Below, piece after piece: positions 1 to 64,000 of a DNA stretch of 64,000 nt (within the stretch, counting starts at the first letter, position 1; each line of letters begins with the position of its first letter). Made by a program: the position numbers and the translations under genes. The stretch comes from Janibacter limosus NBRC 16128. GTDB taxonomy: Bacteria > Actinomycetota > Actinomycetes > Actinomycetales > Dermatophilaceae. A model generated the notes under the pieces. That model did not search any database and was not told where the DNA came from. It was given only the letters and a program-made list of their open reading frames with translations. The DNA lies in contig NZ_BCSS01000004.1 in the NCBI RefSeq assembly GCF_001570985.1, forward strand, positions 1 through 64,000. The letters are read 5' to 3'.

Positions 1-32
1 CCGCCTATCTCTCGCGGATCGTGGACGCCTGA
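1..32 (+). CDS. hrcA: HrcA heat-inducible repressor, 3' end only
   Basis: Only the last nine codons are visible, reading AYLSRIVDA and ending in TGA at 30-32. This matches the usual HrcA C-terminus (a YLSRIV-type ending), and hrcA directly precedes the dnaJ2-type gene in most Actinobacteria. HrcA is the repressor that binds CIRCE elements ahead of groE/dnaK-type genes. The assignment rests on a very short tail plus context. Confidence 0.7.
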
Positions 33-88
33 CCGGCGTCCGCACCGCACACCAGCAATCCGAACCACGACCTACGAGGACGTCACGC

Positions 89-1213
89 GTGAACGACTAC
101 TACGAGGACCTCGGCGTCAGCCGCGAGGCCACGCCCGAGGAGATCAAGCGGGCCTACCGCAAGCTCGCCCGCACCCTGCACCCGGACGTCAACCCGGGCG
201 CGGAGGCCGAGGAGAAGTTCAAGAAGGTCTCGCAGGCCTATGACGTGCTCTCCGACGAGACCAAGCGGCGCCAGTACGACATGGGCGGGGACCCCTACGG
301 CGGCTCCCACGACGGCTTCGGCGCCGGCTTCACCTTCAGCGACATCATGGAGCAGTTCTTCGGCCAGGGCGCCGGCGGTGGGGGCCGCGGCCCGCGCTCG
401 CGCTCCTCGCGTGGTCAGGACGGGCTCGTCGGGCTCGAGATCGACCTCGCGACAGCGGTCTTCGGGGGCCAGGAGGACCTGACGATCGACACTGCGGTGG
501 TCTGCACCGGCTGCTCCGGTGACGGTGCCCAGCCCGGTACCGGCCGTCGACGGTGTGACACCTGTGGTGGTCGCGGTGAGGTGCAGCAGGTCCAGCGCTC
601 CTTCCTCGGCCAGGTCATGACGAGTCGTCCGTGCCCGACCTGCCAGGGCTTCGGCGAGGTCATCCCCAACCCCTGCCACGAGTGCTCCGGGCAGGGACGC
701 GTGCGCAGCCGCCGGACGATGAAGGTGCGCATCCCCGCCGGGGTCGACTCCGGCACCCGGATCCACCTCGCCGGCGAAGGGGAGGTCGGTCCCGGTGGCG
801 GTGGCGCCGGCGACCTCTACGTCGAGCTGCGTGTGGCCGAGCACGAGACCTTCACCCGCCGCGGTGACGACCTCCACGCGTCCGTCGCGGTGCCGATGAC
901 GGCGGCGGCGCTCGGCGTGACGATGAGCTTTGCCACCCTCGACGGTGAGCAGGAGATCACCATCAAGCGCGGCACCCAGCCCGGTGACACGATCGTCCTG
1001 GACGGGCTCGGCGTCACGCACCTGCGTCACGAGGGCCGTGGTGACCTGGTCATCCACGTCGACGTGCGTACCCCCACCAAGCTCGACGCCGAGCAGGAGC
1101 AGCTGCTGCGCGACCTCGCGCGGGTCCGTGACGAGGAGCAGCCCGACGGCGAGCTCGACGACGTCGACTCCGGCTTCGTCGGCCGTCTGCGGCACGCCTT
1201 CAAGGGCCGCTGA
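89..1213 (+). CDS. dnaJ: Molecular chaperone DnaJ (DnaJ2 type)
   Basis: Hsp40 co-chaperone that delivers unfolded clients to DnaK and stimulates its ATPase in the cytosol. The 374-aa protein has a J domain (residues 1-66) with HPD at 31-33, a Gly/Phe-rich linker (about 67-115), four CxxCxGxG zinc repeats (cysteines 139/142, 156/159, 182/185, 196/199) and a C-terminal substrate-binding region. The GTG start has GAGGA 8 nt upstream. It lies 56 bp after hrcA and 14 bp before rsmE, so it is probably co-transcribed under HrcA control. It is the hrcA-linked copy, distinct from the dnaK-linked DnaJ1 expected elsewhere in the genome. Confidence 0.96.
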
Positions 1214-1227
1214 CCGGGCCACGTGCG

Positions 1228-1971
1228 ATGACCGCACCGCTCTTCCTCGTCGACCCCGGCACCCTGGACGGCCTCGGGGTCGACGATGTCGTCGACCTGA
1301 CCGGACCCGAGGCGCATCATGCGGCGACGGTCGTGCGCCTCGCCGTGGGGGAGGAGGTGCTCGTCGCAGACCGTGAGGGCTCTCGCGTGCTCACCACGGC
1401 CCAAGCAGTCTCCGGCGACCTCGTGCGGCTGCAGGTCGCAGCCCGGGTCGATGAGCCGGCCCCCGCCCTTCGCCTCACGCTGGTGCAGGCCCTGGCCAAG
1501 GACGGCCGTGACGAGGATGCCGTCGAGGCCGCGACCGAGCTCGGTGTGGACGGCATCGTGCCGTGGCAGGCGGACCGCTCGATCGTGCGGTGGAAGGGAC
1601 CCAAGGCCGACAAGGGCCTGCGCAAGTGGACCAATGTCATCGAGCGGGCGGCCAAGCAGTCGCGGCGCGGCCGGTGGCCGCGACTCGGTGAGCTCGTCAC
1701 CACATCGGGTCTGGTGGACCTGTGCGCGCCGGGGGTCACCCCCTTCGTCCTGCACGAGGACGCGACCATCCCGCTGGCCACCGTCGACCTGCCCACGGAC
1801 GGAGAGGTCCTCCTGGTCGTCGGTCCCGAAGGGGGGATCTCGCCACAGGAGATCGAGCGCCTCGTCGCGGCTGGGGCAACCCCCGTGCGGCTGGGCTCGC
1901 AGGTCCTGCGGGCCTCCACCGCGGGGCCGGCAGCGATCGCCGTGATCAGCGCGAGGGGCCGCTGGCGGTGA
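1228..1971 (+). CDS. rsmE: 16S rRNA (uracil1498-N3)-methyltransferase RsmE
   Basis: SPOUT-class methyltransferase that methylates U1498 of 16S rRNA with S-adenosylmethionine. The 247-aa length is normal. A PUA-like N-terminal domain carries the H-H-A-x-V-V-R signature (about residues 30-37), followed by the K-x-x-R-x-E/D-x-A-V-x-x-x-T-E-L-G segment and the knotted SAM-binding motif VVGPEGG-S near residue 198. The C-terminal V-L-R-A-S-T-A-G motif is also present. It sits between dnaJ and phoH, the usual actinobacterial order. Its stop overlaps the next start (GTGA), so the small downstream gene is probably translationally coupled. Confidence 0.95.
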   Translation: MTAPLFLVDPGTLDGLGVDDVVDLTGPEAHHAATVVRLAVGEEVLVADREGSRVLTTAQAVSGDLVRLQVAARVDEPAPALRLTLVQALAKDGRDEDAVEAATELGVDGIVPWQADRSIVRWKGPKADKGLRKWTNVIERAAKQSRRGRWPRLGELVTTSGLVDLCAPGVTPFVLHEDATIPLATVDLPTDGEVLLVVGPEGGISPQEIERLVAAGATPVRLGSQVLRASTAGPAAIAVISARGRWR

Positions 1972-2165
1972 GCCGAGCGTTCTACCGGTGGGGCGGAGGC
2001 ACCGAGCAGGATCACGCCGCCCTGGCGTGGTTCTCCGGATCCGGGCCCGCTCGGATGGGAGCGCTGCGGGTCTCCGTGCGTGGCGGGATCGCGCCGATCG
2101 CGTGGGCCAAGGCGCTGGTGCTGATGGTCGCGGTCTGCGTGCTCATCGGGCTGCCGACCCGGTGA
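1968..2165 (+). CDS. Small membrane protein, 65 aa, unknown function
   Basis: I do not recognise a family. The GTG at 1968 overlaps the rsmE stop as GTGA, which favours a real, coupled gene. The product has a polar N-terminus with an aromatic W-G-G-G patch, then one hydrophobic segment near the C-terminus (about residues 45-62, an alanine/valine/leucine run) that could be a single membrane anchor. It ends 60 bp before phoH. The continuous reading frame and the 4-nt overlap are the only evidence. Confidence 0.55.
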   Translation: MSRAFYRWGGGTEQDHAALAWFSGSGPARMGALRVSVRGGIAPIAWAKALVLMVAVCVLIGLPTR

Positions 2166-2210
2166 CCCACAGGGGGGTCAAAGGGGTCGTCGAGTGGCGC
2201 ACGCCCCCCG

Positions 2211-2216
2211 TAGACT
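2211..2216 (+). promoter_or_regulatory. -10 element for leaderless phoH
   Basis: TAGACT fits the actinobacterial TAnnnT -10 pattern and ends 9 nt before the phoH ATG at 2226. No Shine-Dalgarno sits at normal spacing. Transcription would begin at or next to the start codon, making phoH an internal promoter within the hrcA-era block. Confidence 0.55.
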
Positions 2217-2225
2217 GGGAGCACG

Positions 2226-3278
2226 ATGCCTCAATCAGACCAACCTGACCTGCGCGCCCTCGACGCGATCTCCGACGACCCGCGTGCCGCCTCGCCCGGC
2301 AGTCCGGCCAGCATCCAGCAGACCATCGTCCTCCCGGACAATGTGGCGATGGTCAGCGTGCTCGGCCCGACCGACGAGCTGCTGCGCACGATGGAGCGGG
2401 CCTTCCCCAAGACCGAGATCCTCGTGCGGGGCAACGAGTTCCGCCTCGTCGGTCCGAGCGGTGACCTCGAGGTCATCGACCGTCTCCTCGACGAGCTGAT
2501 GGAGATCGTCGAAGCGGGACAACCCCTCAACAAGGACGCGGTCGAGCGCTCGATCACCATGTTGCGCGGGCAGACGCGCGAGCGCCCGGCCGATGTGCTG
2601 ACGACCAACATCGTCTCCAACCGTGGGCGCACCATCCGGCCCAAGACGCTGGGGCAGAAGCACTACGTCGACGCGATCGGCGACAACACGGTGATCTTCG
2701 GCATCGGACCCGCGGGCACGGGCAAGACCTACCTCGCGATGGCCAAGGCGGTTGCCGCGCTGCAGGCCAAGCAGGTCAACCGGATCATCCTCACCCGCCC
2801 GGCCGTCGAGGCCGGCGAAAAGCTGGGCTTCCTGCCGGGCACGCTCAACGACAAGATCGACCCGTACCTGCGCCCGCTCTACGACGCGCTGCACGACATG
2901 ATCGACCCGGAGACGATCCCGCGACTCATGGCGGCCGGGACGATCGAGGTCGCGCCGCTGGCCTTCATGCGTGGCCGCACGCTCAACGACTCCTTCATCA
3001 TCCTCGACGAGGCACAGAACACCTCGCCCGAGCAGATGAAGATGTTCCTCACCCGCCTCGGCTTCGGCTCCAAGATGGTGATCACCGGCGACACCAGCCA
3101 GGTCGACCTGCCCGGGGGGATGGAGTCCGGCCTCAAGGTCGTCCAGCGGATCCTCACCGATGTCGACGACGTGCACTTCGCCCATCTCGATGCGTCCGAT
3201 GTCGTGCGGCACCGCCTGGTGGCGCAGATCGTCGGCGCCTACGACCGATACGACGCGACCAAGGGAGAGCGCCGATGA
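2226..3278 (+). CDS. phoH: PhoH family ATPase
   Basis: Cytoplasmic P-loop ATPase/helicase-like protein of the PhoH family, associated with RNA metabolism; the exact substrate is uncertain. The 350-aa protein has an N-terminal KH-like region (about 30-110), Walker A GPAGTGKT near residue 158, and Walker B with the LDEAQN box near 257. It overlaps ybeY by 4 nt (ATGA), the conserved phoH-ybeY pair seen across bacteria, which suggests a shared role in rRNA processing. The ATG at 2226 is preferred because it lies just after the -10 hexamer. Confidence 0.93.
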
Positions 3279-3745
3279 GCATCGACGTGCTCAACGAGAC
3301 CGACCACGACGTCGACGAGGTCGAGTTCGTCGATCTGAGCCGCTACGTGCTCGAGCAGATGCGGGTCCACCCGCAGGCCGAGCTGTGCATCCGCTTCGTC
3401 GACGAGCCCACGATGACCGTCCTGCACGAGCAGTGGATGGACCTGGCCGGGCCGACCGATGTCATGAGCTTCCCCATGGACGAGCTGCGCCCCGGGCGGG
3501 AGGGCGAGACCTCCCTCGAAGGCGTCCTCGGCGACATCGTCGTCTGCCCCTCCGTCGCCGAGCAGCAGGCCGTGACCGCGGGCCACGCCGCCATCGAGGA
3601 GATGCTCTTGCTCACGACCCACGGGATCCTCCACCTGCTCGGCTATGACCACGCGGAGCCGGAGGAGGAGAAGGAGATGTTCGAGCTGCAGCGCCAGCTC
3701 CTGCTCACCTTCCTCGCCCGCCGCGGCCGGGAGGCCGACGGGTGA
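3275..3745 (+). CDS. ybeY: Endoribonuclease YbeY (rRNA maturation)
   Basis: Zinc metallo-endoribonuclease that takes part in 16S rRNA 3' maturation and late 30S quality control. The 156-aa product shows the family signature H-G-x-x-H-x-x-G-x-D-H with likely zinc ligands H116, H120 and H126. The T-D-V-M-S-F-P block near 61-67 is also typical. It overlaps phoH upstream and the CorC/CNNM gene downstream (ATG at 3275 within ATGA; GTG at 3742 within GTGA), so all three are probably translated in coupling. Confidence 0.96.
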
Positions 3746-5037
3746 CGACCCTGATCATCGGCGCGATCGCCTCGATCGTCGTCGCCTTCGTCCTCACCCT
3801 CGTCGATGCCGCCATCGGGTCGGCATCGCGAGTGGCCGCCGAGCAGGCGGACAGCGAGGGACGAAGGGGGGCCCCCGCCCTGCGCGAGATCCTCGCCGAC
3901 AGCGCCGGTCCGATCTCCGTCATCGCCTTCCTGCGGGCCATCGCCGAGGCGAGCGCGGCGGTGCTCATCACCCTCGTCGTCGTCGAGGAGGTCGAGCGCA
4001 CCTGGCTGGCGCTGCTCGTCTCCGCCGCGATCATGGTCGTCGTGACCTTCGTGCTCGTCGGGGTCTCGCCGCGGACCTTGGGCCAGCAGCACAGCACCGC
4101 GATCGCGCTGGCCGGAGCCCCCTTCGTCATCGTGGTGCGCCGGGTGCTCGGCCCGGTCGCCCGCCTGCTCGTGACCTTCGGCAATGCCGTGACGCCGGGT
4201 GGGGGCTATCGCGACGGGCCCTTCCGCTCGGAGGCGGAGCTGCGCGACCTGCTCGACCTGGCCGGGGAGTCCTCGCTCATCGAGGACGAGGAGCGGGACA
4301 TGCTCCACTCCGTCTTCGAGCTCGGCGACACGATGGCCAGCGAGGTCATGGTCCCGCGGACCGACATGATCACCATCGAGTCGGACAAGCCGGCGCGCAA
4401 GGGCCTCAACCTCTTCATCCGCTCGGGGTTCTCCCGGGTCCCGGTCGTGGGGGAGTCCAGCGACGACATCGTCGGGCTGCTCTACCTCAAGGATGTCGTG
4501 CGCCGGATCCTCGCCGACGAGGAGGCCCGGGACATGCCCGTCGAGCAGTTCATGCGGCCGGCCCCCTTCGTGCCGGAGAGCAAGCCGGTCGACGCCCTGC
4601 TGCGGGAGATGCAGCGCGACCAGATCCACGCCGCGATCGTCGTCGACGAGTACGGCGGTACGGCGGGCCTGGTGACCATCGAGGACATCCTCGAGGAGAT
4701 CGTCGGCGAGATCACCGACGAGTACGACCGTGAGGGGCCGGGGGTGCAGGACCTCGGGGACGGTCGCTACCGCGTGCCCGCCGGACTGCACATCGATGAC
4801 CTCGGTGAGCTGTACGGCGTGGAGCTCGACGACGAGGAGGTCGACACCGTCGGCGGACTCATCGGCAAGATCACCGGACGCGTGCCCATCGTCGGCGCCC
4901 AGTGCGTGGTGGGCGACCTGACCCTCACGGCTGAGAAGATGTCCGGACGACAACACCGCATCGCCACCGTCATCGTCGAGCAGCTCGCGACGCAGGCCGC
5001 TCAGGACGGGCGCGAGCACGAGGAGATCGGGGCATGA
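3742..5037 (+). CDS. CNNM/CorC-type hemolysin-family membrane protein with CBS pair
   Basis: Integral membrane protein of the CNNM/HlyC-CorC family, often linked to Mg2+/Co2+ transport. The 431-aa protein has an N-terminal DUF21 membrane domain with about four hydrophobic segments (residues 1-150), two CBS domains (about 195-320; the M-V-P-R-T-D-M and [15 protein letters not shown] signatures are clear) and a C-terminal transporter-associated domain (about 335-415). It overlaps ybeY and era by 4 nt each. This ybeY-CorC-era arrangement is common in Actinobacteria. The transported ion cannot be told from sequence. Confidence 0.9.
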
Positions 5038-5969
5038 CCGTGGACCAGCCGGACGAGACCCAGTGGCACGCAGGTTTTGCCTGCCTCGTCGGACGTCCCA
5101 ACGCGGGCAAGTCGACACTGACCAATGCCCTCGTCGGTGACAAGGTGGCGATCACCTCGAGCAAGCCGCAGACGACACGGCACGCGATCCGAGGCATCGT
5201 GACCCGGGAGCACCAGCAGCTGATCCTCGTCGACACCCCCGGGTTGCACCGGCCGCGCACGCTGCTCGGTGAGCGTCTCAACGACCTGGTGCGCGAGACC
5301 CTGCTCGAGGTCGACGTCATCGGCTTCTGCCTGCCTGCGGACCAAAAGGTCGGCCCCGGCGATGCCTACATCGCCAAGGACCTGGCCGAGCTGCAGCGGG
5401 CCAAGCGGGTGCCGGTGGTGGCCATCGCCACCAAGAGCGACAAGGTCGACCGTGAGCGGCTGGCCGAGCACCTCATCGCCATCGACCAGCTGGGGGACTG
5501 GGCCGCGATCATCCCCTGCTCCGCGGTGCGCGGGGACCAGGTCGAGGAGCTCTTCGGTGTGCTCGTCGAGCACCTGCCGACCTCGCCGGCGGCGCTGTAC
5601 CCCGAGGGACAGCTCAGCGACGAGGACGACGACAAGATGATCGCCGAGCTCGTCCGCGAGGCGGCACTCGAGGGCGTGCGGGATGAGTTGCCTCACAGCC
5701 TCGCCGTGGTCGTCGAGGAGATCGTGCCGCGCGAGGGTCGACCTGAGGATGACCCGATGCTCGACGTGCGGGTCAATGTCTTCGTCGAGCGCGACAGCCA
5801 GAAGGCCATCATCATCGGACGGGGCGGATCACGCCTGCGTGAGGTGGGCACAACGGCCCGGGTCGGGATCGAGAAGCTGCTCGGGACCAAGGTCTTCCTC
5901 GACCTCCACGTCAAGGTGGCCAAGGACTGGCAGCGCGACCCGAAACAGCTGCAGCGACTGGGCTTTTGA
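5034..5969 (+). CDS. era: GTPase Era
   Basis: Essential Ras-like GTPase that binds the 3' end of 16S rRNA during 30S assembly. In 311 aa it has G1 G-R-P-N-A-G-K-S-T (20-28), G3 D-T-P-G-L, G4 T-K-S-D and a C-terminal KH domain with the G-R-G-G-S-R-L-R-E-V-G loop (about 262-272). It overlaps the CorC/CNNM stop (ATGA) and is the last gene of the dnaJ-era block. A 174-nt intergenic region follows. Confidence 0.97.
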   Translation: MTVDQPDETQWHAGFACLVGRPNAGKSTLTNALVGDKVAITSSKPQTTRHAIRGIVTREHQQLILVDTPGLHRPRTLLGERLNDLVRETLLEVDVIGFCLPADQKVGPGDAYIAKDLAELQRAKRVPVVAIATKSDKVDRERLAEHLIAIDQLGDWAAIIPCSAVRGDQVEELFGVLVEHLPTSPAALYPEGQLSDEDDDKMIAELVREAALEGVRDELPHSLAVVVEEIVPREGRPEDDPMLDVRVNVFVERDSQKAIIIGRGGSRLREVGTTARVGIEKLLGTKVFLDLHVKVAKDWQRDPKQLQRLGF

Positions 5970-6031
5970 GGTCACGAGTCGGTCACGAGCATTTGGGCGG
6001 GACCCGTCCAGTGGGTCAAAGTGGATGGTTG

Positions 6032-6045
6032 GGCAGCATGCTGCC
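6032..6045. promoter_or_regulatory. 14-bp perfect palindrome upstream of the BCCT gene
   Basis: GGCAGCATGCTGCC is a perfect palindrome in the era-BCCT gap, 99 nt before the transporter start. A homodimeric repressor could bind it to control the transporter; it could also form part of an era terminator, although the lack of a loop argues against that. No regulator gene sits next to it. Confidence 0.3.
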
Positions 6046-6143
6046 TGTACCGCCATCTAGTGATGCTCAACAGCTGATACTCGTAACGACTGAAACTTGG
6101 GAGGAGCGGCCCGGACGAGTTCCTCGACCGGGCGTGACCCGAC

Positions 6144-7961
6144 GTGACTGAATCTACGCAACCACCGACCCCTGGGGGCCGGCACGTGCCGCCCCGCGAG
6201 ACGCGACGCGTCGACCACCCGGCCCTCGAGCCGCGGCTCGTGGCCAAGACCGACAAGCTCGGCCTCGACTACATCGTCTTCGGGGTGACCGCGGTGCTGG
6301 CCATCGCCTTCGTCCTCTGGGGCGTGCTGAGCACCGCCTCCCTCGCCAGTGCGTCGGCCTCCGGGCTCGACTGGGTCGTGACCAACACGGGCTGGCTCTT
6401 CGCGCTGGCCTCGACCGGCTTCGTCTTCTTCGTCATCTGGCTGGCCGCCAGCAAGTACGGCAACATCCCGCTCGGCGCCGACGGGGAGCAGCCGGAGTTC
6501 AAGACCATCTCGTGGATCGCGATGATGTTCTCCGCGGGCATGGGCATCGGCCTGATGTTCTGGGGTGCGGCCGAGCCGCTCGCGCACTTCCTCACCCCAC
6601 CCCCCGGGACGGGCGCGGCAGGCAATGACCACGCCACGCGTACGGCGATGGCCACCACGCTCTTCCACTGGACCCTGCACCCGTGGGCGATCTACACCGT
6701 CGCCGGGCTCGCGATCGGCTACGGGGTCTTCCGCAAGGGCCGCGGCCTGACGATCAGCGCGGTCTTCGAGCCGCTCATCGGCAAGCGTCAGGTCGAGGGA
6801 CCCGCGGGCAAGATCATCGACATCTTCGCCATCTTCGCCACGCTCTTCGGCTCCGCGACCTCGCTGGGCCTGGGGGCCCTGCAGATCGCCTCGGGAGTCA
6901 AGATCGTCGGCTGGGCCAACGAGGTCACCAACACGGTCCTCGTGCTCATCATCGTCGTGCTGACGATCTGCTTCATCTTCTCCGCCGTCTCCGGTGTCGA
7001 GAAGGGGATCCAGTGGCTGTCCAACACCAACATGGTGCTGGCCTTCGTCCTGGCCGCCTTCGTCTTCGTCGCCGGGCCGACGATCTTCATCCTCAACCTC
7101 GTCCCGACCTCGCTCGGTACCTACATGCAGCACCTCATGGAGTACTCGGCGCGCACCAACGCGCAGGGTGAGCCGGGCATGAAGGACTGGCTCTCGGGCT
7201 GGACGATCTTCTACTGGGCCTGGTGGGTCAGCTGGACCCCCTTCGTCGGCATGTTCATCGCCCGCATCTCCCGGGGCCGCACCATCCGCGAGTTCGTCAC
7301 CGGCGTGCTGCTCGTGCCGAGCACCGTGAGCCTCGTCTGGTTCGCCATCTTCGGTGGCGCGGCCATCAAGGCCCAGGACATGGGCGTGCCGCTCGACAAG
7401 TTCGACGGGGGCGAGGAGAGCACGCTCTTCGCGCTGCTCGACTCGATGCCGTGGGCCGGCGTCACCTCGGTGCTGGTCATGGTGCTCGTCGCGATCTTCT
7501 TCGTCTCCGGTGCCGACGCGGCCTCGATCGTCATGGGCTCGCTCAGCGAGCACGGCACGCTCGAGCCCAACAAGCTCACGGTGATCTTCTGGGGGGTCGC
7601 GACCGGCGCTGCTGCAGCGATCATGCTCATCATCGGCGGCGAGGACTCGCTGACCGGTCTGCAGCAGGTGACCATCGTGGCGGCCCTGCCCTTCGTGCTG
7701 ATCATGATCGGCATGGCGGTCTCGCTGATGAAGGATCTGAAGACCGACCCGATGGCGGTGCGCGGCGCGTACGCCCGCGCGGCGCTCTCGCAGGCGGTCG
7801 TCGCGGGTGTGACCGAGCACGGTGACGACTTCGTCCTGTCGATCGACCAGACCGCTCCCGGTGAGGGCATCGACCGGGACAAGGTCGCGCCGCTGACCAC
7901 CGAGGAGGACGTCCCGGAGACCACCGAGGAGGACGTCTCGGTGACCGACACGCAGGCCTGA
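6144..7961 (+). CDS. BCCT family betaine/choline/carnitine transporter
   Basis: Secondary transporter of the LeuT fold that imports quaternary-ammonium osmolytes (glycine betaine, choline or carnitine), usually with Na+ or H+. The 605-aa protein has about 12 membrane segments. The G-M-G-I-G-L-M-F-W-G-A-A-E-P block (about 134-147) and the aromatic Y-W-A-W-W-V-S-W-T-P-F-V-G motif with I-A-R-I-S-R-G-R-T after it are BCCT signatures. The acidic cytosolic tail ends in a duplicated T-T-E-E-D-V segment. The GTG start has only a distant purine-rich stretch (6100-6106), so the start is less certain. Substrate is not resolvable. Confidence 0.9.
   Translation: MTESTQPPTPGGRHVPPRETRRVDHPALEPRLVAKTDKLGLDYIVFGVTAVLAIAFVLWGVLSTASLASASASGLDWVVTNTGWLFALASTGFVFFVIWLAASKYGNIPLGADGEQPEFKTISWIAMMFSAGMGIGLMFWGAAEPLAHFLTPPPGTGAAGNDHATRTAMATTLFHWTLHPWAIYTVAGLAIGYGVFRKGRGLTISAVFEPLIGKRQVEGPAGKIIDIFAIFATLFGSATSLGLGALQIASGVKIVGWANEVTNTVLVLIIVVLTICFIFSAVSGVEKGIQWLSNTNMVLAFVLAAFVFVAGPTIFILNLVPTSLGTYMQHLMEYSARTNAQGEPGMKDWLSGWTIFYWAWWVSWTPFVGMFIARISRGRTIREFVTGVLLVPSTVSLVWFAIFGGAAIKAQDMGVPLDKFDGGEESTLFALLDSMPWAGVTSVLVMVLVAIFFVSGADAASIVMGSLSEHGTLEPNKLTVIFWGVATGAAAAIMLIIGGEDSLTGLQQVTIVAALPFVLIMIGMAVSLMKDLKTDPMAVRGAYARAALSQAVVAGVTEHGDDFVLSIDQTAPGEGIDRDKVAPLTTEEDVPETTEEDVSVTDTQA
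7896..7937 (+). repeat. Tandem 18-nt repeat at the 3' end of the BCCT gene
   Basis: ACCACCGAGGAGGACGTC occurs at 7896-7913 and again at 7920-7937, a 24-nt period. It encodes a repeated acidic T-T-E-E-D-V unit in the C-terminal tail. BCCT tails sense osmotic state in related carriers, so copy number could matter; that is inference. Confidence 0.8.
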
Positions 7962-9071
<1,110 letters not shown>

Positions 9072-9137
9072 TCGTCCGCTGTTACTCGCTGCGCTGCGAG
9101 GGACGAGCCTCCAAGCGCAGCCTCGACACCGCACGAA

Positions 9138-9170
9138 GGGGGCCGGTCACCTTGATGGTGACCGGCCCCC
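9138..9170. terminator. Bidirectional terminator between asd and the DoxX gene
   Basis: GGGGGCCGGTCACC (9138-9151) and its exact complement at 9157-9170 form a 14-bp stem with a 5-nt loop between two convergent genes. The left edge carries the CGAAGGGGG motif that recurs through the window. Confidence 0.8.
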
Positions 9171-9190
9171 TCGTCGTGCTCGGCGGGCGT

Positions 9191-9766
9191 TCAGCGCAGC
9201 CAGCCGTTGCCCACGATGCGGCCCCACCAGCGGCCCAGGCCCCACGTGTCGCCGGCGAGACCGTAGGCGCTGACCAGGAGGAGGACGGCCTCGATCCAGT
9301 GGCTGTCGGTCACGGGGTTGGTGAAGCCCATCCCGGCTTGGCCGATCGGCAGCTGGGCGAGGTACATGAAGGCGAGCAGCAGCGTGCCGCTCCATGCGGC
9401 GATCTTCAGCCCTGCCCCCGCGACCATCGCGACCCCGATGCCGAGCAGGCCGGCCATGAAGAGCCAATCCGCCCATGGTCCCGCGATGTTGGCGAAGAAC
9501 GCGGCAGTCGGTCCCTCGAGGTTCTTCATGAACCCCTGGGCGGGGGCACCGCCGTTGATCCACGCGCGCTCGGACGGGGTGGTGAAGCCCAGCCCGAAGA
9601 CCTTGTCGATGAAGGCCCACAGGAAGGTCCATCCGATGAGGATGCGTCCGCCTGCCAGGAGCCGCCGCAGGAGCGCGGAGGTGACGATGTCCTCCTGGTG
9701 ACGGATGCCGCCGATCGCCTCGTGGTCCCTGTGGGCCGGACGGGTTTCGTTCAACAGTGATGCCAT
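9191..9766 (-). CDS. DoxX family membrane protein
   Basis: Small integral membrane protein of the DoxX/thiosulfate:quinone oxidoreductase small-subunit superfamily; function in Actinobacteria is not settled (proposed redox or stress roles). The 191-aa protein has four to five hydrophobic segments, beginning with a Gly/Trp-rich helix near residues 30-50. The start at 9766 (M-A-S-L-L-N-E-T) is preferred to longer forms that would run through the intergenic palindrome. It lies 113 bp downstream of the stress-protein gene, same strand, and may have its own promoter. Confidence 0.8.
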   Translation of the reverse strand: MASLLNETRPAHRDHEAIGGIRHQEDIVTSALLRRLLAGGRILIGWTFLWAFIDKVFGLGFTTPSERAWINGGAPAQGFMKNLEGPTAAFFANIAGPWADWLFMAGLLGIGVAMVAGAGLKIAAWSGTLLLAFMYLAQLPIGQAGMGFTNPVTDSHWIEAVLLLVSAYGLAGDTWGLGRWWGRIVGNGWLR

Positions 9767-9814
9767 GCCACTCACAACATTCCCGGTTTGAGTCCAGCGG
9801 GCAATTCCTGCTGG

Positions 9815-9831
9815 TACTACCCAATGTAGTA
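9815..9831. promoter_or_regulatory. Possible operator upstream of the DoxX gene
   Basis: TACTAC, 5 nt, GTAGTA is an AT-rich interrupted palindrome 49-65 nt before the DoxX start, in otherwise G+C-rich DNA. It resembles a dimeric repressor site; no regulator is adjacent. Confidence 0.35.
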
Positions 9832-9858
9832 GTGCGACTCCCATGGCGGTAGGGAGGG

Positions 9859-9877
9859 CACCCTCAGCGGCAGGGTG
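9859..9877 (-). terminator. Weak hairpin after the tct/usp operon
   Basis: CACCCT (9859-9864) pairs with AGGGTG (9872-9877) across a 7-nt loop, just past the stop of the stress-protein gene. The stem is short, so it may only partly terminate before the DoxX gene. Confidence 0.35.
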
Positions 9878-9879
9878 GA

Positions 9880-10272
9880 TCAGCCGTGGGACTTGACCGC
9901 CAGCACCGGGCACGCCGCGTCGAGCAGGATCCGCTGGGCGGTCGAGCCGAGCAACAGCTTGCCGACGGGAGTGCGGTGGCGCAGGCCGATGACGATGAGC
10001 GAGGCGTCGACGCGCGAGGCCTCCGCGAGCACGAGGTCGGCGATGTCCGGGCCCATGGGCTGGGAGATCTCGAACTCGACGCCCGACTCCTCGAGGCGCT
10101 GCTGCAGCTCCTCGATCGCGGTGCCGGAGCCGTAGCGGGTGTCGACGAAGGCGTCGCCCTTGGTCGCGTTGACCAGGAGCACCGACTCGCCGCGCAGCCG
10201 GGCCTCGGCCAGTCCGCGATCGAACGCCTGGGTGCTGGCCGGATCCGGGGTGAATCCGATGACGATGGTCAT
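9880..10272 (-). CDS. Universal stress protein (UspA family)
   Basis: Single-domain universal stress protein, cytoplasmic, 130 aa. It opens with the T-I-V-I-G-F strand and has the ATP-binding-type loop [19 protein letters not shown] near 97-115, consistent with the G-x2-G-x9-G-S/T motif, and the closing C-P-V-L-A-V-K strand. Its ATG overlaps the tctA stop as ATGA, so it is translationally coupled to the transporter. Usp genes are often attached to transporter operons, where they may sense ATP; here that is inference. Confidence 0.9.
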
Positions 10273-11780
10273 GCTGATACCTCCGTGGTGGTGTCCTGGC
10301 GACGACCCCGGATGACTCCGGCGACCGTCATGCCGATGGCGCCGAGGGCGATGATGGCGTAGACGATGACCGCGGTGGGCTCGCTGACGAGGCCGCTCCA
10401 GTCGCCGCTCGACAGGAGCAGCGTCTTGCGCAGCCTTTCCTCGACGAGCGGACCGAGGATGACGCCGATGATCAGTGGCAGCACCGGGACGCCGAAGCGT
10501 CGCATGCCCAGACCGACGAGGCCGAAGAAGAGCAGCAGCGCCAGGTCGAACCACTGCAGGTTGACCGCGAGCGCACCCAGCGAGGCGAAGAAGAGGATGC
10601 CCGCATAGAGGTAGGGCCGCGGAGTCTGCAGGAGCTTGGCCCACAGCGGCGCCAGTGGCAGGTTGAGCACGAGCAGCAGGAAGTTGCCGATGAAGAGACT
10701 GGCGATGAGTGTCCACACGAGCGTGCTCTCCGACTCGAAGAGTGCCGGGCCGGGCTGGATGCCGTAGCCCATCATGGCCGCGAGCATGATCGCCGCCGTC
10801 GCATTGGTGGGGAGCCCAAGGGCCAGCATGGGCACGAGCGTGCCTGCGGCAGAGGCGTTGTTGGCGGCCTCCGGACCGGCGACGCCTTCGATGGCGCCGT
10901 GGCCGAACTCCTCCGGGTGCTTGGACAGCTTGCGCTCGGTGACATATGACAAGAAGGTCGGCAGCTCGGCGCCGCCGGCGGGGACGGCGCCGAAGGGGAA
11001 ACCGAAGGCGGTACCGCGCAGCCAGGGCTTCCACGAGCGCTTGAAGTCGTCCTTGCCCATCCACGGCCGACCGACGGGGATGATCTCCTGCGGTCGACGC
11101 CGCAGGAAGGCCGCGACCCACAGCGCCTCGCCGATGGCGAAGATCGCCACGGCCACGACGACGATGTCGATGCCGTCACCAAGGAGCGGGATGCCGAAAA
11201 TCATCCGGCTTTGTCCCGTGAGGCTGTCGATGCCGACGACGCCGATCGCGAGTCCGAGGAAGAGCCCGATGAAGCCACGCAGCTTGGAGCTCCCGAGGAC
11301 TGCGGTGACGGCGATGAGCGCCAGCACCATGATCGCGAGGTAGGACGGGTCGCCGAGCTTGACCGCCTGGACGGCGATCCAGGGGGCGAAGAAGGTGAGC
11401 AGCGTGGTGCCGATGGCACCGGCGATGAATGAGCCGAACGCCGCCGTGGCCAGCGCCTGTGCGGCTCTGCCCGCCTTGGCCATCTTGTTGCCCTCGATGG
11501 CCGTGATGACCGATGAGGACTCGCCGGGGGTGTTGAGGAGGATCGAGGTCGTGGAGCCGCCGTACATGCCGCCGTAGTAGATGCCGGCGAACATGATGAA
11601 GGCGCTGGCGGGCTCGACGTTGTAGGTGATCGGCAGGAGCAAAGCCACGGTCATGGCCGGACCGATGCCGGGCAGGACGCCGACGGCGGTGCCGAGCAGG
11701 ACGCCGACGCAGGCGAAGAGCAGGTTGGTGGGGGTGATGGCGGCACCGAAGCCGTCCATCAGGTTGTTGAGGTTGTCCAT
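10269..11780 (-). CDS. tctA: Tripartite tricarboxylate transporter, large permease TctA
   Basis: Large membrane subunit of a TTT-family carrier that imports citrate or related (di/tri)carboxylates with a periplasmic-type binding protein. The 503-aa length is typical. About 11-12 membrane segments are visible, with the conserved G-x-L-x-G-x-x-P-G-I-G early motif (G-V-L-P-G-I-G-P, about 37-44) and the Y-G-G[15 protein letters not shown] block near 68-85. It shares one base with the tctB stop (TGATG) and overlaps the usp gene by 4 nt. Substrate is not resolvable. Confidence 0.93.
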
Positions 11781-12313
11781 CAGAGGATCCCGTCCAGGAT
11801 GCCCGCGGGGAGCGGGACGCCGAGGCCGACGTAGAAGGCGTAGAAGCTGCCGACGGACAGCGCGGTGCCGATGGCCAGGTCACGTAGCCAGGTTCGACTG
11901 CCGAGGGTCAGGGAGCAGCCGGCGAAGAAGAGCGCGCCGGCGATCGCCCAGCCGAGCAGGTCGACGGTGGCGATGAGGAAGACGAAGACGCCGACGAGTT
12001 TGGCCACGGTGAGCCACTCGGCCTTCTGGTCGAGGTCGACGTCCTCACCCCCTTCCTCCTCGGGGATGGAGCCGCGCAGGATCGCGATGCTCAGCAGGGC
12101 GGCGGTGAGGTAGAGCATTGCCGCGATGAACCAGGGGAAGATCTTCGGCCCGACCGGGTCGGTCTCGGCGAAGTCGTTGCGCAAGCCGGCCGCGTCGACG
12201 ACGAGGATCGTCGCGACGATGACGAGGAAGGCCACGACGATGAACTGGGCCAGATCGCGCCGTCGCTCAGGGGTTGCAGTGGGTGGCATGGTGGTCTGGA
12301 TCGTCTCGCTCAC
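11780..12313 (-). CDS. tctB: Tripartite tricarboxylate transporter, small subunit TctB
   Basis: Small membrane subunit that pairs with TctA. The 177-aa protein has four hydrophobic segments (about 27-44, 62-80, 103-135, 145-165) and an acidic loop E-E-E-G-G-E-D between the second and third. It overlaps the tctC stop by 4 nt and shares one base with the tctA start, so the three genes form a coupled unit. Confidence 0.9.
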
Positions 12314-13299
12314 AGCAGGCCCAGCTCCTTCAGGGTCGTCTCCACGCGCTCGTCCTGCGAGCTGAGGAAGTCACCGAACTCGTCGCCGGTCATCCAGGCA
12401 TCGGTCCAGTTGTTCTTCTTCAGCGCGTCCTTCCACTCAGCACTGTCGTGCATCTGCTGGAGCAGCTCGATGAGCTGCTCACGTCGCGCGGTGGGGATGC
12501 CGGGTGGCGCGAGGACGCCCCGCCAGTTGATGAAGGTCAGGTCGACGTCCGACTCCTTGAGCGTCGGCGCGTCGATGCCGGGCACCCGCTCCTCCCCGGA
12601 GGTCGCGAGGACCTTGACCTGCCCTTTCTTGATCTGCTCGGCGTACTCGCCGAGTCCGCTCATGCCGGCCTTGATCTTCGAGCCGAGCAGGGCCGGGAGG
12701 AGGTCGCCGCCGCCGTCGTAGGTGATGTAGTTGACCTCGCGGGGGTCGATGTCGACCGCCTTGGCGAACTCCATCGGGAAGAGGTGGTCGGGTCCGCCGG
12801 GGGAGGAGCCACCACCGATGCTCACCGCCTTGGGGTTCTTCGTCCAGGCGTCGATGAGGTCCTTGATGGTCTTGTACGGCGAGTCGGCCGGCACGATGAC
12901 GCCTTCGGACTCCTGGATGAGTCGGGCGAGGGGCGTCATGCCCGAGACGCGAGCCTGCGACTTGTTGGTGAAGGTCGCACCGACGACGCCGAGCCCCATC
13001 GACATCATGAGGTCCTCGTTGCCGCGTTCGTTGGCCAACCGGGCCATGGCGACGGTGCCGCCGGCACCGATGACGTTGAAGACCTCGAAGCGGCTGGTGA
13101 TCTCGGTGTCCTCCATGACCCGGACCGCAGCGCGACCGGTGAGGTCGTACCCGCCGCCGGGACTGTTGGGGATCATCATGCGCAGGCGCGCGGACCCGGA
13201 GTCATCGCCGCGGGTCACGCCGCACGCAGCGAGCGAAGGGAGGGCGAGGGCTCCGAGGGAGGCCATCAGCAGGGTGCGGCGTCGAGGGCCGGGTGACAT
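12310..13299 (-). CDS. tctC: Tripartite tricarboxylate transporter substrate-binding lipoprotein TctC
   Basis: Extracytoplasmic solute receptor of the Bug/TctC family that hands its ligand to TctAB. From the ATG at 13299 the product is 329 aa with basic residues, a hydrophobic stretch and a lipobox L-A-A-C (Cys 26), so it should be a membrane-tethered lipoprotein. The N-x-P-G-G-G-Y-D-L-T-G motif and the G-G-x-S-S-P-G-G-P-D-H block are family hallmarks. A longer frame start exists but would break the signal peptide. First gene of the operon, divergent from the two-component system. Confidence 0.93.
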   Translation of the reverse strand: MSPGPRRRTLLMASLGALALPSLAACGVTRGDDSGSARLRMMIPNSPGGGYDLTGRAAVRVMEDTEITSRFEVFNVIGAGGTVAMARLANERGNEDLMMSMGLGVVGATFTNKSQARVSGMTPLARLIQESEGVIVPADSPYKTIKDLIDAWTKNPKAVSIGGGSSPGGPDHLFPMEFAKAVDIDPREVNYITYDGGGDLLPALLGSKIKAGMSGLGEYAEQIKKGQVKVLATSGEERVPGIDAPTLKESDVDLTFINWRGVLAPPGIPTARREQLIELLQQMHDSAEWKDALKKNNWTDAWMTGDEFGDFLSSQDERVETTLKELGLL

Positions 13300-13344
13300 G
13301 TCGGGCACGCCTTCGTGTGGATGGTGAAAGATGGGCACACCCCG

Positions 13345-13377
13345 ATGGTGACCTCCTGCTGTGCCCCGCGTCACCAT
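13345..13377. promoter_or_regulatory. Inverted repeats in the tctC/sensor-kinase divergent region
   Basis: ATGGTGAC (13345-13352) and GTCACCAT (13370-13377) are exact complements, and GGGCACA (13334-13340) pairs with TGTGCCC (13360-13366). These interleaved repeats lie between the divergent tct operon and the two-component genes. The adjacent CitB/DcuR-type regulator is the obvious candidate to bind here; direct evidence is lacking. Confidence 0.4.
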
Positions 13378-13403
13378 TGCGGTCACAAAGGAGGTTGTGG
13401 TCT

Positions 13404-15020
13404 TTGCGGTCCTTGACCCGACCCGTCCCGTCGTCCAGGCAGTGGAGCCTCGCGGCCCAGTTCCTCGTCTGGCAGCTGCTGGCGCTGCTGCTCGTGCTCA
13501 GCGTCGTCGCCGCCATCACCGTCCAGCAGTCCACCGAGGACTTCCGGTCCTCTCGCCAGACTCGGATGCTGGCTGTCGCCGAGTCGCTGGCGGCGACACC
13601 GGTGGTCCGCTCCGAGCTGGTCGACGGGGGCAACCGACGCGCCCTCGAGGGACAGATCGGGCGGGCCGCGAGCCTGTCCGGTGCGCGCCGGGTCCAGCTC
13701 GTGGGCCTCGACGGGCGGGTGGCAGCGTCCACGGATGCCTCGGAGACCGGGACGCCTGCGACCGTGGGAGCGCCGGTGGGCGAGGGGCGTTCCTGGTCAG
13801 GCGATCTGCGCATCGACGAAGAGGACACGGTCGGTGGGCAGGCCCCGGTGATCGGCGACGACGAGCGGGTCCTCGGGGCGGCTCTGGTCGTCGAGGACTA
13901 CCCGTCGTGGTCGGAGAGGTTGCTCGACGCGGCTCCCGACCTGCTGCTCTTCCTCGGGGCGGCGGCGGCCCTGGGGGTGACCGGTGCCTTCGGCCTCTCC
14001 CGCCTGATCCGTCGACAGACTCGTGGGTTGGAGCCGGCAGCCATCGCTCGGCTCGCGGATCACCAGGAAGCCCTGCTCACCGGGATCCATGAGGGCGTCA
14101 TCGGGGTCAACGGTGCGGGCATGATGACGCTGGTCAACACCTCCGCCCAGGACCTGCTCGGCCTGACGGAGCGCGACGTCGGCCGGTCGGTGACCGCCCT
14201 CGACCTGCACCACGGGGTGGCGGCCTTCCTCGCCGAGGGCGGGGACAGCGATCCCACGCTCATCGTCGTCGACGACCGCACCCTCGTGCTGACCCGTCGA
14301 CGCACCTTCTTCGACGGCCGCGCGGTCGGCACGGTGACGACGGTGGTCGACCGGAGTGACCTGCTGGCGCTGCAGAGCCAGGTCTCGGCGCAGGCGAGCA
14401 TCACCGACGCGCTGCGGGCGCAGACCCACGAGTTCGACAACCGCCTGCACACCATCTCGGGGTTGGTGCAGCTGGAGGAGTACGACGAGGTCGTCGCGCT
14501 CATCGCCGACGTCAACCGCAGACGCACGGAGATCAGCGACTCGGTGACCCGGTACGTGGAGGACCCGCGCGTCGCAGCGCTGCTCATCGCCAAGGTCACG
14601 GCTGCCTCGGAGGTCGGGATCGACCTGTCGATCGAGCCGGAGTCGAGCCTCCCACGGCTGGACCCCGCCACGGCGGCGGATGTCATCACCGTGATGGGCA
14701 ACCTCATCGACAACGCGCTGGACGCCACGCGGGCCAATGGTGGTCATGAGTCATCGGTGCGCCTGACGGTGGAGCCGGGCGGAGGCCCTCGAGTGCGGGT
14801 CGCGGACACGGGCGCCGGGATCGCCCCGGAGGACGTCGAGCGGGTCTTCGAGCGCGGCTGGTCGACCAAGCCCACGGGCGCGGCCGGCCGCGGGATCGGG
14901 CTCGCCCTCGTCCAGGCCGTATGCTCCCGTGGCGGTGGCCGGGTGACGGTCATGCAGGGAGACCACGGCGCCGTCTTCACCGCATCCTTGGGTGGCGTCG
15001 GGCTCCGGGAGTCACGATGA
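13404..15020 (+). CDS. Sensor histidine kinase, CitA/DcuS family
   Basis: Membrane sensor kinase for carboxylates. From a TTG at 13404, which has AAAGGAGG (13387-13394) 9 nt upstream, the product is 538 aa. It has two membrane helices (about 15-40 and 175-200) enclosing an extracytoplasmic PASC/sCACHE-type domain, a cytosolic PAS (about 215-320), the phospho-acceptor H342 in T-H-E-F-D-N-R-L-H-T-I, and an HATPase_c domain with N-L-I-D-N-A-L-D-A, D-T-G-A-G-I and G-R-G-I-G-L-A-L. In-frame ATG/GTG starts further upstream overlap tctC and lack a good ribosome site. Followed 13 bp later by its response regulator. Confidence 0.9.
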   Translation: MRSLTRPVPSSRQWSLAAQFLVWQLLALLLVLSVVAAITVQQSTEDFRSSRQTRMLAVAESLAATPVVRSELVDGGNRRALEGQIGRAASLSGARRVQLVGLDGRVAASTDASETGTPATVGAPVGEGRSWSGDLRIDEEDTVGGQAPVIGDDERVLGAALVVEDYPSWSERLLDAAPDLLLFLGAAAALGVTGAFGLSRLIRRQTRGLEPAAIARLADHQEALLTGIHEGVIGVNGAGMMTLVNTSAQDLLGLTERDVGRSVTALDLHHGVAAFLAEGGDSDPTLIVVDDRTLVLTRRRTFFDGRAVGTVTTVVDRSDLLALQSQVSAQASITDALRAQTHEFDNRLHTISGLVQLEEYDEVVALIADVNRRRTEISDSVTRYVEDPRVAALLIAKVTAASEVGIDLSIEPESSLPRLDPATAADVITVMGNLIDNALDATRANGGHESSVRLTVEPGGGPRVRVADTGAGIAPEDVERVFERGWSTKPTGAAGRGIGLALVQAVCSRGGGRVTVMQGDHGAVFTASLGGVGLRESR

Positions 15021-15033
15021 GGGAGGTGCGCAC

Positions 15034-15732
15034 GTGAGCGGCACCATTGACGTCCTCGTCGTCGACGACGACTTCCTCGTCGTCAAGGTGCACACCCGTT
15101 TCGTCGCCGGCGTGCCGGGCTTCCGGGTCGTCGCGACGGCCGCCTCCGGCCGAGCCGCACTGGATGCCGTACGCGATCACCGTCCCCACCTGGTGCTCCT
15201 GGATGTGCACCTGCCCGACATGACGGGCATCGAGGTGCTGCGTCGGCTGCGCGCCGAGGGCATCGAGGTCGGTGTGCTCATGGTGACCGCGGCTCGTGAG
15301 GTGGAGCAGGTCCGGGCAGCGCGCACCGGCGGAGCCTTCGGCTACCTGGTCAAGCCGTTCGGGCAGGCGGACCTCACCGCGCGTCTCGAGGACTTCCGGT
15401 CCGAGCTGCAGCGGCTGGAGCAGGTTGACGCGCAGGAGGCCGAGCAGGTGGACATCGACGCGATCTTCGGAGGTGCTCCGGGCCCGGGCGCACCACCGGC
15501 CCTCCTGCCCAAGGGGTTGAGCGCAGAGACGGGTGAGCTCGTCCTGGCCGCCGTTCGCGCGGCGGGGGACCTCTCTGCGAGCGAGTGTGCGGACATCGTG
15601 GGCCTGGCCCGGGTCACTGCCCGGAGGTACCTGGAGCACTTCGCCGTGACGGGCGTGCTCGAGGGGCGCCAGCAGTACGGCCGCGTGGGTCGACCCGAGC
15701 GGCGGTACCGCCCCCCTTCGTCCGCATCGTGA
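15034..15732 (+). CDS. Response regulator, CitB/DcuR family
   Basis: Transcription factor partner of the preceding kinase. The 232-aa protein has a receiver domain (about 5-122) with the acidic pocket D11-D13, phospho-acceptor D57 in L-L-D-V-H-L-P, and Y-L-V-K-P-F. A C-terminal winged/HTH segment with V-G-L-A-R-V-T-A-R-R-Y-L-E (about 187-205) matches the CitB/DcuR type. GTG start with GGGAGGT 6 nt upstream. The pair probably controls the divergent tct operon, a role played by the unrelated TctDE system in enterobacteria. Confidence 0.92.
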   Translation: MSGTIDVLVVDDDFLVVKVHTRFVAGVPGFRVVATAASGRAALDAVRDHRPHLVLLDVHLPDMTGIEVLRRLRAEGIEVGVLMVTAAREVEQVRAARTGGAFGYLVKPFGQADLTARLEDFRSELQRLEQVDAQEAEQVDIDAIFGGAPGPGAPPALLPKGLSAETGELVLAAVRAAGDLSASECADIVGLARVTARRYLEHFAVTGVLEGRQQYGRVGRPERRYRPPSSAS

Positions 15733-15761
15733 CCCTCGTCATGCTGCGCGGATGCGAGGGG

Positions 15762-15767
15762 TATCGT
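15762..15767 (+). promoter_or_regulatory. -10 element of the leuA leader transcript
   Basis: TATCGT ends 7 nt before the ATG of a 13-codon leader ORF, so the leader peptide would be translated from a leaderless transcript. Confidence 0.55.
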
Positions 15768-15774
15768 GCTGGGT

Positions 15775-15800
15775 ATGCGGACGGACCTCCTCCTTCTCTG

Positions 15801-15816
<16 letters not shown>
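15775..15816 (+). CDS. leuA leader peptide (13 aa, four consecutive Leu codons)
   Basis: The ORF reads MRTDLLLLCRGEA and stops at TGA 15814-15816. Four leucine codons in a row (CTC CTC CTT CTC), one of them the rare CTT, sit 69 nt before leuA. Its start is 7 nt past a -10 hexamer. This is the layout of a ribosome-mediated attenuator: stalling on Leu codons under leucine starvation would change folding of the RNA that begins right after them. Leucine leader peptides before leuA have been proposed in other Actinobacteria. Confidence 0.75.
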
Positions 15817-17622
<1,806 letters not shown>

Positions 17623-17659
17623 CCTGCGTCACCTGGGACCCAGGATTCTCGGGTGACCC

Positions 17660-17712
17660 GATAAACCTCGCCTTGGCAAGAGTTTGAAACTCTTGGCAAG
17701 GCGAGGTTTATC
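17660..17712. repeat. 53-bp AT-rich near-perfect palindrome
   Basis: Arms 17660-17685 and 17687-17712 (26 nt each) are complementary except for one position and are separated by a single G. Each arm holds CTTGGCAAG, itself nearly palindromic, and begins or ends with GATAAACCTCG or its complement. It lies between convergent leuA and the next gene and is much richer in A/T than its surroundings. It may be a bidirectional terminator, a protein-binding palindrome or a small mobile palindromic unit. Confidence 0.85.
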
Positions 17713-17746
17713 TTGTCGAGCGTGCTGGCGGTGATGCTCCGCCGGG

Positions 17747-18751
17747 TCAGGCGATCCGTCCGGGATCGCGTCGACGATGGATGGCGGCGCCCAGGAGACT
17801 GGTGAGCAGGAGCACCACGCCTGCCACGAGGAGCGCGCCGGCCGCGCCGAGCGACCCCTCGCCGAGGTCGAAGGCGGCCTGAGTGCTCGCTGCCGTCGCT
17901 GTCACGACGCCGACCGCCAGATGGGGCCAGGCCCGAGTCGCCGCGTATCCGGCGAGAGTCACGACGGCCAGCAGACCGAGGGCGATGTAGGCCGGCGTGA
18001 GGTTGTCCCAGACGCCGTACACCGCTTGGGCGGCACCTGCAGCGAGGGCTCCGGCGGTGAGGCGACCGGTCTGCCGCGTGTAGAGGTGACCCGACTCCGC
18101 GAGTGCGACGAGGGCCAATGCTGCGACCAGGAGCAGCCCGCTGAAGAGCGCGTAGCTGAAGGACCATTCCCGGCCGGTGGCCAGAGAGGTCCCGAGGCCG
18201 ACCCATGCCCCGGCGCCGGCGAGCAGGCCCACGACAGTGGGGGAGAGCAGGTAGCCCAGCAGGAGGACGGTGAGGCCCACGCCGAAACCGAAGACCTCGA
18301 TCCGCGGGCCTTCGTGGCCCAGCACCTGGGTGACGACGATGTGTGCGGCCCACCCTGCCAAGGTGCCGGCACCGACGAGCAGGGCGCCGGCCAACCGCCG
18401 ACGCGCGTCGGCCCGGGACATGCGAATGCGCCTGGGGCCGTGGGCGAGCCCGACGACGGCCCCAGCCGCAGCCGCGAGGACCGCCGCCGCACCGGCCACG
18501 AGGCCGGCACGGGTGCCGGGGGACAGCCCAGACCACTGGGTGCCGACGAAGAGGGCTGCGGCGGTGAAGACGAGCACCCCACCGACATAGGCGCTGATCT
18601 CCCCGGCCAGACGGCCACGCCCGGTGCTGTCCTGATCGGTGCCGCTCATGACGGTGAGCGCACGGTCACGATCTGCAGGGTTGATGATGCCTGCGGCCAC
18701 GAGCTCGTCGACGGCCGTCACCGTGTGGTCTGAGTGCGGATGAACGGACAT
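17747..18751 (-). CDS. DUF2157-like polytopic membrane protein
   Basis: From the ATG at 18751, which has AGGAGG upstream on the minus strand, the product is 334 aa. A short N-terminal cytosolic segment (V-D-E-L-V-A-A-G-I-I-N-P-A-D, about 13-26) is followed by about 10 hydrophobic segments rich in Ala, Gly, Leu and Val. This N-terminal helix plus polytopic core resembles the DUF2157 family, which has no known function. It stands alone, convergent with leuA across the AT-rich palindrome. Confidence 0.65.
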   Translation of the reverse strand: MSVHPHSDHTVTAVDELVAAGIINPADRDRALTVMSGTDQDSTGRGRLAGEISAYVGGVLVFTAAALFVGTQWSGLSPGTRAGLVAGAAAVLAAAAGAVVGLAHGPRRIRMSRADARRRLAGALLVGAGTLAGWAAHIVVTQVLGHEGPRIEVFGFGVGLTVLLLGYLLSPTVVGLLAGAGAWVGLGTSLATGREWSFSYALFSGLLLVAALALVALAESGHLYTRQTGRLTAGALAAGAAQAVYGVWDNLTPAYIALGLLAVVTLAGYAATRAWPHLAVGVVTATAASTQAAFDLGEGSLGAAGALLVAGVVLLLTSLLGAAIHRRRDPGRIA

Positions 18752-18846
18752 GGGATCCTCCTGCCCTGATGGGGCTCGGACGAGCGCCATGACCCATCAT
18801 CTCGGCACTGCGTCGCGAGCGGCATGGGTGGGATCACTCACCCGGT

Positions 18847-19470
18847 TCAGCGGACTCCGGCCACGCGGAACTGGATCGAGACGCGGGGTCCGACGGCGGC
18901 GCTCGTCTTGGGCACCGCGTGGTCCCAGGTGCGCTGGCAGGCGCCTCCCATGACGGCGAGGTCGCCGTGGCCCAGAGCGACCCGCTGCGAACGGCCACCG
19001 TCACGGGGGCGCAGGGACAGGTGGCGGGCCGAGCCCAAGGAGACGATCGCGACCATCGTGTCCTGATCGCGACTGCGCCCGATGCGGTCACCGTGCCAGG
19101 CGACGGAGTCCTCGCCGTGTCGGTACAGGCACAGCCCGGCGGTGACGAAGGGTTCGCCGAGCTCGGTGGCGTAGTGCTGCGAGAGCCGCTCGCGCATGTC
19201 GGTGAGCAGCGGGTGGGGGAGGCTCTCGCCTGCGGCGTAGAAGCAGGTCAGACGAGGGACGTCGACCACCGAGTCGTACATCTGACGGCGCTCGGCCCGC
19301 CACGGCACCTCGTGCAGGAGCGTCTCGAGCACCTGGTCGCTGCCGCAGGCCCACCCCGGCACCAGGTCGAGCCACGCCGTCTCGTCGAGGAAGCGTCGGT
19401 GACGCCGCTCGAGGTCGCCGAGGGTGGGGGACTCTGCCGTGTCGAAGAGCGAGGACTGGAGCGCCAGCAT
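18847..19470 (-). CDS. alkB: AlkB-like 2-oxoglutarate/Fe(II) dioxygenase
   Basis: Cytosolic dioxygenase of the AlkB family that oxidatively removes alkyl groups from nucleic-acid bases. In 207 aa the iron ligands are visible as H-G-D (in W-H-G-D-R-I-G) and H in T-W-D-H-A-V-P-K, followed by the 2OG-binding R-V-S-I-Q-F-R. The family-typical P-R-L-T-C-F-Y segment precedes them. A -10 hexamer 6 nt before the ATG suggests a leaderless transcript. Divergent from recO, another repair gene, which supports a repair role. Confidence 0.9.
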   Translation of the reverse strand: MLALQSSLFDTAESPTLGDLERRHRRFLDETAWLDLVPGWACGSDQVLETLLHEVPWRAERRQMYDSVVDVPRLTCFYAAGESLPHPLLTDMRERLSQHYATELGEPFVTAGLCLYRHGEDSVAWHGDRIGRSRDQDTMVAIVSLGSARHLSLRPRDGGRSQRVALGHGDLAVMGGACQRTWDHAVPKTSAAVGPRVSIQFRVAGVR

Positions 19471-19476
19471 GCCTCG

Positions 19477-19482
19477 AGGCTA
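19477..19482 (-). promoter_or_regulatory. -10 element for leaderless alkB-like gene
   Basis: On the minus strand TAGCCT ends 6 nt before the ATG at 19470, with no ribosome-binding site between. Confidence 0.5.
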
Positions 19483-19553
19483 GCACCAGGTCGAACGCAT
19501 GTTCGAGAGCGTGGCGTCGGCATGGGGGTGCGTGTCGTGTCGGTGCGAAGGGG

Positions 19554-19559
19554 GACAAT
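19554..19559 (+). promoter_or_regulatory. -10 element for leaderless recO
   Basis: GACAAT ends 6 nt before the recO ATG at 19566. The purine run just upstream belongs to a CGAAGGGGG motif and is too far away to act as a ribosome site. Confidence 0.45.
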
Positions 19560-19565
19560 GACCCA

Positions 19566-20342
19566 ATGCCCCTCTACCGTGACTCCGGGGTCGTGCTGCG
19601 CACCCACAAGCTGGGTGAGGCCGACCGGATCATCACCGTGCTCACGCGCGGTCGCGGCAAGATCCGAGCGGTGGCCAAGGGGGTGCGCCGCACCAAGTCC
19701 AAGTTCGGCGCCCGCCTCGAGCCCGGGATGCATGTCGACCTGCAGTGCTACGAGGGCCGCAATCTCGACACCGTCACCCAGACCGAGTCGCTCGACGCCT
19801 GGGGTGACGCGCTCGCACGGGACTACTCGCGGTGGACCGCAGCGAGCGCGATCCTCGAGACCGCGGATCGGCTCACCGAGGAGCACGAGCCCTCCGTCCA
19901 GCAGTACCTGCTGCTCGCCGGGGCGCTGCGCACCCTGGCCAACGTCGACCACGCGTCCGAGCTGATCCTCGACGCCTACCTCCTGCGTGCCCTGGCCATC
20001 GCGGGATGGGCGCCGAGCTTCCACGACTGCGCCCAGTGCGGTGACGAGGGTCCGCACCGCGCCTTCCACGTCGCGTCCGGTGGGGTGCTCTGCCGGCTGT
20101 GCCGGGTGCCCGGATCGTCCTCGCCAGCACCCGAGACCCTCGAGCTGCTCGCTGCGCTGCTCGCCGGGGACTGGGTCGCGGCCGACGCGTCGCTGGACCG
20201 GCACCGCCGCGAAGGCTCTGGCCTGACCTCGGCCTTCCTCCAGTGGCACCTCGAGCGCGGGGTGCTCTCCCTTCGTCACGTCGATCGCACCCGCGTCGAC
20301 CAGCCCCGACTGGACGACCACACACCGCAGAGGACCGGATGA
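19566..20342 (+). CDS. recO: DNA repair protein RecO
   Basis: Mediator that loads RecA on SSB-coated single-stranded DNA in the RecFOR pathway. The 258-aa protein has the N-terminal OB fold (about 1-80) with the R-D[16 protein letters not shown] opening, an all-helical core, and a zinc site with C-x-x-C (C-A-Q-C, about 156-159) and C-R-L-C (about 178-181). It overlaps uppS by 4 nt (ATGA), the conserved recO-uppS pair of Actinobacteria. Confidence 0.95.
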
Positions 20343-21121
20343 GCCGCTACGAGACCCCCTTCGCCCACCCGAGCGGAGCCACGCCGCCGCCCGTGCCCGC
20401 GGACCTCGTCCCGGAGCACGTGGCGATCGTCATGGACGGCAACGGTCGCTGGGCCAACCAGCGGGGGCTGGCGCGGACCAAGGGGCACGAGGCAGGGGAG
20501 GGCGCGCTGCTGGACGTCGTCGCCGGTGCCCTCGACATCGGGGTGAAGCACCTGTCGACGTACGCCTTCTCGACGGAGAACTGGCGCCGTTCACCCGAGG
20601 AGGTGCGCTTCCTCATGGGTTTCAACCGCGATGTCATCCGTCGGCGTCGCGACCAGCTCAACGCGTGGGGCGTGCGCATGCGCTGGGTCGGGCGCCGCCC
20701 ACGGCTGTGGAGCTCGGTCATCAAGGAGCTCGAGATCGCTCAGGAGATGACCAAGGACAACGACGCGATGACCTTGTACTTCTGCGTCAACTACGGCGGT
20801 CGCGCCGAGATCGTCGACGGGGTGCGCCGCATCGCCGATGACGTCAAGGCGGGTCGGCTCAAGGGCTCAGGCATCGACGAGCGGACCATCGCCCGCTACC
20901 TCACCGAGCCGTCGATGCCCGACGTCGACCTCTTCCTGCGCAGCTCGGGGGAGCAGCGCACGAGCAACTTCCTGCTGTGGCAGTCGGCCTACGCCGAGAT
21001 GGTCTTCCAGGACACGCTGTGGCCCGACTACGACCGGCGCCACCTGTGGGAGGCCATCGAGACCTATGCGCAGCGCGAGCGGCGGTACGGCGGGGCGGTC
21101 GACGCCCCGACGACGGGCTGA
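20339..21121 (+). CDS. uppS: Isoprenyl transferase (undecaprenyl/decaprenyl diphosphate synthase)
   Basis: cis-Prenyltransferase that makes the polyprenyl diphosphate carrier lipid for cell-wall synthesis. From the ATG at 20339, inside the ATGA overlap with recO, the product is 260 aa. It shows M-D-G-N-G-R-W-A (about 32-39; the Asp is the Mg2+ ligand), G-H-x-x-G, F-S-T-E-N-W-R and the C-terminal [20 protein letters not shown] block. Chain length (C50 or C55) is not resolvable. Confidence 0.96.
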
Positions 21122-21206
21122 GTGGCCTCGACGTCCCACCGGCCGTCGTCCCCTACGCTGGCGGCGCGCGACCTGCGTTTCATCGATCTGTGAGTGAGGG
21201 AGACGT

Positions 21207-22157
21207 ATGTGCCGAGTTCTTGCCTACATCGGTCCGGAGATCTCGTTGGAGAACCTCCTGCTCAAGCCGGGGAACAGCCTGATCAACCAGGCCCTCGATC
21301 CTGAGCGTCACCCAGAGCTGCAGCTGGCGGGGTGGGGGTTCGGCGCGTGGAGCGAGCACCTGCTCAAGCCGGAGGAGCCCTTCATCTACCGCCGGCCGAT
21401 GGCCGCCTTCTACGACGACAACGCCACTCGCATGCTCCCCAGCCTCCAGGCCAGCACCATGCTGGCGCACGTGCGAGCCGCCGCCTACGACGCCAAGGTC
21501 GTCATGGCCGACGAGAACTGCCACCCCTTCTGTTTCGAGGGGACTCCCTGGATCGTGGCGCAGAACGGCTACCTGCCAGGCTGGCAGGTCCTGCAGCGGG
21601 AGCTGTTGCAGCACTGCAAGGACGAGTACCTGACGCAGATGCTCGGCACGACCGACACGGAGTTCATCTACGCACTCCTGCTGTCCCTGCTCGAGGGTGA
21701 CAGTGACGACGACGTCCAGCGTGCGGTCGAGGAGCTGCTGCGGCTCATCGCCAAGGCGATGAAGGATCTTGACCTACCGGGACTGACCAAGCTGAAGATG
21801 GCCTTGGTCTCGCAGGACCGGGTCGTCGGGATCAACTGGGGGCTCGGGCACCAGGGCGAGGTCGACCCGGCAGGGGACTGGCAGGAGCTGCGCACGGCCG
21901 GCCCGGGCACCGATGACTTCTCGCTCTCCATGCTCCTGGAGCCGATGTACCTGTTGTTGGGCCGCAACTTCCAGCACGACGAGGCGAACTACGGCTTCGA
22001 GGAGTGCACCGAGGAGGATGCCACGGCGGCCATCTTCGCGTCCGAGCCGCTCAGCGAGGAGGGCGACGGCTGGGTGCCCTTGGAGTACGGGTCGATCATG
22101 TTCCTCGCGAAGGACGGCGAGCGCATCACCAGGACCGTCAGGGAGCTCCAGCTCTAG
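21207..22157 (+). CDS. Class II glutamine amidotransferase domain protein
   Basis: The start MC-R-V-L-A-Y exposes Cys2 as the N-terminal nucleophile of a class II (Ntn) glutamine amidotransferase, as in YafJ, EgtC and DUG3. Supporting motifs are A-H-V-R-A-A and C-H-P-F near 88-107 and Q-N-G near 116. At 316 aa it is longer than YafJ or EgtC, with an added C-terminal segment. GAGGGAGA precedes the ATG. No egt genes are nearby, so ergothioneine synthesis is not indicated. Its stop overlaps that of zur on the other strand. Confidence 0.8.
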   Translation: MCRVLAYIGPEISLENLLLKPGNSLINQALDPERHPELQLAGWGFGAWSEHLLKPEEPFIYRRPMAAFYDDNATRMLPSLQASTMLAHVRAAAYDAKVVMADENCHPFCFEGTPWIVAQNGYLPGWQVLQRELLQHCKDEYLTQMLGTTDTEFIYALLLSLLEGDSDDDVQRAVEELLRLIAKAMKDLDLPGLTKLKMALVSQDRVVGINWGLGHQGEVDPAGDWQELRTAGPGTDDFSLSMLLEPMYLLLGRNFQHDEANYGFEECTEEDATAAIFASEPLSEEGDGWVPLEYGSIMFLAKDGERITRTVRELQL

Positions 22158-22561
22158 GACGGCGGCCGGGAGGCACAGCCCGCGCACCGACCGAAGAGCT
22201 CGAGGGTGTGCGCGACATCGGTGAAGCCGTGCTCGGCGCTGACCCGCTCGGCCCAGCGCTCGACCGCCGGACCCTCGATCTCCTCGGTGCGTCCGCAGTC
22301 ACGGCACACGAGGTGGTGGTGGTGCCCGGTGCTGCACCGGCGGTAGACCTGCTCGCCGTCGTCGGTGCGCAGGGCGTCCAGAGCGTCCTCGTCGACCATC
22401 GCCTGCAGGGTCCGGTAGACCGTCGCCAAGCCGATCTTGTCGCCGCCGGAGGCCAGGCTGGCGTGGATCTCCTGGGCCGAGCGGAACTCGTCGTAGCGGT
22501 CGACATCGGCCTCGATCGCGGTGCGCTGCCGCGTGGGCCGACGGGTGGGGGTGTTGGTCAT
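22154..22561 (-). CDS. zur: Zinc-uptake regulator Zur (Fur family)
   Basis: Zn-dependent repressor of the Fur family, 135 aa. It has a winged-helix N-terminus with T-R-Q-R and the recognition-helix segment I-G-L-A-T-V-Y-R-T-L, then the H-H-H-H-L-V-C-R-D-C-G metal motif (about 85-95) and a second Cys pair (C-A-G-C) near the C-terminus. It is the last gene of the znuA-znuC-znuB-zur operon, overlapping znuB by 4 nt. Two Zur-box-like palindromes precede znuA, so it probably represses its own operon. Confidence 0.92.
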   Translation of the reverse strand: MTNTPTRRPTRQRTAIEADVDRYDEFRSAQEIHASLASGGDKIGLATVYRTLQAMVDEDALDALRTDDGEQVYRRCSTGHHHHLVCRDCGRTEEIEGPAVERWAERVSAEHGFTDVAHTLELFGRCAGCASRPPS

Positions 22562-23565
22562 CGGTGGCTCCCCTCGAGCTCGGTGTCGGTGTCGGTGTGG
22601 TCAGGGTCGTGCTCGTCCCAGTGGTCCCCGTGGCGGGCGTGGCGGTGACCGTCATGGAGGAAGTCGACGTGGTCACCGTGCAGGACCACCTCGTGCCCGC
22701 AGTCCTCCCAGTGCACGTGCTCGTGGACCTCTGCGGTGCGGTGGCGGCCCCGCCGCACCGCCGCCCCTGCGGTGACGAGCGTGGCGGAGAGGACGAAGAC
22801 GGCGATGGCCAGCAGCACGATCGTCGCGCCGGACGGGGTGTCGGCGTAAAAGCTCGTGACGACTCCTCCGACGCTGGTCAGGGTGCCGACGAGCACCGCC
22901 CACAGCAGGCTCCCGCGGAAGGACCGGCCGAGGTACTGGCCGGTGGCATTGGGCAAGATCATCAGCGCGCTGATGAGCAGCAGACCGATGACCCGCATCG
23001 AGATGACGACCGTGACGCCGGTGAGCACGGCGAGCAGGATGTTGGTCGCGAGCACGGGCAGGCCCGAGGCGCGGGCGTACTCCTCGTCCTGGGCGACGGC
23101 GAAGAGGCGATCGCGCAGCACGAGGACGGTGACCAGGACGACGGCCGCGAGGACCGCGAACTGGACGAGGTCGCCGCGCGAGACCGTGGTGAGCGCGCCG
23201 AAGAGGTAGCCCTGCAGGTTGGTCGCCGACCCGGAGGGGGCCTTGGCGATGATCACGACGCCCGCGGCCAGGCCGCCGTAGAACATCACGGCGAGGGCGA
23301 GGTCGCCCCCGGTCCGCCCGAGGTGGCGCAGCAGCTCGATGGCGACGGCTGCGAGCACGACGACGACGAGGGCGGTCAGGACCGGGCTCGTGCTCGTCAG
23401 CAGGCCGATGCCGACACCGGCGAGCGCCACGTGCCCCATGCCGTCGCCGATGAGGGACATGCCGCGCTGGACGAGGAAGACGCCGACGAGGGGAGCCGAT
23501 GCGCCGACGAGCAGTGCCGCGAGGAGGGCATTGCGCATGAACTCCAGGCTGAGGATGTCGATCAC
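22558..23565 (-). CDS. znuB: Zinc/manganese ABC transporter permease ZnuB with His-rich tail
   Basis: Membrane subunit of the zinc importer, ABC-3 family. The 335-aa protein has about eight membrane segments, with the early P-L-V-G-V-F-L-V-Q-R-G-M-S-L-I-G-D motif near 24-40. After the last helix it carries a tail of about 55 residues with 14 histidines, which is not general in the family and could bind zinc at the membrane face. It overlaps znuC upstream and zur downstream by 4 nt each. Confidence 0.93.
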   Translation of the reverse strand: MIDILSLEFMRNALLAALLVGASAPLVGVFLVQRGMSLIGDGMGHVALAGVGIGLLTSTSPVLTALVVVVLAAVAIELLRHLGRTGGDLALAVMFYGGLAAGVVIIAKAPSGSATNLQGYLFGALTTVSRGDLVQFAVLAAVVLVTVLVLRDRLFAVAQDEEYARASGLPVLATNILLAVLTGVTVVISMRVIGLLLISALMILPNATGQYLGRSFRGSLLWAVLVGTLTSVGGVVTSFYADTPSGATIVLLAIAVFVLSATLVTAGAAVRRGRHRTAEVHEHVHWEDCGHEVVLHGDHVDFLHDGHRHARHGDHWDEHDPDHTDTDTELEGSHR

Positions 23566-24356
23566 CGGAGTCCTCCCTTCGGCGTGAGGATCGTGGTCGG
23601 GACGGGCGAAGGGGGCGGGTCCTCCTCGTCGTCGTGGTGGGCGTGGGCATCGTCGCCGGGGGCGAGATGGGTTGGCGGTCCGTCATGGCTGATGCTGCCG
23701 GCGCGCACGACGATCGCCCGCGTGACGATCTCGGCCAGGGCGTCGAGCTCGTGCGTGACGACGACCAGGGTCGCGCCACGCTCGACGAGCCGGCGCATGA
23801 CCGCGACGAGCACCTGCTGGTGACCACGGTCGACACCGGCGGTCGGCTCGTCCATGAGGAAGACATCGGGCCGGCTGGCCAGGGCGCGGGCGATGAGGAC
23901 ACGGCGCTGCTGCCCGCCGGACAGGGTCGCGACATCGTGTGACGACAGGTCGCCCAGCCCGACGACCGCGAGGGACTCCTGCACGAGCGCCCGGTCGGTG
24001 GCGGAGCGGACGCGCCACGGGGCCCACCACGGCGTGCGCACGGTGCGTCCCATCGTGACGATCTCGGCGGCGGTGGCGCGTACGGCCGAGGCGAGGGTGT
24101 GCCGTTGGGGGACATAGCCGATCCCGGTGCGTGCCTCTGCGCTGCCCACGTCATGCCCGAGCACGCGGGCGCTCCCGGCGTGCCGCTCGGCCAGGCCCAG
24201 CAGGCCCTTGACGAGGGTGGACTTGCCAGCGCCGTTGGGGCCGAGCACGGCGATGACCTCACCGCGGTGGACGGTGAGGTCGAGGCCGTGCACGATGGTG
24301 CGGTCGCCGTAGCCGAAGGCCGCGCCGGTCAGCTCGATGACGGGTTGGTCGCTCAC
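23562..24356 (-). CDS. znuC: Zinc/manganese ABC transporter ATP-binding protein ZnuC
   Basis: ATPase of the zinc importer: Walker A G-P-N-G-A-G-K-S-T, signature L-S-G-G-Q-Q-R-R-V-L, Walker B V-F-L-M-D-E-P and a terminal switch His are visible in 264 aa. The GTG at 24356 overlaps the znuA stop as GTGA and is chosen; an ATG two codons upstream (24362) is possible. Operon position znuA-znuC-znuB-zur fixes the role. Confidence 0.92.
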   Translation of the reverse strand: MSDQPVIELTGAAFGYGDRTIVHGLDLTVHRGEVIAVLGPNGAGKSTLVKGLLGLAERHAGSARVLGHDVGSAEARTGIGYVPQRHTLASAVRATAAEIVTMGRTVRTPWWAPWRVRSATDRALVQESLAVVGLGDLSSHDVATLSGGQQRRVLIARALASRPDVFLMDEPTAGVDRGHQQVLVAVMRRLVERGATLVVVTHELDALAEIVTRAIVVRAGSISHDGPPTHLAPGDDAHAHHDDEEDPPPSPVPTTILTPKGGLR

Positions 24357-25288
24357 GCGCATCCCTGTCCGGTGCGCACGGTCGCCAGGTTGCTGCGCAT
24401 GACCTCGAGATAGTCCGACCCGGCGGATGCGTCGGTCAGGCCCTCGATGGGATCGAGGACGGCGACCTTGGCCCCGCCGTCACGCGCTATGGTCTCGGCG
24501 ACGTCGGCGGGCACGAGCGTCTCGGCGTAGACGGTGGTGATCTTGTGCTCCTTGATGTGGGCGATCAGGTCCGCGAGTGCCGTCGGGCTCGGCTCGGCGC
24601 CGGGGGAGAGGCCGCTCACCGACTCCTGGTGGAAGCCGTATCGGTCGGCGAAGTAGCCGAAGGCGGTGTGCCCGGTGACCAGATCGGTGCTCGTGCAGTC
24701 GCGCAGGCCTGTCGTGAGGTCGCTGTCCAGGCTACCAAGGTCAGTCGTGAGTGCCTTGGCGTTGGACCGGTAGTCGCCAGCATTGCTCGGGTCGATCGTG
24801 GCGAGGTGGTCGGCGATGGCGTCGACGACATCGGCGTACCGCGTCGGGTCGAGCCAGAAGTGCGGGTCGACACTGCCGTGGTCGTGGCCCTCGTGGTCGC
24901 CCGCCTCGTCGCCGTGGTCGTGCTCGTCCTCGGCCGGCTCCAGGTCGAGACGGGCGAAGGGGGAGACGTCGAAGGCGGTGTCGTCGGCCTCCTTGGCAGC
25001 GTCATCGACGGAGGGCTGGAAGCCGCTGAGGTAGACGAGCGCGTCGGCCTTGGTGGTCTGGAGGACCTGCTTGGGGGTCAGTTCCAGATCATGCGGCTCG
25101 GCGCCCGGCTGAGTGAGGTTGCTGACGTCGACGTGGTCGCCGCCCACCTGCTGTGTCGCGTACTGGAGGGGGTAGAAGCTCGTCGCGATCGTCAGGCGTC
25201 CATCAGCGGCGCCCTCGTCGGCGGCGCCGCAGCCGGCGAGGGCGAGCGCGGCGGCCGAGGCGGCCAGGACGATGCGGGTGATCCTCAT
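24353..25288 (-). CDS. znuA: Zinc ABC transporter substrate-binding lipoprotein ZnuA
   Basis: Cluster 9 solute-binding protein that captures zinc outside the membrane. From the ATG at 25288 the 311-aa product has a lipoprotein signal ending in L-A-G-C and a His/Asp-rich loop (about 130-150, [15 protein letters not shown]) ahead of D-P-H-F-W-L-D-P, typical of zinc rather than manganese receptors. A GTG five codons upstream is possible, but the ATG lies 7 nt past a -10 hexamer, suggesting a leaderless transcript. First gene of the zur-regulated operon. Confidence 0.93.
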
Positions 25289-25302
25289 GAGAACGATTCT
25301 CA
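25288..25302. promoter_or_regulatory. Zur box 1 (overlaps znuA start)
   Basis: TGAGAACGATTCTCA has perfectly complementary 6-nt arms around CGA and matches the T-G-A-n-A-A-n-n-n-T-T-n-T-C-A form of Zur sites. It covers the -10 region and the first base of the znuA start codon. Confidence 0.8.
25296..25301 (-). promoter_or_regulatory. -10 element of the znuA promoter
   Basis: On the minus strand GAGAAT ends 7 nt before the znuA ATG, and TTGACA lies at 25325-25320, 18 nt upstream: a good -35/-10 pair for a leaderless transcript, both elements covered by Zur boxes. Confidence 0.6.
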
Positions 25303-25309
25303 CGTCTGA

Positions 25310-25324
25310 TGAGAATCGTTGTCA
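25310..25324. promoter_or_regulatory. Zur box 2 (overlaps the -35 of znuA)
   Basis: TGAGAATCGTTGTCA matches the same palindrome with one arm mismatch. Its centre is 22 bp from that of box 1, about two helical turns, which would allow two dimers on one DNA face. Confidence 0.75.
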
Positions 25325-25331
25325 ACTCGAG

Positions 25332-25640
25332 TCAGCGCGGGAAGAGCCTGATCGCCGCCAGGCCCAGGACGAGCACGATCACGGCGGCGCGCATGAGCAC
25401 CTCGCTCGTCGTCAGGCGCGGCCAGCTGAGGGCCAGCATCCACAGCAGGAAGAGGACGACCAGCCCGAGCGGGATCGCCCCCCAAGGGCCGAGGAAGGCG
25501 CCGATGACGACGAGCAGGAAGACGGTGACGATCGGCACGAGCGGCGGCAGCTGCGCGATGAACCGGGTCAGCGGCAGGCTGGCGCGCTCGAAGGCATTGG
25601 TCGCGACGGGCTCGGGACGGGGCGTGGGGCTGCTGGGCAC
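25332..25640 (-). CDS. Small membrane protein, DUF6703-like
   Basis: From the GTG at 25640 the product is 102 aa: a proline-rich N-terminus, [11 protein letters not shown] near 17-27, then three hydrophobic segments with L-S-W-P-R-L between the second and third. This architecture fits the actinobacterial DUF6703 family of unknown function. It is divergent from glyS and lies upstream of znuA on the same strand, 43 bp away, though the zinc operon has its own promoter. Confidence 0.65.
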
Positions 25641-25687
25641 CCCATCAGGGTAAGCGGCCCGATGCGGCCGTCTGACGCCGTCCCGGA

Positions 25688-25693
25688 TAACCT
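25688..25693 (+). promoter_or_regulatory. -10 element for leaderless glyS
   Basis: TAACCT ends 7 nt before the glyS ATG at 25701; no ribosome site is present. Confidence 0.55.
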
Positions 25694-25700
25694 CTCCCAC

Positions 25701-27107
<1,407 letters not shown>

Positions 27108-27111
27108 CCCG

Positions 27112-27858
27112 GTGAGCGGGTCGGGCCAGCCGATCCGGCTGCTGCTCGTCCACGGCAGCCGCCTCAACGCGGCCGCGTGGATCCCGCTCGAGGAGATCCT
27201 CCTCGGACGCATCGTCTGCGATCACGTCGACCTGCCCGGCCACGGGTTCGCCAGCGATGAGGGCTTCACGATGGCGCGGGCGCTCGAGGTGGTCGGCGAC
27301 GCGGTCCAGGCGCTGCAGCCGGACCGGCACCGGGTGATCCTCGCCGGTCACAGTCTGGGCGGCTACGTCGCGATGGAGTGGGCCGCCGACCACCACGACG
27401 TCCTCGCCGGACTGGTGCTCATGGGCTCGACCGCCCAACCCTCCTCGCGGCTCGCGGGCGTCTACCGGGCCTTCGGCAGCGCCCTGCGCGCGGGGCTCGG
27501 GGACGAACGTCGAGCCTCCTCGCTGATGGAGACCGACGCCGCCTCGCTGCGCCGGATCATCGGAGCCCGCACGGCCGCCGCGGTGGTCGATCGGGGCCCG
27601 GGCCTGGCGGCCATCCCTGATGCGTGGGATGCCGTGATCGACGGCGTGGACCTGCGCTCGCTCACCCGGGTCGATGTCCCGATCCTGGCGATCAACGGCG
27701 AGTTCGACCAGTTCCGGGTGGGCGAAGGGAGGGCTCGTCGCCTGCGTCAGGACCTCGAGATCGTCCACGTGGCCGGGGCCACGCACTTCGCGCCGATGAC
27801 GCACCCGGCCCCGGTGGCCCGGGCCATCGCCGAGTTCGCCTCCGCGCTGCCCGCCTGA
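27112..27858 (+). CDS. Alpha/beta hydrolase
   Basis: Alpha/beta-hydrolase fold enzyme of unknown substrate, 248 aa. It has the oxyanion V-H-G strand near 15, nucleophile elbow G-H-S-L-G-G (about 79-84), acid in N-G-E-F-D-Q (about 196-201) and His in A-T-H-F-A-P near 224. The GTG at 27112 follows the glyS stop by 4 nt, so it is read from the glyS transcript. The acid/base order is normal; there is no signal peptide. Confidence 0.85.
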   Translation: MSGSGQPIRLLLVHGSRLNAAAWIPLEEILLGRIVCDHVDLPGHGFASDEGFTMARALEVVGDAVQALQPDRHRVILAGHSLGGYVAMEWAADHHDVLAGLVLMGSTAQPSSRLAGVYRAFGSALRAGLGDERRASSLMETDAASLRRIIGARTAAAVVDRGPGLAAIPDAWDAVIDGVDLRSLTRVDVPILAINGEFDQFRVGEGRARRLRQDLEIVHVAGATHFAPMTHPAPVARAIAEFASALPA

Positions 27859-27896
27859 CCGGTCAGCACGGGCGCTCCCTCCGCCCAGGCGCTGGC

Positions 27897-28589
27897 TCAG
27901 ACCAGGTGCTCGGCCAGCCACGTGGTCGTGCTCGCCCAGGCGTCCTGCGATGCCTGCGGGTGGTGGAAGGCCGGGCTCGGGTTGTCGAAGGCGTGGCCGG
28001 CGCCCTCGTGCCGCACGAAGGTCGTCTCGGGTCCAGCCGTGGCTGCCTCGACCGCAGCCACGCCCTGGGCCGGGATGAACTGGTCGGCGGTGCCCCAGTG
28101 GTGCAGCTGCGGCACCCGGACCCGGTCGGCGAGGTCGAGCAACGAGGGGATCTGCGAGCCGTAGTAGGCGACGAGGACGGCGGGTGGGTCACCGGCGTCG
28201 GTGAGGGCGGCCGCGGTCGCCCACGCCAGCCCGCCGCCGAAGCAGAAGCCCATGATCCCCGTGCCGCCGCGCACCTCGGGCCGCTCGCGCAGGGCGCGGG
28301 TCACGGCGACGGTGTCCGCGACCGTGGTCTCCCAGTCGAGCCGCGAGGAGGCGTCCATCGCCTCCTCGAGCCCGTCCATCCCCTCGCTGATGACCGGGCT
28401 GCCGAGGCGCCAGTACGACTCGGGCACGAGCACGACGTACCCGAGGTCGGCGAGCTCGCGAGCTCGGTCACGGATGTAGTCGGTGACCCCGAAGATCTCC
28501 TGGCACAGCACGAGGCCGGGCCCCTGCCCGCCGGGCGGCAGGAAGAGCTGGGTCGGGACGGCAGGCGCGGTGTCGGTCACGTCGCCCAC
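27897..28589 (-). CDS. Dienelactone hydrolase family protein
   Basis: Alpha/beta hydrolase of the dienelactone hydrolase type, 230 aa. The catalytic Cys sits in G-F-C-F-G-G (about 115-120), with Asp in G-T-A-D-Q-F-I and His in G-A-G-H-A-F near 205. The E-I-F-G-V and Y-x-x-Y-G-S-Q segments are family-like. The substrate is unknown; no aromatic-degradation genes are nearby. It lies 14 bp after the sulfurtransferase gene and is the last gene of a four-gene operon. Confidence 0.88.
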   Translation of the reverse strand: MGDVTDTAPAVPTQLFLPPGGQGPGLVLCQEIFGVTDYIRDRARELADLGYVVLVPESYWRLGSPVISEGMDGLEEAMDASSRLDWETTVADTVAVTRALRERPEVRGGTGIMGFCFGGGLAWATAAALTDAGDPPAVLVAYYGSQIPSLLDLADRVRVPQLHHWGTADQFIPAQGVAAVEAATAGPETTFVRHEGAGHAFDNPSPAFHHPQASQDAWASTTTWLAEHLV

Positions 28590-28603
28590 CCTAGGCAGGA
28601 GCG

Positions 28604-29428
28604 TCAGCTTCCGGTGGCGATCGGCCGCGAGGAGTCGGTGATCCAGGCGCTCCAGCTGCCGACATAGAGGTCGGCCTCGACGCCGGCCTCGTGCAGCGCC
28701 AGCGCGGTGTGGGCCGCCGTGATGCCGGAGCCGCAGTAGGTCCCGACGACGGTCACCTCGTCGATGCCCAGCTGCCCGAAGCGTGTCCGCAGCTCCTTGG
28801 CCGGGCGCATCCGCCCGTCCTCGGTCACGAGGTCGGACATCGGCACGTTGACCGCGCCGGGGATGTGGCCGGCGACGGGGTCGATCGGCTCGCTCTGCCC
28901 GCGGAAGCGCTCGGGGGAGCGGGCGTCGACGAGCACGCCGAGCTTGGCGGTGGCCGCGGCGTCATCGGCATCCAGTGCGACGAGCTCGTCGGGGTCGAGG
29001 ACGACATCGCCCGGCTCCGGCTCGACCGGCTCGGTGCTCACCTCGCCGCCGGCAGCCCGCCACGCAGCGAGCCCGCCGTCGAGCACGAGGACCTCCTCGA
29101 TGCCCGCCCAGCGCAGCACCCACCAGGCGCGAGCGGCCCCGAGGGAGGGCTGCTGGTCGTAGACGACGACCACGGAGTCGGTCTGGACTCCGGCCGCGCG
29201 CAGTCCGTCCTGCAGCGTCTCCACATCGGGAAGGGGGTGTCGCCCCCCTTCGCCCGCGGGTCCGGCGAGCACAGCGTCGAGGTCGACGAAGGGAGCGCCC
29301 GGCACGTGACCGGCGGCGTACAGACCGGGGCCCTCGCCGGTGAGCGTGTACTGCACGTCGAGGACGACGAGCTTGGGGTTGGTGACGATCTCGTCCTGCA
29401 GGTCGGTGGGGGTGATCAGGGCACTCAC
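28604..29428 (-). CDS. sseA: Sulfurtransferase, two rhodanese domains
   Basis: Thiosulfate or 3-mercaptopyruvate sulfurtransferase. From the GTG at 29428 the 274-aa product has an inactive N-terminal rhodanese domain (about 10-120) and a catalytic C-terminal one (about 150-270) with the persulfide Cys in the loop C-G-S-G-I-T-A. That loop is closer to the mercaptopyruvate type (C-G-S-G-V-T-A) than to classic rhodanese, so SseA is the better guess. It overlaps the CDF transporter by 4 nt (GTGA). Confidence 0.88.
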   Translation of the reverse strand: MSALITPTDLQDEIVTNPKLVVLDVQYTLTGEGPGLYAAGHVPGAPFVDLDAVLAGPAGEGGRHPLPDVETLQDGLRAAGVQTDSVVVVYDQQPSLGAARAWWVLRWAGIEEVLVLDGGLAAWRAAGGEVSTEPVEPEPGDVVLDPDELVALDADDAAATAKLGVLVDARSPERFRGQSEPIDPVAGHIPGAVNVPMSDLVTEDGRMRPAKELRTRFGQLGIDEVTVVGTYCGSGITAAHTALALHEAGVEADLYVGSWSAWITDSSRPIATGS

Positions 29429-30375
29429 GGGGTCTCCTCGTGGTCGTCGGTCAGGGGTCGGATCGGGACCTCGTAGTCGCCGAAGTCGTCGTATGAGCGC
29501 GGGTCCTCGCGCGGCTCGATGTGGGTGGTGATCTCCAGGTCCTCGAACTCCTGCTGCAGCGAGCGCTCGACGTCTTCGACGACGTCGTGCGCACGACGCA
29601 CGGACCATGAGCCGGGGACGAGGACGTGCATCTCGGCGAAGGACAGGTGCCCGGCCCCGCGGGTGCGCAGGCCGTGGAAGTCGATGTCGGCGGTGCGGCG
29701 CGCGTCGAGGGCGGCCGCGATCGCCGCGTTGACCTCCGGCTCGAGGGCCTCGTCCATGAGGCCGCGGCCGGACTCGCTGATGAGCTTCCAGCCGGTCCAG
29801 ATGATGTTGAGGCCGACGAGCATGGCGACGATCGGGTCGAGCCGGTCGATGCCGGTGACGACGACGAGGAGCACGCCGACGAGGACGCCCACGGAGGTCC
29901 ACACGTCGGTGAGCAGGTGGTGGCCGTCGGCGCGCAGGGTGATCGACCGGTGCCTGCGGCCGGCGCGCAGAAGGACGAAGGCCACGGCGCCGTTGATGAT
30001 CGAGGCCACGACCGAGATCGCCAGTCCGATGCCGGCCTGCTCGATCGGCTGGGGGTCCAGCAGCCGGGTGATCGACTGCCAGATGATGAAGCTCGCGGCG
30101 ACGAAGATCATGCCGCCCTCGACGGCGGCTGAGAAGAACTCCGCCTTGGAGTGGCCGTAGTGGTGGTTGTCGTCGGCCGCGCGGGCCGCGACGCGCAGCG
30201 CGATGAGCATGGCGACGGCAGCGACGAGGTTGACGATCGACTCGGCGGCGTCGGCGAGCAGCCCGACGGAGTCGGTGACGTACCAGGCGCCGGTCTTCAG
30301 CGCGATGGTCGCCAGGGCAGCGGCGATCGAGAGCCAGGCAAATTTTTCGAGGGTGGTCCGGGAGGAGTCGCTCAT
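29425..30375 (-). CDS. Cation diffusion facilitator (CDF) metal efflux protein
   Basis: Proton-coupled efflux of divalent metal (Zn2+, Fe2+, Co2+ or Mn2+). From the ATG at 30375 the 316-aa protein has six membrane segments with metal-site residues in L-A-D-A-A-E-S (about 38-44) and H-Y-G-H-S-K-A-E near 72-79, then a cytosolic ferredoxin-like dimer domain (about 215-300) with H-x-L-R-T-R and H-V-L-V-P. It overlaps genes on both sides (ATGA, GTGA). The zinc importer lies only 5 kb away, but no Zur box is visible here. Confidence 0.9.
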   Translation of the reverse strand: MSDSSRTTLEKFAWLSIAAALATIALKTGAWYVTDSVGLLADAAESIVNLVAAVAMLIALRVAARAADDNHHYGHSKAEFFSAAVEGGMIFVAASFIIWQSITRLLDPQPIEQAGIGLAISVVASIINGAVAFVLLRAGRRHRSITLRADGHHLLTDVWTSVGVLVGVLLVVVTGIDRLDPIVAMLVGLNIIWTGWKLISESGRGLMDEALEPEVNAAIAAALDARRTADIDFHGLRTRGAGHLSFAEMHVLVPGSWSVRRAHDVVEDVERSLQQEFEDLEITTHIEPREDPRSYDDFGDYEVPIRPLTDDHEETP

Positions 30376-31019
30376 GTGGTCAGCACGACCATCACCACGA
30401 CGACGATCGCGGGCACGAGGATCAGCGCGAGCACCGCCCACCCGAGCGGCCGCCCGAGGTTGATCGTGGTCCCCATCCCCAGGCGCTTGCTGACGAGGAC
30501 ATCCGGGTCGTCCGGGTTGACGTAGACGAGGCCGCCGAGCCGCCAGTGCTCCCGGTCCGGGTCGCCCTCGAGGTCCCGACGGCTCATCCTGACCGAGACC
30601 ATCACGCACCACACCGTCGCGGCGAGGGTGACGACGAGGAAGGCCCACAGGACCCACGGAGCGGGCACTGCATCGTCGACGAGGTACCCGCTCAGGCACA
30701 TCAGGCTCACCCCGCCACCGATGGCACAGCCGAGGGCCGCGATCGGGGCACGCATGCCGGCGCCCTTGCCGGGGATGGCGAGGGCCAGCACGAAGAGGAC
30801 CACAGCGGACAGCTGCCCGATGACGAGCGGCCCGAGGACCGTGCCCCAGGACTTGGTCCCGAAGGCATCGGGTTCACCGGAGAAGCCGAAGTGCGTCGGG
30901 TAGCGCTCGGGCAGCGCGTCGTAGCGCAGTCCACCGGTGACGATCGCTGCGACGCTGAGCGCGAGGCACAGCAGTGCCCACAGCAGGACGGGGCGCGCGC
31001 GAGGAGATGGTGAGTCCAC
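30372..31019 (-). CDS. DUF1648/DUF5808 domain membrane protein
   Basis: From the GTG at 31019 the product is 215 aa with five hydrophobic segments. An N-terminal DUF1648-like part contains L-P-E-R-Y-P-T-H-F-G-F-S-G-E-P-D (about 38-53), and a C-terminal DUF5808-like part has Y-V-N-P-D-D-P-D-V-L-V-S-K-R (about 167-180). These modules occur in membrane proteins of unknown function, some near GntR-type regulators. First gene of the four-gene operon, divergent from dus. Confidence 0.75.
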   Translation of the reverse strand: MDSPSPRARPVLLWALLCLALSVAAIVTGGLRYDALPERYPTHFGFSGEPDAFGTKSWGTVLGPLVIGQLSAVVLFVLALAIPGKGAGMRAPIAALGCAIGGGVSLMCLSGYLVDDAVPAPWVLWAFLVVTLAATVWCVMVSVRMSRRDLEGDPDREHWRLGGLVYVNPDDPDVLVSKRLGMGTTINLGRPLGWAVLALILVPAIVVVVMVVLTT

Positions 31020-31026
31020 GTGTGCG

Positions 31027-31032
31027 ATTGTC
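31027..31032 (-). promoter_or_regulatory. -10 element for the leaderless DUF5808-CDF-sse operon
   Basis: On the minus strand GACAAT ends 7 nt before the GTG at 31019; no ribosome site lies between. Confidence 0.5.
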
Positions 31033-31068
31033 CCTGCTCCCGCTCGCGGTGCGACACTGGGAGGCGCG

Positions 31069-32304
31069 ATGACGACCCAGACCCTTGCCCCCACCACCCC
31101 GGCGACCACGGGGGAGCGCGTGCTGCCTCCCCTGCGCATCGGCCCGCACGTCATCGACTCACCGGTCGTCCTCGCACCCATGGCAGGGATCACCAACCGG
31201 GCCTTCCGCCGCCTGTGCCGCGAGGCGGGCGATGCGGGGCTGGCGGCGAGCGGCCTGACCGGCGCCCACAGCCTCTACGTCAACGAGATGGTGACCTCCC
31301 GCGCGCTGGTGGAGCGGACGCCGGAGTCGATGCGGCTGATCGCCCACGACGAGGACGAGAGCCCGCGCAGCGTGCAGCTCTACAGCGTCGACCCGGCGAC
31401 GACCGCCGCGGCCGTGCGCATGCTCGTCACCGAGGAGCGGGCCGACCACATCGACCTGAACTTCGGTTGCCCGGTCCCCAAGGTCACCCGCAAGGGTGGC
31501 GGCGCGGCACTGCCGTGGAAGAGGGACCTCTTCCGCGCGATCGTCTCCGCGGCGGTCACCGAGGGGGCGAAGGGGGACATCCCCGTCACCATCAAGATGC
31601 GCGTGGGCATCGACGCGGAGCACCACACCTATCTCGAGGCTGCGACCTCGGCCGTCGAGGAGGGCGTCGCGGCCGTCGCGCTGCATGCGCGCACCGCGAG
31701 CCAGGCCTACTCCGGCACGGCTGACTGGTCACACATCACGCTGCTCAAGGAGACCATCACCTCCGTGCCGGTCCTGGGCAACGGCGACATCTGGTCGGCC
31801 GAGGCGGCTCTGGCCATGGTCGAGCAGACCGGCTGCGACGGTGTCGTCGTCGGGCGTGGGTGCCTGGGGCGTCCGTGGCTCTTCGCCGACCTCGCCGCCG
31901 CATTCGCCGGCACCGAGGTGCGAGTGCGCCCGAGCCTGGGCGAGGTGACGGACACCCTGCGACGCCACGCCGAGCTGCTCACCGACTTCTACGACGGCGA
32001 CGAGCTGCGCGCGTGCCGCGACATCCGCAAGCACATCGCCTGGTACCTCAAGGGATTCCCGGCCGGCTCGACCGTGCGCAACCAGCTCGCGCTCGTCGAC
32101 TCGCTCGCCGCCCTCGACCGGCTCATCGACACCATGGACCTGAGCAGCCCCTGGCCGGGCGATGCCGCCGAGGGGCAGCGCGGCCGCGCCGGGTCGTCGC
32201 GCGTCGTGGCTCTGCCGGAGAACTGGCTGGCCTCGCAGGACCTCGACGAGGCGCAGCTGGCGACGATCGCCGCCGCCGAGCAGTCCGTCGCCGACGGCGG
32301 CTGA
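31069..32304 (+). CDS. dus: tRNA-dihydrouridine synthase (DusB type)
   Basis: FMN-dependent reduction of uridine to dihydrouridine in tRNA. From the ATG at 31069, with GGGAGG 5 nt upstream, the product is 411 aa. The TIM barrel opens at L-A-P-M-A-G-I-T-N-R-A-F-R (35-47), the catalytic C134 is in N-F-G-C-P-V-P-K-V-T-R-K-G-G-G, and G-N-G-D-I plus G-R-G-C-L-G-R-P-W form the FMN phosphate site. The C-terminal extension beyond the helical domain is common in Actinobacteria. Its stop is only 3 nt from the convergent pyc stop. Confidence 0.95.
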   Translation: MTTQTLAPTTPATTGERVLPPLRIGPHVIDSPVVLAPMAGITNRAFRRLCREAGDAGLAASGLTGAHSLYVNEMVTSRALVERTPESMRLIAHDEDESPRSVQLYSVDPATTAAAVRMLVTEERADHIDLNFGCPVPKVTRKGGGAALPWKRDLFRAIVSAAVTEGAKGDIPVTIKMRVGIDAEHHTYLEAATSAVEEGVAAVALHARTASQAYSGTADWSHITLLKETITSVPVLGNGDIWSAEAALAMVEQTGCDGVVVGRGCLGRPWLFADLAAAFAGTEVRVRPSLGEVTDTLRRHAELLTDFYDGDELRACRDIRKHIAWYLKGFPAGSTVRNQLALVDSLAALDRLIDTMDLSSPWPGDAAEGQRGRAGSSRVVALPENWLASQDLDEAQLATIAAAEQSVADGG

Positions 32305-32307
32305 CGC

Positions 32308-35300
32308 TCACCCCACGACGACGAGCAGGTCGCCCCCTTCGACCTGCTGGCGAGCACCGATCGCGAGCCGCGTGACGGTGCCGGCCTGCGGGGTGGTGAT
32401 GGAGGCCTCCATCTTCATCGCCTCGATGGTCGCGACGGTGTCCCCGGCCTCGACCTCGGTGCCTTCCTCGACCTGCAGCGTGACGACCCCGGCGAAGGGC
32501 GCAGCGACCTGACCGGCAGCGTTGGGGTCAGCCTTCTCCGCGGCGACGACCTCGCCGTCGACCGTGCGGTCACGCACCTGCACCGGGCGCAGCTGGCCGT
32601 TGACGGTGCCCATGACAGTGCGCATGCCCAGCTCGTCGGGCTCGCTCACCGAGCTCAGCCCGATCGTGAGGGTCTTGCCCGGCTCGATCTCGACCTCGTG
32701 GTCCTCGGCCTGCTCGAGCCCGTGGAGGAAGAGCCCGGTGTCGAGCACCGAGGTGTCGCCGAAGGACGCGCGAGCCGTGCGCATCTCCTGTGTCGGTCCG
32801 GGGAAGAGCAGCTCGTTGAGCGTCTCGCGCGGTGACTCCCGCAACGCCTGCTCCTGCTCGGGCGTGAGGTCGGCCGTCGGGGGCTGCTCGCGCCGACCCT
32901 CGAGGGCCTTGGTGCGGAAGGGTTCCGGCCAGCCACCGGGCGGGTCGCCGAGGTCGCCGCGCAGGAAGCCGATCACCGAGTCCGGGATGTCGAAGCGGGC
33001 CGGGTCGGACTCGAACTCCGCCGGGTCTGCCCCCAGGCCCACGAGGGACAGCGCGAGATCGCCGACGACCTTGCTGCTCGGTGTGACCTTGACGATGTTG
33101 CCGAGCATCGAGTTGGCCGCGGCGTACATGTCCTCGACCTCCTCGAAACGCTCGCCGAGACCGAGTGCGATCGCTTGCTGGCGCAGGTTGGACAGCTGCC
33201 CGCCGGGGATCTCGTGCCGGTAGACGCGGCCGGTGGGGGAGGCCAACCCGGACTCGAAGGGAGCGTAGAGCCGGCGCACACCCTCCCAGTAGGGCTCGAG
33301 GGCGAAGACCCGCTCGATGTCCAGGCCGGTCGGTCGCTCGGTGCCGTCGGTGGCGGCGACGAGCGCGGACAGCGACGGCTGCGAGGTCGTCCCGGCCATC
33401 GTCGCGCTCGCGGCATCGACAGCGTCGACCCCGGCCTCGATGGCGGCGATCAGCGTCCCGATCTGCCCGCCGGCCGTGTCGTGCGTGTGCAGGTGGACGG
33501 GCAGATCAAATCGATCCCGTAGCGCTCGCACCAGTTGTGTCGCGGCAGGTGCACGCAGCAGCCCCGCCATGTCCTTGATGGCCAGGACGTGGGCGCCGGT
33601 CTCGACGATCTGCTCCGCGAGACGCAGGTAGTAGTCGAGGGTGTAGAGCTTCTCCGCCGGATCGAGCAGGTTGCCGGTGTAGCAGAGCGCCACCTCGGCG
33701 ACAGCGGTGTCGGTCGCGAGCACCGACTCGACGGCCGGGCGCATCTGGCTCACGTCGTTGAGCGAGTCGAAGATGCGGAAGATCGACAGGCCGCTGCGGG
33801 CGGCCTCGGCGACGAAGGCGTCGGTGACGGTCGTCGGGTAGGGGGTGTACCCGACGGTGTTGCGTCCGCGCAGCAGCATCTGCAGGGCGACATTGGGCAT
33901 CGCCTCGTGGAGCGCTGCGAGGCGCTCCCACGGGTCCTCGTGGAGGAAGCGCAGGGCGACGTCATAGGTCGCGCCGCCCCAGGCCTCGACGGAGAGCAGC
34001 TGCGGGGTGAGCCGCGAGACGTGCTCGGCCACGTGGAGCAGGTCCCGGGTGCGCACCCGGGTGGCGAGCAGGGACTGGTGCGCGTCGCGGAAGGTCGTGT
34101 CCGTGACGGGGACATCCGTGCGCTGACGCAGGTCGGTGGCAAAGCCCGTCGGGCCGAGCCTCAGGAGCCGGTCGCGACTCCCTTCGGGCCGGTCGCCCTC
34201 GGGCAGCTGCGGCAGCTTGGTGCGCGGCCGCACGTCGCTCGTGCGCGGGCCGTGCGGCTGGTTGACGGTGACGTCCGCGAGGTAGGCGAGCAGCTTGGTG
34301 GCCCGGTCCTTGCCCGTCGGTGCATCGAGCAGCTGGGGGCGCTCGTCGATGAAGCTCGTGGTGACCTCGCCGGCCTGGAATGCAGGATCGCTGAGGACGC
34401 CCTCGAGGAAGGGGAGGTTGGTCGCCACCCCACGGACGCGGAACTCGGCGAGGGCCCGGCGGGCGCGGCGCACGGCCAGGGGGAAGGTCGCGGCACGGCA
34501 GGTGAGCTTGACGAGCATCGAGTCGAAGTGGGCGCTCACCTCCGCCCCGACGAAGGTGGTGCCGCCGTCGAGGCGCACGCCGGAGCCACCCGCGGAGCGG
34601 TAGGCCGAGATCGTCCCGGAGTCGGGGCGGAAGCCGTTGGCCGGGTCCTCGGTGGTGATGCGGCACTGCAGCGCGAAGCCGTGGGTGCTGATGTCCTCCT
34701 GCCGGTGGCCGAGCTCGGCGAGCGTGGACCCGGAGGCGATCTGCATCTGCATGACGACGAGGTCGAGCTCGGTGACCTCCTCGGTCACGGTGTGCTCCAC
34801 CTGGATGCGCGGGTTCATCTCGATGAAGACATAGCGGCCGTCCTCGCCGAGGAGGAACTCGACGGTGCCGGCGTTGACGTAGTTGATCGACTGCGCGAAC
34901 TTCACCGCGTCGGCGCACATGCGCTCGCGCAGGTCGGGGTCGAGATTGGGCGCGGGCGCGATCTCGACGACCTTCTGGTGGCGGCGCTGCACGGAGCAGT
35001 CGCGTTCGAAGAGGTGCAGGACCTCACCGCTGGAGTCGCCGATGATCTGGACCTCGATGTGCCGCGGGTTGATGACGGCCTCCTCGAGGTACATGGTCGG
35101 GTCGCCGAAGGCCGACTCGGCCTCGCGTTGGGCGGCCTCGAGGGCCTCGCGCAGGTCCTCGCGCCGCGCCACCCGACGCATGCCACGCCCGCCACCGCCG
35201 CTCACGGCCTTGACGAAGATCGGGAAGCCCGCCTCGTCGGCGGCCTTCTCCAGGACGTCCAGGTCGGTGCTCGCCTCCGAACCACCGAGGGTGGGCAGGC

Positions 35301-35682
35301 CGGCCGCCTTGGCCGCAGCGATGGCCCGTGCCTTGTTGCCGGTGAGCTCAAGGACCTCGGCCGGCGGGCCGATGAAGGTGATGCCGTGGGCAGCGCACTC
35401 CTCGGCCAGCTGCGGATTTTCCGACAGGAAGCCGTAGCCGGGGTAGATCGCATCGACCTCGGCCTCGAGGGCCACGCGCACGATGTCCTCGTGATTGAGG
35501 TAGGCGCGGACCGGGTGTCCCTCGTCGCCGATGAGATAGGCCTCGTCGGCCTTCATCCGGTGCTCCGACAGCCGGTCCTCCACCGGGTAGACGGCGACGG
35601 TGGTGGCGTCGAGCTCGGTGGCCGCGCGGAAGGCGCGGATGGCGATCTCGCCTCGGTTGGCGACGAGGATCTTGCGGAACAT
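32308..35682 (-). CDS. pyc: Pyruvate carboxylase
   Basis: Biotin enzyme that carboxylates pyruvate to oxaloacetate with ATP and bicarbonate, the main anaplerotic step. The 1124-aa single chain has biotin carboxylase (about 1-450; ATP-grasp loop G-G-G-G-R-G-M), carboxyltransferase (about 520-800, opening T-D-T-T-F-R-D-A-H-Q-S-L-L-A-T-R), the PYC/OADA allosteric region (about 820-1000) and a biotin carrier domain with E-A-M-K-M, biotinyl Lys 1090. The ATG at 35682 has CCGGAGG upstream. It feeds oxaloacetate to the aspartate pathway served by asd. Confidence 0.97.
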   Translation of the reverse strand: MFRKILVANRGEIAIRAFRAATELDATTVAVYPVEDRLSEHRMKADEAYLIGDEGHPVRAYLNHEDIVRVALEAEVDAIYPGYGFLSENPQLAEECAAHGITFIGPPAEVLELTGNKARAIAAAKAAGLPTLGGSEASTDLDVLEKAADEAGFPIFVKAVSGGGGRGMRRVARREDLREALEAAQREAESAFGDPTMYLEEAVINPRHIEVQIIGDSSGEVLHLFERDCSVQRRHQKVVEIAPAPNLDPDLRERMCADAVKFAQSINYVNAGTVEFLLGEDGRYVFIEMNPRIQVEHTVTEEVTELDLVVMQMQIASGSTLAELGHRQEDISTHGFALQCRITTEDPANGFRPDSGTISAYRSAGGSGVRLDGGTTFVGAEVSAHFDSMLVKLTCRAATFPLAVRRARRALAEFRVRGVATNLPFLEGVLSDPAFQAGEVTTSFIDERPQLLDAPTGKDRATKLLAYLADVTVNQPHGPRTSDVRPRTKLPQLPEGDRPEGSRDRLLRLGPTGFATDLRQRTDVPVTDTTFRDAHQSLLATRVRTRDLLHVAEHVSRLTPQLLSVEAWGGATYDVALRFLHEDPWERLAALHEAMPNVALQMLLRGRNTVGYTPYPTTVTDAFVAEAARSGLSIFRIFDSLNDVSQMRPAVESVLATDTAVAEVALCYTGNLLDPAEKLYTLDYYLRLAEQIVETGAHVLAIKDMAGLLRAPAATQLVRALRDRFDLPVHLHTHDTAGGQIGTLIAAIEAGVDAVDAASATMAGTTSQPSLSALVAATDGTERPTGLDIERVFALEPYWEGVRRLYAPFESGLASPTGRVYRHEIPGGQLSNLRQQAIALGLGERFEEVEDMYAAANSMLGNIVKVTPSSKVVGDLALSLVGLGADPAEFESDPARFDIPDSVIGFLRGDLGDPPGGWPEPFRTKALEGRREQPPTADLTPEQEQALRESPRETLNELLFPGPTQEMRTARASFGDTSVLDTGLFLHGLEQAEDHEVEIEPGKTLTIGLSSVSEPDELGMRTVMGTVNGQLRPVQVRDRTVDGEVVAAEKADPNAAGQVAAPFAGVVTLQVEEGTEVEAGDTVATIEAMKMEASITTPQAGTVTRLAIGARQQVEGGDLLVVVG

Positions 35683-35773
35683 GGTGCCTCCGGGGCGTGA
35701 GGTCGGTCTCGCGCCCGAACGTATCGGTCAGCACCGACGAAGCGGAGTCCGGTTCCGTTCGTGAGAACGGGCA

Positions 35774-35779
35774 TAGGCT
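35774..35779 (+). promoter_or_regulatory. -10 element for leaderless dgt
   Basis: TAGGCT ends 7 nt before the GTG at 35787, which settles the start against longer in-frame alternatives. Confidence 0.6.
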
Positions 35780-35786
35780 CCCGAGC

Positions 35787-37019
35787 GTGAGCAACCAGAG
35801 CGATCGTGAGCGGTGGGTCTCCGAGGACCCGGTGCACAAGCGTGCCGACCGGGACGACTTCGCACGAGACCGCGGGCGCCTCATCCACTCGGCGGCCCTG
35901 CGGCGGTTGTCGGCCAAGACGCAGGTGCTCGGGCCGGGCAGCGACGACTTCGTGCGCAACCGGTTGACCCACAGCCTCGAGGTCGCCCAGATCGGCCGCG
36001 AGTTCGGTGGGGCGCTGGGCTGTCGGGCCGACGTCGTCGAGGTCGCCTGCCTCGCGCACGACCTGGGGCATCCCCCCTTCGGCCACAACGGGGAGACCGC
36101 GCTCAACGAGATCGCGGACGCCATCGGTGGCTTCGAGGGCAACGCGCAGACGCTGCGCATCCTCACCCGGCTGGAGCCCAAGCGGGTGCACCCCGACGGG
36201 CGGCCGGCGGGGCTCAACCTCACTCGCGCCAGCCTCGACGCGGCGACCAAGTACCCGTGGCGGCGCGGGCAAGGCCCTTCTCCGACACCGAAGTTCGGCG
36301 CCTACGAGGATGACCTTCCGGTCTTCGACTGGATGCGCGAAGGGGGACCGGGCGGCTTCGTCCGCTGCCTCGAGGCCGATGTCATGGACTGGTCCGACGA
36401 CGTGGCCTACTCCGTGCACGACGTCGAGGACGCGATCGCGTCCGGGCGGCTGGACCTGCGACAGCTGCGCGATGCCCACGACACCGACGCGGTCCTCGAC
36501 ATGGCCGTGCGCTTCTTCGCCGCGGACCTCGGGCGTGACGCCGTGGGCGAGGGGTTGGAGCGGATCCTCGCGACGGGCGCGGTGCCCGATGCCTATGACG
36601 GCTCCCGGGCGGCGCTCGCGGGCCTGAAGGACATGACCTCGCGGATCATCGGACGCTTCGTCCACGCTGCCGAGGAGGCGACGCGGGCTGTCCACGGCAC
36701 GGGCGACCTCGGCCGCTACGAGGCCCGTCTCGTCGTGCCGGACGACTCGCTCGCAGAGGTGGCCGTGCTCAAGGCGGTGGCTGCCCACTTCGTCATGTTC
36801 TCCGGTGAGCGCGACGACGAGTACCTCCACCAGCGACAGGTCGTCGCGGACCTCGCCGGGTGGTTCGCGGCGGACCCCGAGGGCCGGCTCGACGCCGACC
36901 TCAGGTACGACCTCGCGGCGGCGAGCGACGACGCCGCCCGGCTGCGGGTCGTCGTCGATCAGGTCGCGGGGCTGACCGACGTGCGCGCGCTGGCGCTGCA
37001 CGCTGCTCACTGCGCCTGA
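35787..37019 (+). CDS. dgt: Deoxyguanosinetriphosphate triphosphohydrolase-like protein
   Basis: HD-domain enzyme that releases tripolyphosphate from dNTPs and so limits the nucleotide pool. From the GTG at 35787 the product is 410 aa. The HD metal residues are visible as H in N-R-L-T-H-S-L-E-V (about 57-65) and H-D-L-G-H-P-P-F-G-H-N-G-E (about 91-103), with a later D for the pair. The opening R-x-D-x-x-R-D-R-x-R-L-I-H-S-A-A-L-R-R-L is typical. dgt-dnaG proximity is common in Actinobacteria. Confidence 0.93.
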   Translation: MSNQSDRERWVSEDPVHKRADRDDFARDRGRLIHSAALRRLSAKTQVLGPGSDDFVRNRLTHSLEVAQIGREFGGALGCRADVVEVACLAHDLGHPPFGHNGETALNEIADAIGGFEGNAQTLRILTRLEPKRVHPDGRPAGLNLTRASLDAATKYPWRRGQGPSPTPKFGAYEDDLPVFDWMREGGPGGFVRCLEADVMDWSDDVAYSVHDVEDAIASGRLDLRQLRDAHDTDAVLDMAVRFFAADLGRDAVGEGLERILATGAVPDAYDGSRAALAGLKDMTSRIIGRFVHAAEEATRAVHGTGDLGRYEARLVVPDDSLAEVAVLKAVAAHFVMFSGERDDEYLHQRQVVADLAGWFAADPEGRLDADLRYDLAAASDDAARLRVVVDQVAGLTDVRALALHAAHCA

Positions 37020-37102
37020 GCGCAGGGGGAGCCCTCCCCATGGCCCTTCCCGGGGGCCCCGCCTAGGCTCGCGACAAGCGCAGGTGCCAGGGAAGGGCAG
37101 CA

Positions 37103-38887
37103 GTGGGACTGACACATGGGATGGACTCCCAGCGGATCGTGGGCATCGCCACGCAGGTGCGGGCGCAGGCCCGCCGGCTCCACGAGGTCGAGCAGTCCGG
37201 CTCCTCGGGTGCGCGTCTGCTCGCCCAGGCATGGGAGGGATCAGACGTCCAGGCGCTGCTGGCCCGGTGGGAGGGCGTGCGTGGTGACCTCGTGGGCGCC
37301 GCAGAGTCCTTGGCGGCTGTCGCTGAGGAGATGGTGCGCCAGAGCGAGTCCCAGGACGAGGCATCCGGTGGATCCGGCGGGGCCGGAGGTGGAGGTGCGG
37401 CAGGCGCACGAGGACGCGATGGCGGCCGGGGCAGCGGCCGCTCAGCCCTGTGGACGGGAGCACCTCACGGAATGACCTTCGTGCCGGCCGGGCAGGGCAC
37501 GACCGGCCCCATCGATCTCGGGCCGGGCGTCAGCCGGTGGATGCAGGACGGGATGACCGGGCGACGGGTCGAGGTCGAGGCCGCGGATCCGCCCACTGCT
37601 GCGGAGCGGCGCTCGCGAGAGGCGGCCAATGCCCCACGAGGCTCCGCGGGGGTGGGGATGGGCGGACTGTCGTACCGCGATGGGCAGTGGACCCTGGAGG
37701 GCAAGGTCCCGATCGATGTCGATCCACGGGTCAAGGGCACCTACGAGGTCGAGGTGGGCAAGGAGGAGTGGAAGGCGCGCGCCGGGGTCGAGGTCGGTGG
37801 CGGCGTCGACACCGGCCTGAAGATGCCCAAGAGCGGCCCCTTCTTCGAGTTCGATGCCGAGGGCAAGGTGACGACCACGGTGGGGGTCTCCGTGCCGGCC
37901 GGCACCGTGGACCCCAATGCCCTGAACCCCCTGGCCCCCGAGGATGCTCCCGTCGGCACGGTCTGGGACGTCGAGGCCACGGCAGAGGCTCGGGCCGAGG
38001 GAGCGCTGGGGCGCCGCAATGTCGGCATGTCCGGCTCGTACGAGAACGTGGTCTACGACAAGACGTCCATCGAGGTCCTCGAGGACGACAAGGTCCTCAT
38101 CACCCGGGGCGATGGCCAGACGGTCGACAACGAGGCCGGTCTGCGGGTCCAAAAGGGGGTCAAGCTCGACCTCGGCGCGGGCTCGCAGAGCGAGGCCGGA
38201 GCGATGGAGTCGGTGGTCGTCGACGTATCCACCCCGGAGGGCAAGGCGGCGTACGACCGCTTCCTCACGACGGGTGAGTGGCCGCAGGAGAGCGGCGACG
38301 GCGCGGTGAGCGGGACGACGGTCCTGGAGACGGCGGACTGGGAGGAGACGCGCAACGCTGGTGTCGGGCTCGGTGGGGCGTCGGCGGACTCCGAGAGCGT
38401 GGTCTTCCGGCACAACCAGACGACCGAGACCCTCCCCGACGGTTCGTCGCAGGTCGTGCGCATCGCGTCGGCGAGCGACGGCAGCCAGGTCGAGCACAAC
38501 CAGCATCTGGACCCGCAGGGCAACCCCACGCCGGGTGGCACCTACACCTACACGCTCGACATCACGGACCCGGTCTACGCGGAGCGGGTCGAGCAGAACT
38601 GGGGGATCACCGTGGAGCCCGGTGAGACCGTCGAGATCACGGTCACCGAGGCCGAGATGAAGGCCATGCACGAGGCCAACACGGGTGCGGGGCCCGTCGA
38701 GGGGGCCCCGGCCGATCCCAACCCCGCGACTGCCGGCGACGAAGGCACCTACAGCATCGACCTGGTCCAGACGCAGGGCGACGGGACCGTCGACGAGCTG
38801 CAGCGGGCCTGGGCCGAGGTCGAGCCCGGTCCCGGGGACGGGACGACCTCGGCCCCGGGATCGGCGCGCGTGGTGACCGAGGGCTAG
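37103..38887 (+). CDS. Large WXG100-like protein of unknown function
   Basis: I do not recognise a family over the full 594 aa. The GTG at 37103 has GGAAGGG upstream, and TAGGCT at 37064-37069 is a likely -10. Residues 8-85 look like a helical hairpin with W-E-G at about 44-46, like WXG100/ESX substrates. A Gly-rich linker (about 90-115) follows, then about 470 residues rich in beta-type, acidic, Thr/Val/Gly segments with repeats of G-T-Y-x-Y/V-x-V/L and few Cys (none seen). No signal peptide or catalytic motif is evident. It sits alone between dgt and dnaG. A type VII secreted protein is possible, but no ESX gene is in the window. Confidence 0.7.
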   Translation: MGLTHGMDSQRIVGIATQVRAQARRLHEVEQSGSSGARLLAQAWEGSDVQALLARWEGVRGDLVGAAESLAAVAEEMVRQSESQDEASGGSGGAGGGGAAGARGRDGGRGSGRSALWTGAPHGMTFVPAGQGTTGPIDLGPGVSRWMQDGMTGRRVEVEAADPPTAAERRSREAANAPRGSAGVGMGGLSYRDGQWTLEGKVPIDVDPRVKGTYEVEVGKEEWKARAGVEVGGGVDTGLKMPKSGPFFEFDAEGKVTTTVGVSVPAGTVDPNALNPLAPEDAPVGTVWDVEATAEARAEGALGRRNVGMSGSYENVVYDKTSIEVLEDDKVLITRGDGQTVDNEAGLRVQKGVKLDLGAGSQSEAGAMESVVVDVSTPEGKAAYDRFLTTGEWPQESGDGAVSGTTVLETADWEETRNAGVGLGGASADSESVVFRHNQTTETLPDGSSQVVRIASASDGSQVEHNQHLDPQGNPTPGGTYTYTLDITDPVYAERVEQNWGITVEPGETVEITVTEAEMKAMHEANTGAGPVEGAPADPNPATAGDEGTYSIDLVQTQGDGTVDELQRAWAEVEPGPGDGTTSAPGSARVVTEG

Positions 38888-38950
38888 GACGACGCGGTCG
38901 GTGGCGCGACCTAGACTCAGGTCACGGTCGATGTGGGAGCGAGGTGACCA

Positions 38951-40873
38951 GTGGCGGGACGGATCCGCGCGGAGGACGTGCAGGCGGTCAAGGAGCGCTC
39001 CTCGATCACGGACGTCGTCCGTGAGCACGTGAGCCTGCGCACCGCTGGTGTGGGCTCGATGAAGGGGCTGTGCCCCTTCCACGACGAAAAGACGCCGAGC
39101 TTCACCGTGCGCGAGACCGTGGGCGCCTACCACTGCTTCGGTTGTGGTGAGGGCGGCGACGTCATCTCCTTCGTCCAAAAGCTGGACCACCTGACCTTCG
39201 CCGAGTCCGTGGAGCGGCTCGCGGGCAAGCTCGGGATGGAGCTGCGCTATGACGAAGGGGGTGGCCCCCGTGACGGGGTCGGCCTCGGCAAGCGATCGCG
39301 CCTCATCGAGGCCCACCGCGCGGCGGCTGAGTTCTACCACTCGCGACTGCTCGAGACTCCCGAGGCACGGATCGGACGAGACTTCCTGCGGGAGAGGGGA
39401 TTCGCCTCTCCCGAGGCGAAGCTCTTCGGCATCGGCTACGCGCCCCGGTCGGGGGAGGAGCTGGCCCGGCACCTGCGAGGCAAGGGTTTCACCGACGAGG
39501 AGCTGGTGATCGGTGGTCTCTGCGGTCGTGGTTCCCGAGGCCTGTACGACCGCTTCCGCGGGCGCCTGATCTGGCCGATCCGCGACATCACCGGCGACAC
39601 CATCGGCTTCGGTGCGCGGCGGTTGTACGACAACGACCGGATCGGTGCCAAGTACCTCAACACCACCGAGACGCCGATCTACAAGAAGTCGACGGTCCTC
39701 TACGGGCTCGACCTGGCCAAGAAGTCCATCCGTGACGACCGTCGGGTCGTCGTCGTCGAGGGCTACTCCGATGTCATGGCCGCCCACCTGTCCGGGGTGG
39801 GAGGTGCCGTCGCGACCTGCGGCACCTCCTTCGGCGAGGACCACATCAAGGTCATCCGCCGCATCGTGCGCGACGAGGCCGACCTGGCTCCGGCCAAGGT
39901 CGTCTTCACCTTCGACGGGGACAAGGCCGGTCAGGGCGCGGCGATGAAGGCGTACGCCCAGGACGACAAGTGGGCCAGCCAGAGCTTCGTCGCGGTGGCC
40001 AAGGACGGCATGGACCCGTGCGACCTACGGCTGCGCGAGGGGGACGCCGCCGTCCGTGACCTCGTCGACGACGCGGTGCCGATGTTCGAGTTCGCGGTGC
40101 GCACGACGCTGGCCCGCTTCGACCTGCACACTGCCGAGGGGCGGGTGCGGGGGATGGGCGCGGTCGCGCCGATCATCAACAGCATCCGCGACTCCTCCCT
40201 GCGTCCCGAGTACGTGCGCACGGTCGCTGGTTGGGTCGGCGTCGAGGTCGAGCAGATGCGCGACGCGGTGACCCGAGCCGGGCGGATCCAGGCCCGCGCA
40301 GAGGCTCAGGGCGACTCCCGCGCCAACCCCGAGACACCCGAGCCGACCGCCGGTGAGGCCGCCGCCGGTGTGCCCGCCCCCGACCTGCGCGACCCGATCG
40401 TGCAGGCCGAGCGGCAGCTGCTGCAGTCGATGCTGCAGCACCCCTCGATGTTTTCCCCGGAGGACCTCGATGCGGTGGAGCCGGAGGGTTTCGCCGCACC
40501 GGCCCACCGCGCCGTCTTCGACGCCGTCCGGGAGGTCGGACCCATCGACCAGGGGGTCAGCCTGACCGCCTGGCACGCGCGGATCGACGAGGCGACACCA
40601 CTGGCGGTCGCGCCCCTCGTCGCCGAGCTGTCGGTCGCCCCCCTTCCCGTCGTCCACGACCAGTCGACCGGCGCGCCGCCCCCGCACTACACCCGCTCCT
40701 TGCTGGTGCGGGTGCGCGAGGTGGCCGTCGGGCGGCGCATCTCCGATGCGATGTCGCAGATGCGCCGGCTCGCGGCCGACCCGTCCTCGGACCCGAGCGC
40801 GCTGCGCGAGCTGTCCCTGACCCTGCAGGGCCTCGAGCGTGAGCGCGCTGCCCTGAGAGCGGAGTTGCAATGA
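38951..40873 (+). CDS. dnaG: DNA primase DnaG
   Basis: Synthesises RNA primers for replication. The 640-aa protein has the CHC2 zinc finger (C41, H44, C62, C65 in C-P-F-H and H-C-F-G-C), a TOPRIM catalytic core (about 260-345) with V-V-V-E-G-Y-S-D-V and F-D-G-D-K-A-G, and a C-terminal helicase-binding domain (about 470-640). A GTG start follows GGGAGCGAGG; TAGACT at 38912-38917 is a plausible -10. It overlaps the next gene by 4 nt. Confidence 0.97.
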   Translation: MAGRIRAEDVQAVKERSSITDVVREHVSLRTAGVGSMKGLCPFHDEKTPSFTVRETVGAYHCFGCGEGGDVISFVQKLDHLTFAESVERLAGKLGMELRYDEGGGPRDGVGLGKRSRLIEAHRAAAEFYHSRLLETPEARIGRDFLRERGFASPEAKLFGIGYAPRSGEELARHLRGKGFTDEELVIGGLCGRGSRGLYDRFRGRLIWPIRDITGDTIGFGARRLYDNDRIGAKYLNTTETPIYKKSTVLYGLDLAKKSIRDDRRVVVVEGYSDVMAAHLSGVGGAVATCGTSFGEDHIKVIRRIVRDEADLAPAKVVFTFDGDKAGQGAAMKAYAQDDKWASQSFVAVAKDGMDPCDLRLREGDAAVRDLVDDAVPMFEFAVRTTLARFDLHTAEGRVRGMGAVAPIINSIRDSSLRPEYVRTVAGWVGVEVEQMRDAVTRAGRIQARAEAQGDSRANPETPEPTAGEAAAGVPAPDLRDPIVQAERQLLQSMLQHPSMFSPEDLDAVEPEGFAAPAHRAVFDAVREVGPIDQGVSLTAWHARIDEATPLAVAPLVAELSVAPLPVVHDQSTGAPPPHYTRSLLVRVREVAVGRRISDAMSQMRRLAADPSSDPSALRELSLTLQGLERERAALRAELQ

Positions 40874-41385
40874 GTCCGGTGTGGAGTCGGTGGCAGCGCG
40901 CCCGCGCGGTGCCCGTGCCCGAGGGCGTCGAGATCGAGCCGGGGGAGCGGGTGCTGGCCACCGCGGCGACCTCCGGCGCAGAGGTCGTCGTCATCACGAC
41001 CCATCGGCTCGTCGTGCCCGGAGGGGCGCTGGCGCAGGGACGACCTTGGCACCTCGTCGATCGTGGTCGGTGGGACCCCGAGACGGACGAGCTGTCGGTG
41101 ACCTGGGTCGACCACGGGCCGGCGGGGCGCTGGACGCTCACCGAGCCGGGCGCCGTGCCCGATCACTTCCAGGAGCGTGTGCAGTCCACGATCGTCCTCG
41201 TCGAAGAGGTCTCGATCGACCGACAGCGACGTGCCCGCGTCGTCCTGCGCAAGGACCTGGCCACCGAGCGGGTGCTGGCGCAGACCATCGTCGCTCGCGG
41301 CTGCGACCCCGATGACCCCGAGCTGGTCGCCGAGACCGAGGCCGTCGCCGATCGGCTCGCGGAGCAGATCGGGCGCGAGGGCTGA
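40870..41385 (+). CDS. Conserved hypothetical protein coupled to dnaG
   Basis: The ATG overlaps the dnaG stop (ATGA). The 171-aa product is cytosolic, without signal or membrane segments. It looks like alternating strands (V-V-V-I-T-T-H-R-L-V-V-P-G-G near 40-53, then T-W-V-D-H-G), a PH-like or beta-barrel layout, and ends in a helix. Small proteins of this kind follow dnaG in related Actinobacteria, but I know of no function. Confidence 0.7.
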   Translation: MSPVWSRWQRARAVPVPEGVEIEPGERVLATAATSGAEVVVITTHRLVVPGGALAQGRPWHLVDRGRWDPETDELSVTWVDHGPAGRWTLTEPGAVPDHFQERVQSTIVLVEEVSIDRQRRARVVLRKDLATERVLAQTIVARGCDPDDPELVAETEAVADRLAEQIGREG

Positions 41386-41429
41386 CGTCCGCACGGTGAC
41401 CGGCCCTCGGCCTCGAGGTCTCTCTTTCC

Positions 41430-41435
41430 TATGGT
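41430..41435 (+). promoter_or_regulatory. -10 element for leaderless 2OG-oxygenase gene
   Basis: TATGGT ends 6 nt before the ATG at 41442. GAGGT in the gap is too close to the start to be a ribosome site. Confidence 0.5.
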
Positions 41436-41441
41436 GAGGTC

Positions 41442-42440
41442 ATGACCCGCGACGCGCTGCCCGTACTCGACCTGGCCGACCTCGATGCCGGCCCGGAGGC
41501 CGCCGAGCGGTTTCGAGAGGCGCTGCGAACGGCCACCCACGAGGTGGGCTTCTTCCACCTGCGCCACCACATCGACCTCGCGGTCATCGAGGAGCTCTTC
41601 GACGTCGCGCGCCGCTTCTTCGTCCTGCCCGAGGAGGACAAGCGGGCGATCGAGATGACCCGCAGCCCGCACTTCCGCGGCTGGACCCGCCTCGACGGCG
41701 AGCTGACCCAGGGGCAGGTCGACCATCGTGAGCAGATCGACGTCGGCACCGAGCGCGAGGAGAGCGGCATCGTCGACCCGCCCTACATGCGCCTCGACGG
41801 CCCCAACCAGTGGCCGCAGGCCCTGCCCGAGCTGCGCACCGTCGTGCAGGCCTGGATCGACCGGCTCGAGGTGCTCGGTCACCGGCTGCTGGCGCAGTGG
41901 GCTCTCGCCCTCGGGGCGCCGGCCGACCACTTCGTCCCCACCTTCGCCCCGGCCTCGATCCTGCTCAAGCTCGTCCGCTACCCCGGGACGGCAGACCGGT
42001 CCCAAGGCGTCGGTGCGCACAGCGACCCGGGCATCCTCACGCTGCTGCTGATCGAGCCGGGCAAGGCCGGGTTGCAGGTCCAGGCCGACGACGGCTGGAT
42101 CGACGTGCCGCCGACGGACGACTGCTTCGTGGTCAACATCGGCGAGCTGATGGAGGTCGCGACCGACGGTTATCTGAGGGCCACCCAGCACCGCGTCACT
42201 GCTCCGCCGGAAGGCAGCCAGCGGCTGTCCATCCCGTTTTTCTTCAACCCTGCGCTGGACGCCCCGGTGCCGTCCGTCGACCTGCCGCCGGAGCTTGCCG
42301 CACGCACCCGCGGGGTCACCCAGGACGCCGCAAATGTCATCGGCAGCCGCTACGGCGAAAACCTGCTGAAGGCTCGGCTCCGCGCGCATCCGGACGTCGC
42401 AGCGCTGCATCATGCTGACCTGGTCGGTCGCGAGCACTGA
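41442..42440 (+). CDS. Isopenicillin N synthase-like 2OG/Fe(II) oxygenase
   Basis: Cytosolic non-haem iron oxygenase of the isopenicillin N synthase/plant-type 2OG family, 332 aa. It has the N-terminal DIOX_N part (V-G-F-F-H-L-R near 34-40) and the catalytic 2OG-FeII domain (about 175-290) with iron ligands H-x-D in G-A-H-S-D-P-G-I-L-T-L-L and H in T-Q-H-R-V, then R-L-S-I-P-F-F-F. No secondary-metabolite cluster surrounds it. Substrate unknown; the fold-level call is firm. Confidence 0.88.
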   Translation: MTRDALPVLDLADLDAGPEAAERFREALRTATHEVGFFHLRHHIDLAVIEELFDVARRFFVLPEEDKRAIEMTRSPHFRGWTRLDGELTQGQVDHREQIDVGTEREESGIVDPPYMRLDGPNQWPQALPELRTVVQAWIDRLEVLGHRLLAQWALALGAPADHFVPTFAPASILLKLVRYPGTADRSQGVGAHSDPGILTLLLIEPGKAGLQVQADDGWIDVPPTDDCFVVNIGELMEVATDGYLRATQHRVTAPPEGSQRLSIPFFFNPALDAPVPSVDLPPELAARTRGVTQDAANVIGSRYGENLLKARLRAHPDVAALHHADLVGREH

Positions 42441-42504
42441 GTCCCGGCCCCGTTTTCGTGTCCCGGCCACCTTCTTGCTATGGTGGCGCAGCGCTACGGC
42501 GCGA

Positions 42505-42580
42505 TCCCCTGTAGCTCAATTGGCAGAGCATTCGGCTGTTAACCGGAGGGTTGTTGGTTCGAGTCCAACCGGGGGAGCCA
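42505..42580 (+). tRNA. tRNA-Asn (GTT)
   Basis: Full cloverleaf of 76 nt including an encoded CCA. The acceptor stem TCCCCTG pairs with CGGGGGA, the anticodon loop is CTGTTAA (anticodon GTT), and the T-loop is GTTCGAGTC. TATGGT at 42479-42484 is a plausible -10. Confidence 0.96.
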
Positions 42581-42582
42581 GC

Positions 42583-42617
42583 AGAGCCCCTCATCCGCAT
42601 CGCGGGTGAGGGGCTCT
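42583..42617. terminator. Terminator after tRNA-Asn
   Basis: Arms 42583-42598 and 42602-42617 form a 16-bp stem (one G-U) with a 3-nt loop, 2 nt past the tRNA. It can also serve the convergent lipoprotein gene ending at 42648. Confidence 0.85.
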
Positions 42618-42647
42618 CGTCGTTTGGGGCTCGTCAGCTCGGGCTCG

Positions 42648-43622
42648 TCAGCTGGAGCTCGGTGAGGGCCCGTCGGTGCCTGAGGTGCTCGGGGTCCGCG
42701 GCTCAGGGCACGGCGCCAGCTTGGGCGGCGTGGCGGTGCGCTTGCCGATCTGCTTGCGGGTGCCGAGGTTGTCGCGGACGGAGCGCTTCCACTCGCCGGT
42801 CTCGACCATGTCGGCCAAGGCATCGTGCACGTCCTCGCACAGGGCCGTGTCCTCGCGGCGCATGGCGACGCCCCAGCGCTCGGTGGTGAAGGGTCGGCCA
42901 CTCGTGCGCCACTTGTCGGGCGAAGCCGACGTGCGCGCGAAGCTCCGCAGGATGGCCGCATCGGAGGTGACGGCGTCGACCTGGCGCTGCTCGAGGAGGT
43001 CGACGCACTCGGAGATGCGCGGACGCATCGTCAGGTGCAGTCCCGGATAGTTGGCGACGAGCTCGGTGGTCGACTGAGAGCCCTGGACGCTGCAGACGGT
43101 GGATCCGGACAGTTGTGCCGGTTTGCGGATCGTGCTGGTGGTCCGCACGAGCAGGTCCTGCCCGGTGCTCAGGTAGGGCCCTGCAAAGGTCACGTCCTCC
43201 GCGCGCTCAGGCGTCATCGAGTAGGCAGCGAGGACGAGGTCGACCTGGCCCGTGGCCAGCAGGGTCTCGCGCTGGTCCGTCAGGGCCTCGACAAAGGTGA
43301 TCCGGGGGACGCCCAGATATCGCGCGATGTACCGCGCGACGTCCGCATCCAGCCCCGTGTACGTGTCGTCCTCGCGCAAACCGACACCAGGCTGGTCGAA
43401 GGAGATCGCCACGCGCAGGGTGCCGGGCACATCGGTCTCGTGCAGCGAGGGACTCGACGTGGTACTCGATGACGGGATCGTCTCGGGGCTGGAGGTCGAC
43501 GTCGACGTGCTGGTGGATGTCGGGGTCGGGGAGCCCGTGGGGTCCACCTCGACCGATCGCACGCAGCCGGTCAGGAGGGTAGCGGTGAGCGCGGCTGTGG
43601 CCAGCACGCGGACTCGGCGCAC
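42648..43622 (-). CDS. Orphan amino-acid-binding lipoprotein (GluB paralogue)
   Basis: Solute-binding protein of the SBP_bac_3 family. From the GTG at 43622, with AAGGGGGA upstream, the 324-aa product has a lipobox ending at Cys20 and then a Ser/Thr-rich linker (about 30-60). The receptor fold begins at L-R-V-A-I-S-F-D-Q-P-G-V-G-L. It closely resembles GluB encoded at 47323-48153 (shared A-T-G-Q-V-D-L-V and F-A-G-P-Y blocks) but has no permease or ATPase beside it. It may feed the Glu transporter or serve signalling. It ends in a Pro/Ser-rich tail. Confidence 0.85.
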   Translation of the reverse strand: MRRVRVLATAALTATLLTGCVRSVEVDPTGSPTPTSTSTSTSTSSPETIPSSSTTSSPSLHETDVPGTLRVAISFDQPGVGLREDDTYTGLDADVARYIARYLGVPRITFVEALTDQRETLLATGQVDLVLAAYSMTPERAEDVTFAGPYLSTGQDLLVRTTSTIRKPAQLSGSTVCSVQGSQSTTELVANYPGLHLTMRPRISECVDLLEQRQVDAVTSDAAILRSFARTSASPDKWRTSGRPFTTERWGVAMRREDTALCEDVHDALADMVETGEWKRSVRDNLGTRKQIGKRTATPPKLAPCPEPRTPSTSGTDGPSPSSS

Positions 43623-43697
43623 GTCATCCCCCTTCGTCGGACGGGTCCATCCTTGCAGGCGACGACCGAGGACGAAGGGGGAGACCACCGCTATGCG

Positions 43698-44366
43698 TCA
43701 GCGGCGGGAGGTCGCTGACGTCCGGCCGAAGGTGTTGGAGTTGTCGACCGTCTTCAGGCGCCAGTAGCGCGCGGAGGACGAGGTGCGCTTGAAGGTGACC
43801 TTGCCGTACCTGTTGGTCGTAGTAGAGGTGACGGGCTTCCAGGCGCAGGTGGAGCAGGCCTGCGACTGCAGGTACACCCGGTAGCCCGACAGGGCGGCGT
43901 ACTTCCCGGCCCGGGGGGAGTAGCGGGTCGTCGTGCCCGCGATGGTGACGGTCGAGCCGCTGCGGCTGGTGCTGATGTACTGCCGCGAGCCGTACTTGAC
44001 GGTCATCGTGCGGGTGTTCTGGGCCATCCGGTCGTAGTCGAAGTCGTAGGCACCCTCCGGGCGGACCGTGTAGACGCCCACGGGGTTCCAGTCGTACCAG
44101 TCGAGGACCTCGGAGGTCATCCCCGGGTCGAACCAGAACGCGTCAAAGCTGCCCTGCGTGGGGTGGACGACGCTCCAGAACGCGTACTCGGCGTAGGCAC
44201 GGCAGCCGGAGCTGTAGATGCCCGTCACGGTGCGGTACGGCGAGACGATCGCCACCTTGCTCGGGGTGCTGATGTTGCAGGACGGCGCCGCCTGCGCGGA
44301 CGGGGCGGCGAGCAGGGTGAGGGGGAGCAGGGAGGCGGTGGCCACCGCCAGAGCGCGCTTGAACAT
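43698..44366 (-). CDS. Secreted protein of unknown function
   Basis: The 222-aa product has a clear Sec signal (basic start, hydrophobic core, A-Q-A cleavage near 26-27). The mature part is rich in Ser, Thr, Tyr and Arg with strand-like segments and four Cys in two pairs (near 30/55 and 171/174), which may form disulfides. The C-terminal T-F-G-R-T-S-A-T-S-R-R resembles Ig-like wall-associated proteins only loosely. No catalytic motif is seen. It stands between the orphan lipoprotein and a small membrane gene, same strand. Confidence 0.75.
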   Translation of the reverse strand: MFKRALAVATASLLPLTLLAAPSAQAAPSCNISTPSKVAIVSPYRTVTGIYSSGCRAYAEYAFWSVVHPTQGSFDAFWFDPGMTSEVLDWYDWNPVGVYTVRPEGAYDFDYDRMAQNTRTMTVKYGSRQYISTSRSGSTVTIAGTTTRYSPRAGKYAALSGYRVYLQSQACSTCAWKPVTSTTTNRYGKVTFKRTSSSARYWRLKTVDNSNTFGRTSATSRR

Positions 44367-44483
44367 GGGTGTCCTCGGAGGAAAGTGAAGAGTGGCGTAC
44401 CGGGTGATGCCCGGACAGGGAGAACAGTAGAGCCAGCCACCGACAATGACCAGAGTCGTCCGTGTCGTCCATCAGGTGTGCAG

Positions 44484-44720
44484 TTATCGGTCCGGTGACC
44501 CCGGCACATCGTTGGGCTGACTCTCGCCGAGCCAACGATGGCCGACTCGTATGCACCAGATGAGAGCGCCGAGGGCGGCGATGCACAGTGCCAGGAGGCC
44601 GAGCAGGAATCCCGGAACACCTGCTTCGTCCCGAGAGGGGATGCTGAGCATGCCGATCGCGGCCAGGCAGAGACCCCAGAACAACTGCTTCTGCGCCTGT
44701 GCCCATCGCCCGTGTCTCAT
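44484..44720 (-). CDS. Small two-helix membrane protein
   Basis: From the ATG at 44720 the product is 78 aa with two hydrophobic segments (about 13-28 and 37-60) joined by a short polar loop, and a polar C-terminus. This start is 6 nt past a -10 hexamer; a longer form from 44771 would begin near the tRNA. I recognise no family. Confidence 0.55.
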   Translation of the reverse strand: MRHGRWAQAQKQLFWGLCLAAIGMLSIPSRDEAGVPGFLLGLLALCIAALGALIWCIRVGHRWLGESQPNDVPGSPDR

Positions 44721-44726
44721 CTGGGG

Positions 44727-44732
44727 ACTGTA
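44727..44732 (-). promoter_or_regulatory. -10 element for the small membrane gene
   Basis: On the minus strand TACAGT ends 6 nt before the ATG at 44720, supporting the short start. Confidence 0.45.
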
Positions 44733-44788
44733 GCGAGGTGCTGCTGCCTCTGCTGACGTCGAGACATCCATGGCGCGCGTTGTGCGCA

Positions 44789-44865
44789 TGGTGGGGCGAC
44801 TGGGGCTTGAACCCAGGACCGACGGATTATGAGTCCGGTGCTCTGACCGACTGAGCTACCGCCCC
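44789..44865 (-). tRNA. tRNA with CAT anticodon (Met elongator or Ile2)
   Basis: Minus-strand cloverleaf of 77 nt with encoded CCA. The acceptor stem GGGGCGG pairs with TCGCCCC (one G-U), the D-arm is AGCTCAGTCGGTCAGAGC, the anticodon loop is CTCATAA and the T-loop is GTTCAAGCC. The 5' end lacks the initiator mismatch, so it is not tRNA-fMet. Elongator Met and lysidine-modified Ile2 cannot be told apart by eye. Confidence 0.92.
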
Positions 44866-45090
44866 GCGCGCCCGAGGGCGTCGGCGTGAGAGTACCTCTT
44901 TGTGAGTGAAACGCCTGAGGCGGTCGGGGTCACCGTGAGGGCTGGTGCTCTTGTGGTAGATGGGGCACAATGGCCGCACAACCGAAAATTTTTCGAGCAG
45001 CACACCACGAGTCTCATGCGTGCAGCAGCTTGATCCGCAGACAGTGCCTGGCGTTGGGGAAGACGTCCATCGCACTCAAGGAGGATCGAG
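44866..45090. other. Gene-free region before the DUF3145 gene
   Basis: This 225-nt stretch holds an unusually A/T-rich run (about 44983-44996) and the ribosome site AGGAGG at 45079-45084 for the next gene. TAGAT near 44958 could be part of a -10, which would leave a 5' leader of over 100 nt. I find no convincing ORF or RNA gene. Confidence 0.5.
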
Positions 45091-45603
45091 ATGTCTGCAG
45101 GAAAGCGCGTCAGCACGCGAGGTGTGGTGTTCATCCACAGCACCCCGACGGCACTGTGCCCCCACATCACGTGGGCGCTCGAGTCCGTACTGGGTCAGGC
45201 TGTGTCCCTTGACTGGACTGAGCAGCAGCTCGGCCGGTCGCTCAAGCGTGCCGAGTTTTCTTGGACCGGCGAGCCCGGTACCGGCGCGAAGCTGGCCTCC
45301 GCATTGCGAGGCTGGGACAACGTGCGCTACGAGGTCACCGAGGAGCCCACCCCGGGCCTCGACGGTTCTCGCTGGAGCCACACGCCCACGCTGGGCATCC
45401 ACCACGCCACCATCTCCGCGTCTGGTGATGTCGTCCTGCACGAAAACCGCCTGCGCGAGGTCATGACCCTCGCCCAGGGTGCTGGCGAGGCTGTCGAAGA
45501 CATGCTCGGCGAGCTGCTGGGCGAAGCCTGGGACGCCGAGCTGGAGCCCTTCCGCTACGCCGGTGACGGCGCCCCCGTGCGGTGGCTGCACAAGGTCGGC
45601 TGA
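45091..45603 (+). CDS. DUF3145 family protein
   Basis: Conserved actinobacterial cytosolic protein of unknown function, 170 aa. The R-G-V-V-F-I-H-S-T-P-T-A-L-C-P-H-I-T-W-A opening (about 10-29) and the G-W-D-N-V-R-Y-E-V-T-E-E-P-T-P-G-x-D-G-S-R-W block are the family hallmarks. AGGAGG lies 6 nt before the ATG. The family is often found near fatty-acid synthesis genes, and here the fab cluster is 3.5 kb away. It is convergent with the Glu transporter. Confidence 0.93.
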   Translation: MSAGKRVSTRGVVFIHSTPTALCPHITWALESVLGQAVSLDWTEQQLGRSLKRAEFSWTGEPGTGAKLASALRGWDNVRYEVTEEPTPGLDGSRWSHTPTLGIHHATISASGDVVLHENRLREVMTLAQGAGEAVEDMLGELLGEAWDAELEPFRYAGDGAPVRWLHKVG

Positions 45604-45622
45604 CCGAGCTCCACAGGACCCG

Positions 45623-45670
45623 ATGACGAAGGGCGCCGCGCACCCTCCTTGGCGCGGCGCCCTTCGTCAT
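45623..45670. terminator. Bidirectional terminator between DUF3145 and gluD
   Basis: ATGACGAAGGGCGCCGCGC (45623-45641) and its exact complement at 45652-45670 make a 19-bp stem with a 10-nt loop between convergent genes. Both arms carry the CGAAGGG core of the recurring motif. Confidence 0.9.
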
Positions 45671-45691
45671 GCGCTGATGACTGGCGCGGTG

Positions 45692-46558
45692 CTAGTCCTC
45701 AGCACCAGCCGCGACAGGGGCCGTCGGGATGGCCTCGCCGGAGGTGCGCCCGCGATGGTTGATCCGGCGCTCGAGCAGCCCGGCCAACGAGGTCAGTCCC
45801 CAGTTGACGGTGATGTAGATCAACGCGACGACGACCAGCGCAGCGAAGACGTTGGAGTGCAGGGAGGAGAGGTTCTGCCCCTGCTGGAGCAGATCCGGGT
45901 AGGTGATGACGGTGCCGAGGGCAGTGTCCTTGAGGATGACGACGAGCTGGCTGACCAGCGCCGGGAGCATCGCGGTCACGGCCTGGGGGAGCTGGATCGA
46001 GCGCAGCACCTGGCGGGGTGACAGCCCGACCGACAAACCAGCCTCGCGCTGCCCGGAGGGCAACGAGTGCACACCCGAGCGCAGCAGCTCGGCCATGACG
46101 GAGCCGTTGTAGAGGGTCAGTGCCGTGACGACGGCGGCGAGCGGGTTGATGTCGGCGGAGAAGACGCCGTTGTAGGCGTAGATGCCGAAGAAGAAGATCA
46201 TCATGATCAGCACGGGGATCGCGCGGAAGAACTCCACGACAGCGCCGCTGACGATGCGCACCAGGCGGTTCTGCGAGAGCCGTCCGGTGCCGAAGACGAA
46301 GCCGAAGATGCTCGCTCCGAGGACCGACAGACCAGCGGCCTTGATGGTGTTCCACAGACCGATGAGCAGGTAGTAGCGCCAGGTCGACCACGTGGCCATC
46401 GGCGACCACTTGGCTCCGGAGAACTCCTGGTACTCATTGAGCTTGCCGACGACGAGCCACGCGATGATCAGCGCCACCACGATGCCGAGGCCGGCGACGA
46501 TCCGATAGCGCACCCGTGCCTTGGGACCGGGATTGTCGAAGAGGACGCTCGTGCTCAT
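45692..46558 (-). CDS. gluD: Glutamate-type amino-acid ABC transporter permease GluD
   Basis: Polar amino-acid permease subunit (HisM type), 288 aa from the ATG at 46558. Five to six membrane helices follow a longer cytosolic N-terminus, and the EAA loop is seen as R-E-A-G-L-S-V-G-L-S-P-R-Q-V-L (about 189-203). It overlaps gluC by 4 nt (ATGA). Together they form the membrane channel of the GluABCD importer. Confidence 0.92.
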   Translation of the reverse strand: MSTSVLFDNPGPKARVRYRIVAGLGIVVALIIAWLVVGKLNEYQEFSGAKWSPMATWSTWRYYLLIGLWNTIKAAGLSVLGASIFGFVFGTGRLSQNRLVRIVSGAVVEFFRAIPVLIMMIFFFGIYAYNGVFSADINPLAAVVTALTLYNGSVMAELLRSGVHSLPSGQREAGLSVGLSPRQVLRSIQLPQAVTAMLPALVSQLVVILKDTALGTVITYPDLLQQGQNLSSLHSNVFAALVVVALIYITVNWGLTSLAGLLERRINHRGRTSGEAIPTAPVAAGAED

Positions 46559-47235
46559 CGCTTGACCGCCATCCGACGAGAGAGGCTCGTCAGGCCGATA
46601 CCGATCGGCAGGGTGACGAGGAGGAAGAAGCCGGCCACGAGGGCGAAGGTCAGGTAGTTCAGGTCCGCACGCAGCTCGAGCGCCGAGTTCATCAGGGCCG
46701 CGGTCTCGGCCACGCCGATGGCGGCGGCGACCGTGGTGTTCTTGATGAGCGCGATGATCACCGAGGCCAAGGGCGCGATCGCTCCCCGCAGAGCCTGGGG
46801 GAGGACGACGTGCGTGAGGTTCTGGGTGAAGCCCAACCCCAGGGACCGTGCTGCCTCGGCCTGCCCCGGTGGCACGGTGTTGATGCCGCTGCGGATGGCC
46901 TCGCAGACGAAGGCCGCGTGATAGACCGCCAGCCCCACGATGGCCCAGCGCACACCGTTGTCGGCGATGGAGGTCGGGCTGGTCTCGTCGGCCAGGTTGA
47001 TCCCGAGGTCGTAGAGCATGACGAAGATCGTGAAGGTGAGGATCAGGGTCAGCGGGGTGTTGCGGATGATGTTGACGTAGGCGGCACCGACGAAGCGGAA
47101 CATCGCGACCGGCGAGACCCGCATGATCGCCACGATCGTCCCGATCACCATGGCTCCGACGAGGGAGAAGGCCGCCAGCTTGATGGTGAGCCAGAAGGCC
47201 CCCCACACGTCGAACTGCTGGAAGAGCTCGTTCAT
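46555..47235 (-). CDS. gluC: Glutamate-type amino-acid ABC transporter permease GluC
   Basis: Second permease, 226 aa, with the N-terminal T-I-K-L-A-A-F-S-L-V helix, N-T-P-L-T-L (about 58-63) and the EAA loop Q-A-E-A-A-R-S-L-G-L-G-F (about 131-142). It is separated from gluB by an 87-nt gap containing a strong hairpin, so it is probably expressed below the binding protein. It overlaps gluD downstream. Confidence 0.92.
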   Translation of the reverse strand: MNELFQQFDVWGAFWLTIKLAAFSLVGAMVIGTIVAIMRVSPVAMFRFVGAAYVNIIRNTPLTLILTFTIFVMLYDLGINLADETSPTSIADNGVRWAIVGLAVYHAAFVCEAIRSGINTVPPGQAEAARSLGLGFTQNLTHVVLPQALRGAIAPLASVIIALIKNTTVAAAIGVAETAALMNSALELRADLNYLTFALVAGFFLLVTLPIGIGLTSLSRRMAVKR

Positions 47236-47278
47236 CCACTACTCCTTGTGCGTGCGCATCGTCCTGAGGTGCTGCGGT

Positions 47279-47316
47279 CGGTGGGGTGGGTCAAGGTGCT
47301 GTGACCCACCCCACCG
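47279..47316 (-). terminator. Intercistronic hairpin between gluB and gluC
   Basis: Arms 47279-47293 (CGGTGGGGTGGGTCA) and 47302-47316 are exactly complementary, 15 bp with an 8-nt loop, just after the gluB stop. As in other ABC operons, it could partly terminate transcription or protect the gluB message so that the receptor outnumbers the channel. Confidence 0.8.
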
Positions 47317-47322
47317 GTCACA

Positions 47323-48153
47323 TCAGGAGCAGGCGTCGAGCTTCGGCGGGTTGGTCTTGGCGTCGACCTTGAATCCGGCAGGACCGAAGTTGTCCTCGAC
47401 CGCCTTGTCCCACGCGCCGTCCTCGACCATCTTGGTCAGCGCCTTGTTGACGTCCTCGCACAGCGCGGTGTCGCCCTTCTTCAGGCCGATGCCGTACCGC
47501 TCCTCGGAGAAGGGAGCGCCAACGACCTTGAGCTTGCCCTTGTACTGCTCCTGGGCGGCGTAGCCGGCGAGGATCGTGTCGTCGGTCGTCAGGGCGTCGA
47601 GCTGGCCCTTGGAGACGGCCTCGGCGCACTTGGAGTAGGTGTCGAACTCCTGCAGGTTGACGCCGGGGACCTCCTTCTTGACGTTGTCGGCGGACGTGGA
47701 GCCGGTGACCGAGCACAGCTTCTTGCCATCGAGGTCCTTGGGGCCCTTGATCGTGGAGTCGGCTGCGACGAGCAGGTCCTGACCGGCGATGAAGTACGGG
47801 CCGGCGAAGGAGACCTTCTCCTTGCGTTCGTCGGTGATGGAGTAGGTCGCGACGACGAGGTCGACCTGACCCGTCGCGATGAGGTCCTCACGCTGCTTGC
47901 TCGGTGCCTGGATGAACTCGACCTTGGTCTTGCCCATCTCCTTGGCCACGTAGTTGGCCACGTCGACGTCGAAGCCGGTGTAGGTGTTGCCCTCCTTGAG
48001 GCCCAGTCCCGGCTGGTCGAACTTGATGCCGACCTTGATGCTGTCGTCGCCACCGCTGGCGCCGTCACCGCCGCCGTCATCGCTGCCACAGGCTGCGAGA
48101 CCGGCCGCGAGGGCGAGGGTGAAGGCAGCGGCGCTGATTCGTCGCATGATCAT
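47323..48153 (-). CDS. gluB: Glutamate-type binding lipoprotein GluB
   Basis: SBP_bac_3 receptor of the GluABCD importer, 276 aa from the ATG at 48153, which has AGGAGG 6 nt upstream. The lipobox A-A-C gives Cys near 22, followed by a Gly/Asp-rich linker. Receptor motifs F-D-Q-P-G-L-G-L-K, A-T-G-Q-V-D-L-V and F-A-G-P-Y are clear. Ligand is probably glutamate, by similarity of organisation to the corynebacterial system; other polar amino acids cannot be excluded. Confidence 0.92.
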   Translation of the reverse strand: MIMRRISAAAFTLALAAGLAACGSDDGGGDGASGGDDSIKVGIKFDQPGLGLKEGNTYTGFDVDVANYVAKEMGKTKVEFIQAPSKQREDLIATGQVDLVVATYSITDERKEKVSFAGPYFIAGQDLLVAADSTIKGPKDLDGKKLCSVTGSTSADNVKKEVPGVNLQEFDTYSKCAEAVSKGQLDALTTDDTILAGYAAQEQYKGKLKVVGAPFSEERYGIGLKKGDTALCEDVNKALTKMVEDGAWDKAVEDNFGPAGFKVDAKTNPPKLDACS

Positions 48154-48233
48154 GGTGCTCCTCCTGGGTTGTTCGCGGCTCACTCGCTGTGCTCCGCGGT
48201 CGTGCTGACTGACGTGTGGTGTGTGGTGCCGCC

Positions 48234-48992
48234 TCAGTGGCTGAGGATCTTGCCGAGGAAGTCCTTGGCCCGATCGCTTTGCGGATTGGTGAAGAACTCC
48301 TCAGGGGTGGCCGCCTCGACGATCTGTCCGTCGGCCATGAAGACCACGCGGTCGGCGGCCCGACGGGCGAAGCCCATCTCGTGGGTGACGACGACCATGG
48401 TCATGCCCGTCTGCGCGAGCTGGGCCATGACGTCGAGGACCTCGTTGATCATCTCGGGGTCGAGAGCCGAGGTGGGCTCGTCGAAGAGCATCACCTTGGG
48501 GTCCATGGCCAAGGAGCGGGCGATGGCCACGCGCTGCTGCTGTCCGCCCGAGAGCTGCGCGGGGAACTTCGAGGACTGCGCCTCGACGCCCACCCGGGTC
48601 AACAGCTCGTGGGCGCGCTTGTTGGCCTCTGCCTTGGACTTCTTGCGCACCTTCATCGGCCCCAAGGTGACATTGTCGAGGATCGACTTGTGCGCAAAGA
48701 GGTTGAAGGACTGGAAGACCATGCCGACGTCGGCGCGCAGCCGCGCCAGCGCCTTGCCTTCCTCGGGCAGGGGCTCGCCGTCGATGGTGATGCTGCCGGA
48801 CTCGAAGGTCTCGAGACGGTTGATCGTGCGACACAGGGTCGACTTGCCCGACCCGGAGGGGCCGATGACGACGACGACCTCACCCTTGCCGACCGTCAGG
48901 TTGATGTCCTTGAGGACGTGCAGCTGGCCGAAGTGCTTGTTGACATCGGTGAGGACGACGAGGGGTTCATGGGTGGCGCTGTCGGTCGACAT
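48234..48992 (-). CDS. gluA: Glutamate-type amino-acid ABC transporter ATPase GluA
   Basis: ATP-binding subunit, 252 aa. Walker [11 protein letters not shown] (about 41-50), signature [10 protein letters not shown] and Walker [15 protein letters not shown] are standard for polar amino-acid importers. The ATG at 48992 is 7 nt past a -10 hexamer, suggesting a leaderless operon message. Gene order gluA-gluB-gluC-gluD matches Corynebacterium. Confidence 0.94.
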
Positions 48993-48999
48993 GCGCACG

Positions 49000-49005
49000 A
49001 ACCTA
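49000..49005 (-). promoter_or_regulatory. -10 element for leaderless gluA
   Basis: On the minus strand TAGGTT ends 7 nt before the gluA ATG. Confidence 0.5.
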
Positions 49006-49011
49006 GTGGTA

Positions 49012-49067
49012 ACCGAGTGTCCGGGGTCACACCAACAGGCCGGCGTGACCTGAGTGAGACACTCGGT
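49012..49067. promoter_or_regulatory. Nested inverted repeats between accD and gluA
   Basis: ACCGAGTGTC (49012-49021) pairs with GACACTCGGT (49058-49067), and inside it GGTCAC (49025-49030) pairs with GTGACC (49045-49050). The unit lies across the expected -35 area of gluA and 29 nt after the accD stop. It could be an operator for the glu operon, a terminator for accD, or both. Confidence 0.4.
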
Positions 49068-49095
49068 CGCGCCGACCTGTCGGGCGGGGCTCGGG

Positions 49096-50535
49096 TCAGA
49101 GCGGGATGTTGCCGTGGTCCCCACGTCGAGCCGGGGCCTCGGCCAGCGCCCGTGCGAGGGCCGATCGGGTGTGGGTCGGCTCGACGATCTCGTCGACCAC
49201 GCCGATCTCGACAGCTCGCTCGAGACCGCCGGAGAGACGGTCGTGCTCGTCGGCGAGCTGCTGCTCGACCTCTGCCAGCTCGGACTCCTCGACCTCGGCG
49301 AGGCGGCGTCGGTGCAGGATCCGGATCGCGGCGACCGAGCCCATGACGGCGACATGCGCATCAGGCCAGGCGAAGACCTTGGTCGCGCCCAGCGAGCGCG
49401 AGTTCATCGCGATGTAGGCGCCCCCGTAGGTCTTGCGGGTCACGACCGTCACCCGGGGCACCACGGCCTCGGCGAAGGCGTGCAGGAGCTTGGCGCCGCG
49501 ACGCACCACGCCGTCCCACTCCTGGCCGACACCGGGGAGGTACCCGGGGACGTCGACGAGCACGACGAGGGGGACACCGAAGGCATCACACATGCGCACG
49601 AACCGTGACGCCTTCTCCGCGGAGGAGGAGTCGAGGCAGCCTCCGAGGCGCATCGGGTTGTTGGCGACGACGCCGACGGTGCGTCCACCCATGCGTCCGA
49701 GGGTCGTGACGATGTTGGGCGCCCAGCGGCCGTGGAGCTCCTGCACCTCACCGGCATCGAGGATCTGCTCCACGAGCGGGTGGACGTCATAGGCGCGCTT
49801 GGCCGACTCCGGCAGCTGCTCGGCGAGGTCCACGTCGTTGACGGCCGAGAGATCGAAGTCGCCCTGGTCGCCGAGCAGGCGGCACAGCGTGCCGGCCCGG
49901 ACGAAGGCGTCGTCGATCGACTCCGCGAGCACGTGCACGACGCCGGAGCGACGTCCGTGCGGCTCGGGACCACCCAGACGAAGGGCGTCGACGTCCTCTC
50001 CGGTGACCGACCGGACGACATCGGGTCCGGTGACGAAGATCCGCCCCTCCGGGGCCAGGATCACGATGTCGGTCAGCGCCGGACCGTAGGCGGCTCCACC
50101 AGCAGCGGCACCGATGACGACCGAGATCTGGGGGATCTTGCCCGAGGCCCGGGTCATGATCGCGAAGACCTCGCCCACGGCGTGCAGGGACACGACACCC
50201 TCGGGCAGTCGGGCGCCACCCGAGTGCCACAGACCCACGACCGGCAGCCCGTCGGCGAGCGCACGCTCGTAGGCGGCAACGACGACCTTGCACCCGGCGA
50301 CGCCCATGGCGCCGCCCATGATCGTCGCGTCGGAGGCGAAGACGACGACCGGCTGGCCGCCGACGGTGCCCGTCGCGGCGAGCATCCCCGAGTCACCATC
50401 GGGAGTGATCAGCTCGAGCGAGCCGTCGTCGAGGAAGGCGGCGAGGCGATGGTTGGGGTTGCGCGGGTCCTCCTCGCGGGGGACCTTGACGCGCTTGCCG
50501 GCGGCAGCGGAGGCGGCATTGGGTTGGCGGGTCAT
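49096..50535 (-). CDS. accD: Acyl-CoA carboxylase beta subunit (AccD/PccB type)
   Basis: Carboxyltransferase subunit that transfers CO2 from biotin to acetyl- or propionyl-CoA. The 479-aa product has two crotonase-like halves, with G[16 protein letters not shown] (about 141-157, an oxyanion segment) and later [14 protein letters not shown]. It is the last gene of the fab cluster, overlapping fabF by 4 nt, which points to malonyl-CoA supply for fatty-acid synthesis. The biotin-bearing alpha subunit is not in the window. Confidence 0.92.
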
Positions 50536-51782
50536 GCGAAGGTCCTGAAGGCCAGAGCCACGTTGTGCCCACCGAATCCGAAGGAGTTGTCGAGCACGAG
50601 CAGGTCGCCCTCGCCGAGGGGGCGTGGGGTGTCTCGCACGATGTCCAGCGTCACCGCCGGATCGAGGTTGTCGATGTTGATCGTGGGGGGAGCGACCCGG
50701 TCTCGCACTGCCTGCACGGCGAAAATGGCCTCGAGTGCGCCGGCGGCGCCCAGGAGGTGGCCCGTCATGGACTTGGTGCCGCTGACCGCCATGTGGTCGG
50801 CGTCGGCGCCGAAGGCGCGGCGGATGGCGGCGACCTCGGCGACATCGCCCACCGGGGTGGAGGTCGCGTGGGCATTGATGTGACAGACATCGGCTGGGGT
50901 CGCCCCCGCGTCGCGGACCGCGTCGGCCATGGCCCGGGAGGCTCCGGCGCCCTCGGGCTCGGGCGCTGCGATGTGGTGGCTGTCGGCGCTGACGCCGAAT
51001 CCGGCGAGCTCGCAGATGATGTTGGCGCCGCGGGCCCGCGCGTGCTCCTCGGACTCGAGGATCAGGATCGCGCCGCCCTCGCCGAGGAGGAAGCCGTCAC
51101 GGTCGGTGTCGTACGGACGCGAGGCGGTCTGGGGGGAGTCGTTGCGGGTCGACAGCGCCTGCATCGCGGCGAAGCCGGCGATGGGCAGCGGGTGGATCGA
51201 GGCCTCTGACCCGCCGGCGATGACGACATCGGCCAGGCCTTCGCGGATGAGGTGCGCGCCGTAACCGATCGACTCAGCGCCTGAGGAGCAGGCGGAGACG
51301 AGCGTGTGGGCGCCCGCGCGGGCACCGAACTCCAGCGAGACGGTCCCCGCGGCAGAGTTGGGCATGAGCATCGGGATCGAGAGGGGGTAGACCCGGCGAG
51401 GACCCTTGGTGCGCAAGGCCTCCCACGCGGTGAGCAGGGTCTGGACGCCGCCGATGCCGGTGCCGACCGCGCTGGCCAGCCGCTCGGGCTCGACCTCGGG
51501 GGAGCCGGCGTTGGCCCAGGCCTCACGCGCGGCGACGAGTGCGTACTGCGCGAAGGGGTCCAGGCGCTTGGTCTCGACCTTCTTCAGCACCTCAGCGGCG
51601 GGGACTGCCAGATGCGCGGCGAAGGTGACGGGCAGCTCGAACTCCTCGACCCACGAGGCATCGAGGGGGCCGGCGCCGGAGCGTCCGGCGAGCACTGCCT
51701 GCCAGGTCTCCTCGGCGGTGCCGCCGAGCGGGGTCGTGGCGCCGAGGCCGGTGACGACGACGGTGGGCCGGGGAGAGGTCAT
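50532..51782 (-). CDS. fabF: 3-oxoacyl-ACP synthase II (FabF)
   Basis: Condensing enzyme that elongates acyl-ACP with malonyl-ACP. The 416-aa protein has the Cys-His-His triad: C165 in V-S-A-C-S-S-G, H in N-A-H-A-T-S-T-P-V-G-D and H in K-S-M-T-G-H-L-L-G-A-A-G. The G-G-S-E-A segment is also typical. It follows acpP after an 81-nt gap with a hairpin and overlaps accD downstream. Confidence 0.96.
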   Translation of the reverse strand: MTSPRPTVVVTGLGATTPLGGTAEETWQAVLAGRSGAGPLDASWVEEFELPVTFAAHLAVPAAEVLKKVETKRLDPFAQYALVAAREAWANAGSPEVEPERLASAVGTGIGGVQTLLTAWEALRTKGPRRVYPLSIPMLMPNSAAGTVSLEFGARAGAHTLVSACSSGAESIGYGAHLIREGLADVVIAGGSEASIHPLPIAGFAAMQALSTRNDSPQTASRPYDTDRDGFLLGEGGAILILESEEHARARGANIICELAGFGVSADSHHIAAPEPEGAGASRAMADAVRDAGATPADVCHINAHATSTPVGDVAEVAAIRRAFGADADHMAVSGTKSMTGHLLGAAGALEAIFAVQAVRDRVAPPTINIDNLDPAVTLDIVRDTPRPLGEGDLLVLDNSFGFGGHNVALAFRTFA

Positions 51783-51820
51783 GCGGGGCTCCTGAGGGTG
51801 AGGGATACGGAGGTCGGGCG

Positions 51821-51853
51821 GTTCCTCCCTTCGCCATGGACGAAGGGAGGAAC
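51821..51853 (-). terminator. Intercistronic hairpin between acpP and fabF
   Basis: GTTCCTCCCTTCG (51821-51833) and CGAAGGGAGGAAC (51841-51853) form a 13-bp perfect stem with a 7-nt loop. Placed right after acpP, it may cap or partly end the abundant acpP message. Confidence 0.8.
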
Positions 51854-51863
51854 GTCACCGGAC

Positions 51864-52115
51864 TCAGGCGGCCTGGTTGGCCTTGATGAAGGTGACGGCG
51901 TCGCCGACGGTCTTGAGGTTCTTGACCTGCTCGTCGGGGATCTTGGCCCCGAACTTCTCCTCGGCGGTGACGGCGATCGTCATCATCGACAGCGAGTCGA
52001 CGTCGAGGTCTTCGGTGAAGGTCTTGTCGGCGGTCACCTCGGACGCGTCGACACCGGTCTCCTCGGACACGATCTCTGCGAGGCCGTCGAGGATCTCCTG
52101 GTCGCTGAATGCCAT
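51864..52115 (-). CDS. acpP: Acyl carrier protein
   Basis: Small acidic carrier of growing acyl chains, 83 aa. The phosphopantetheine attachment serine is S41 in D-V-D-S-L-S-M. Four-helix layout and length are normal. It lies between fabH and fabF, the classical actinobacterial fab order; an AAGGAGC ribosome site is upstream. Confidence 0.96.
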   Translation of the reverse strand: MAFSDQEILDGLAEIVSEETGVDASEVTADKTFTEDLDVDSLSMMTIAVTAEEKFGAKIPDEQVKNLKTVGDAVTFIKANQAA

Positions 52116-52173
52116 GGGATTGCTCCTTGTTGTGCGGTGGGTGGTCCGAGAACCGTCGGACCGACGGGTGAAC

Positions 52174-53169
52174 TTAGGGGAGGGTCACGACCTGCGCGGC
52201 CCAGGTGAGGCCCGCGCCGAAGCCGATCTGCAGGGCCAACCCGCCGGGCTGGACCTCGCCCTCACGGAGCATGCGCTCCATGGCGAGGGGGACGGATGCC
52301 GCGGAGGTGTTGGCCGTGGTGACGATGTCGCGGGCGACGGGCAGGTCCTGGTGCAGGCCGAGCGCCTTGACCATCTGGTTGATGATCCGCAGATTGGCCT
52401 GGTGGGGGATGAAGGCAGCCAGGTCCTGGGCCGTGATGCCCGCGGCGTCGAGCGCGCGCTGGGCCTCCTTGGCCATCGACCACACGGCCCAACGGAAGAC
52501 GCTCGGGCCCTCCATGACGATCGCTGGCCACGGCAGGGCACGGTCGCCCGCGAGGGTCATCCAGGAGTCACGCTGGGCGATCAGGTGCTTCTGCTCGCCG
52601 TCGCTGCCCCACACGGTCGGTCCGATGCCCGGGGTCTCGCTGCGGGAGACGATCGCGGCACCGGCGCCGTCACCGAAGATGAAGGCTGAGCCGCGGTCCG
52701 TCGGGTCGGTGAAGTCGAGCATCTTTTCGACACCGACGACGAGCACGTGCTCGGCCGTGCCGACCCGGACCATGTCATTGGCCACGGAGATGCCGTGGCA
52801 GTACCCGGCGCAGGCGGCGGAGATGTCGAAGGCTGGTGCACGAGAGTCCAACCGGGCAGCGAGCTCGGGAGCCGCCGCCGGCGTCTGGTACGGGTGGGAC
52901 ACCGTCGCGACGATGACTGCGCCGACCTGGTCAGCGGAGAGCCCGGCGTACTGGAGCGCGCCCCGCGAGGCGTGCTCGGCCATGTCGACGACGCTCTCGT
53001 CGGGAGCCGCCTTGTGGCGCGAGGCGATGCCGGAGCGATCCTGGATCCACTCGTCGGACGAGTCGATCGCGTCGACGATCTCGCTGTTGGGCACGACGCG
53101 TTCGGGGCGGTAGCCACCGATACCGGTGAGCCGGGCGTGGTGCAGGACGTCGGGGACACTGATGCTCAC
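52174..53169 (-). CDS. fabH: 3-oxoacyl-ACP synthase III (FabH)
   Basis: Initiates fatty-acid synthesis by condensing an acyl-CoA with malonyl-ACP. From the GTG at 53169, overlapping the fabD stop (GTGA), the product is 331 aa. Catalytic C120 is in D-I-S-A-A-C-A-G, with H in F-I-P-H-Q-A-N and N in A-N-T-S-A-A-S. The primer preference (branched or straight acyl-CoA) cannot be read from sequence. Confidence 0.95.
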   Translation of the reverse strand: MSISVPDVLHHARLTGIGGYRPERVVPNSEIVDAIDSSDEWIQDRSGIASRHKAAPDESVVDMAEHASRGALQYAGLSADQVGAVIVATVSHPYQTPAAAPELAARLDSRAPAFDISAACAGYCHGISVANDMVRVGTAEHVLVVGVEKMLDFTDPTDRGSAFIFGDGAGAAIVSRSETPGIGPTVWGSDGEQKHLIAQRDSWMTLAGDRALPWPAIVMEGPSVFRWAVWSMAKEAQRALDAAGITAQDLAAFIPHQANLRIINQMVKALGLHQDLPVARDIVTTANTSAASVPLAMERMLREGEVQPGGLALQIGFGAGLTWAAQVVTLP

Positions 53170-54347
53170 GCGAGGCCACCCTGAGGGTGCATCCGCAGCA
53201 GCGGTTGGCCGGGGGAGACGGGGTCGCCGTCCTCGACGAGCCACTCGACGACCGTGCCGGCGTGGCCCGAGCGCACCTCGAGCGAGTCGCGGAGGGAGGA
53301 CACCTCGGCGACGACGTCGCCGGCAGCGACCTCGGAGCCGGGCTGCACGGCAGAGACCTTGACCATGCCCTTGACGGGCGAGGTCACCAGCCGCCAGGTG
53401 GGCTGGCTGGCCTGACGGCTGGAGCCGTGCTCGCGGACCATCCGGTGGGCGGCCTCGAGGTCGTCGGGGGTCTTGAGTGCGAGCACCTCGATGCCCTTGA
53501 GACCACGCTTGGCGAGACCGGTGAGGGCCCCGGCCGGGGGGATCTCGATGATGCCGGTGACACCCAGGTCCTTGAGCGTCTCCATGCACAGGTCCCAGCG
53601 CACCGGGTTGCTCACCTGGTTGACGATGCGCCGCAGGACCTCGGGCCCCGAGTGGACGACGCTGCCGTCGACATTGGAGACGAGCGGCACGCGGGCATCG
53701 TGGGTCGAGACCGCGCGCGACAGGCGAGCGAGGTCGGCGACAGCGGGCTGCATGTGCTCGGTGTGGAAGGCACCGGCGACCTTGAGCGGCATGACGCGCG
53801 CCTTGGCGGGCGGGGCCTCGGCGAAGGCCGCGAGCTGCTCGAGCGTGCCGGCGGCGACCACCTGGCCGGCGCCGTTGACATTGGCCGCCGTCAGGCCGTG
53901 CGACTCGATGCTCGCCAGCACCTCCTGCGCGTCGCCGCCGAGGACGGCGCTCATGCCGGTCGCGGTGACGGTGGCGGCCTGCGCCATGGACCGGCCGCGC
54001 TCGCGGACGAGGACCATGGCCTGCTCGGCGCTGATGACGCCGGCGGCCGTGGCCGCGGTGATCTCGCCGACGCTGTGCCCGGCGCCGGCACCGACGACAC
54101 GGAAGCCGTCGGCCGGGTGCTCGAAGAGGGTGAGGAGGGAGAGCAGGCCGGCGGCGACGATGAGTGGCTGCGCCACCGCGGTGTCCTTGATCGTCTCCTC
54201 GTCGGAGGTCGTGCCGTGCGCGGCCAGATCGATGCCGGCGACCGTCGAGAGCCAGTGGAGTCGGTCTGCCACACCGGGCAGCTCGAGCCATGGGGAGAGG
54301 AAACCGGGCGTCTGGGACCCCTGACCGGGGCAGGTGATGGCGAGCAC
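53166..54347 (-). CDS. fabD: Malonyl-CoA:ACP transacylase FabD fused to a degenerate biotinyl/lipoyl-like domain
   Basis: FabD loads malonate onto ACP. The first ~310 residues are a normal transacylase: G-Q-G-S-Q near 8-12, nucleophile S92 in G-H-S-V-G-E, and H195 in A-F-H-T. After a short linker, residues about 318-388 match the beta-barrel biotinyl/lipoyl carrier fold (S-P-V-K-G-M-V, G-x-x-V-A-A-G-D-V-V-A-E, A-G-T-V-V-E-W-L-V-E-D-G-D-P-V, G-Q-P-L-L). The modified lysine position reads S-L-R-D, with R353 in place of Lys, so it should not be biotinylated. Typical FabD is about 310 aa. GTG start; overlaps fabH. Confidence 0.92.
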   Translation of the reverse strand: MLAITCPGQGSQTPGFLSPWLELPGVADRLHWLSTVAGIDLAAHGTTSDEETIKDTAVAQPLIVAAGLLSLLTLFEHPADGFRVVGAGAGHSVGEITAATAAGVISAEQAMVLVRERGRSMAQAATVTATGMSAVLGGDAQEVLASIESHGLTAANVNGAGQVVAAGTLEQLAAFAEAPPAKARVMPLKVAGAFHTEHMQPAVADLARLSRAVSTHDARVPLVSNVDGSVVHSGPEVLRRIVNQVSNPVRWDLCMETLKDLGVTGIIEIPPAGALTGLAKRGLKGIEVLALKTPDDLEAAHRMVREHGSSRQASQPTWRLVTSPVKGMVKVSAVQPGSEVAAGDVVAEVSSLRDSLEVRSGHAGTVVEWLVEDGDPVSPGQPLLRMHPQGGLA

Positions 54348-54372
54348 GTCTCAAGACTCCCGTGCGGAGGGT

Positions 54373-54396
54373 GGTGTGGTCGACATCGACCTCACC
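54373..54396. promoter_or_regulatory. Candidate operator of the fab operon
   Basis: A 24-bp palindrome with core GGTCGA, 2 nt, TCGACC and flanking GGTG/CACC lies in the 55-nt gap between fasR and fabD, where a FasR-type activator would act. The core is perfect; one outer base pair is mismatched. Confidence 0.45.
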
Positions 54397-54402
54397 AGAG
54401 AA

Positions 54403-55584
54403 TCACCCAAGGCTCTTGGAGGGATCCTCCAAGATTGCGCCAAGTGTGAGCGCGATCCGCACGGTGAAGGCCTCGTGCGGGTCGGACAGGTCGTACCCGA
54501 TGACATCGGTGATCCGACCGAGCCGATAACGCACGGTGTTGACGTGGACGATCAGGGTCCTCGCCGTGGCCTCGAGCCCGGAGGACTCCAGGTGGGTGCG
54601 CGCGGTCTCGAGCAGGCTCGGGTGCTCCTCGAGCGGGACCTGGACCATCTCCACGAGGGTGGCTCGGGCCAGGTCGTCACCGGCGACCGCACGCTCGGCG
54701 AGCAGGTCGTCGGCTGCGACCGGGCGCGGACGCCCGGGCCACCCCGGTGCGGCGACATGGCCGGCCACGGCAGCGTGCGCGGAGAGCGCGCCGTCGGAGA
54801 GGCCGTGGACGAGCGGGCCGTGGACGAGGTCCCCCTCGGCGAAGCAGTGGGCGAAGGCACGGGCGGCCGCGGCCGGATCCTGCACTCCTCCCACCACGGC
54901 AACCAGCCGGGTGCCCTGGACACCGGCGAGGACCGGCAGGTCCAGACGCCGCGCCGTCGAGTGCACCTGACCGACGGCCGTCGCCGGATTGCGCTCATCG
55001 TCGCCAGATGTGGGCGAACTGCCCACCAGGACAACGACATCCGTGACATCGCCCCACCCGAGTGCCGCAGCCCGGGAGCGGATCGACTCGTCCACCTCGG
55101 CCCGCATGACGGCGTCGATGACGAGTGACTCCAGACGGGCATCCCACGCCCCACGCTGCTCCGCCGCATTGGCGTAGACCTGGGCCGCACCGAAGGCGAT
55201 CTCCTGTGAGTAGCGCAGGACCGCGATGCGCAGATCGGTGTCGTCACCAGGCCGGGCGAGCTCTTCGACGCGCTCATCGACCACGTCCACGACGGAGCGG
55301 GCCAGCTCGAGCGTCTGGGACAGGCTGATGGTGCGCGTCAGCTCGCGCGGGGCCGCACCAAAGGTCGTGCGGGTGTCGGCGGGAGCCACTCCGTCGAGCC
55401 ACTCGATGAAGTTGGCGATGCCAGCCTGAGCGACCAGAGCCACCCAAGAGCGTTCCTCGGCGCCGAGCCGGGCGTACCAGTCATGCGTTGCCTCGAGCCG
55501 TTGCGTGGCCGCGCGAGCCAGCTCGCCGCCACTGCGGCGCACCTGCCGGCGGGTCGTGAGGGAGACGAGGCCACGGCGCGACAT
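54403..55584 (-). CDS. fasR: PucR-type transcriptional regulator, FasR-like
   Basis: The 393-aa protein ends in a PucR-family HTH (V-H-V-N-T-V-R-Y-R-L-G-R-I, about 348-360) after a GGDEF-like CdaR region. In Streptomyces a homologous gene in the same place activates the fabD-fabH-acpP-fabF operon, so the role here is likely the same. The ATG at 55584 is 7 nt past a -10 hexamer; upstream in-frame starts would cross it. It transcribes towards fabD. Confidence 0.88.
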   Translation of the reverse strand: MSRRGLVSLTTRRQVRRSGGELARAATQRLEATHDWYARLGAEERSWVALVAQAGIANFIEWLDGVAPADTRTTFGAAPRELTRTISLSQTLELARSVVDVVDERVEELARPGDDTDLRIAVLRYSQEIAFGAAQVYANAAEQRGAWDARLESLVIDAVMRAEVDESIRSRAAALGWGDVTDVVVLVGSSPTSGDDERNPATAVGQVHSTARRLDLPVLAGVQGTRLVAVVGGVQDPAAAARAFAHCFAEGDLVHGPLVHGLSDGALSAHAAVAGHVAAPGWPGRPRPVAADDLLAERAVAGDDLARATLVEMVQVPLEEHPSLLETARTHLESSGLEATARTLIVHVNTVRYRLGRITDVIGYDLSDPHEAFTVRIALTLGAILEDPSKSLG

Positions 55585-55591
55585 GGATCCG

Positions 55592-55597
55592 AGTCTA
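55592..55597 (-). promoter_or_regulatory. -10 element for leaderless fasR
   Basis: On the minus strand TAGACT ends 7 nt before the ATG at 55584. Confidence 0.55.
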
Positions 55598-55650
55598 TGT
55601 GCGACCCACACAAGCGCGCACCAAACGGTGACCTGGGCTCGGACGCAGGA

Positions 55651-55681
55651 AACCCCGCAGGTCCGAAGACACTGCGGGGTT
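55651..55681 (-). terminator. Terminator after argG
   Basis: AACCCCGCAG (55651-55660) pairs with CTGCGGGGTT (55672-55681), 10 bp with an 11-nt loop. On the minus strand the stem is followed by TTTCC, fitting an intrinsic terminator 20 nt past argG. Confidence 0.8.
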
Positions 55682-55701
55682 GCCTGCTGGAGTCGTGGAG
55701 A

Positions 55702-57207
<1,506 letters not shown>

Positions 57208-57265
57208 TCATCGAGTGCTCACGCGGACGACACTGCGACGTGGGACGACGGGCTGGTGTCGCTGC

Positions 57266-57271
57266 TAGCGT
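57266..57271 (+). promoter_or_regulatory. -10 element for the leaderless GDPD gene
   Basis: TAGCGT ends 7 nt before the ATG at 57279. Confidence 0.55.
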
Positions 57272-57278
57272 CGCCGGC

Positions 57279-58421
57279 ATGCACCGCACACGGACTGCCA
57301 CAGGAGTCTTGGCCGTCGTCGCGCTGGCCGTGCCCGTCGCAGTCCTCGTACAGTCGCAGGACACTGAGGTCCGGTCCATTTCTGGTGACCCCGGGTACCA
57401 GGAAAAGGACATGAGCGACCCGCTCGTCCTCGCCCACCGTGGCGCGTCCGGGTACCGCCCCGAGCACACTCTCGCCGCCTACGACCTCGCCGTCGAGCAG
57501 GGCGCCGACTACATCGAGCCCGACCTCGTCATGACCAAGGACGGCGTGCTCGTCGACCGCCACGAGCCGGAGATCGGTGGCACCACCGATGTCGCCGACC
57601 ACCCCGAGTTCGCCGACCGCAGGACGACCAAGCAGGTCGATGGCAGGGCCGTGCCGGGCTGGTTCGTCGACGACTTCACCCTGGCCGAGCTGAAGACCCT
57701 GCGCGCCAAGGAGCGCCTGGGCGGCCTGCGCCCGGTGTCGAGCAGGTACGACGGCCAGTTCGAGGTGCCGACCTTCGAGGAGGTCCTCGCCAAGCGGGAG
57801 GAGCTCTCGCGCCGGACCGGCCGCGTCATCGGGATCATCCCGGAGATCAAGCACTCGACCTACGCGCACGCGGAGGGCTTCGACCCTGAGGCGGAGGTCG
57901 CCCGTCTCGTGCGGCGCCACCACCTCAACCACAGCAAGGCCCCGATCTGGATCCAGTCCTTCGAGCTCACCGCGCTGAAGGACCTGCGCACCGTGCACGG
58001 GTACGTCGGCAAGAGCACCTTCCTCACGGAGGTCGCTGGCGGCCCCTACGACCTGCACGAGCAGGGCACGACCTATGCGGAGCTGACGAGCGCCGAGTCC
58101 ATGAAGGAGCTGTCACGGTGGATCGACGGCTTCGGTCCGGCGAAGGACGCGGTGATCACCCGCAACGCGGACGGCAGCCTGGGGGAGCCCACCAGCTTCG
58201 TCGCCGACGCGCACGGGGCCGGGTTGAAGGTCACCCCGTGGACCTTCCGCGCAGAGAACACCTTCCTGCCGACCGACTTCCGCCTCGGCTCGGACCCCGC
58301 GGCCCACGGCCGGCTGGCCGATGAGGTGACCGCCTTCTACGAGGTGGGCGTCGACGGGGTCTTCTGCGACCAGCCCGACATCTGTGCCACGGCCCGGGAG
58401 GACTTCTTGACCGGCTCCTGA
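57279..58421 (+). CDS. glpQ: Secreted glycerophosphodiester phosphodiesterase
   Basis: Hydrolyses glycerophosphodiesters to glycerol-3-phosphate outside the membrane. The 380-aa product starts with a signal-anchor-like hydrophobic segment (about 8-25). The GDPD TIM barrel shows A-H-R-G-A-S-G-Y-R-P-E-H-T (about 51-63), E-P-D-L and D-R-H-E metal/acid residues, and I-P-E-I-K. Its length matches the GlpQ type. It is convergent with the MOSC gene and shares a terminator formed by the two 3' ends. Confidence 0.93.
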   Translation: MHRTRTATGVLAVVALAVPVAVLVQSQDTEVRSISGDPGYQEKDMSDPLVLAHRGASGYRPEHTLAAYDLAVEQGADYIEPDLVMTKDGVLVDRHEPEIGGTTDVADHPEFADRRTTKQVDGRAVPGWFVDDFTLAELKTLRAKERLGGLRPVSSRYDGQFEVPTFEEVLAKREELSRRTGRVIGIIPEIKHSTYAHAEGFDPEAEVARLVRRHHLNHSKAPIWIQSFELTALKDLRTVHGYVGKSTFLTEVAGGPYDLHEQGTTYAELTSAESMKELSRWIDGFGPAKDAVITRNADGSLGEPTSFVADAHGAGLKVTPWTFRAENTFLPTDFRLGSDPAAHGRLADEVTAFYEVGVDGVFCDQPDICATAREDFLTGS

Positions 58422-58440
58422 GGTCCCTGAGAGCCGGTCA
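58408..58440. terminator. Shared terminator of GDPD and MOSC genes
   Basis: TGACCGGCTC (58408-58417) pairs with GAGCCGGTCA (58431-58440), 10 bp with a 13-nt loop. Each arm lies within the 3' end of one of the two convergent coding regions. Confidence 0.7.
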
Positions 58441-59040
58441 GACGGGTGCGAGAGGTGTGCGCGGCTGCGGCGGGAGCTCGACCTCGATGGGGTCGCCGGG
58501 TCGCACCGTGCCGCTGCGCTCGACAACGGCCATGACGCCGGCCCGGCGCACGATGCCGACCCCGTCGACGCTCTTGACTCCCCCGGTCGGACCCAGCTCG
58601 ACGTCGGCGTCGGAGGCGATGCCGTCGATCCGGCGGACGACGACCTTGAGCAGCCCGCGGGAGCGCTCGTCGATCTGCCGGCAGGGGTTGCGCAGGCCGG
58701 TCAGGCGCACGCTCGCCCCGCCCAGGTGCAGCCGAGTCCCCTCGGGGAGAGCGAGCAGGTCGAGCCCGCCGGTGAGGACGTTCTCCCCGAGGGATCCGGG
58801 ACCGATGTCGTGCCCGGCGTCGCGGGCCTCGTCAAGCAGCGCTCCTTGGATGAGGTGCACCTGACGCAGGTTGGGCTGGTTGGGATCACGGCGCACCCGC
58901 GAACGGTGCTGCACGAGGGTTCCGGCGTGGGCGTCACCGCGCACCCCGAGGTCCTCGACGAGCTCGATGGCCTCGCAGGGCTGCTTGCTGAAGCGGTGGA
59001 GCTGGTCCCGGCTCACCGACATGACGAAGGGGGTGTCCAC
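58438..59040 (-). CDS. MOSC domain-containing protein
   Basis: MOSC (molybdenum cofactor sulfurase C-terminal) domain, about 200 aa, probably binding a sulfur-carrying cofactor. Visible are V-S-R-D-Q-L-H-R-F-S-K (about 9-19), G-V-R-G-D-A-H-A-G, G-S-L-G-E-N-V and the Cys in L-R-N-P-C-R-Q-I (conserved in the family). The GTG at 59040 lies inside the aceE terminator stem; ATG 59022 just after it is the alternative. fdhD, a Mo/W-enzyme accessory gene, lies 3 kb away. Confidence 0.85.
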   Translation of the reverse strand: MDTPFVMSVSRDQLHRFSKQPCEAIELVEDLGVRGDAHAGTLVQHRSRVRRDPNQPNLRQVHLIQGALLDEARDAGHDIGPGSLGENVLTGGLDLLALPEGTRLHLGGASVRLTGLRNPCRQIDERSRGLLKVVVRRIDGIASDADVELGPTGGVKSVDGVGIVRRAGVMAVVERSGTVRPGDPIEVELPPQPRTPLAPV

Positions 59041-59079
59041 GCCCGTGATCCTGCCACGGCGGTGGACACCCCCTTCGTC
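59023..59079 (-). terminator. aceE terminator with the CGAAGGGGG motif in both arms
   Basis: GACGAAGGGGGTGTCCAC (59023-59040) and its exact complement (59062-59079) form an 18-bp stem with a 21-nt loop, starting 11 nt after the aceE stop. The distal arm encodes the first residues of the MOSC protein if GTG 59040 is its start. Confidence 0.8.
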
Positions 59080-59090
59080 TGCAGCGTGCG

Positions 59091-61883
59091 TCAGGCGTCG
59101 CCGCCCGCGTTGCCGGAGGTGCCGGCGCTGATGTCGAGCAGGCGGTACTTGTCCGCAGCCTGTCCCGGCACGTCCTCGGCCACCCAGCCGCGTTCGGCGA
59201 GCATCTGCAGAGCCCGCACGGCCATCGACGGACCGTCGACGTGGAAGTAGCGCCGAGCCGCAGCGCGGGTGTCGGAGAAGCCGAAGCCGTCGGTGCCGAG
59301 CGCCGAGAACTCCTCCGGGACCCAGGGACGGATCTGGTCCTGGACCTGCTTCATGTAGTCGGAGACTGCGACGACCGGGCCGACCGCGCCCTCGAGGGCC
59401 TGGGTGATGTACGGCGTGCGCCGCTCGGCCTCGGGGTGGAGGAAGCGCTGCTGGTCGCAGGCCATCGCCTCACGGCGCAGCTCGCTCCAGCTCGTCACCG
59501 ACCAGACGTCGGCGACGACGCCCCAGTCGTCCTTGAGCAGCTGCTGTGCCTCGAGTGCCCACGGCATGCCGACACCACTGGCGAGCAGCTGGCAGCGAGG
59601 TGGGGTCTCACCCAGTCCGGAGTCGTCACCCGCGGCAAAGCGGTACATGCCCTTGAGCAGTCCGTCGACGTCCAGGCCCTCGGGCTGCGCCGGCTGCACG
59701 AGCGGCTCGTTGTACAGCGTCAGGTAGTAGATGACATTGCGGCTGGGGTCGCCCTTGGGCGCGTCGCCGCCGTACATCGTCTCCAGGCCCTGACGCATGA
59801 TGTGCGCGATCTCGAAGCCGTAGGCCGGGTCCCAGGCCACGACGGCGGGGTTGGTCGCCGCGAGCAGGGGGGAGTGGCCGTCAGCGTGCTGCAGGCCCTC
59901 GCCGGTCAGCGTCGTGCGACCGGCGGTGGCGCCGAGCATGAAGCCGCGCGCCATCTGGTCACCGGCGGCCCAGATGCTGTCGCCGGTGCGCTGGAAGCCG
60001 AACATCGAGTAGAAGATGTACATCGGGATCATCGGCTCGCCGTGCGTGGCGTAGCTCGTCGCGGCGGCGGTGAAGGCGGCCACCGAGCCGGCCTCGTTGA
60101 TGCCCGTGTGGATGATCTGACCCTGCTCCGACTCGCGGTAGGCGAGCATGAGGTCCGCGTCGACCGAGGTGTAGTTCTGGCCGTGCGGGTTGTAGATCTT
60201 CTTCGTCGGGAAGAACGCGTCGAGGCCGAAGGTGCGTGCCTCGTCGGGGATGATCGGCACGACCCTGTCGCCGAAGTCCTTCTCCCGCATGAGGTCCTTG
60301 AGCAGCCGGACCCACGCCATGGTCGTGGCGATCTCCTGCTTGCCCGAGCCCTTGGCCATCTGGGCGTACTTGTCGTCGCCGGGCAGCGTCGGCGTCGTGT
60401 ACTCGACGCGGCGCTGAGGCAGGCCACCGCCGAGCTTGCCGCGGCGCTCCTTGAGGTACTGGATCGCCTCGTCGTCCTCGCCGGGGTGGTAGTACGGCGG
60501 CAGGTACGGATCCTTCTCGAGCTGCTCGTCGGAGATCGGGATCTTCAGCCCGTCGCGCAGCCCCTTGAGGTCGTCGAGGGTCAGCTTCTTCATCTGGTGG
60601 GTCGCGTTGCGCCCGGCGAAGTGCGTGCCCAGGCCGTAGCCCTTGATCGTCTTGGCGAGGATGACGGTCGGCTGGCCGGTGTGCTCCGTCGCGGCGCGGT
60701 AGGCGGCGTAGACCTTGTTGTAGTCGTGGCCGCCACGCTTGAGCTTCCACCACACGTCGGCGTCGGACCAGTCCTCGACGAGCTTGCGGGTGCGCGGGTC
60801 GCGGTTGAAGAAGTTCTCGCGGACAAACGCGCCGTCGTTGGCACGGAAGGTCTGGTAGTCGCCGTCGGGCGTCTGGTTCATGAGGTTGACCAGGGCGCCG
60901 TCGCGGTCGGAGGCCAGCAGCGGGTCCCAGCCGCGGCCCCAGACGACCTTGATGACATTCCACCCGGCGCCGCGGAAGTAGGCCTCGAGCTCCTGGATGA
61001 TCTTGCCGTTGCCGCGGACCGGTCCGTCGAGGCGCTGCAGGTTGCAGTTGATGACGAAGGTGAGGTTGTCCAGCTCTTCGAAGGCGGCGGTCTGGAGCAG
61101 GCCGCGGCTCTCGGGCTCGTCCATCTCGCCGTCACCGAGGAAGGCCCACACGTGCTGCTGCGAGGTGTCCTTGATGCCACGGTTGTGCAGGTACTTGTTG
61201 AACTGCGCCTGGTAGATCGCGTTCATCGGACCGATGCCCATGGACACCGTGGGGAACTCCCAGAACTCGGGCATCAGCCGCGGGTGCGGGTAGGAGGGCA
61301 TCCCGATGTCGCCGCCGTTGGCGAGGCGGTTGGCCTCCTGGCGGAACCCGTCCATCTGGTCCTCGCTCAGGCGCCCCTCGAGGAAGGCGCGGGCGTACAT
61401 GCCGGGGGAGGCGTGTCCCTGGAAGAAGATCTGGTCGCCACCGCCGGGGTGGTCCTTGCCCCGCCAGAAGTGGTTGAAGCCGACCTCGTAGAGGGTCGCC
61501 GCGGAGGCGTACGAGGAGATGTGGCCGCCGACGCCGACGCCGGGGCGCTGGGCGCGATGGACCTGGACCGCGGCATTCCAGCGGATCCACGCGCGGTAGC
61601 GACGCTCGACCTCTTGGTCACCGGGATACCACGGTTCGTTGGTCGGCTTGATCGTGTTGACGTAGTCGGTCGTCGTCAGTGACGGGACCCCCACGTTCTT
61701 CATCCGCGCACGCTCCAGCAGCCGCAGCATCACGTAGCGGGCACGATCGAGCCCGGAGTCGTCGATGAGGGCATCGATGGAGTCCAACCACTCGGCGGTC
61801 TCCTCCGCATCGATGTCCGGCAGGTGGGTGGGGATGCCGTTGAGGATGGGGCCGTCGCTGAGGTAATCCGCTGAGCCGGGCAC
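59091..61883 (-). CDS. aceE: Pyruvate dehydrogenase E1 (homodimeric AceE)
   Basis: Thiamine-diphosphate enzyme that decarboxylates pyruvate in the pyruvate dehydrogenase complex. The 930-aa length is typical. The TPP motif [10 protein letters not shown]-x-G ending in N-C-N (about 248-280), the H-I-S-S-Y-A-S segment and the transketolase-like C-terminal half are clear. GTG start with AAAGGA 7 nt upstream. E2 and E3 are not adjacent, as is usual in Actinobacteria. Confidence 0.96.
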
Positions 61884-61959
61884 GTCGTCGTCCTTTCACA
61901 AGACCGATCCGCCAGAGGTGACGGCGGACACAGCCACTATCTCGCGTCCGTGGCGACCG

Positions 61960-62847
61960 TCACAAACCGGGTTCGGCCTCCGAGATGCGCGCGGGGTGGC
62001 TGTAGGCGGTCGCGCGGTCCCCGCGGACGAATCCCAGGAGGGTCAGCCCGCTCCGGTCGGCCACCTCGACGGCGAGGCTCGTGGCGGCCGAGACGCAGGC
62101 CAGGACCGGCACACCGGCGACCGCGGCCTTCTGCGCGATCTCGAAGCCGGCCCGGGAGGAGACGAGCAGTGCGTGCCCGCGCAGGGGCAGGCGCCCTTCG
62201 CGGGCCGCCCAGCCCAGGACCTTGTCGACGGCGTTGTGCCGTCCGATGTCCTCGCGCACGACGAGCAGCTCGCCCTGCGCGTCCAGGAGAGCGGCTGCGT
62301 GCACACCACCCGTCGCTTCGAAGACCTTCTGCCGCAACCGCATCGCCGCCATGCCGGCGTGGATCGCATCGAGGTCGAAGCGGGTGTCGTCGGTCGAGGG
62401 CGAGTGGGGGAGGGCGGCGAGCAGGTCGTCGACCGAGGTCGATCCGCAGACGCCGCAGGCGCTGGTCGCGACCTCGGTCCGCTGGGTGATCGGCCGGCGG
62501 AGCGAGACCCCCGCGGCCAGCGTCACCTCGACGACGTTGAAGGTCGGCGACCCGTCGGGGCCGGTGTCGGTGCAGTGCATCATCGTCGCGATGTCGTCCC
62601 CGTCGCCGATGAGCCCCTCGGCCACGAGATGACCGAGCGTGAGGTCGAAGTCGTCGCCGGGCAGGCGCATCGTCGTCGTCACGGTCGTCGATGGTGGACG
62701 AAGGGGGTTGCTCCCGGCCGGGATCCCGCGGGCGGGCAGGGCCGCGACCCGGATCTCGAGGGGCTCCTCGACCGCGACCGACTCCAAGCGGGTGCCCGTT
62801 CGACCACCGATCCGCTGCACCTTCAGGCGCTGCGTCATACGTCCCAT
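61960..62847 (-). CDS. fdhD: Formate dehydrogenase accessory sulfurtransferase FdhD
   Basis: Transfers sulfur to the molybdenum/tungsten cofactor for formate dehydrogenase. From the ATG at 62847, with GGAGG 7 nt upstream, the product is 295 aa. The persulfide Cys pair is in A-C-G-V-C-G (about 133-138), and G-R-H-N-A-V-D-K-V, S-S-R-A-G-F-E-I and the nucleotide-binding A-A-T-S segments are family features. No formate dehydrogenase gene is in the window. Confidence 0.94.
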   Translation of the reverse strand: MGRMTQRLKVQRIGGRTGTRLESVAVEEPLEIRVAALPARGIPAGSNPLRPPSTTVTTTMRLPGDDFDLTLGHLVAEGLIGDGDDIATMMHCTDTGPDGSPTFNVVEVTLAAGVSLRRPITQRTEVATSACGVCGSTSVDDLLAALPHSPSTDDTRFDLDAIHAGMAAMRLRQKVFEATGGVHAAALLDAQGELLVVREDIGRHNAVDKVLGWAAREGRLPLRGHALLVSSRAGFEIAQKAAVAGVPVLACVSAATSLAVEVADRSGLTLLGFVRGDRATAYSHPARISEAEPGL

Positions 62848-62911
62848 CACTGCACCTCCGGTCGATCGGCCACGACGCCAGCCTACGGACCATGTCTGGT
62901 GTGATGGTGCT

Positions 62912-63448
62912 GTGGATGACCAACTGGCAGGACCCCCTTCGACGTCTCCCTCTCCGGGCCCCACCGTGCTCCCGCTGAGCGGTGACCACGGCGCCGACTG
63001 GCACACGGTGTCGCCCAAGCTCGCCCGGGTGCGGCGGGTCAGCGCGAGTGCGGTCCTCCTCCCGGTGGCGCTCGCGCTCGCCTTCTCGTCCGTCCACCTC
63101 TGGTGGTGGCTGGCTGTCGGCGCTGCCGCGTTGGTCCTGCTGTGGGCCTGGCTGATGTGGCTGCTCGGGGTGCAGGTGCGGGCGATCACCTGGGCGGAGC
63201 TGCCCGAGGAGCTGGCCATCCGCAAGGGCCGCATGTGGCGCCGGCTCGTGACGATCCCCTACGGCCGTATCCAGTACGTCGACCTCAGCTCCGGTCCCTA
63301 CAAGCGCACGGTGGGCCTGGCCGACATCACGGTCAACACGGCCTCGCCGGCCAGCAGCGGGGACATCCCCGGGCTGCCGTCGGAGGTTGCCGAGGAGCTG
63401 CGGGTGCGGCTGGCGGCCCGCGGCGAGGCGCAGCGGGCGGGCCTGTGA
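62912..63448 (+). CDS. Bacterial PH-domain membrane protein (YdbS-like)
   Basis: From the GTG at 62912 the product is 178 aa; GTG 62966 (160 aa) is also possible, and no good ribosome site decides it. After a Pro/Ser-rich N-terminus and the V-S-P-K-L-A-R-V-R-R box come two hydrophobic segments (about 55-95), then a PH-like domain (about 100-165) with W-A-E-L-P-E-E-L and I-P-Y-G-R-I-Q-Y-V-D. It overlaps the next gene by 4 nt, the typical YdbS-YdbT pairing. Confidence 0.75.
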   Translation: MDDQLAGPPSTSPSPGPTVLPLSGDHGADWHTVSPKLARVRRVSASAVLLPVALALAFSSVHLWWWLAVGAAALVLLWAWLMWLLGVQVRAITWAELPEELAIRKGRMWRRLVTIPYGRIQYVDLSSGPYKRTVGLADITVNTASPASSGDIPGLPSEVAEELRVRLAARGEAQRAGL

Positions 63449-64000
63449 CCGACGAGGACTTCGTCCGGGTCCACCCGGTCTCGCCCTTCATCCGGGGCGG
63501 GCTGGTCGTCCTGGGCGTCTTCGGCTACCTCCTCAGCCAGCAGCTCGACACCATCGCCGGCGCCTTCGCCGGTCAGGGCGACGGTCCCGGCGAAGGGGGC
63601 GGGCGCTGGCTCCTCGTGCAAGCCGGGGTCGTCGCCCTGGTCGTCGTCGGGGCGCTCGTGCTGGGCCTCGTCTCGTGGTGGTTCACCCGGTACCGCCTCG
63701 GCGAGGACAGCATCGAGATGCGCAGCGGCGCGCTCTTTCGTCAGCACCGGCAGGTGCGCTACGACCGCATCCAGGCCGTCGACATCGTCCGACCGCTCCT
63801 GGCCCGTCTCACCGGCCTCTCGGAGGTGCGCGTGGAGTCTGCGGGCGGGGGCGACTCCCACCTGTCGATCGCCTATCTGAAGGTGGCGGACGCAGAGGGG
63901 GTGCGCGAGCGGCTGCTCGGTCTGGCGCACCAGGTCGAGCTCGGGGACGCATCGCCCGATCCGCAGACTGACGATTCGCGGACCCACGAGGCACCGGTGG
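63445..64000 (+). CDS. Bacterial PH-domain membrane protein (YdbT-like), partial
   Basis: The GTG overlaps the previous stop (GTGA). The 185 visible codons run off the window without a stop. They show two membrane segments (about 17-33 and 52-75), then a PH-like domain with R-Y-R-L-G-E-D-S-I-E-M-R-S-G and R-Y-D-R-I-Q-A-V-D. YdbT proteins carry two or three such domains (about 450-500 aa), so more should follow. Function of the YdbST pair is unknown. Confidence 0.8.
   Translation, partial: MTDEDFVRVHPVSPFIRGGLVVLGVFGYLLSQQLDTIAGAFAGQGDGPGEGGGRWLLVQAGVVALVVVGALVLGLVSWWFTRYRLGEDSIEMRSGALFRQHRQVRYDRIQAVDIVRPLLARLTGLSEVRVESAGGGDSHLSIAYLKVADAEGVRERLLGLAHQVELGDASPDPQTDDSRTHEAPV

Follow-up and report, generated by a model that had tools for sequence, protein, structure and literature searches.

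Polymorphic toxins of the WXG/LXG type, which are exported by type VII secretion systems (T7SS), combine an N-terminal export module with variable C-terminal domains and go together with an FtsK/HerA-type ATPase (PMC3482391, PMC5555719, PMC8321402). Here, we analysed a gene for a WXG100-headed protein that lies between dgt and dnaG in Janibacter limosus, within a window of 64,000 nucleotides (the whole stretch of DNA under study). Our analysis suggests that the window protein is probably a T7SS substrate or effector, delivered by its N-terminal module, transcribed from the promoter of a T7SS regulon and carrying a beta domain that functions beyond the producer's cytoplasm. As judged from sequence, we regard export by the T7SS as very likely and a role outside the cytoplasm as likely; a role as a classical toxin is unsupported. 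The locus comprises the following features:

35697..37019, plus strand: dgt-like HD phosphohydrolase (HD and HD_assoc domains), left flank of the putative cargo site
37026..37039, no strand: palindrome GGGGAGCCCTCCCC, exact, candidate operator of the T7SS regulon, centred 70 nt ahead of the start codon
37064..37069, plus strand: TAGGCT, a -10-like hexamer that follows the palindrome at a distance of exactly 24 nt
37090-37097: Shine-Dalgarno-like GGGAAGGG, before the GTG start of the window gene
37103..38887, plus strand: coding sequence (ORF) of the window protein, WXG100 module plus beta domain, 594 aa, GTG start, dN/dS 0.165
37103..37372, plus strand: WXG100/ESX helical hairpin, residues 1-90, with W44xG46, D48 and Q84xxxS88, the putative T7SS delivery module
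37364..37657, plus strand: linker, residues 88-185, Gly-rich and then of low confidence (pLDDT mostly <35), dN/dS 0.49
37658..38707, plus strand: acidic beta domain, residues 186-535, with ~11 long antiparallel strands predicted, a conserved family with no Pfam match
38912..38917, plus strand: -10-like element (TAGACT) in the promoter of dnaG
38951..40873, plus strand: dnaG (DnaG domains), right flank of the putative cargo site

The first-pass annotation had described a 594-aa ORF between dgt and dnaG, with an ESX-like N-terminal hairpin containing W-E-G, a Gly-rich linker and a long acidic, beta-rich region, and had noticed neither a toxin motif nor an immunity gene; all of this was borne out. 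The ORF is confirmed at 37103-38887 on the plus strand, with both flanks identified by domain matches, the Gly-rich stretch covers approximately residues 88-105, the protein C-terminal to the linker is acidic (pI 4.3), long beta strands are predicted beyond the linker, and neither family searches nor inspection of the genes beside the window gene yielded a toxin motif or an immunity gene. The window protein lacks hydrophobic stretches of the transmembrane kind (max KD19 0.73) and is covered by no curated family in Pfam, NCBIfam, PADLOC or PHROGs; Pfam matches to PEGA (E=0.19) and Ntox11 (E=0.16) fell short of the cut-off and were dropped. A tblastn search for carriage of the window gene on plasmids and phages gave no match. 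The ortholog in a second genome, G014, is intact and 94% identical. Between the two, dN/dS is 0.165 overall, ~0.13 in the WXG part and the beta domain (0.127 and 0.126, respectively) and 0.49 in the linker, the fastest evolving part, which argues for selection on the protein and for flexibility at the joint between its parts.

Structure comparison matched residues 1-90 with solved structures of EsxA/EsxB (Foldseek probability 1.0; VIA Z ~11; rmsd 2.1-3.2 A, about 2.3), with W44-E-G46 located in the turn of the helical hairpin, and the module is related in sequence to a stand-alone 96-aa WXG100 protein of the same genome (35% identity over 88 aa, E=2e-11). The NCBIfam WXG100 profile (TIGR03930) gives the window protein 15 bits against a cut-off of 44.85 (E=0.02), and PF06013, which some sister module fusions pass, is not reported for it, so that we file the window protein as a WXG100-module fusion and not as a WXG100 family protein. 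The module, ~95 aa long, stands at the head of 12 genes in this genome, the stand-alone WXG100 gene included. W44, G46, Q84 and S88 are invariant in 77 of 77 module sequences and D48 is nearly so, these being counts that describe the set and do not test membership in it, because it includes profile seeds and near-duplicates from related genomes. All five residues are present in the window protein. The YxxxD/E motif after helix 2 occurs in none of the 77 sequences, and the invariant Q84xxxS88 stands in its place, possibly as an alternative export signature.

Genes of a T7SS, which the earlier proposal of a secreted effector presupposed, were found in this genome in the form of an EccC-like ATPase and a WXG100 pair. 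Specifically, the stand-alone WXG100 gene (C59:5447-5737) lies just 3' of the gene for a 1467-aa EccC/EssC-like ATPase with FHA and FtsK/SpoIIIE domains and, as read by eye, a ubiquitin-like N-terminus; a search for EccB, as a mark of mycobacterial-type ESX (T7SSa), gave no match in this genome, nor in the control genomes. Some FtsK-type paralog is encoded in all 16 genomes of the genus, and we count as T7SS-positive those with a close ATPase at 82-99% identity. By this measure, 11 of the 16 encode the EccC-like ATPase, and the module is present in exactly those 11 and in none of the other five. Such a match would arise by random labelling once in 4368 cases, a figure weakened by the relatedness of the genomes, which do not amount to 16 independent tests. 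In G009, the T7SS locus additionally encodes MoxR, DUF58 and FHA-like proteins, plus another WXG100. One FHA-like protein of this locus (L089:841-1632), with a possible HTH region seen by eye and no Pfam match, is a candidate regulator of the palindrome described below. A diverged T7SS (ATPase 49%), with a different set of WXG100-like genes and without module fusions, was observed in G005 (L162), where a near-match of the palindrome follows the ATPase gene.

Most module genes share the promoter pattern GGGGAGnnCTCCCC-N24-TA[GC]nnT, which we examined at 37026-37069 and at loci L042-L062 and L089. With no more than one mismatch, the palindrome precedes 50 of 67 module genes, compared with 0.2% of shuffled sequences, and its distance to the -10 element is 24 nt in 31 of the 34 spacings found among these genes and 25 nt in the remaining 3. 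A genome scan for GGGGAGnnCTCCCCAT with one mismatch allowed, in which a perfect palindrome can count on both strands, gave 24-42 matches per T7SS-positive genome and 0-2 per T7SS-negative genome; the reversed-pattern control gave 0-2 in every genome. In 9 of the 10 T7SS loci examined, the palindrome immediately follows eccC and precedes the WXG100 pair; that of the window gene, at 37026-37039, is exact and has its -10 element at 37064. The exact palindromes listed for this genome number seven: five stand immediately before module genes, a sixth before an operon containing a module gene and the seventh, at L161:4142 (G000:C23:51139), before a lipoprotein/OmpA-like gene pair that may belong to the regulon despite lacking a module. 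A two-gene operon under the palindrome (L045:4761-7297) encodes first a 282-aa protein, placed as a chaperone might be, and then a module-lipase-like protein. GGGGAGnnCTCCCC-N24-TA[GC]nnT thus looks like the operator and promoter of a T7SS regulon in Janibacter and its relatives in genera g61 and g244; the palindrome would be centred near -43 of the predicted transcription start, a position typical of activators. A literature search for the palindrome strings found no paper.

Comparison among relatives, a check proposed at the outset, found the gap between dgt and dnaG empty in seven, where the two genes are ~100 bp apart, occupied by other cargo elsewhere, and holding a window-type copy in only 2 of 16 genomes, intact in both. 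The gap contains a fusion of the module to a calpain-like protease in G003, G011 and G012 (L094, L092 and L096), followed in the G012 copy, as scanned, by small DUF6406-type genes, and a module-WHH nuclease followed by a SUKH gene in G008 and G015 (L100 and L095). Given these module fusions in five other Janibacter genomes, we regard dgt-dnaG as a cargo site that takes putative T7SS effector genes, with the window gene as one such cargo. In G004 and G005, both T7SS-negative by the 82-99% ATPase criterion, the gap holds a metabolic gene pair. At the dnaG promoter, CCTAGACT is kept in most empty sites, and because the promoter element is also retained downstream of the window gene, the latter leaves the expression signals of dnaG unbroken. 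In G008, ~1.3 kb of transposase-derived-looking sequence lies between the SUKH gene and dnaG, near the dnaG -10 element (L100; CCTAGGGCGTGTTGC ... GCAACACGCCCTAGACT).

Homologs of the beta domain are present in 8 of the 11 T7SS-positive Janibacter genomes, window type included, and in four other actinobacterial genera (g34, g61, g244 and g92). The core Janibacter copies inspected occupy one other locus, with a DUF853-like helicase gene on one side and, mostly, an LhgO-like oxidase gene on the other, and are sometimes arranged in tandem. Two core genes, in G007 (L082) and G008 (L133), are apparently frameshifted, suggesting that the family is dispensable in some lineages. In the tree, the window copy joins the g244 homolog, apart from the core copies of Janibacter (support 99/97, on long branches), and may accordingly have come by transfer. 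The homologs from g61 (four genomes) are all module-headed, with the palindrome exact in three and carrying one mismatch in one, and the g244 homolog is module-headed as well. Those from g34 and g92 have an N-terminal hydrophobic, signal-like segment, read by eye as a Sec-type signal, together with paired cysteines, and lack both the module and the palindrome. In these two genera, the beta domain is thus apparently exported via Sec without a WXG100 module. Tentatively, the family might have switched routes, using Sec in some actinobacteria and the T7SS in others upon gaining the module and the regulon promoter, and in the T7SS form it may serve as an effector that is active on membranes or the envelope and for which no immunity protein is required.

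The beta domain has no match in Pfam, NCBIfam or PADLOC and no recognisable toxin domain. The structure model of the full-length protein has a mean pLDDT of 52 and a pTM of 0.44, and that of the beta domain alone, of only moderate quality (pLDDT 66, pTM 0.61), shows ~11 antiparallel strands, the longest of 22 residues. The structure library yielded matches to barrels of the outer membrane and to the sheet of ApoB (VIA Z 10-13, with low TM-scores and Foldseek E >0.001); sequence-profile comparison with solved structures returned chance hits only, and a viral fold library contained no credible match. Structure prediction and fold search, also suggested in the first pass, hence delivered a beta meander but no confident relative at this pTM of 0.61, and the model supports a large, long-stranded meander sheet with no named fold. 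Given that the amphipathicity of the strands is only modest (combined p=0.01), the idea of a membrane barrel is kept as part of the toxin alternative considered next.

The first-pass suggestion of a T7SS effector or polymorphic toxin divides into two parts. Its T7SS part stands, on the ATPase, the WXG100 pair, the co-occurrence in 16 genomes and the promoter. Its polymorphic-toxin part applies to other occupants of the site (calpain, WHH with SUKH) and, more generally, to the sister genes, in which a common N-terminal module is joined to varied tips (calpain, WHH, lipase-like and metallopeptidase-like), but not to the window protein, with its conserved C-terminal family, lack of an immunity gene and Sec-type relatives. 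Could the window protein nevertheless be a classical antibacterial T7SS toxin, with a beta domain that attacks the target cell and an immunity protein encoded elsewhere, or needless because the target is reached only from outside? We consider this unlikely, and retain it because of the company the window gene keeps: at the same site, sister species hold fusions of the module to calpain and to a WHH nuclease, accompanied by likely immunity partners, under a promoter and with a module identical in kind, and a long-stranded meander with matches to outer-membrane proteins and the above amphipathicity could be membrane-active. Against this, no toxin family is matched, no immunity-like gene neighbours the window gene or any beta-domain copy inspected, the C-terminal region is a conserved family and not an exchangeable tip, and the signal-bearing relatives stand alone.

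The presence of the family in 8 of 11 T7SS-positive Janibacter genomes, the fixed locus of the core copy, the shared promoter and the lack of an immunity gene would also suit a protein that is not an effector but a structural accessory of the T7SS, such as a sheath on its outside, a conduit or an anchor at the surface. Such a role is quite improbable, given that three T7SS-positive genomes lack the family, that it is apparently frameshifted in two, and that versions with a Sec-type signal and without the module occur elsewhere. Hardly credible at all is a decaying or cytosolic effector relic, which would fit a dgt-dnaG copy found in only 2 of 16 genomes, but both copies are intact, with dN/dS of 0.165, and the signature residues of the module and the promoter are preserved.

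Under the preferred reading, an exported T7SS substrate, transcription would start from GGGGAGnnCTCCCC-N24-TAGnnT, which also precedes the T7SS WXG100 pair and the majority of the other module genes; the window protein would accordingly be made together with the machine. Residues 1-90 would fold as a WXG100 hairpin, presumably with a partner, and bring the protein to the EccC/EssC-like ATPase for export, and the acidic beta domain would then act outside the cytoplasm of the producer. Because its relatives are apparently exported via Sec elsewhere and no immunity gene lies beside any copy, action at the envelope or surface (adhesion, binding, or attack on a target that the producer lacks or does not expose) appears more likely than that of an intracellular toxin warhead.

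The results point to a large, testable set of putative T7SS effectors in a non-mycobacterial actinobacterium. The signature GGGGAGnnCTCCCC-N24-TAGnnT offers a means of finding such effectors without homology and points to a regulator, the apparent natural swap from Sec to T7SS would reveal where in a long substrate the delivery signal resides, and dgt-dnaG is marked as a place in the chromosome that receives effector genes as cargo.

Compared with known systems, the beta domain resembles outer-membrane beta barrels and the ApoB sheet in its long, antiparallel up-and-down strands (VIA Z 10-13), but the 3Di matches are weak, the TM-scores low and there is no sequence relation; to our knowledge, Janibacter has no classical outer membrane. 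The hairpin shares the fold and the W-x-G turn of stand-alone EsxA/EsxB (TIGR03930, PF06013; Z ~11), but is fused to ~500 more residues and remains below the family cut-off in sequence, and unlike mycobacterial substrates, with YxxxD/E, the module has QxxxS after helix 2. The closest parallel is found in the WXG/LXG toxins, with which the gene set has in common the N-terminal module, the variable C-terminal domains, the FtsK/HerA-type ATPase and, in the Janibacter sister genes, calpain, metallopeptidase-like and WHH-nuclease domains with SUKH partners. The window protein departs from them in that its C-terminal domain, without a toxin motif or immunity partner, is conserved across five genera and, elsewhere, is found with a Sec-type signal.
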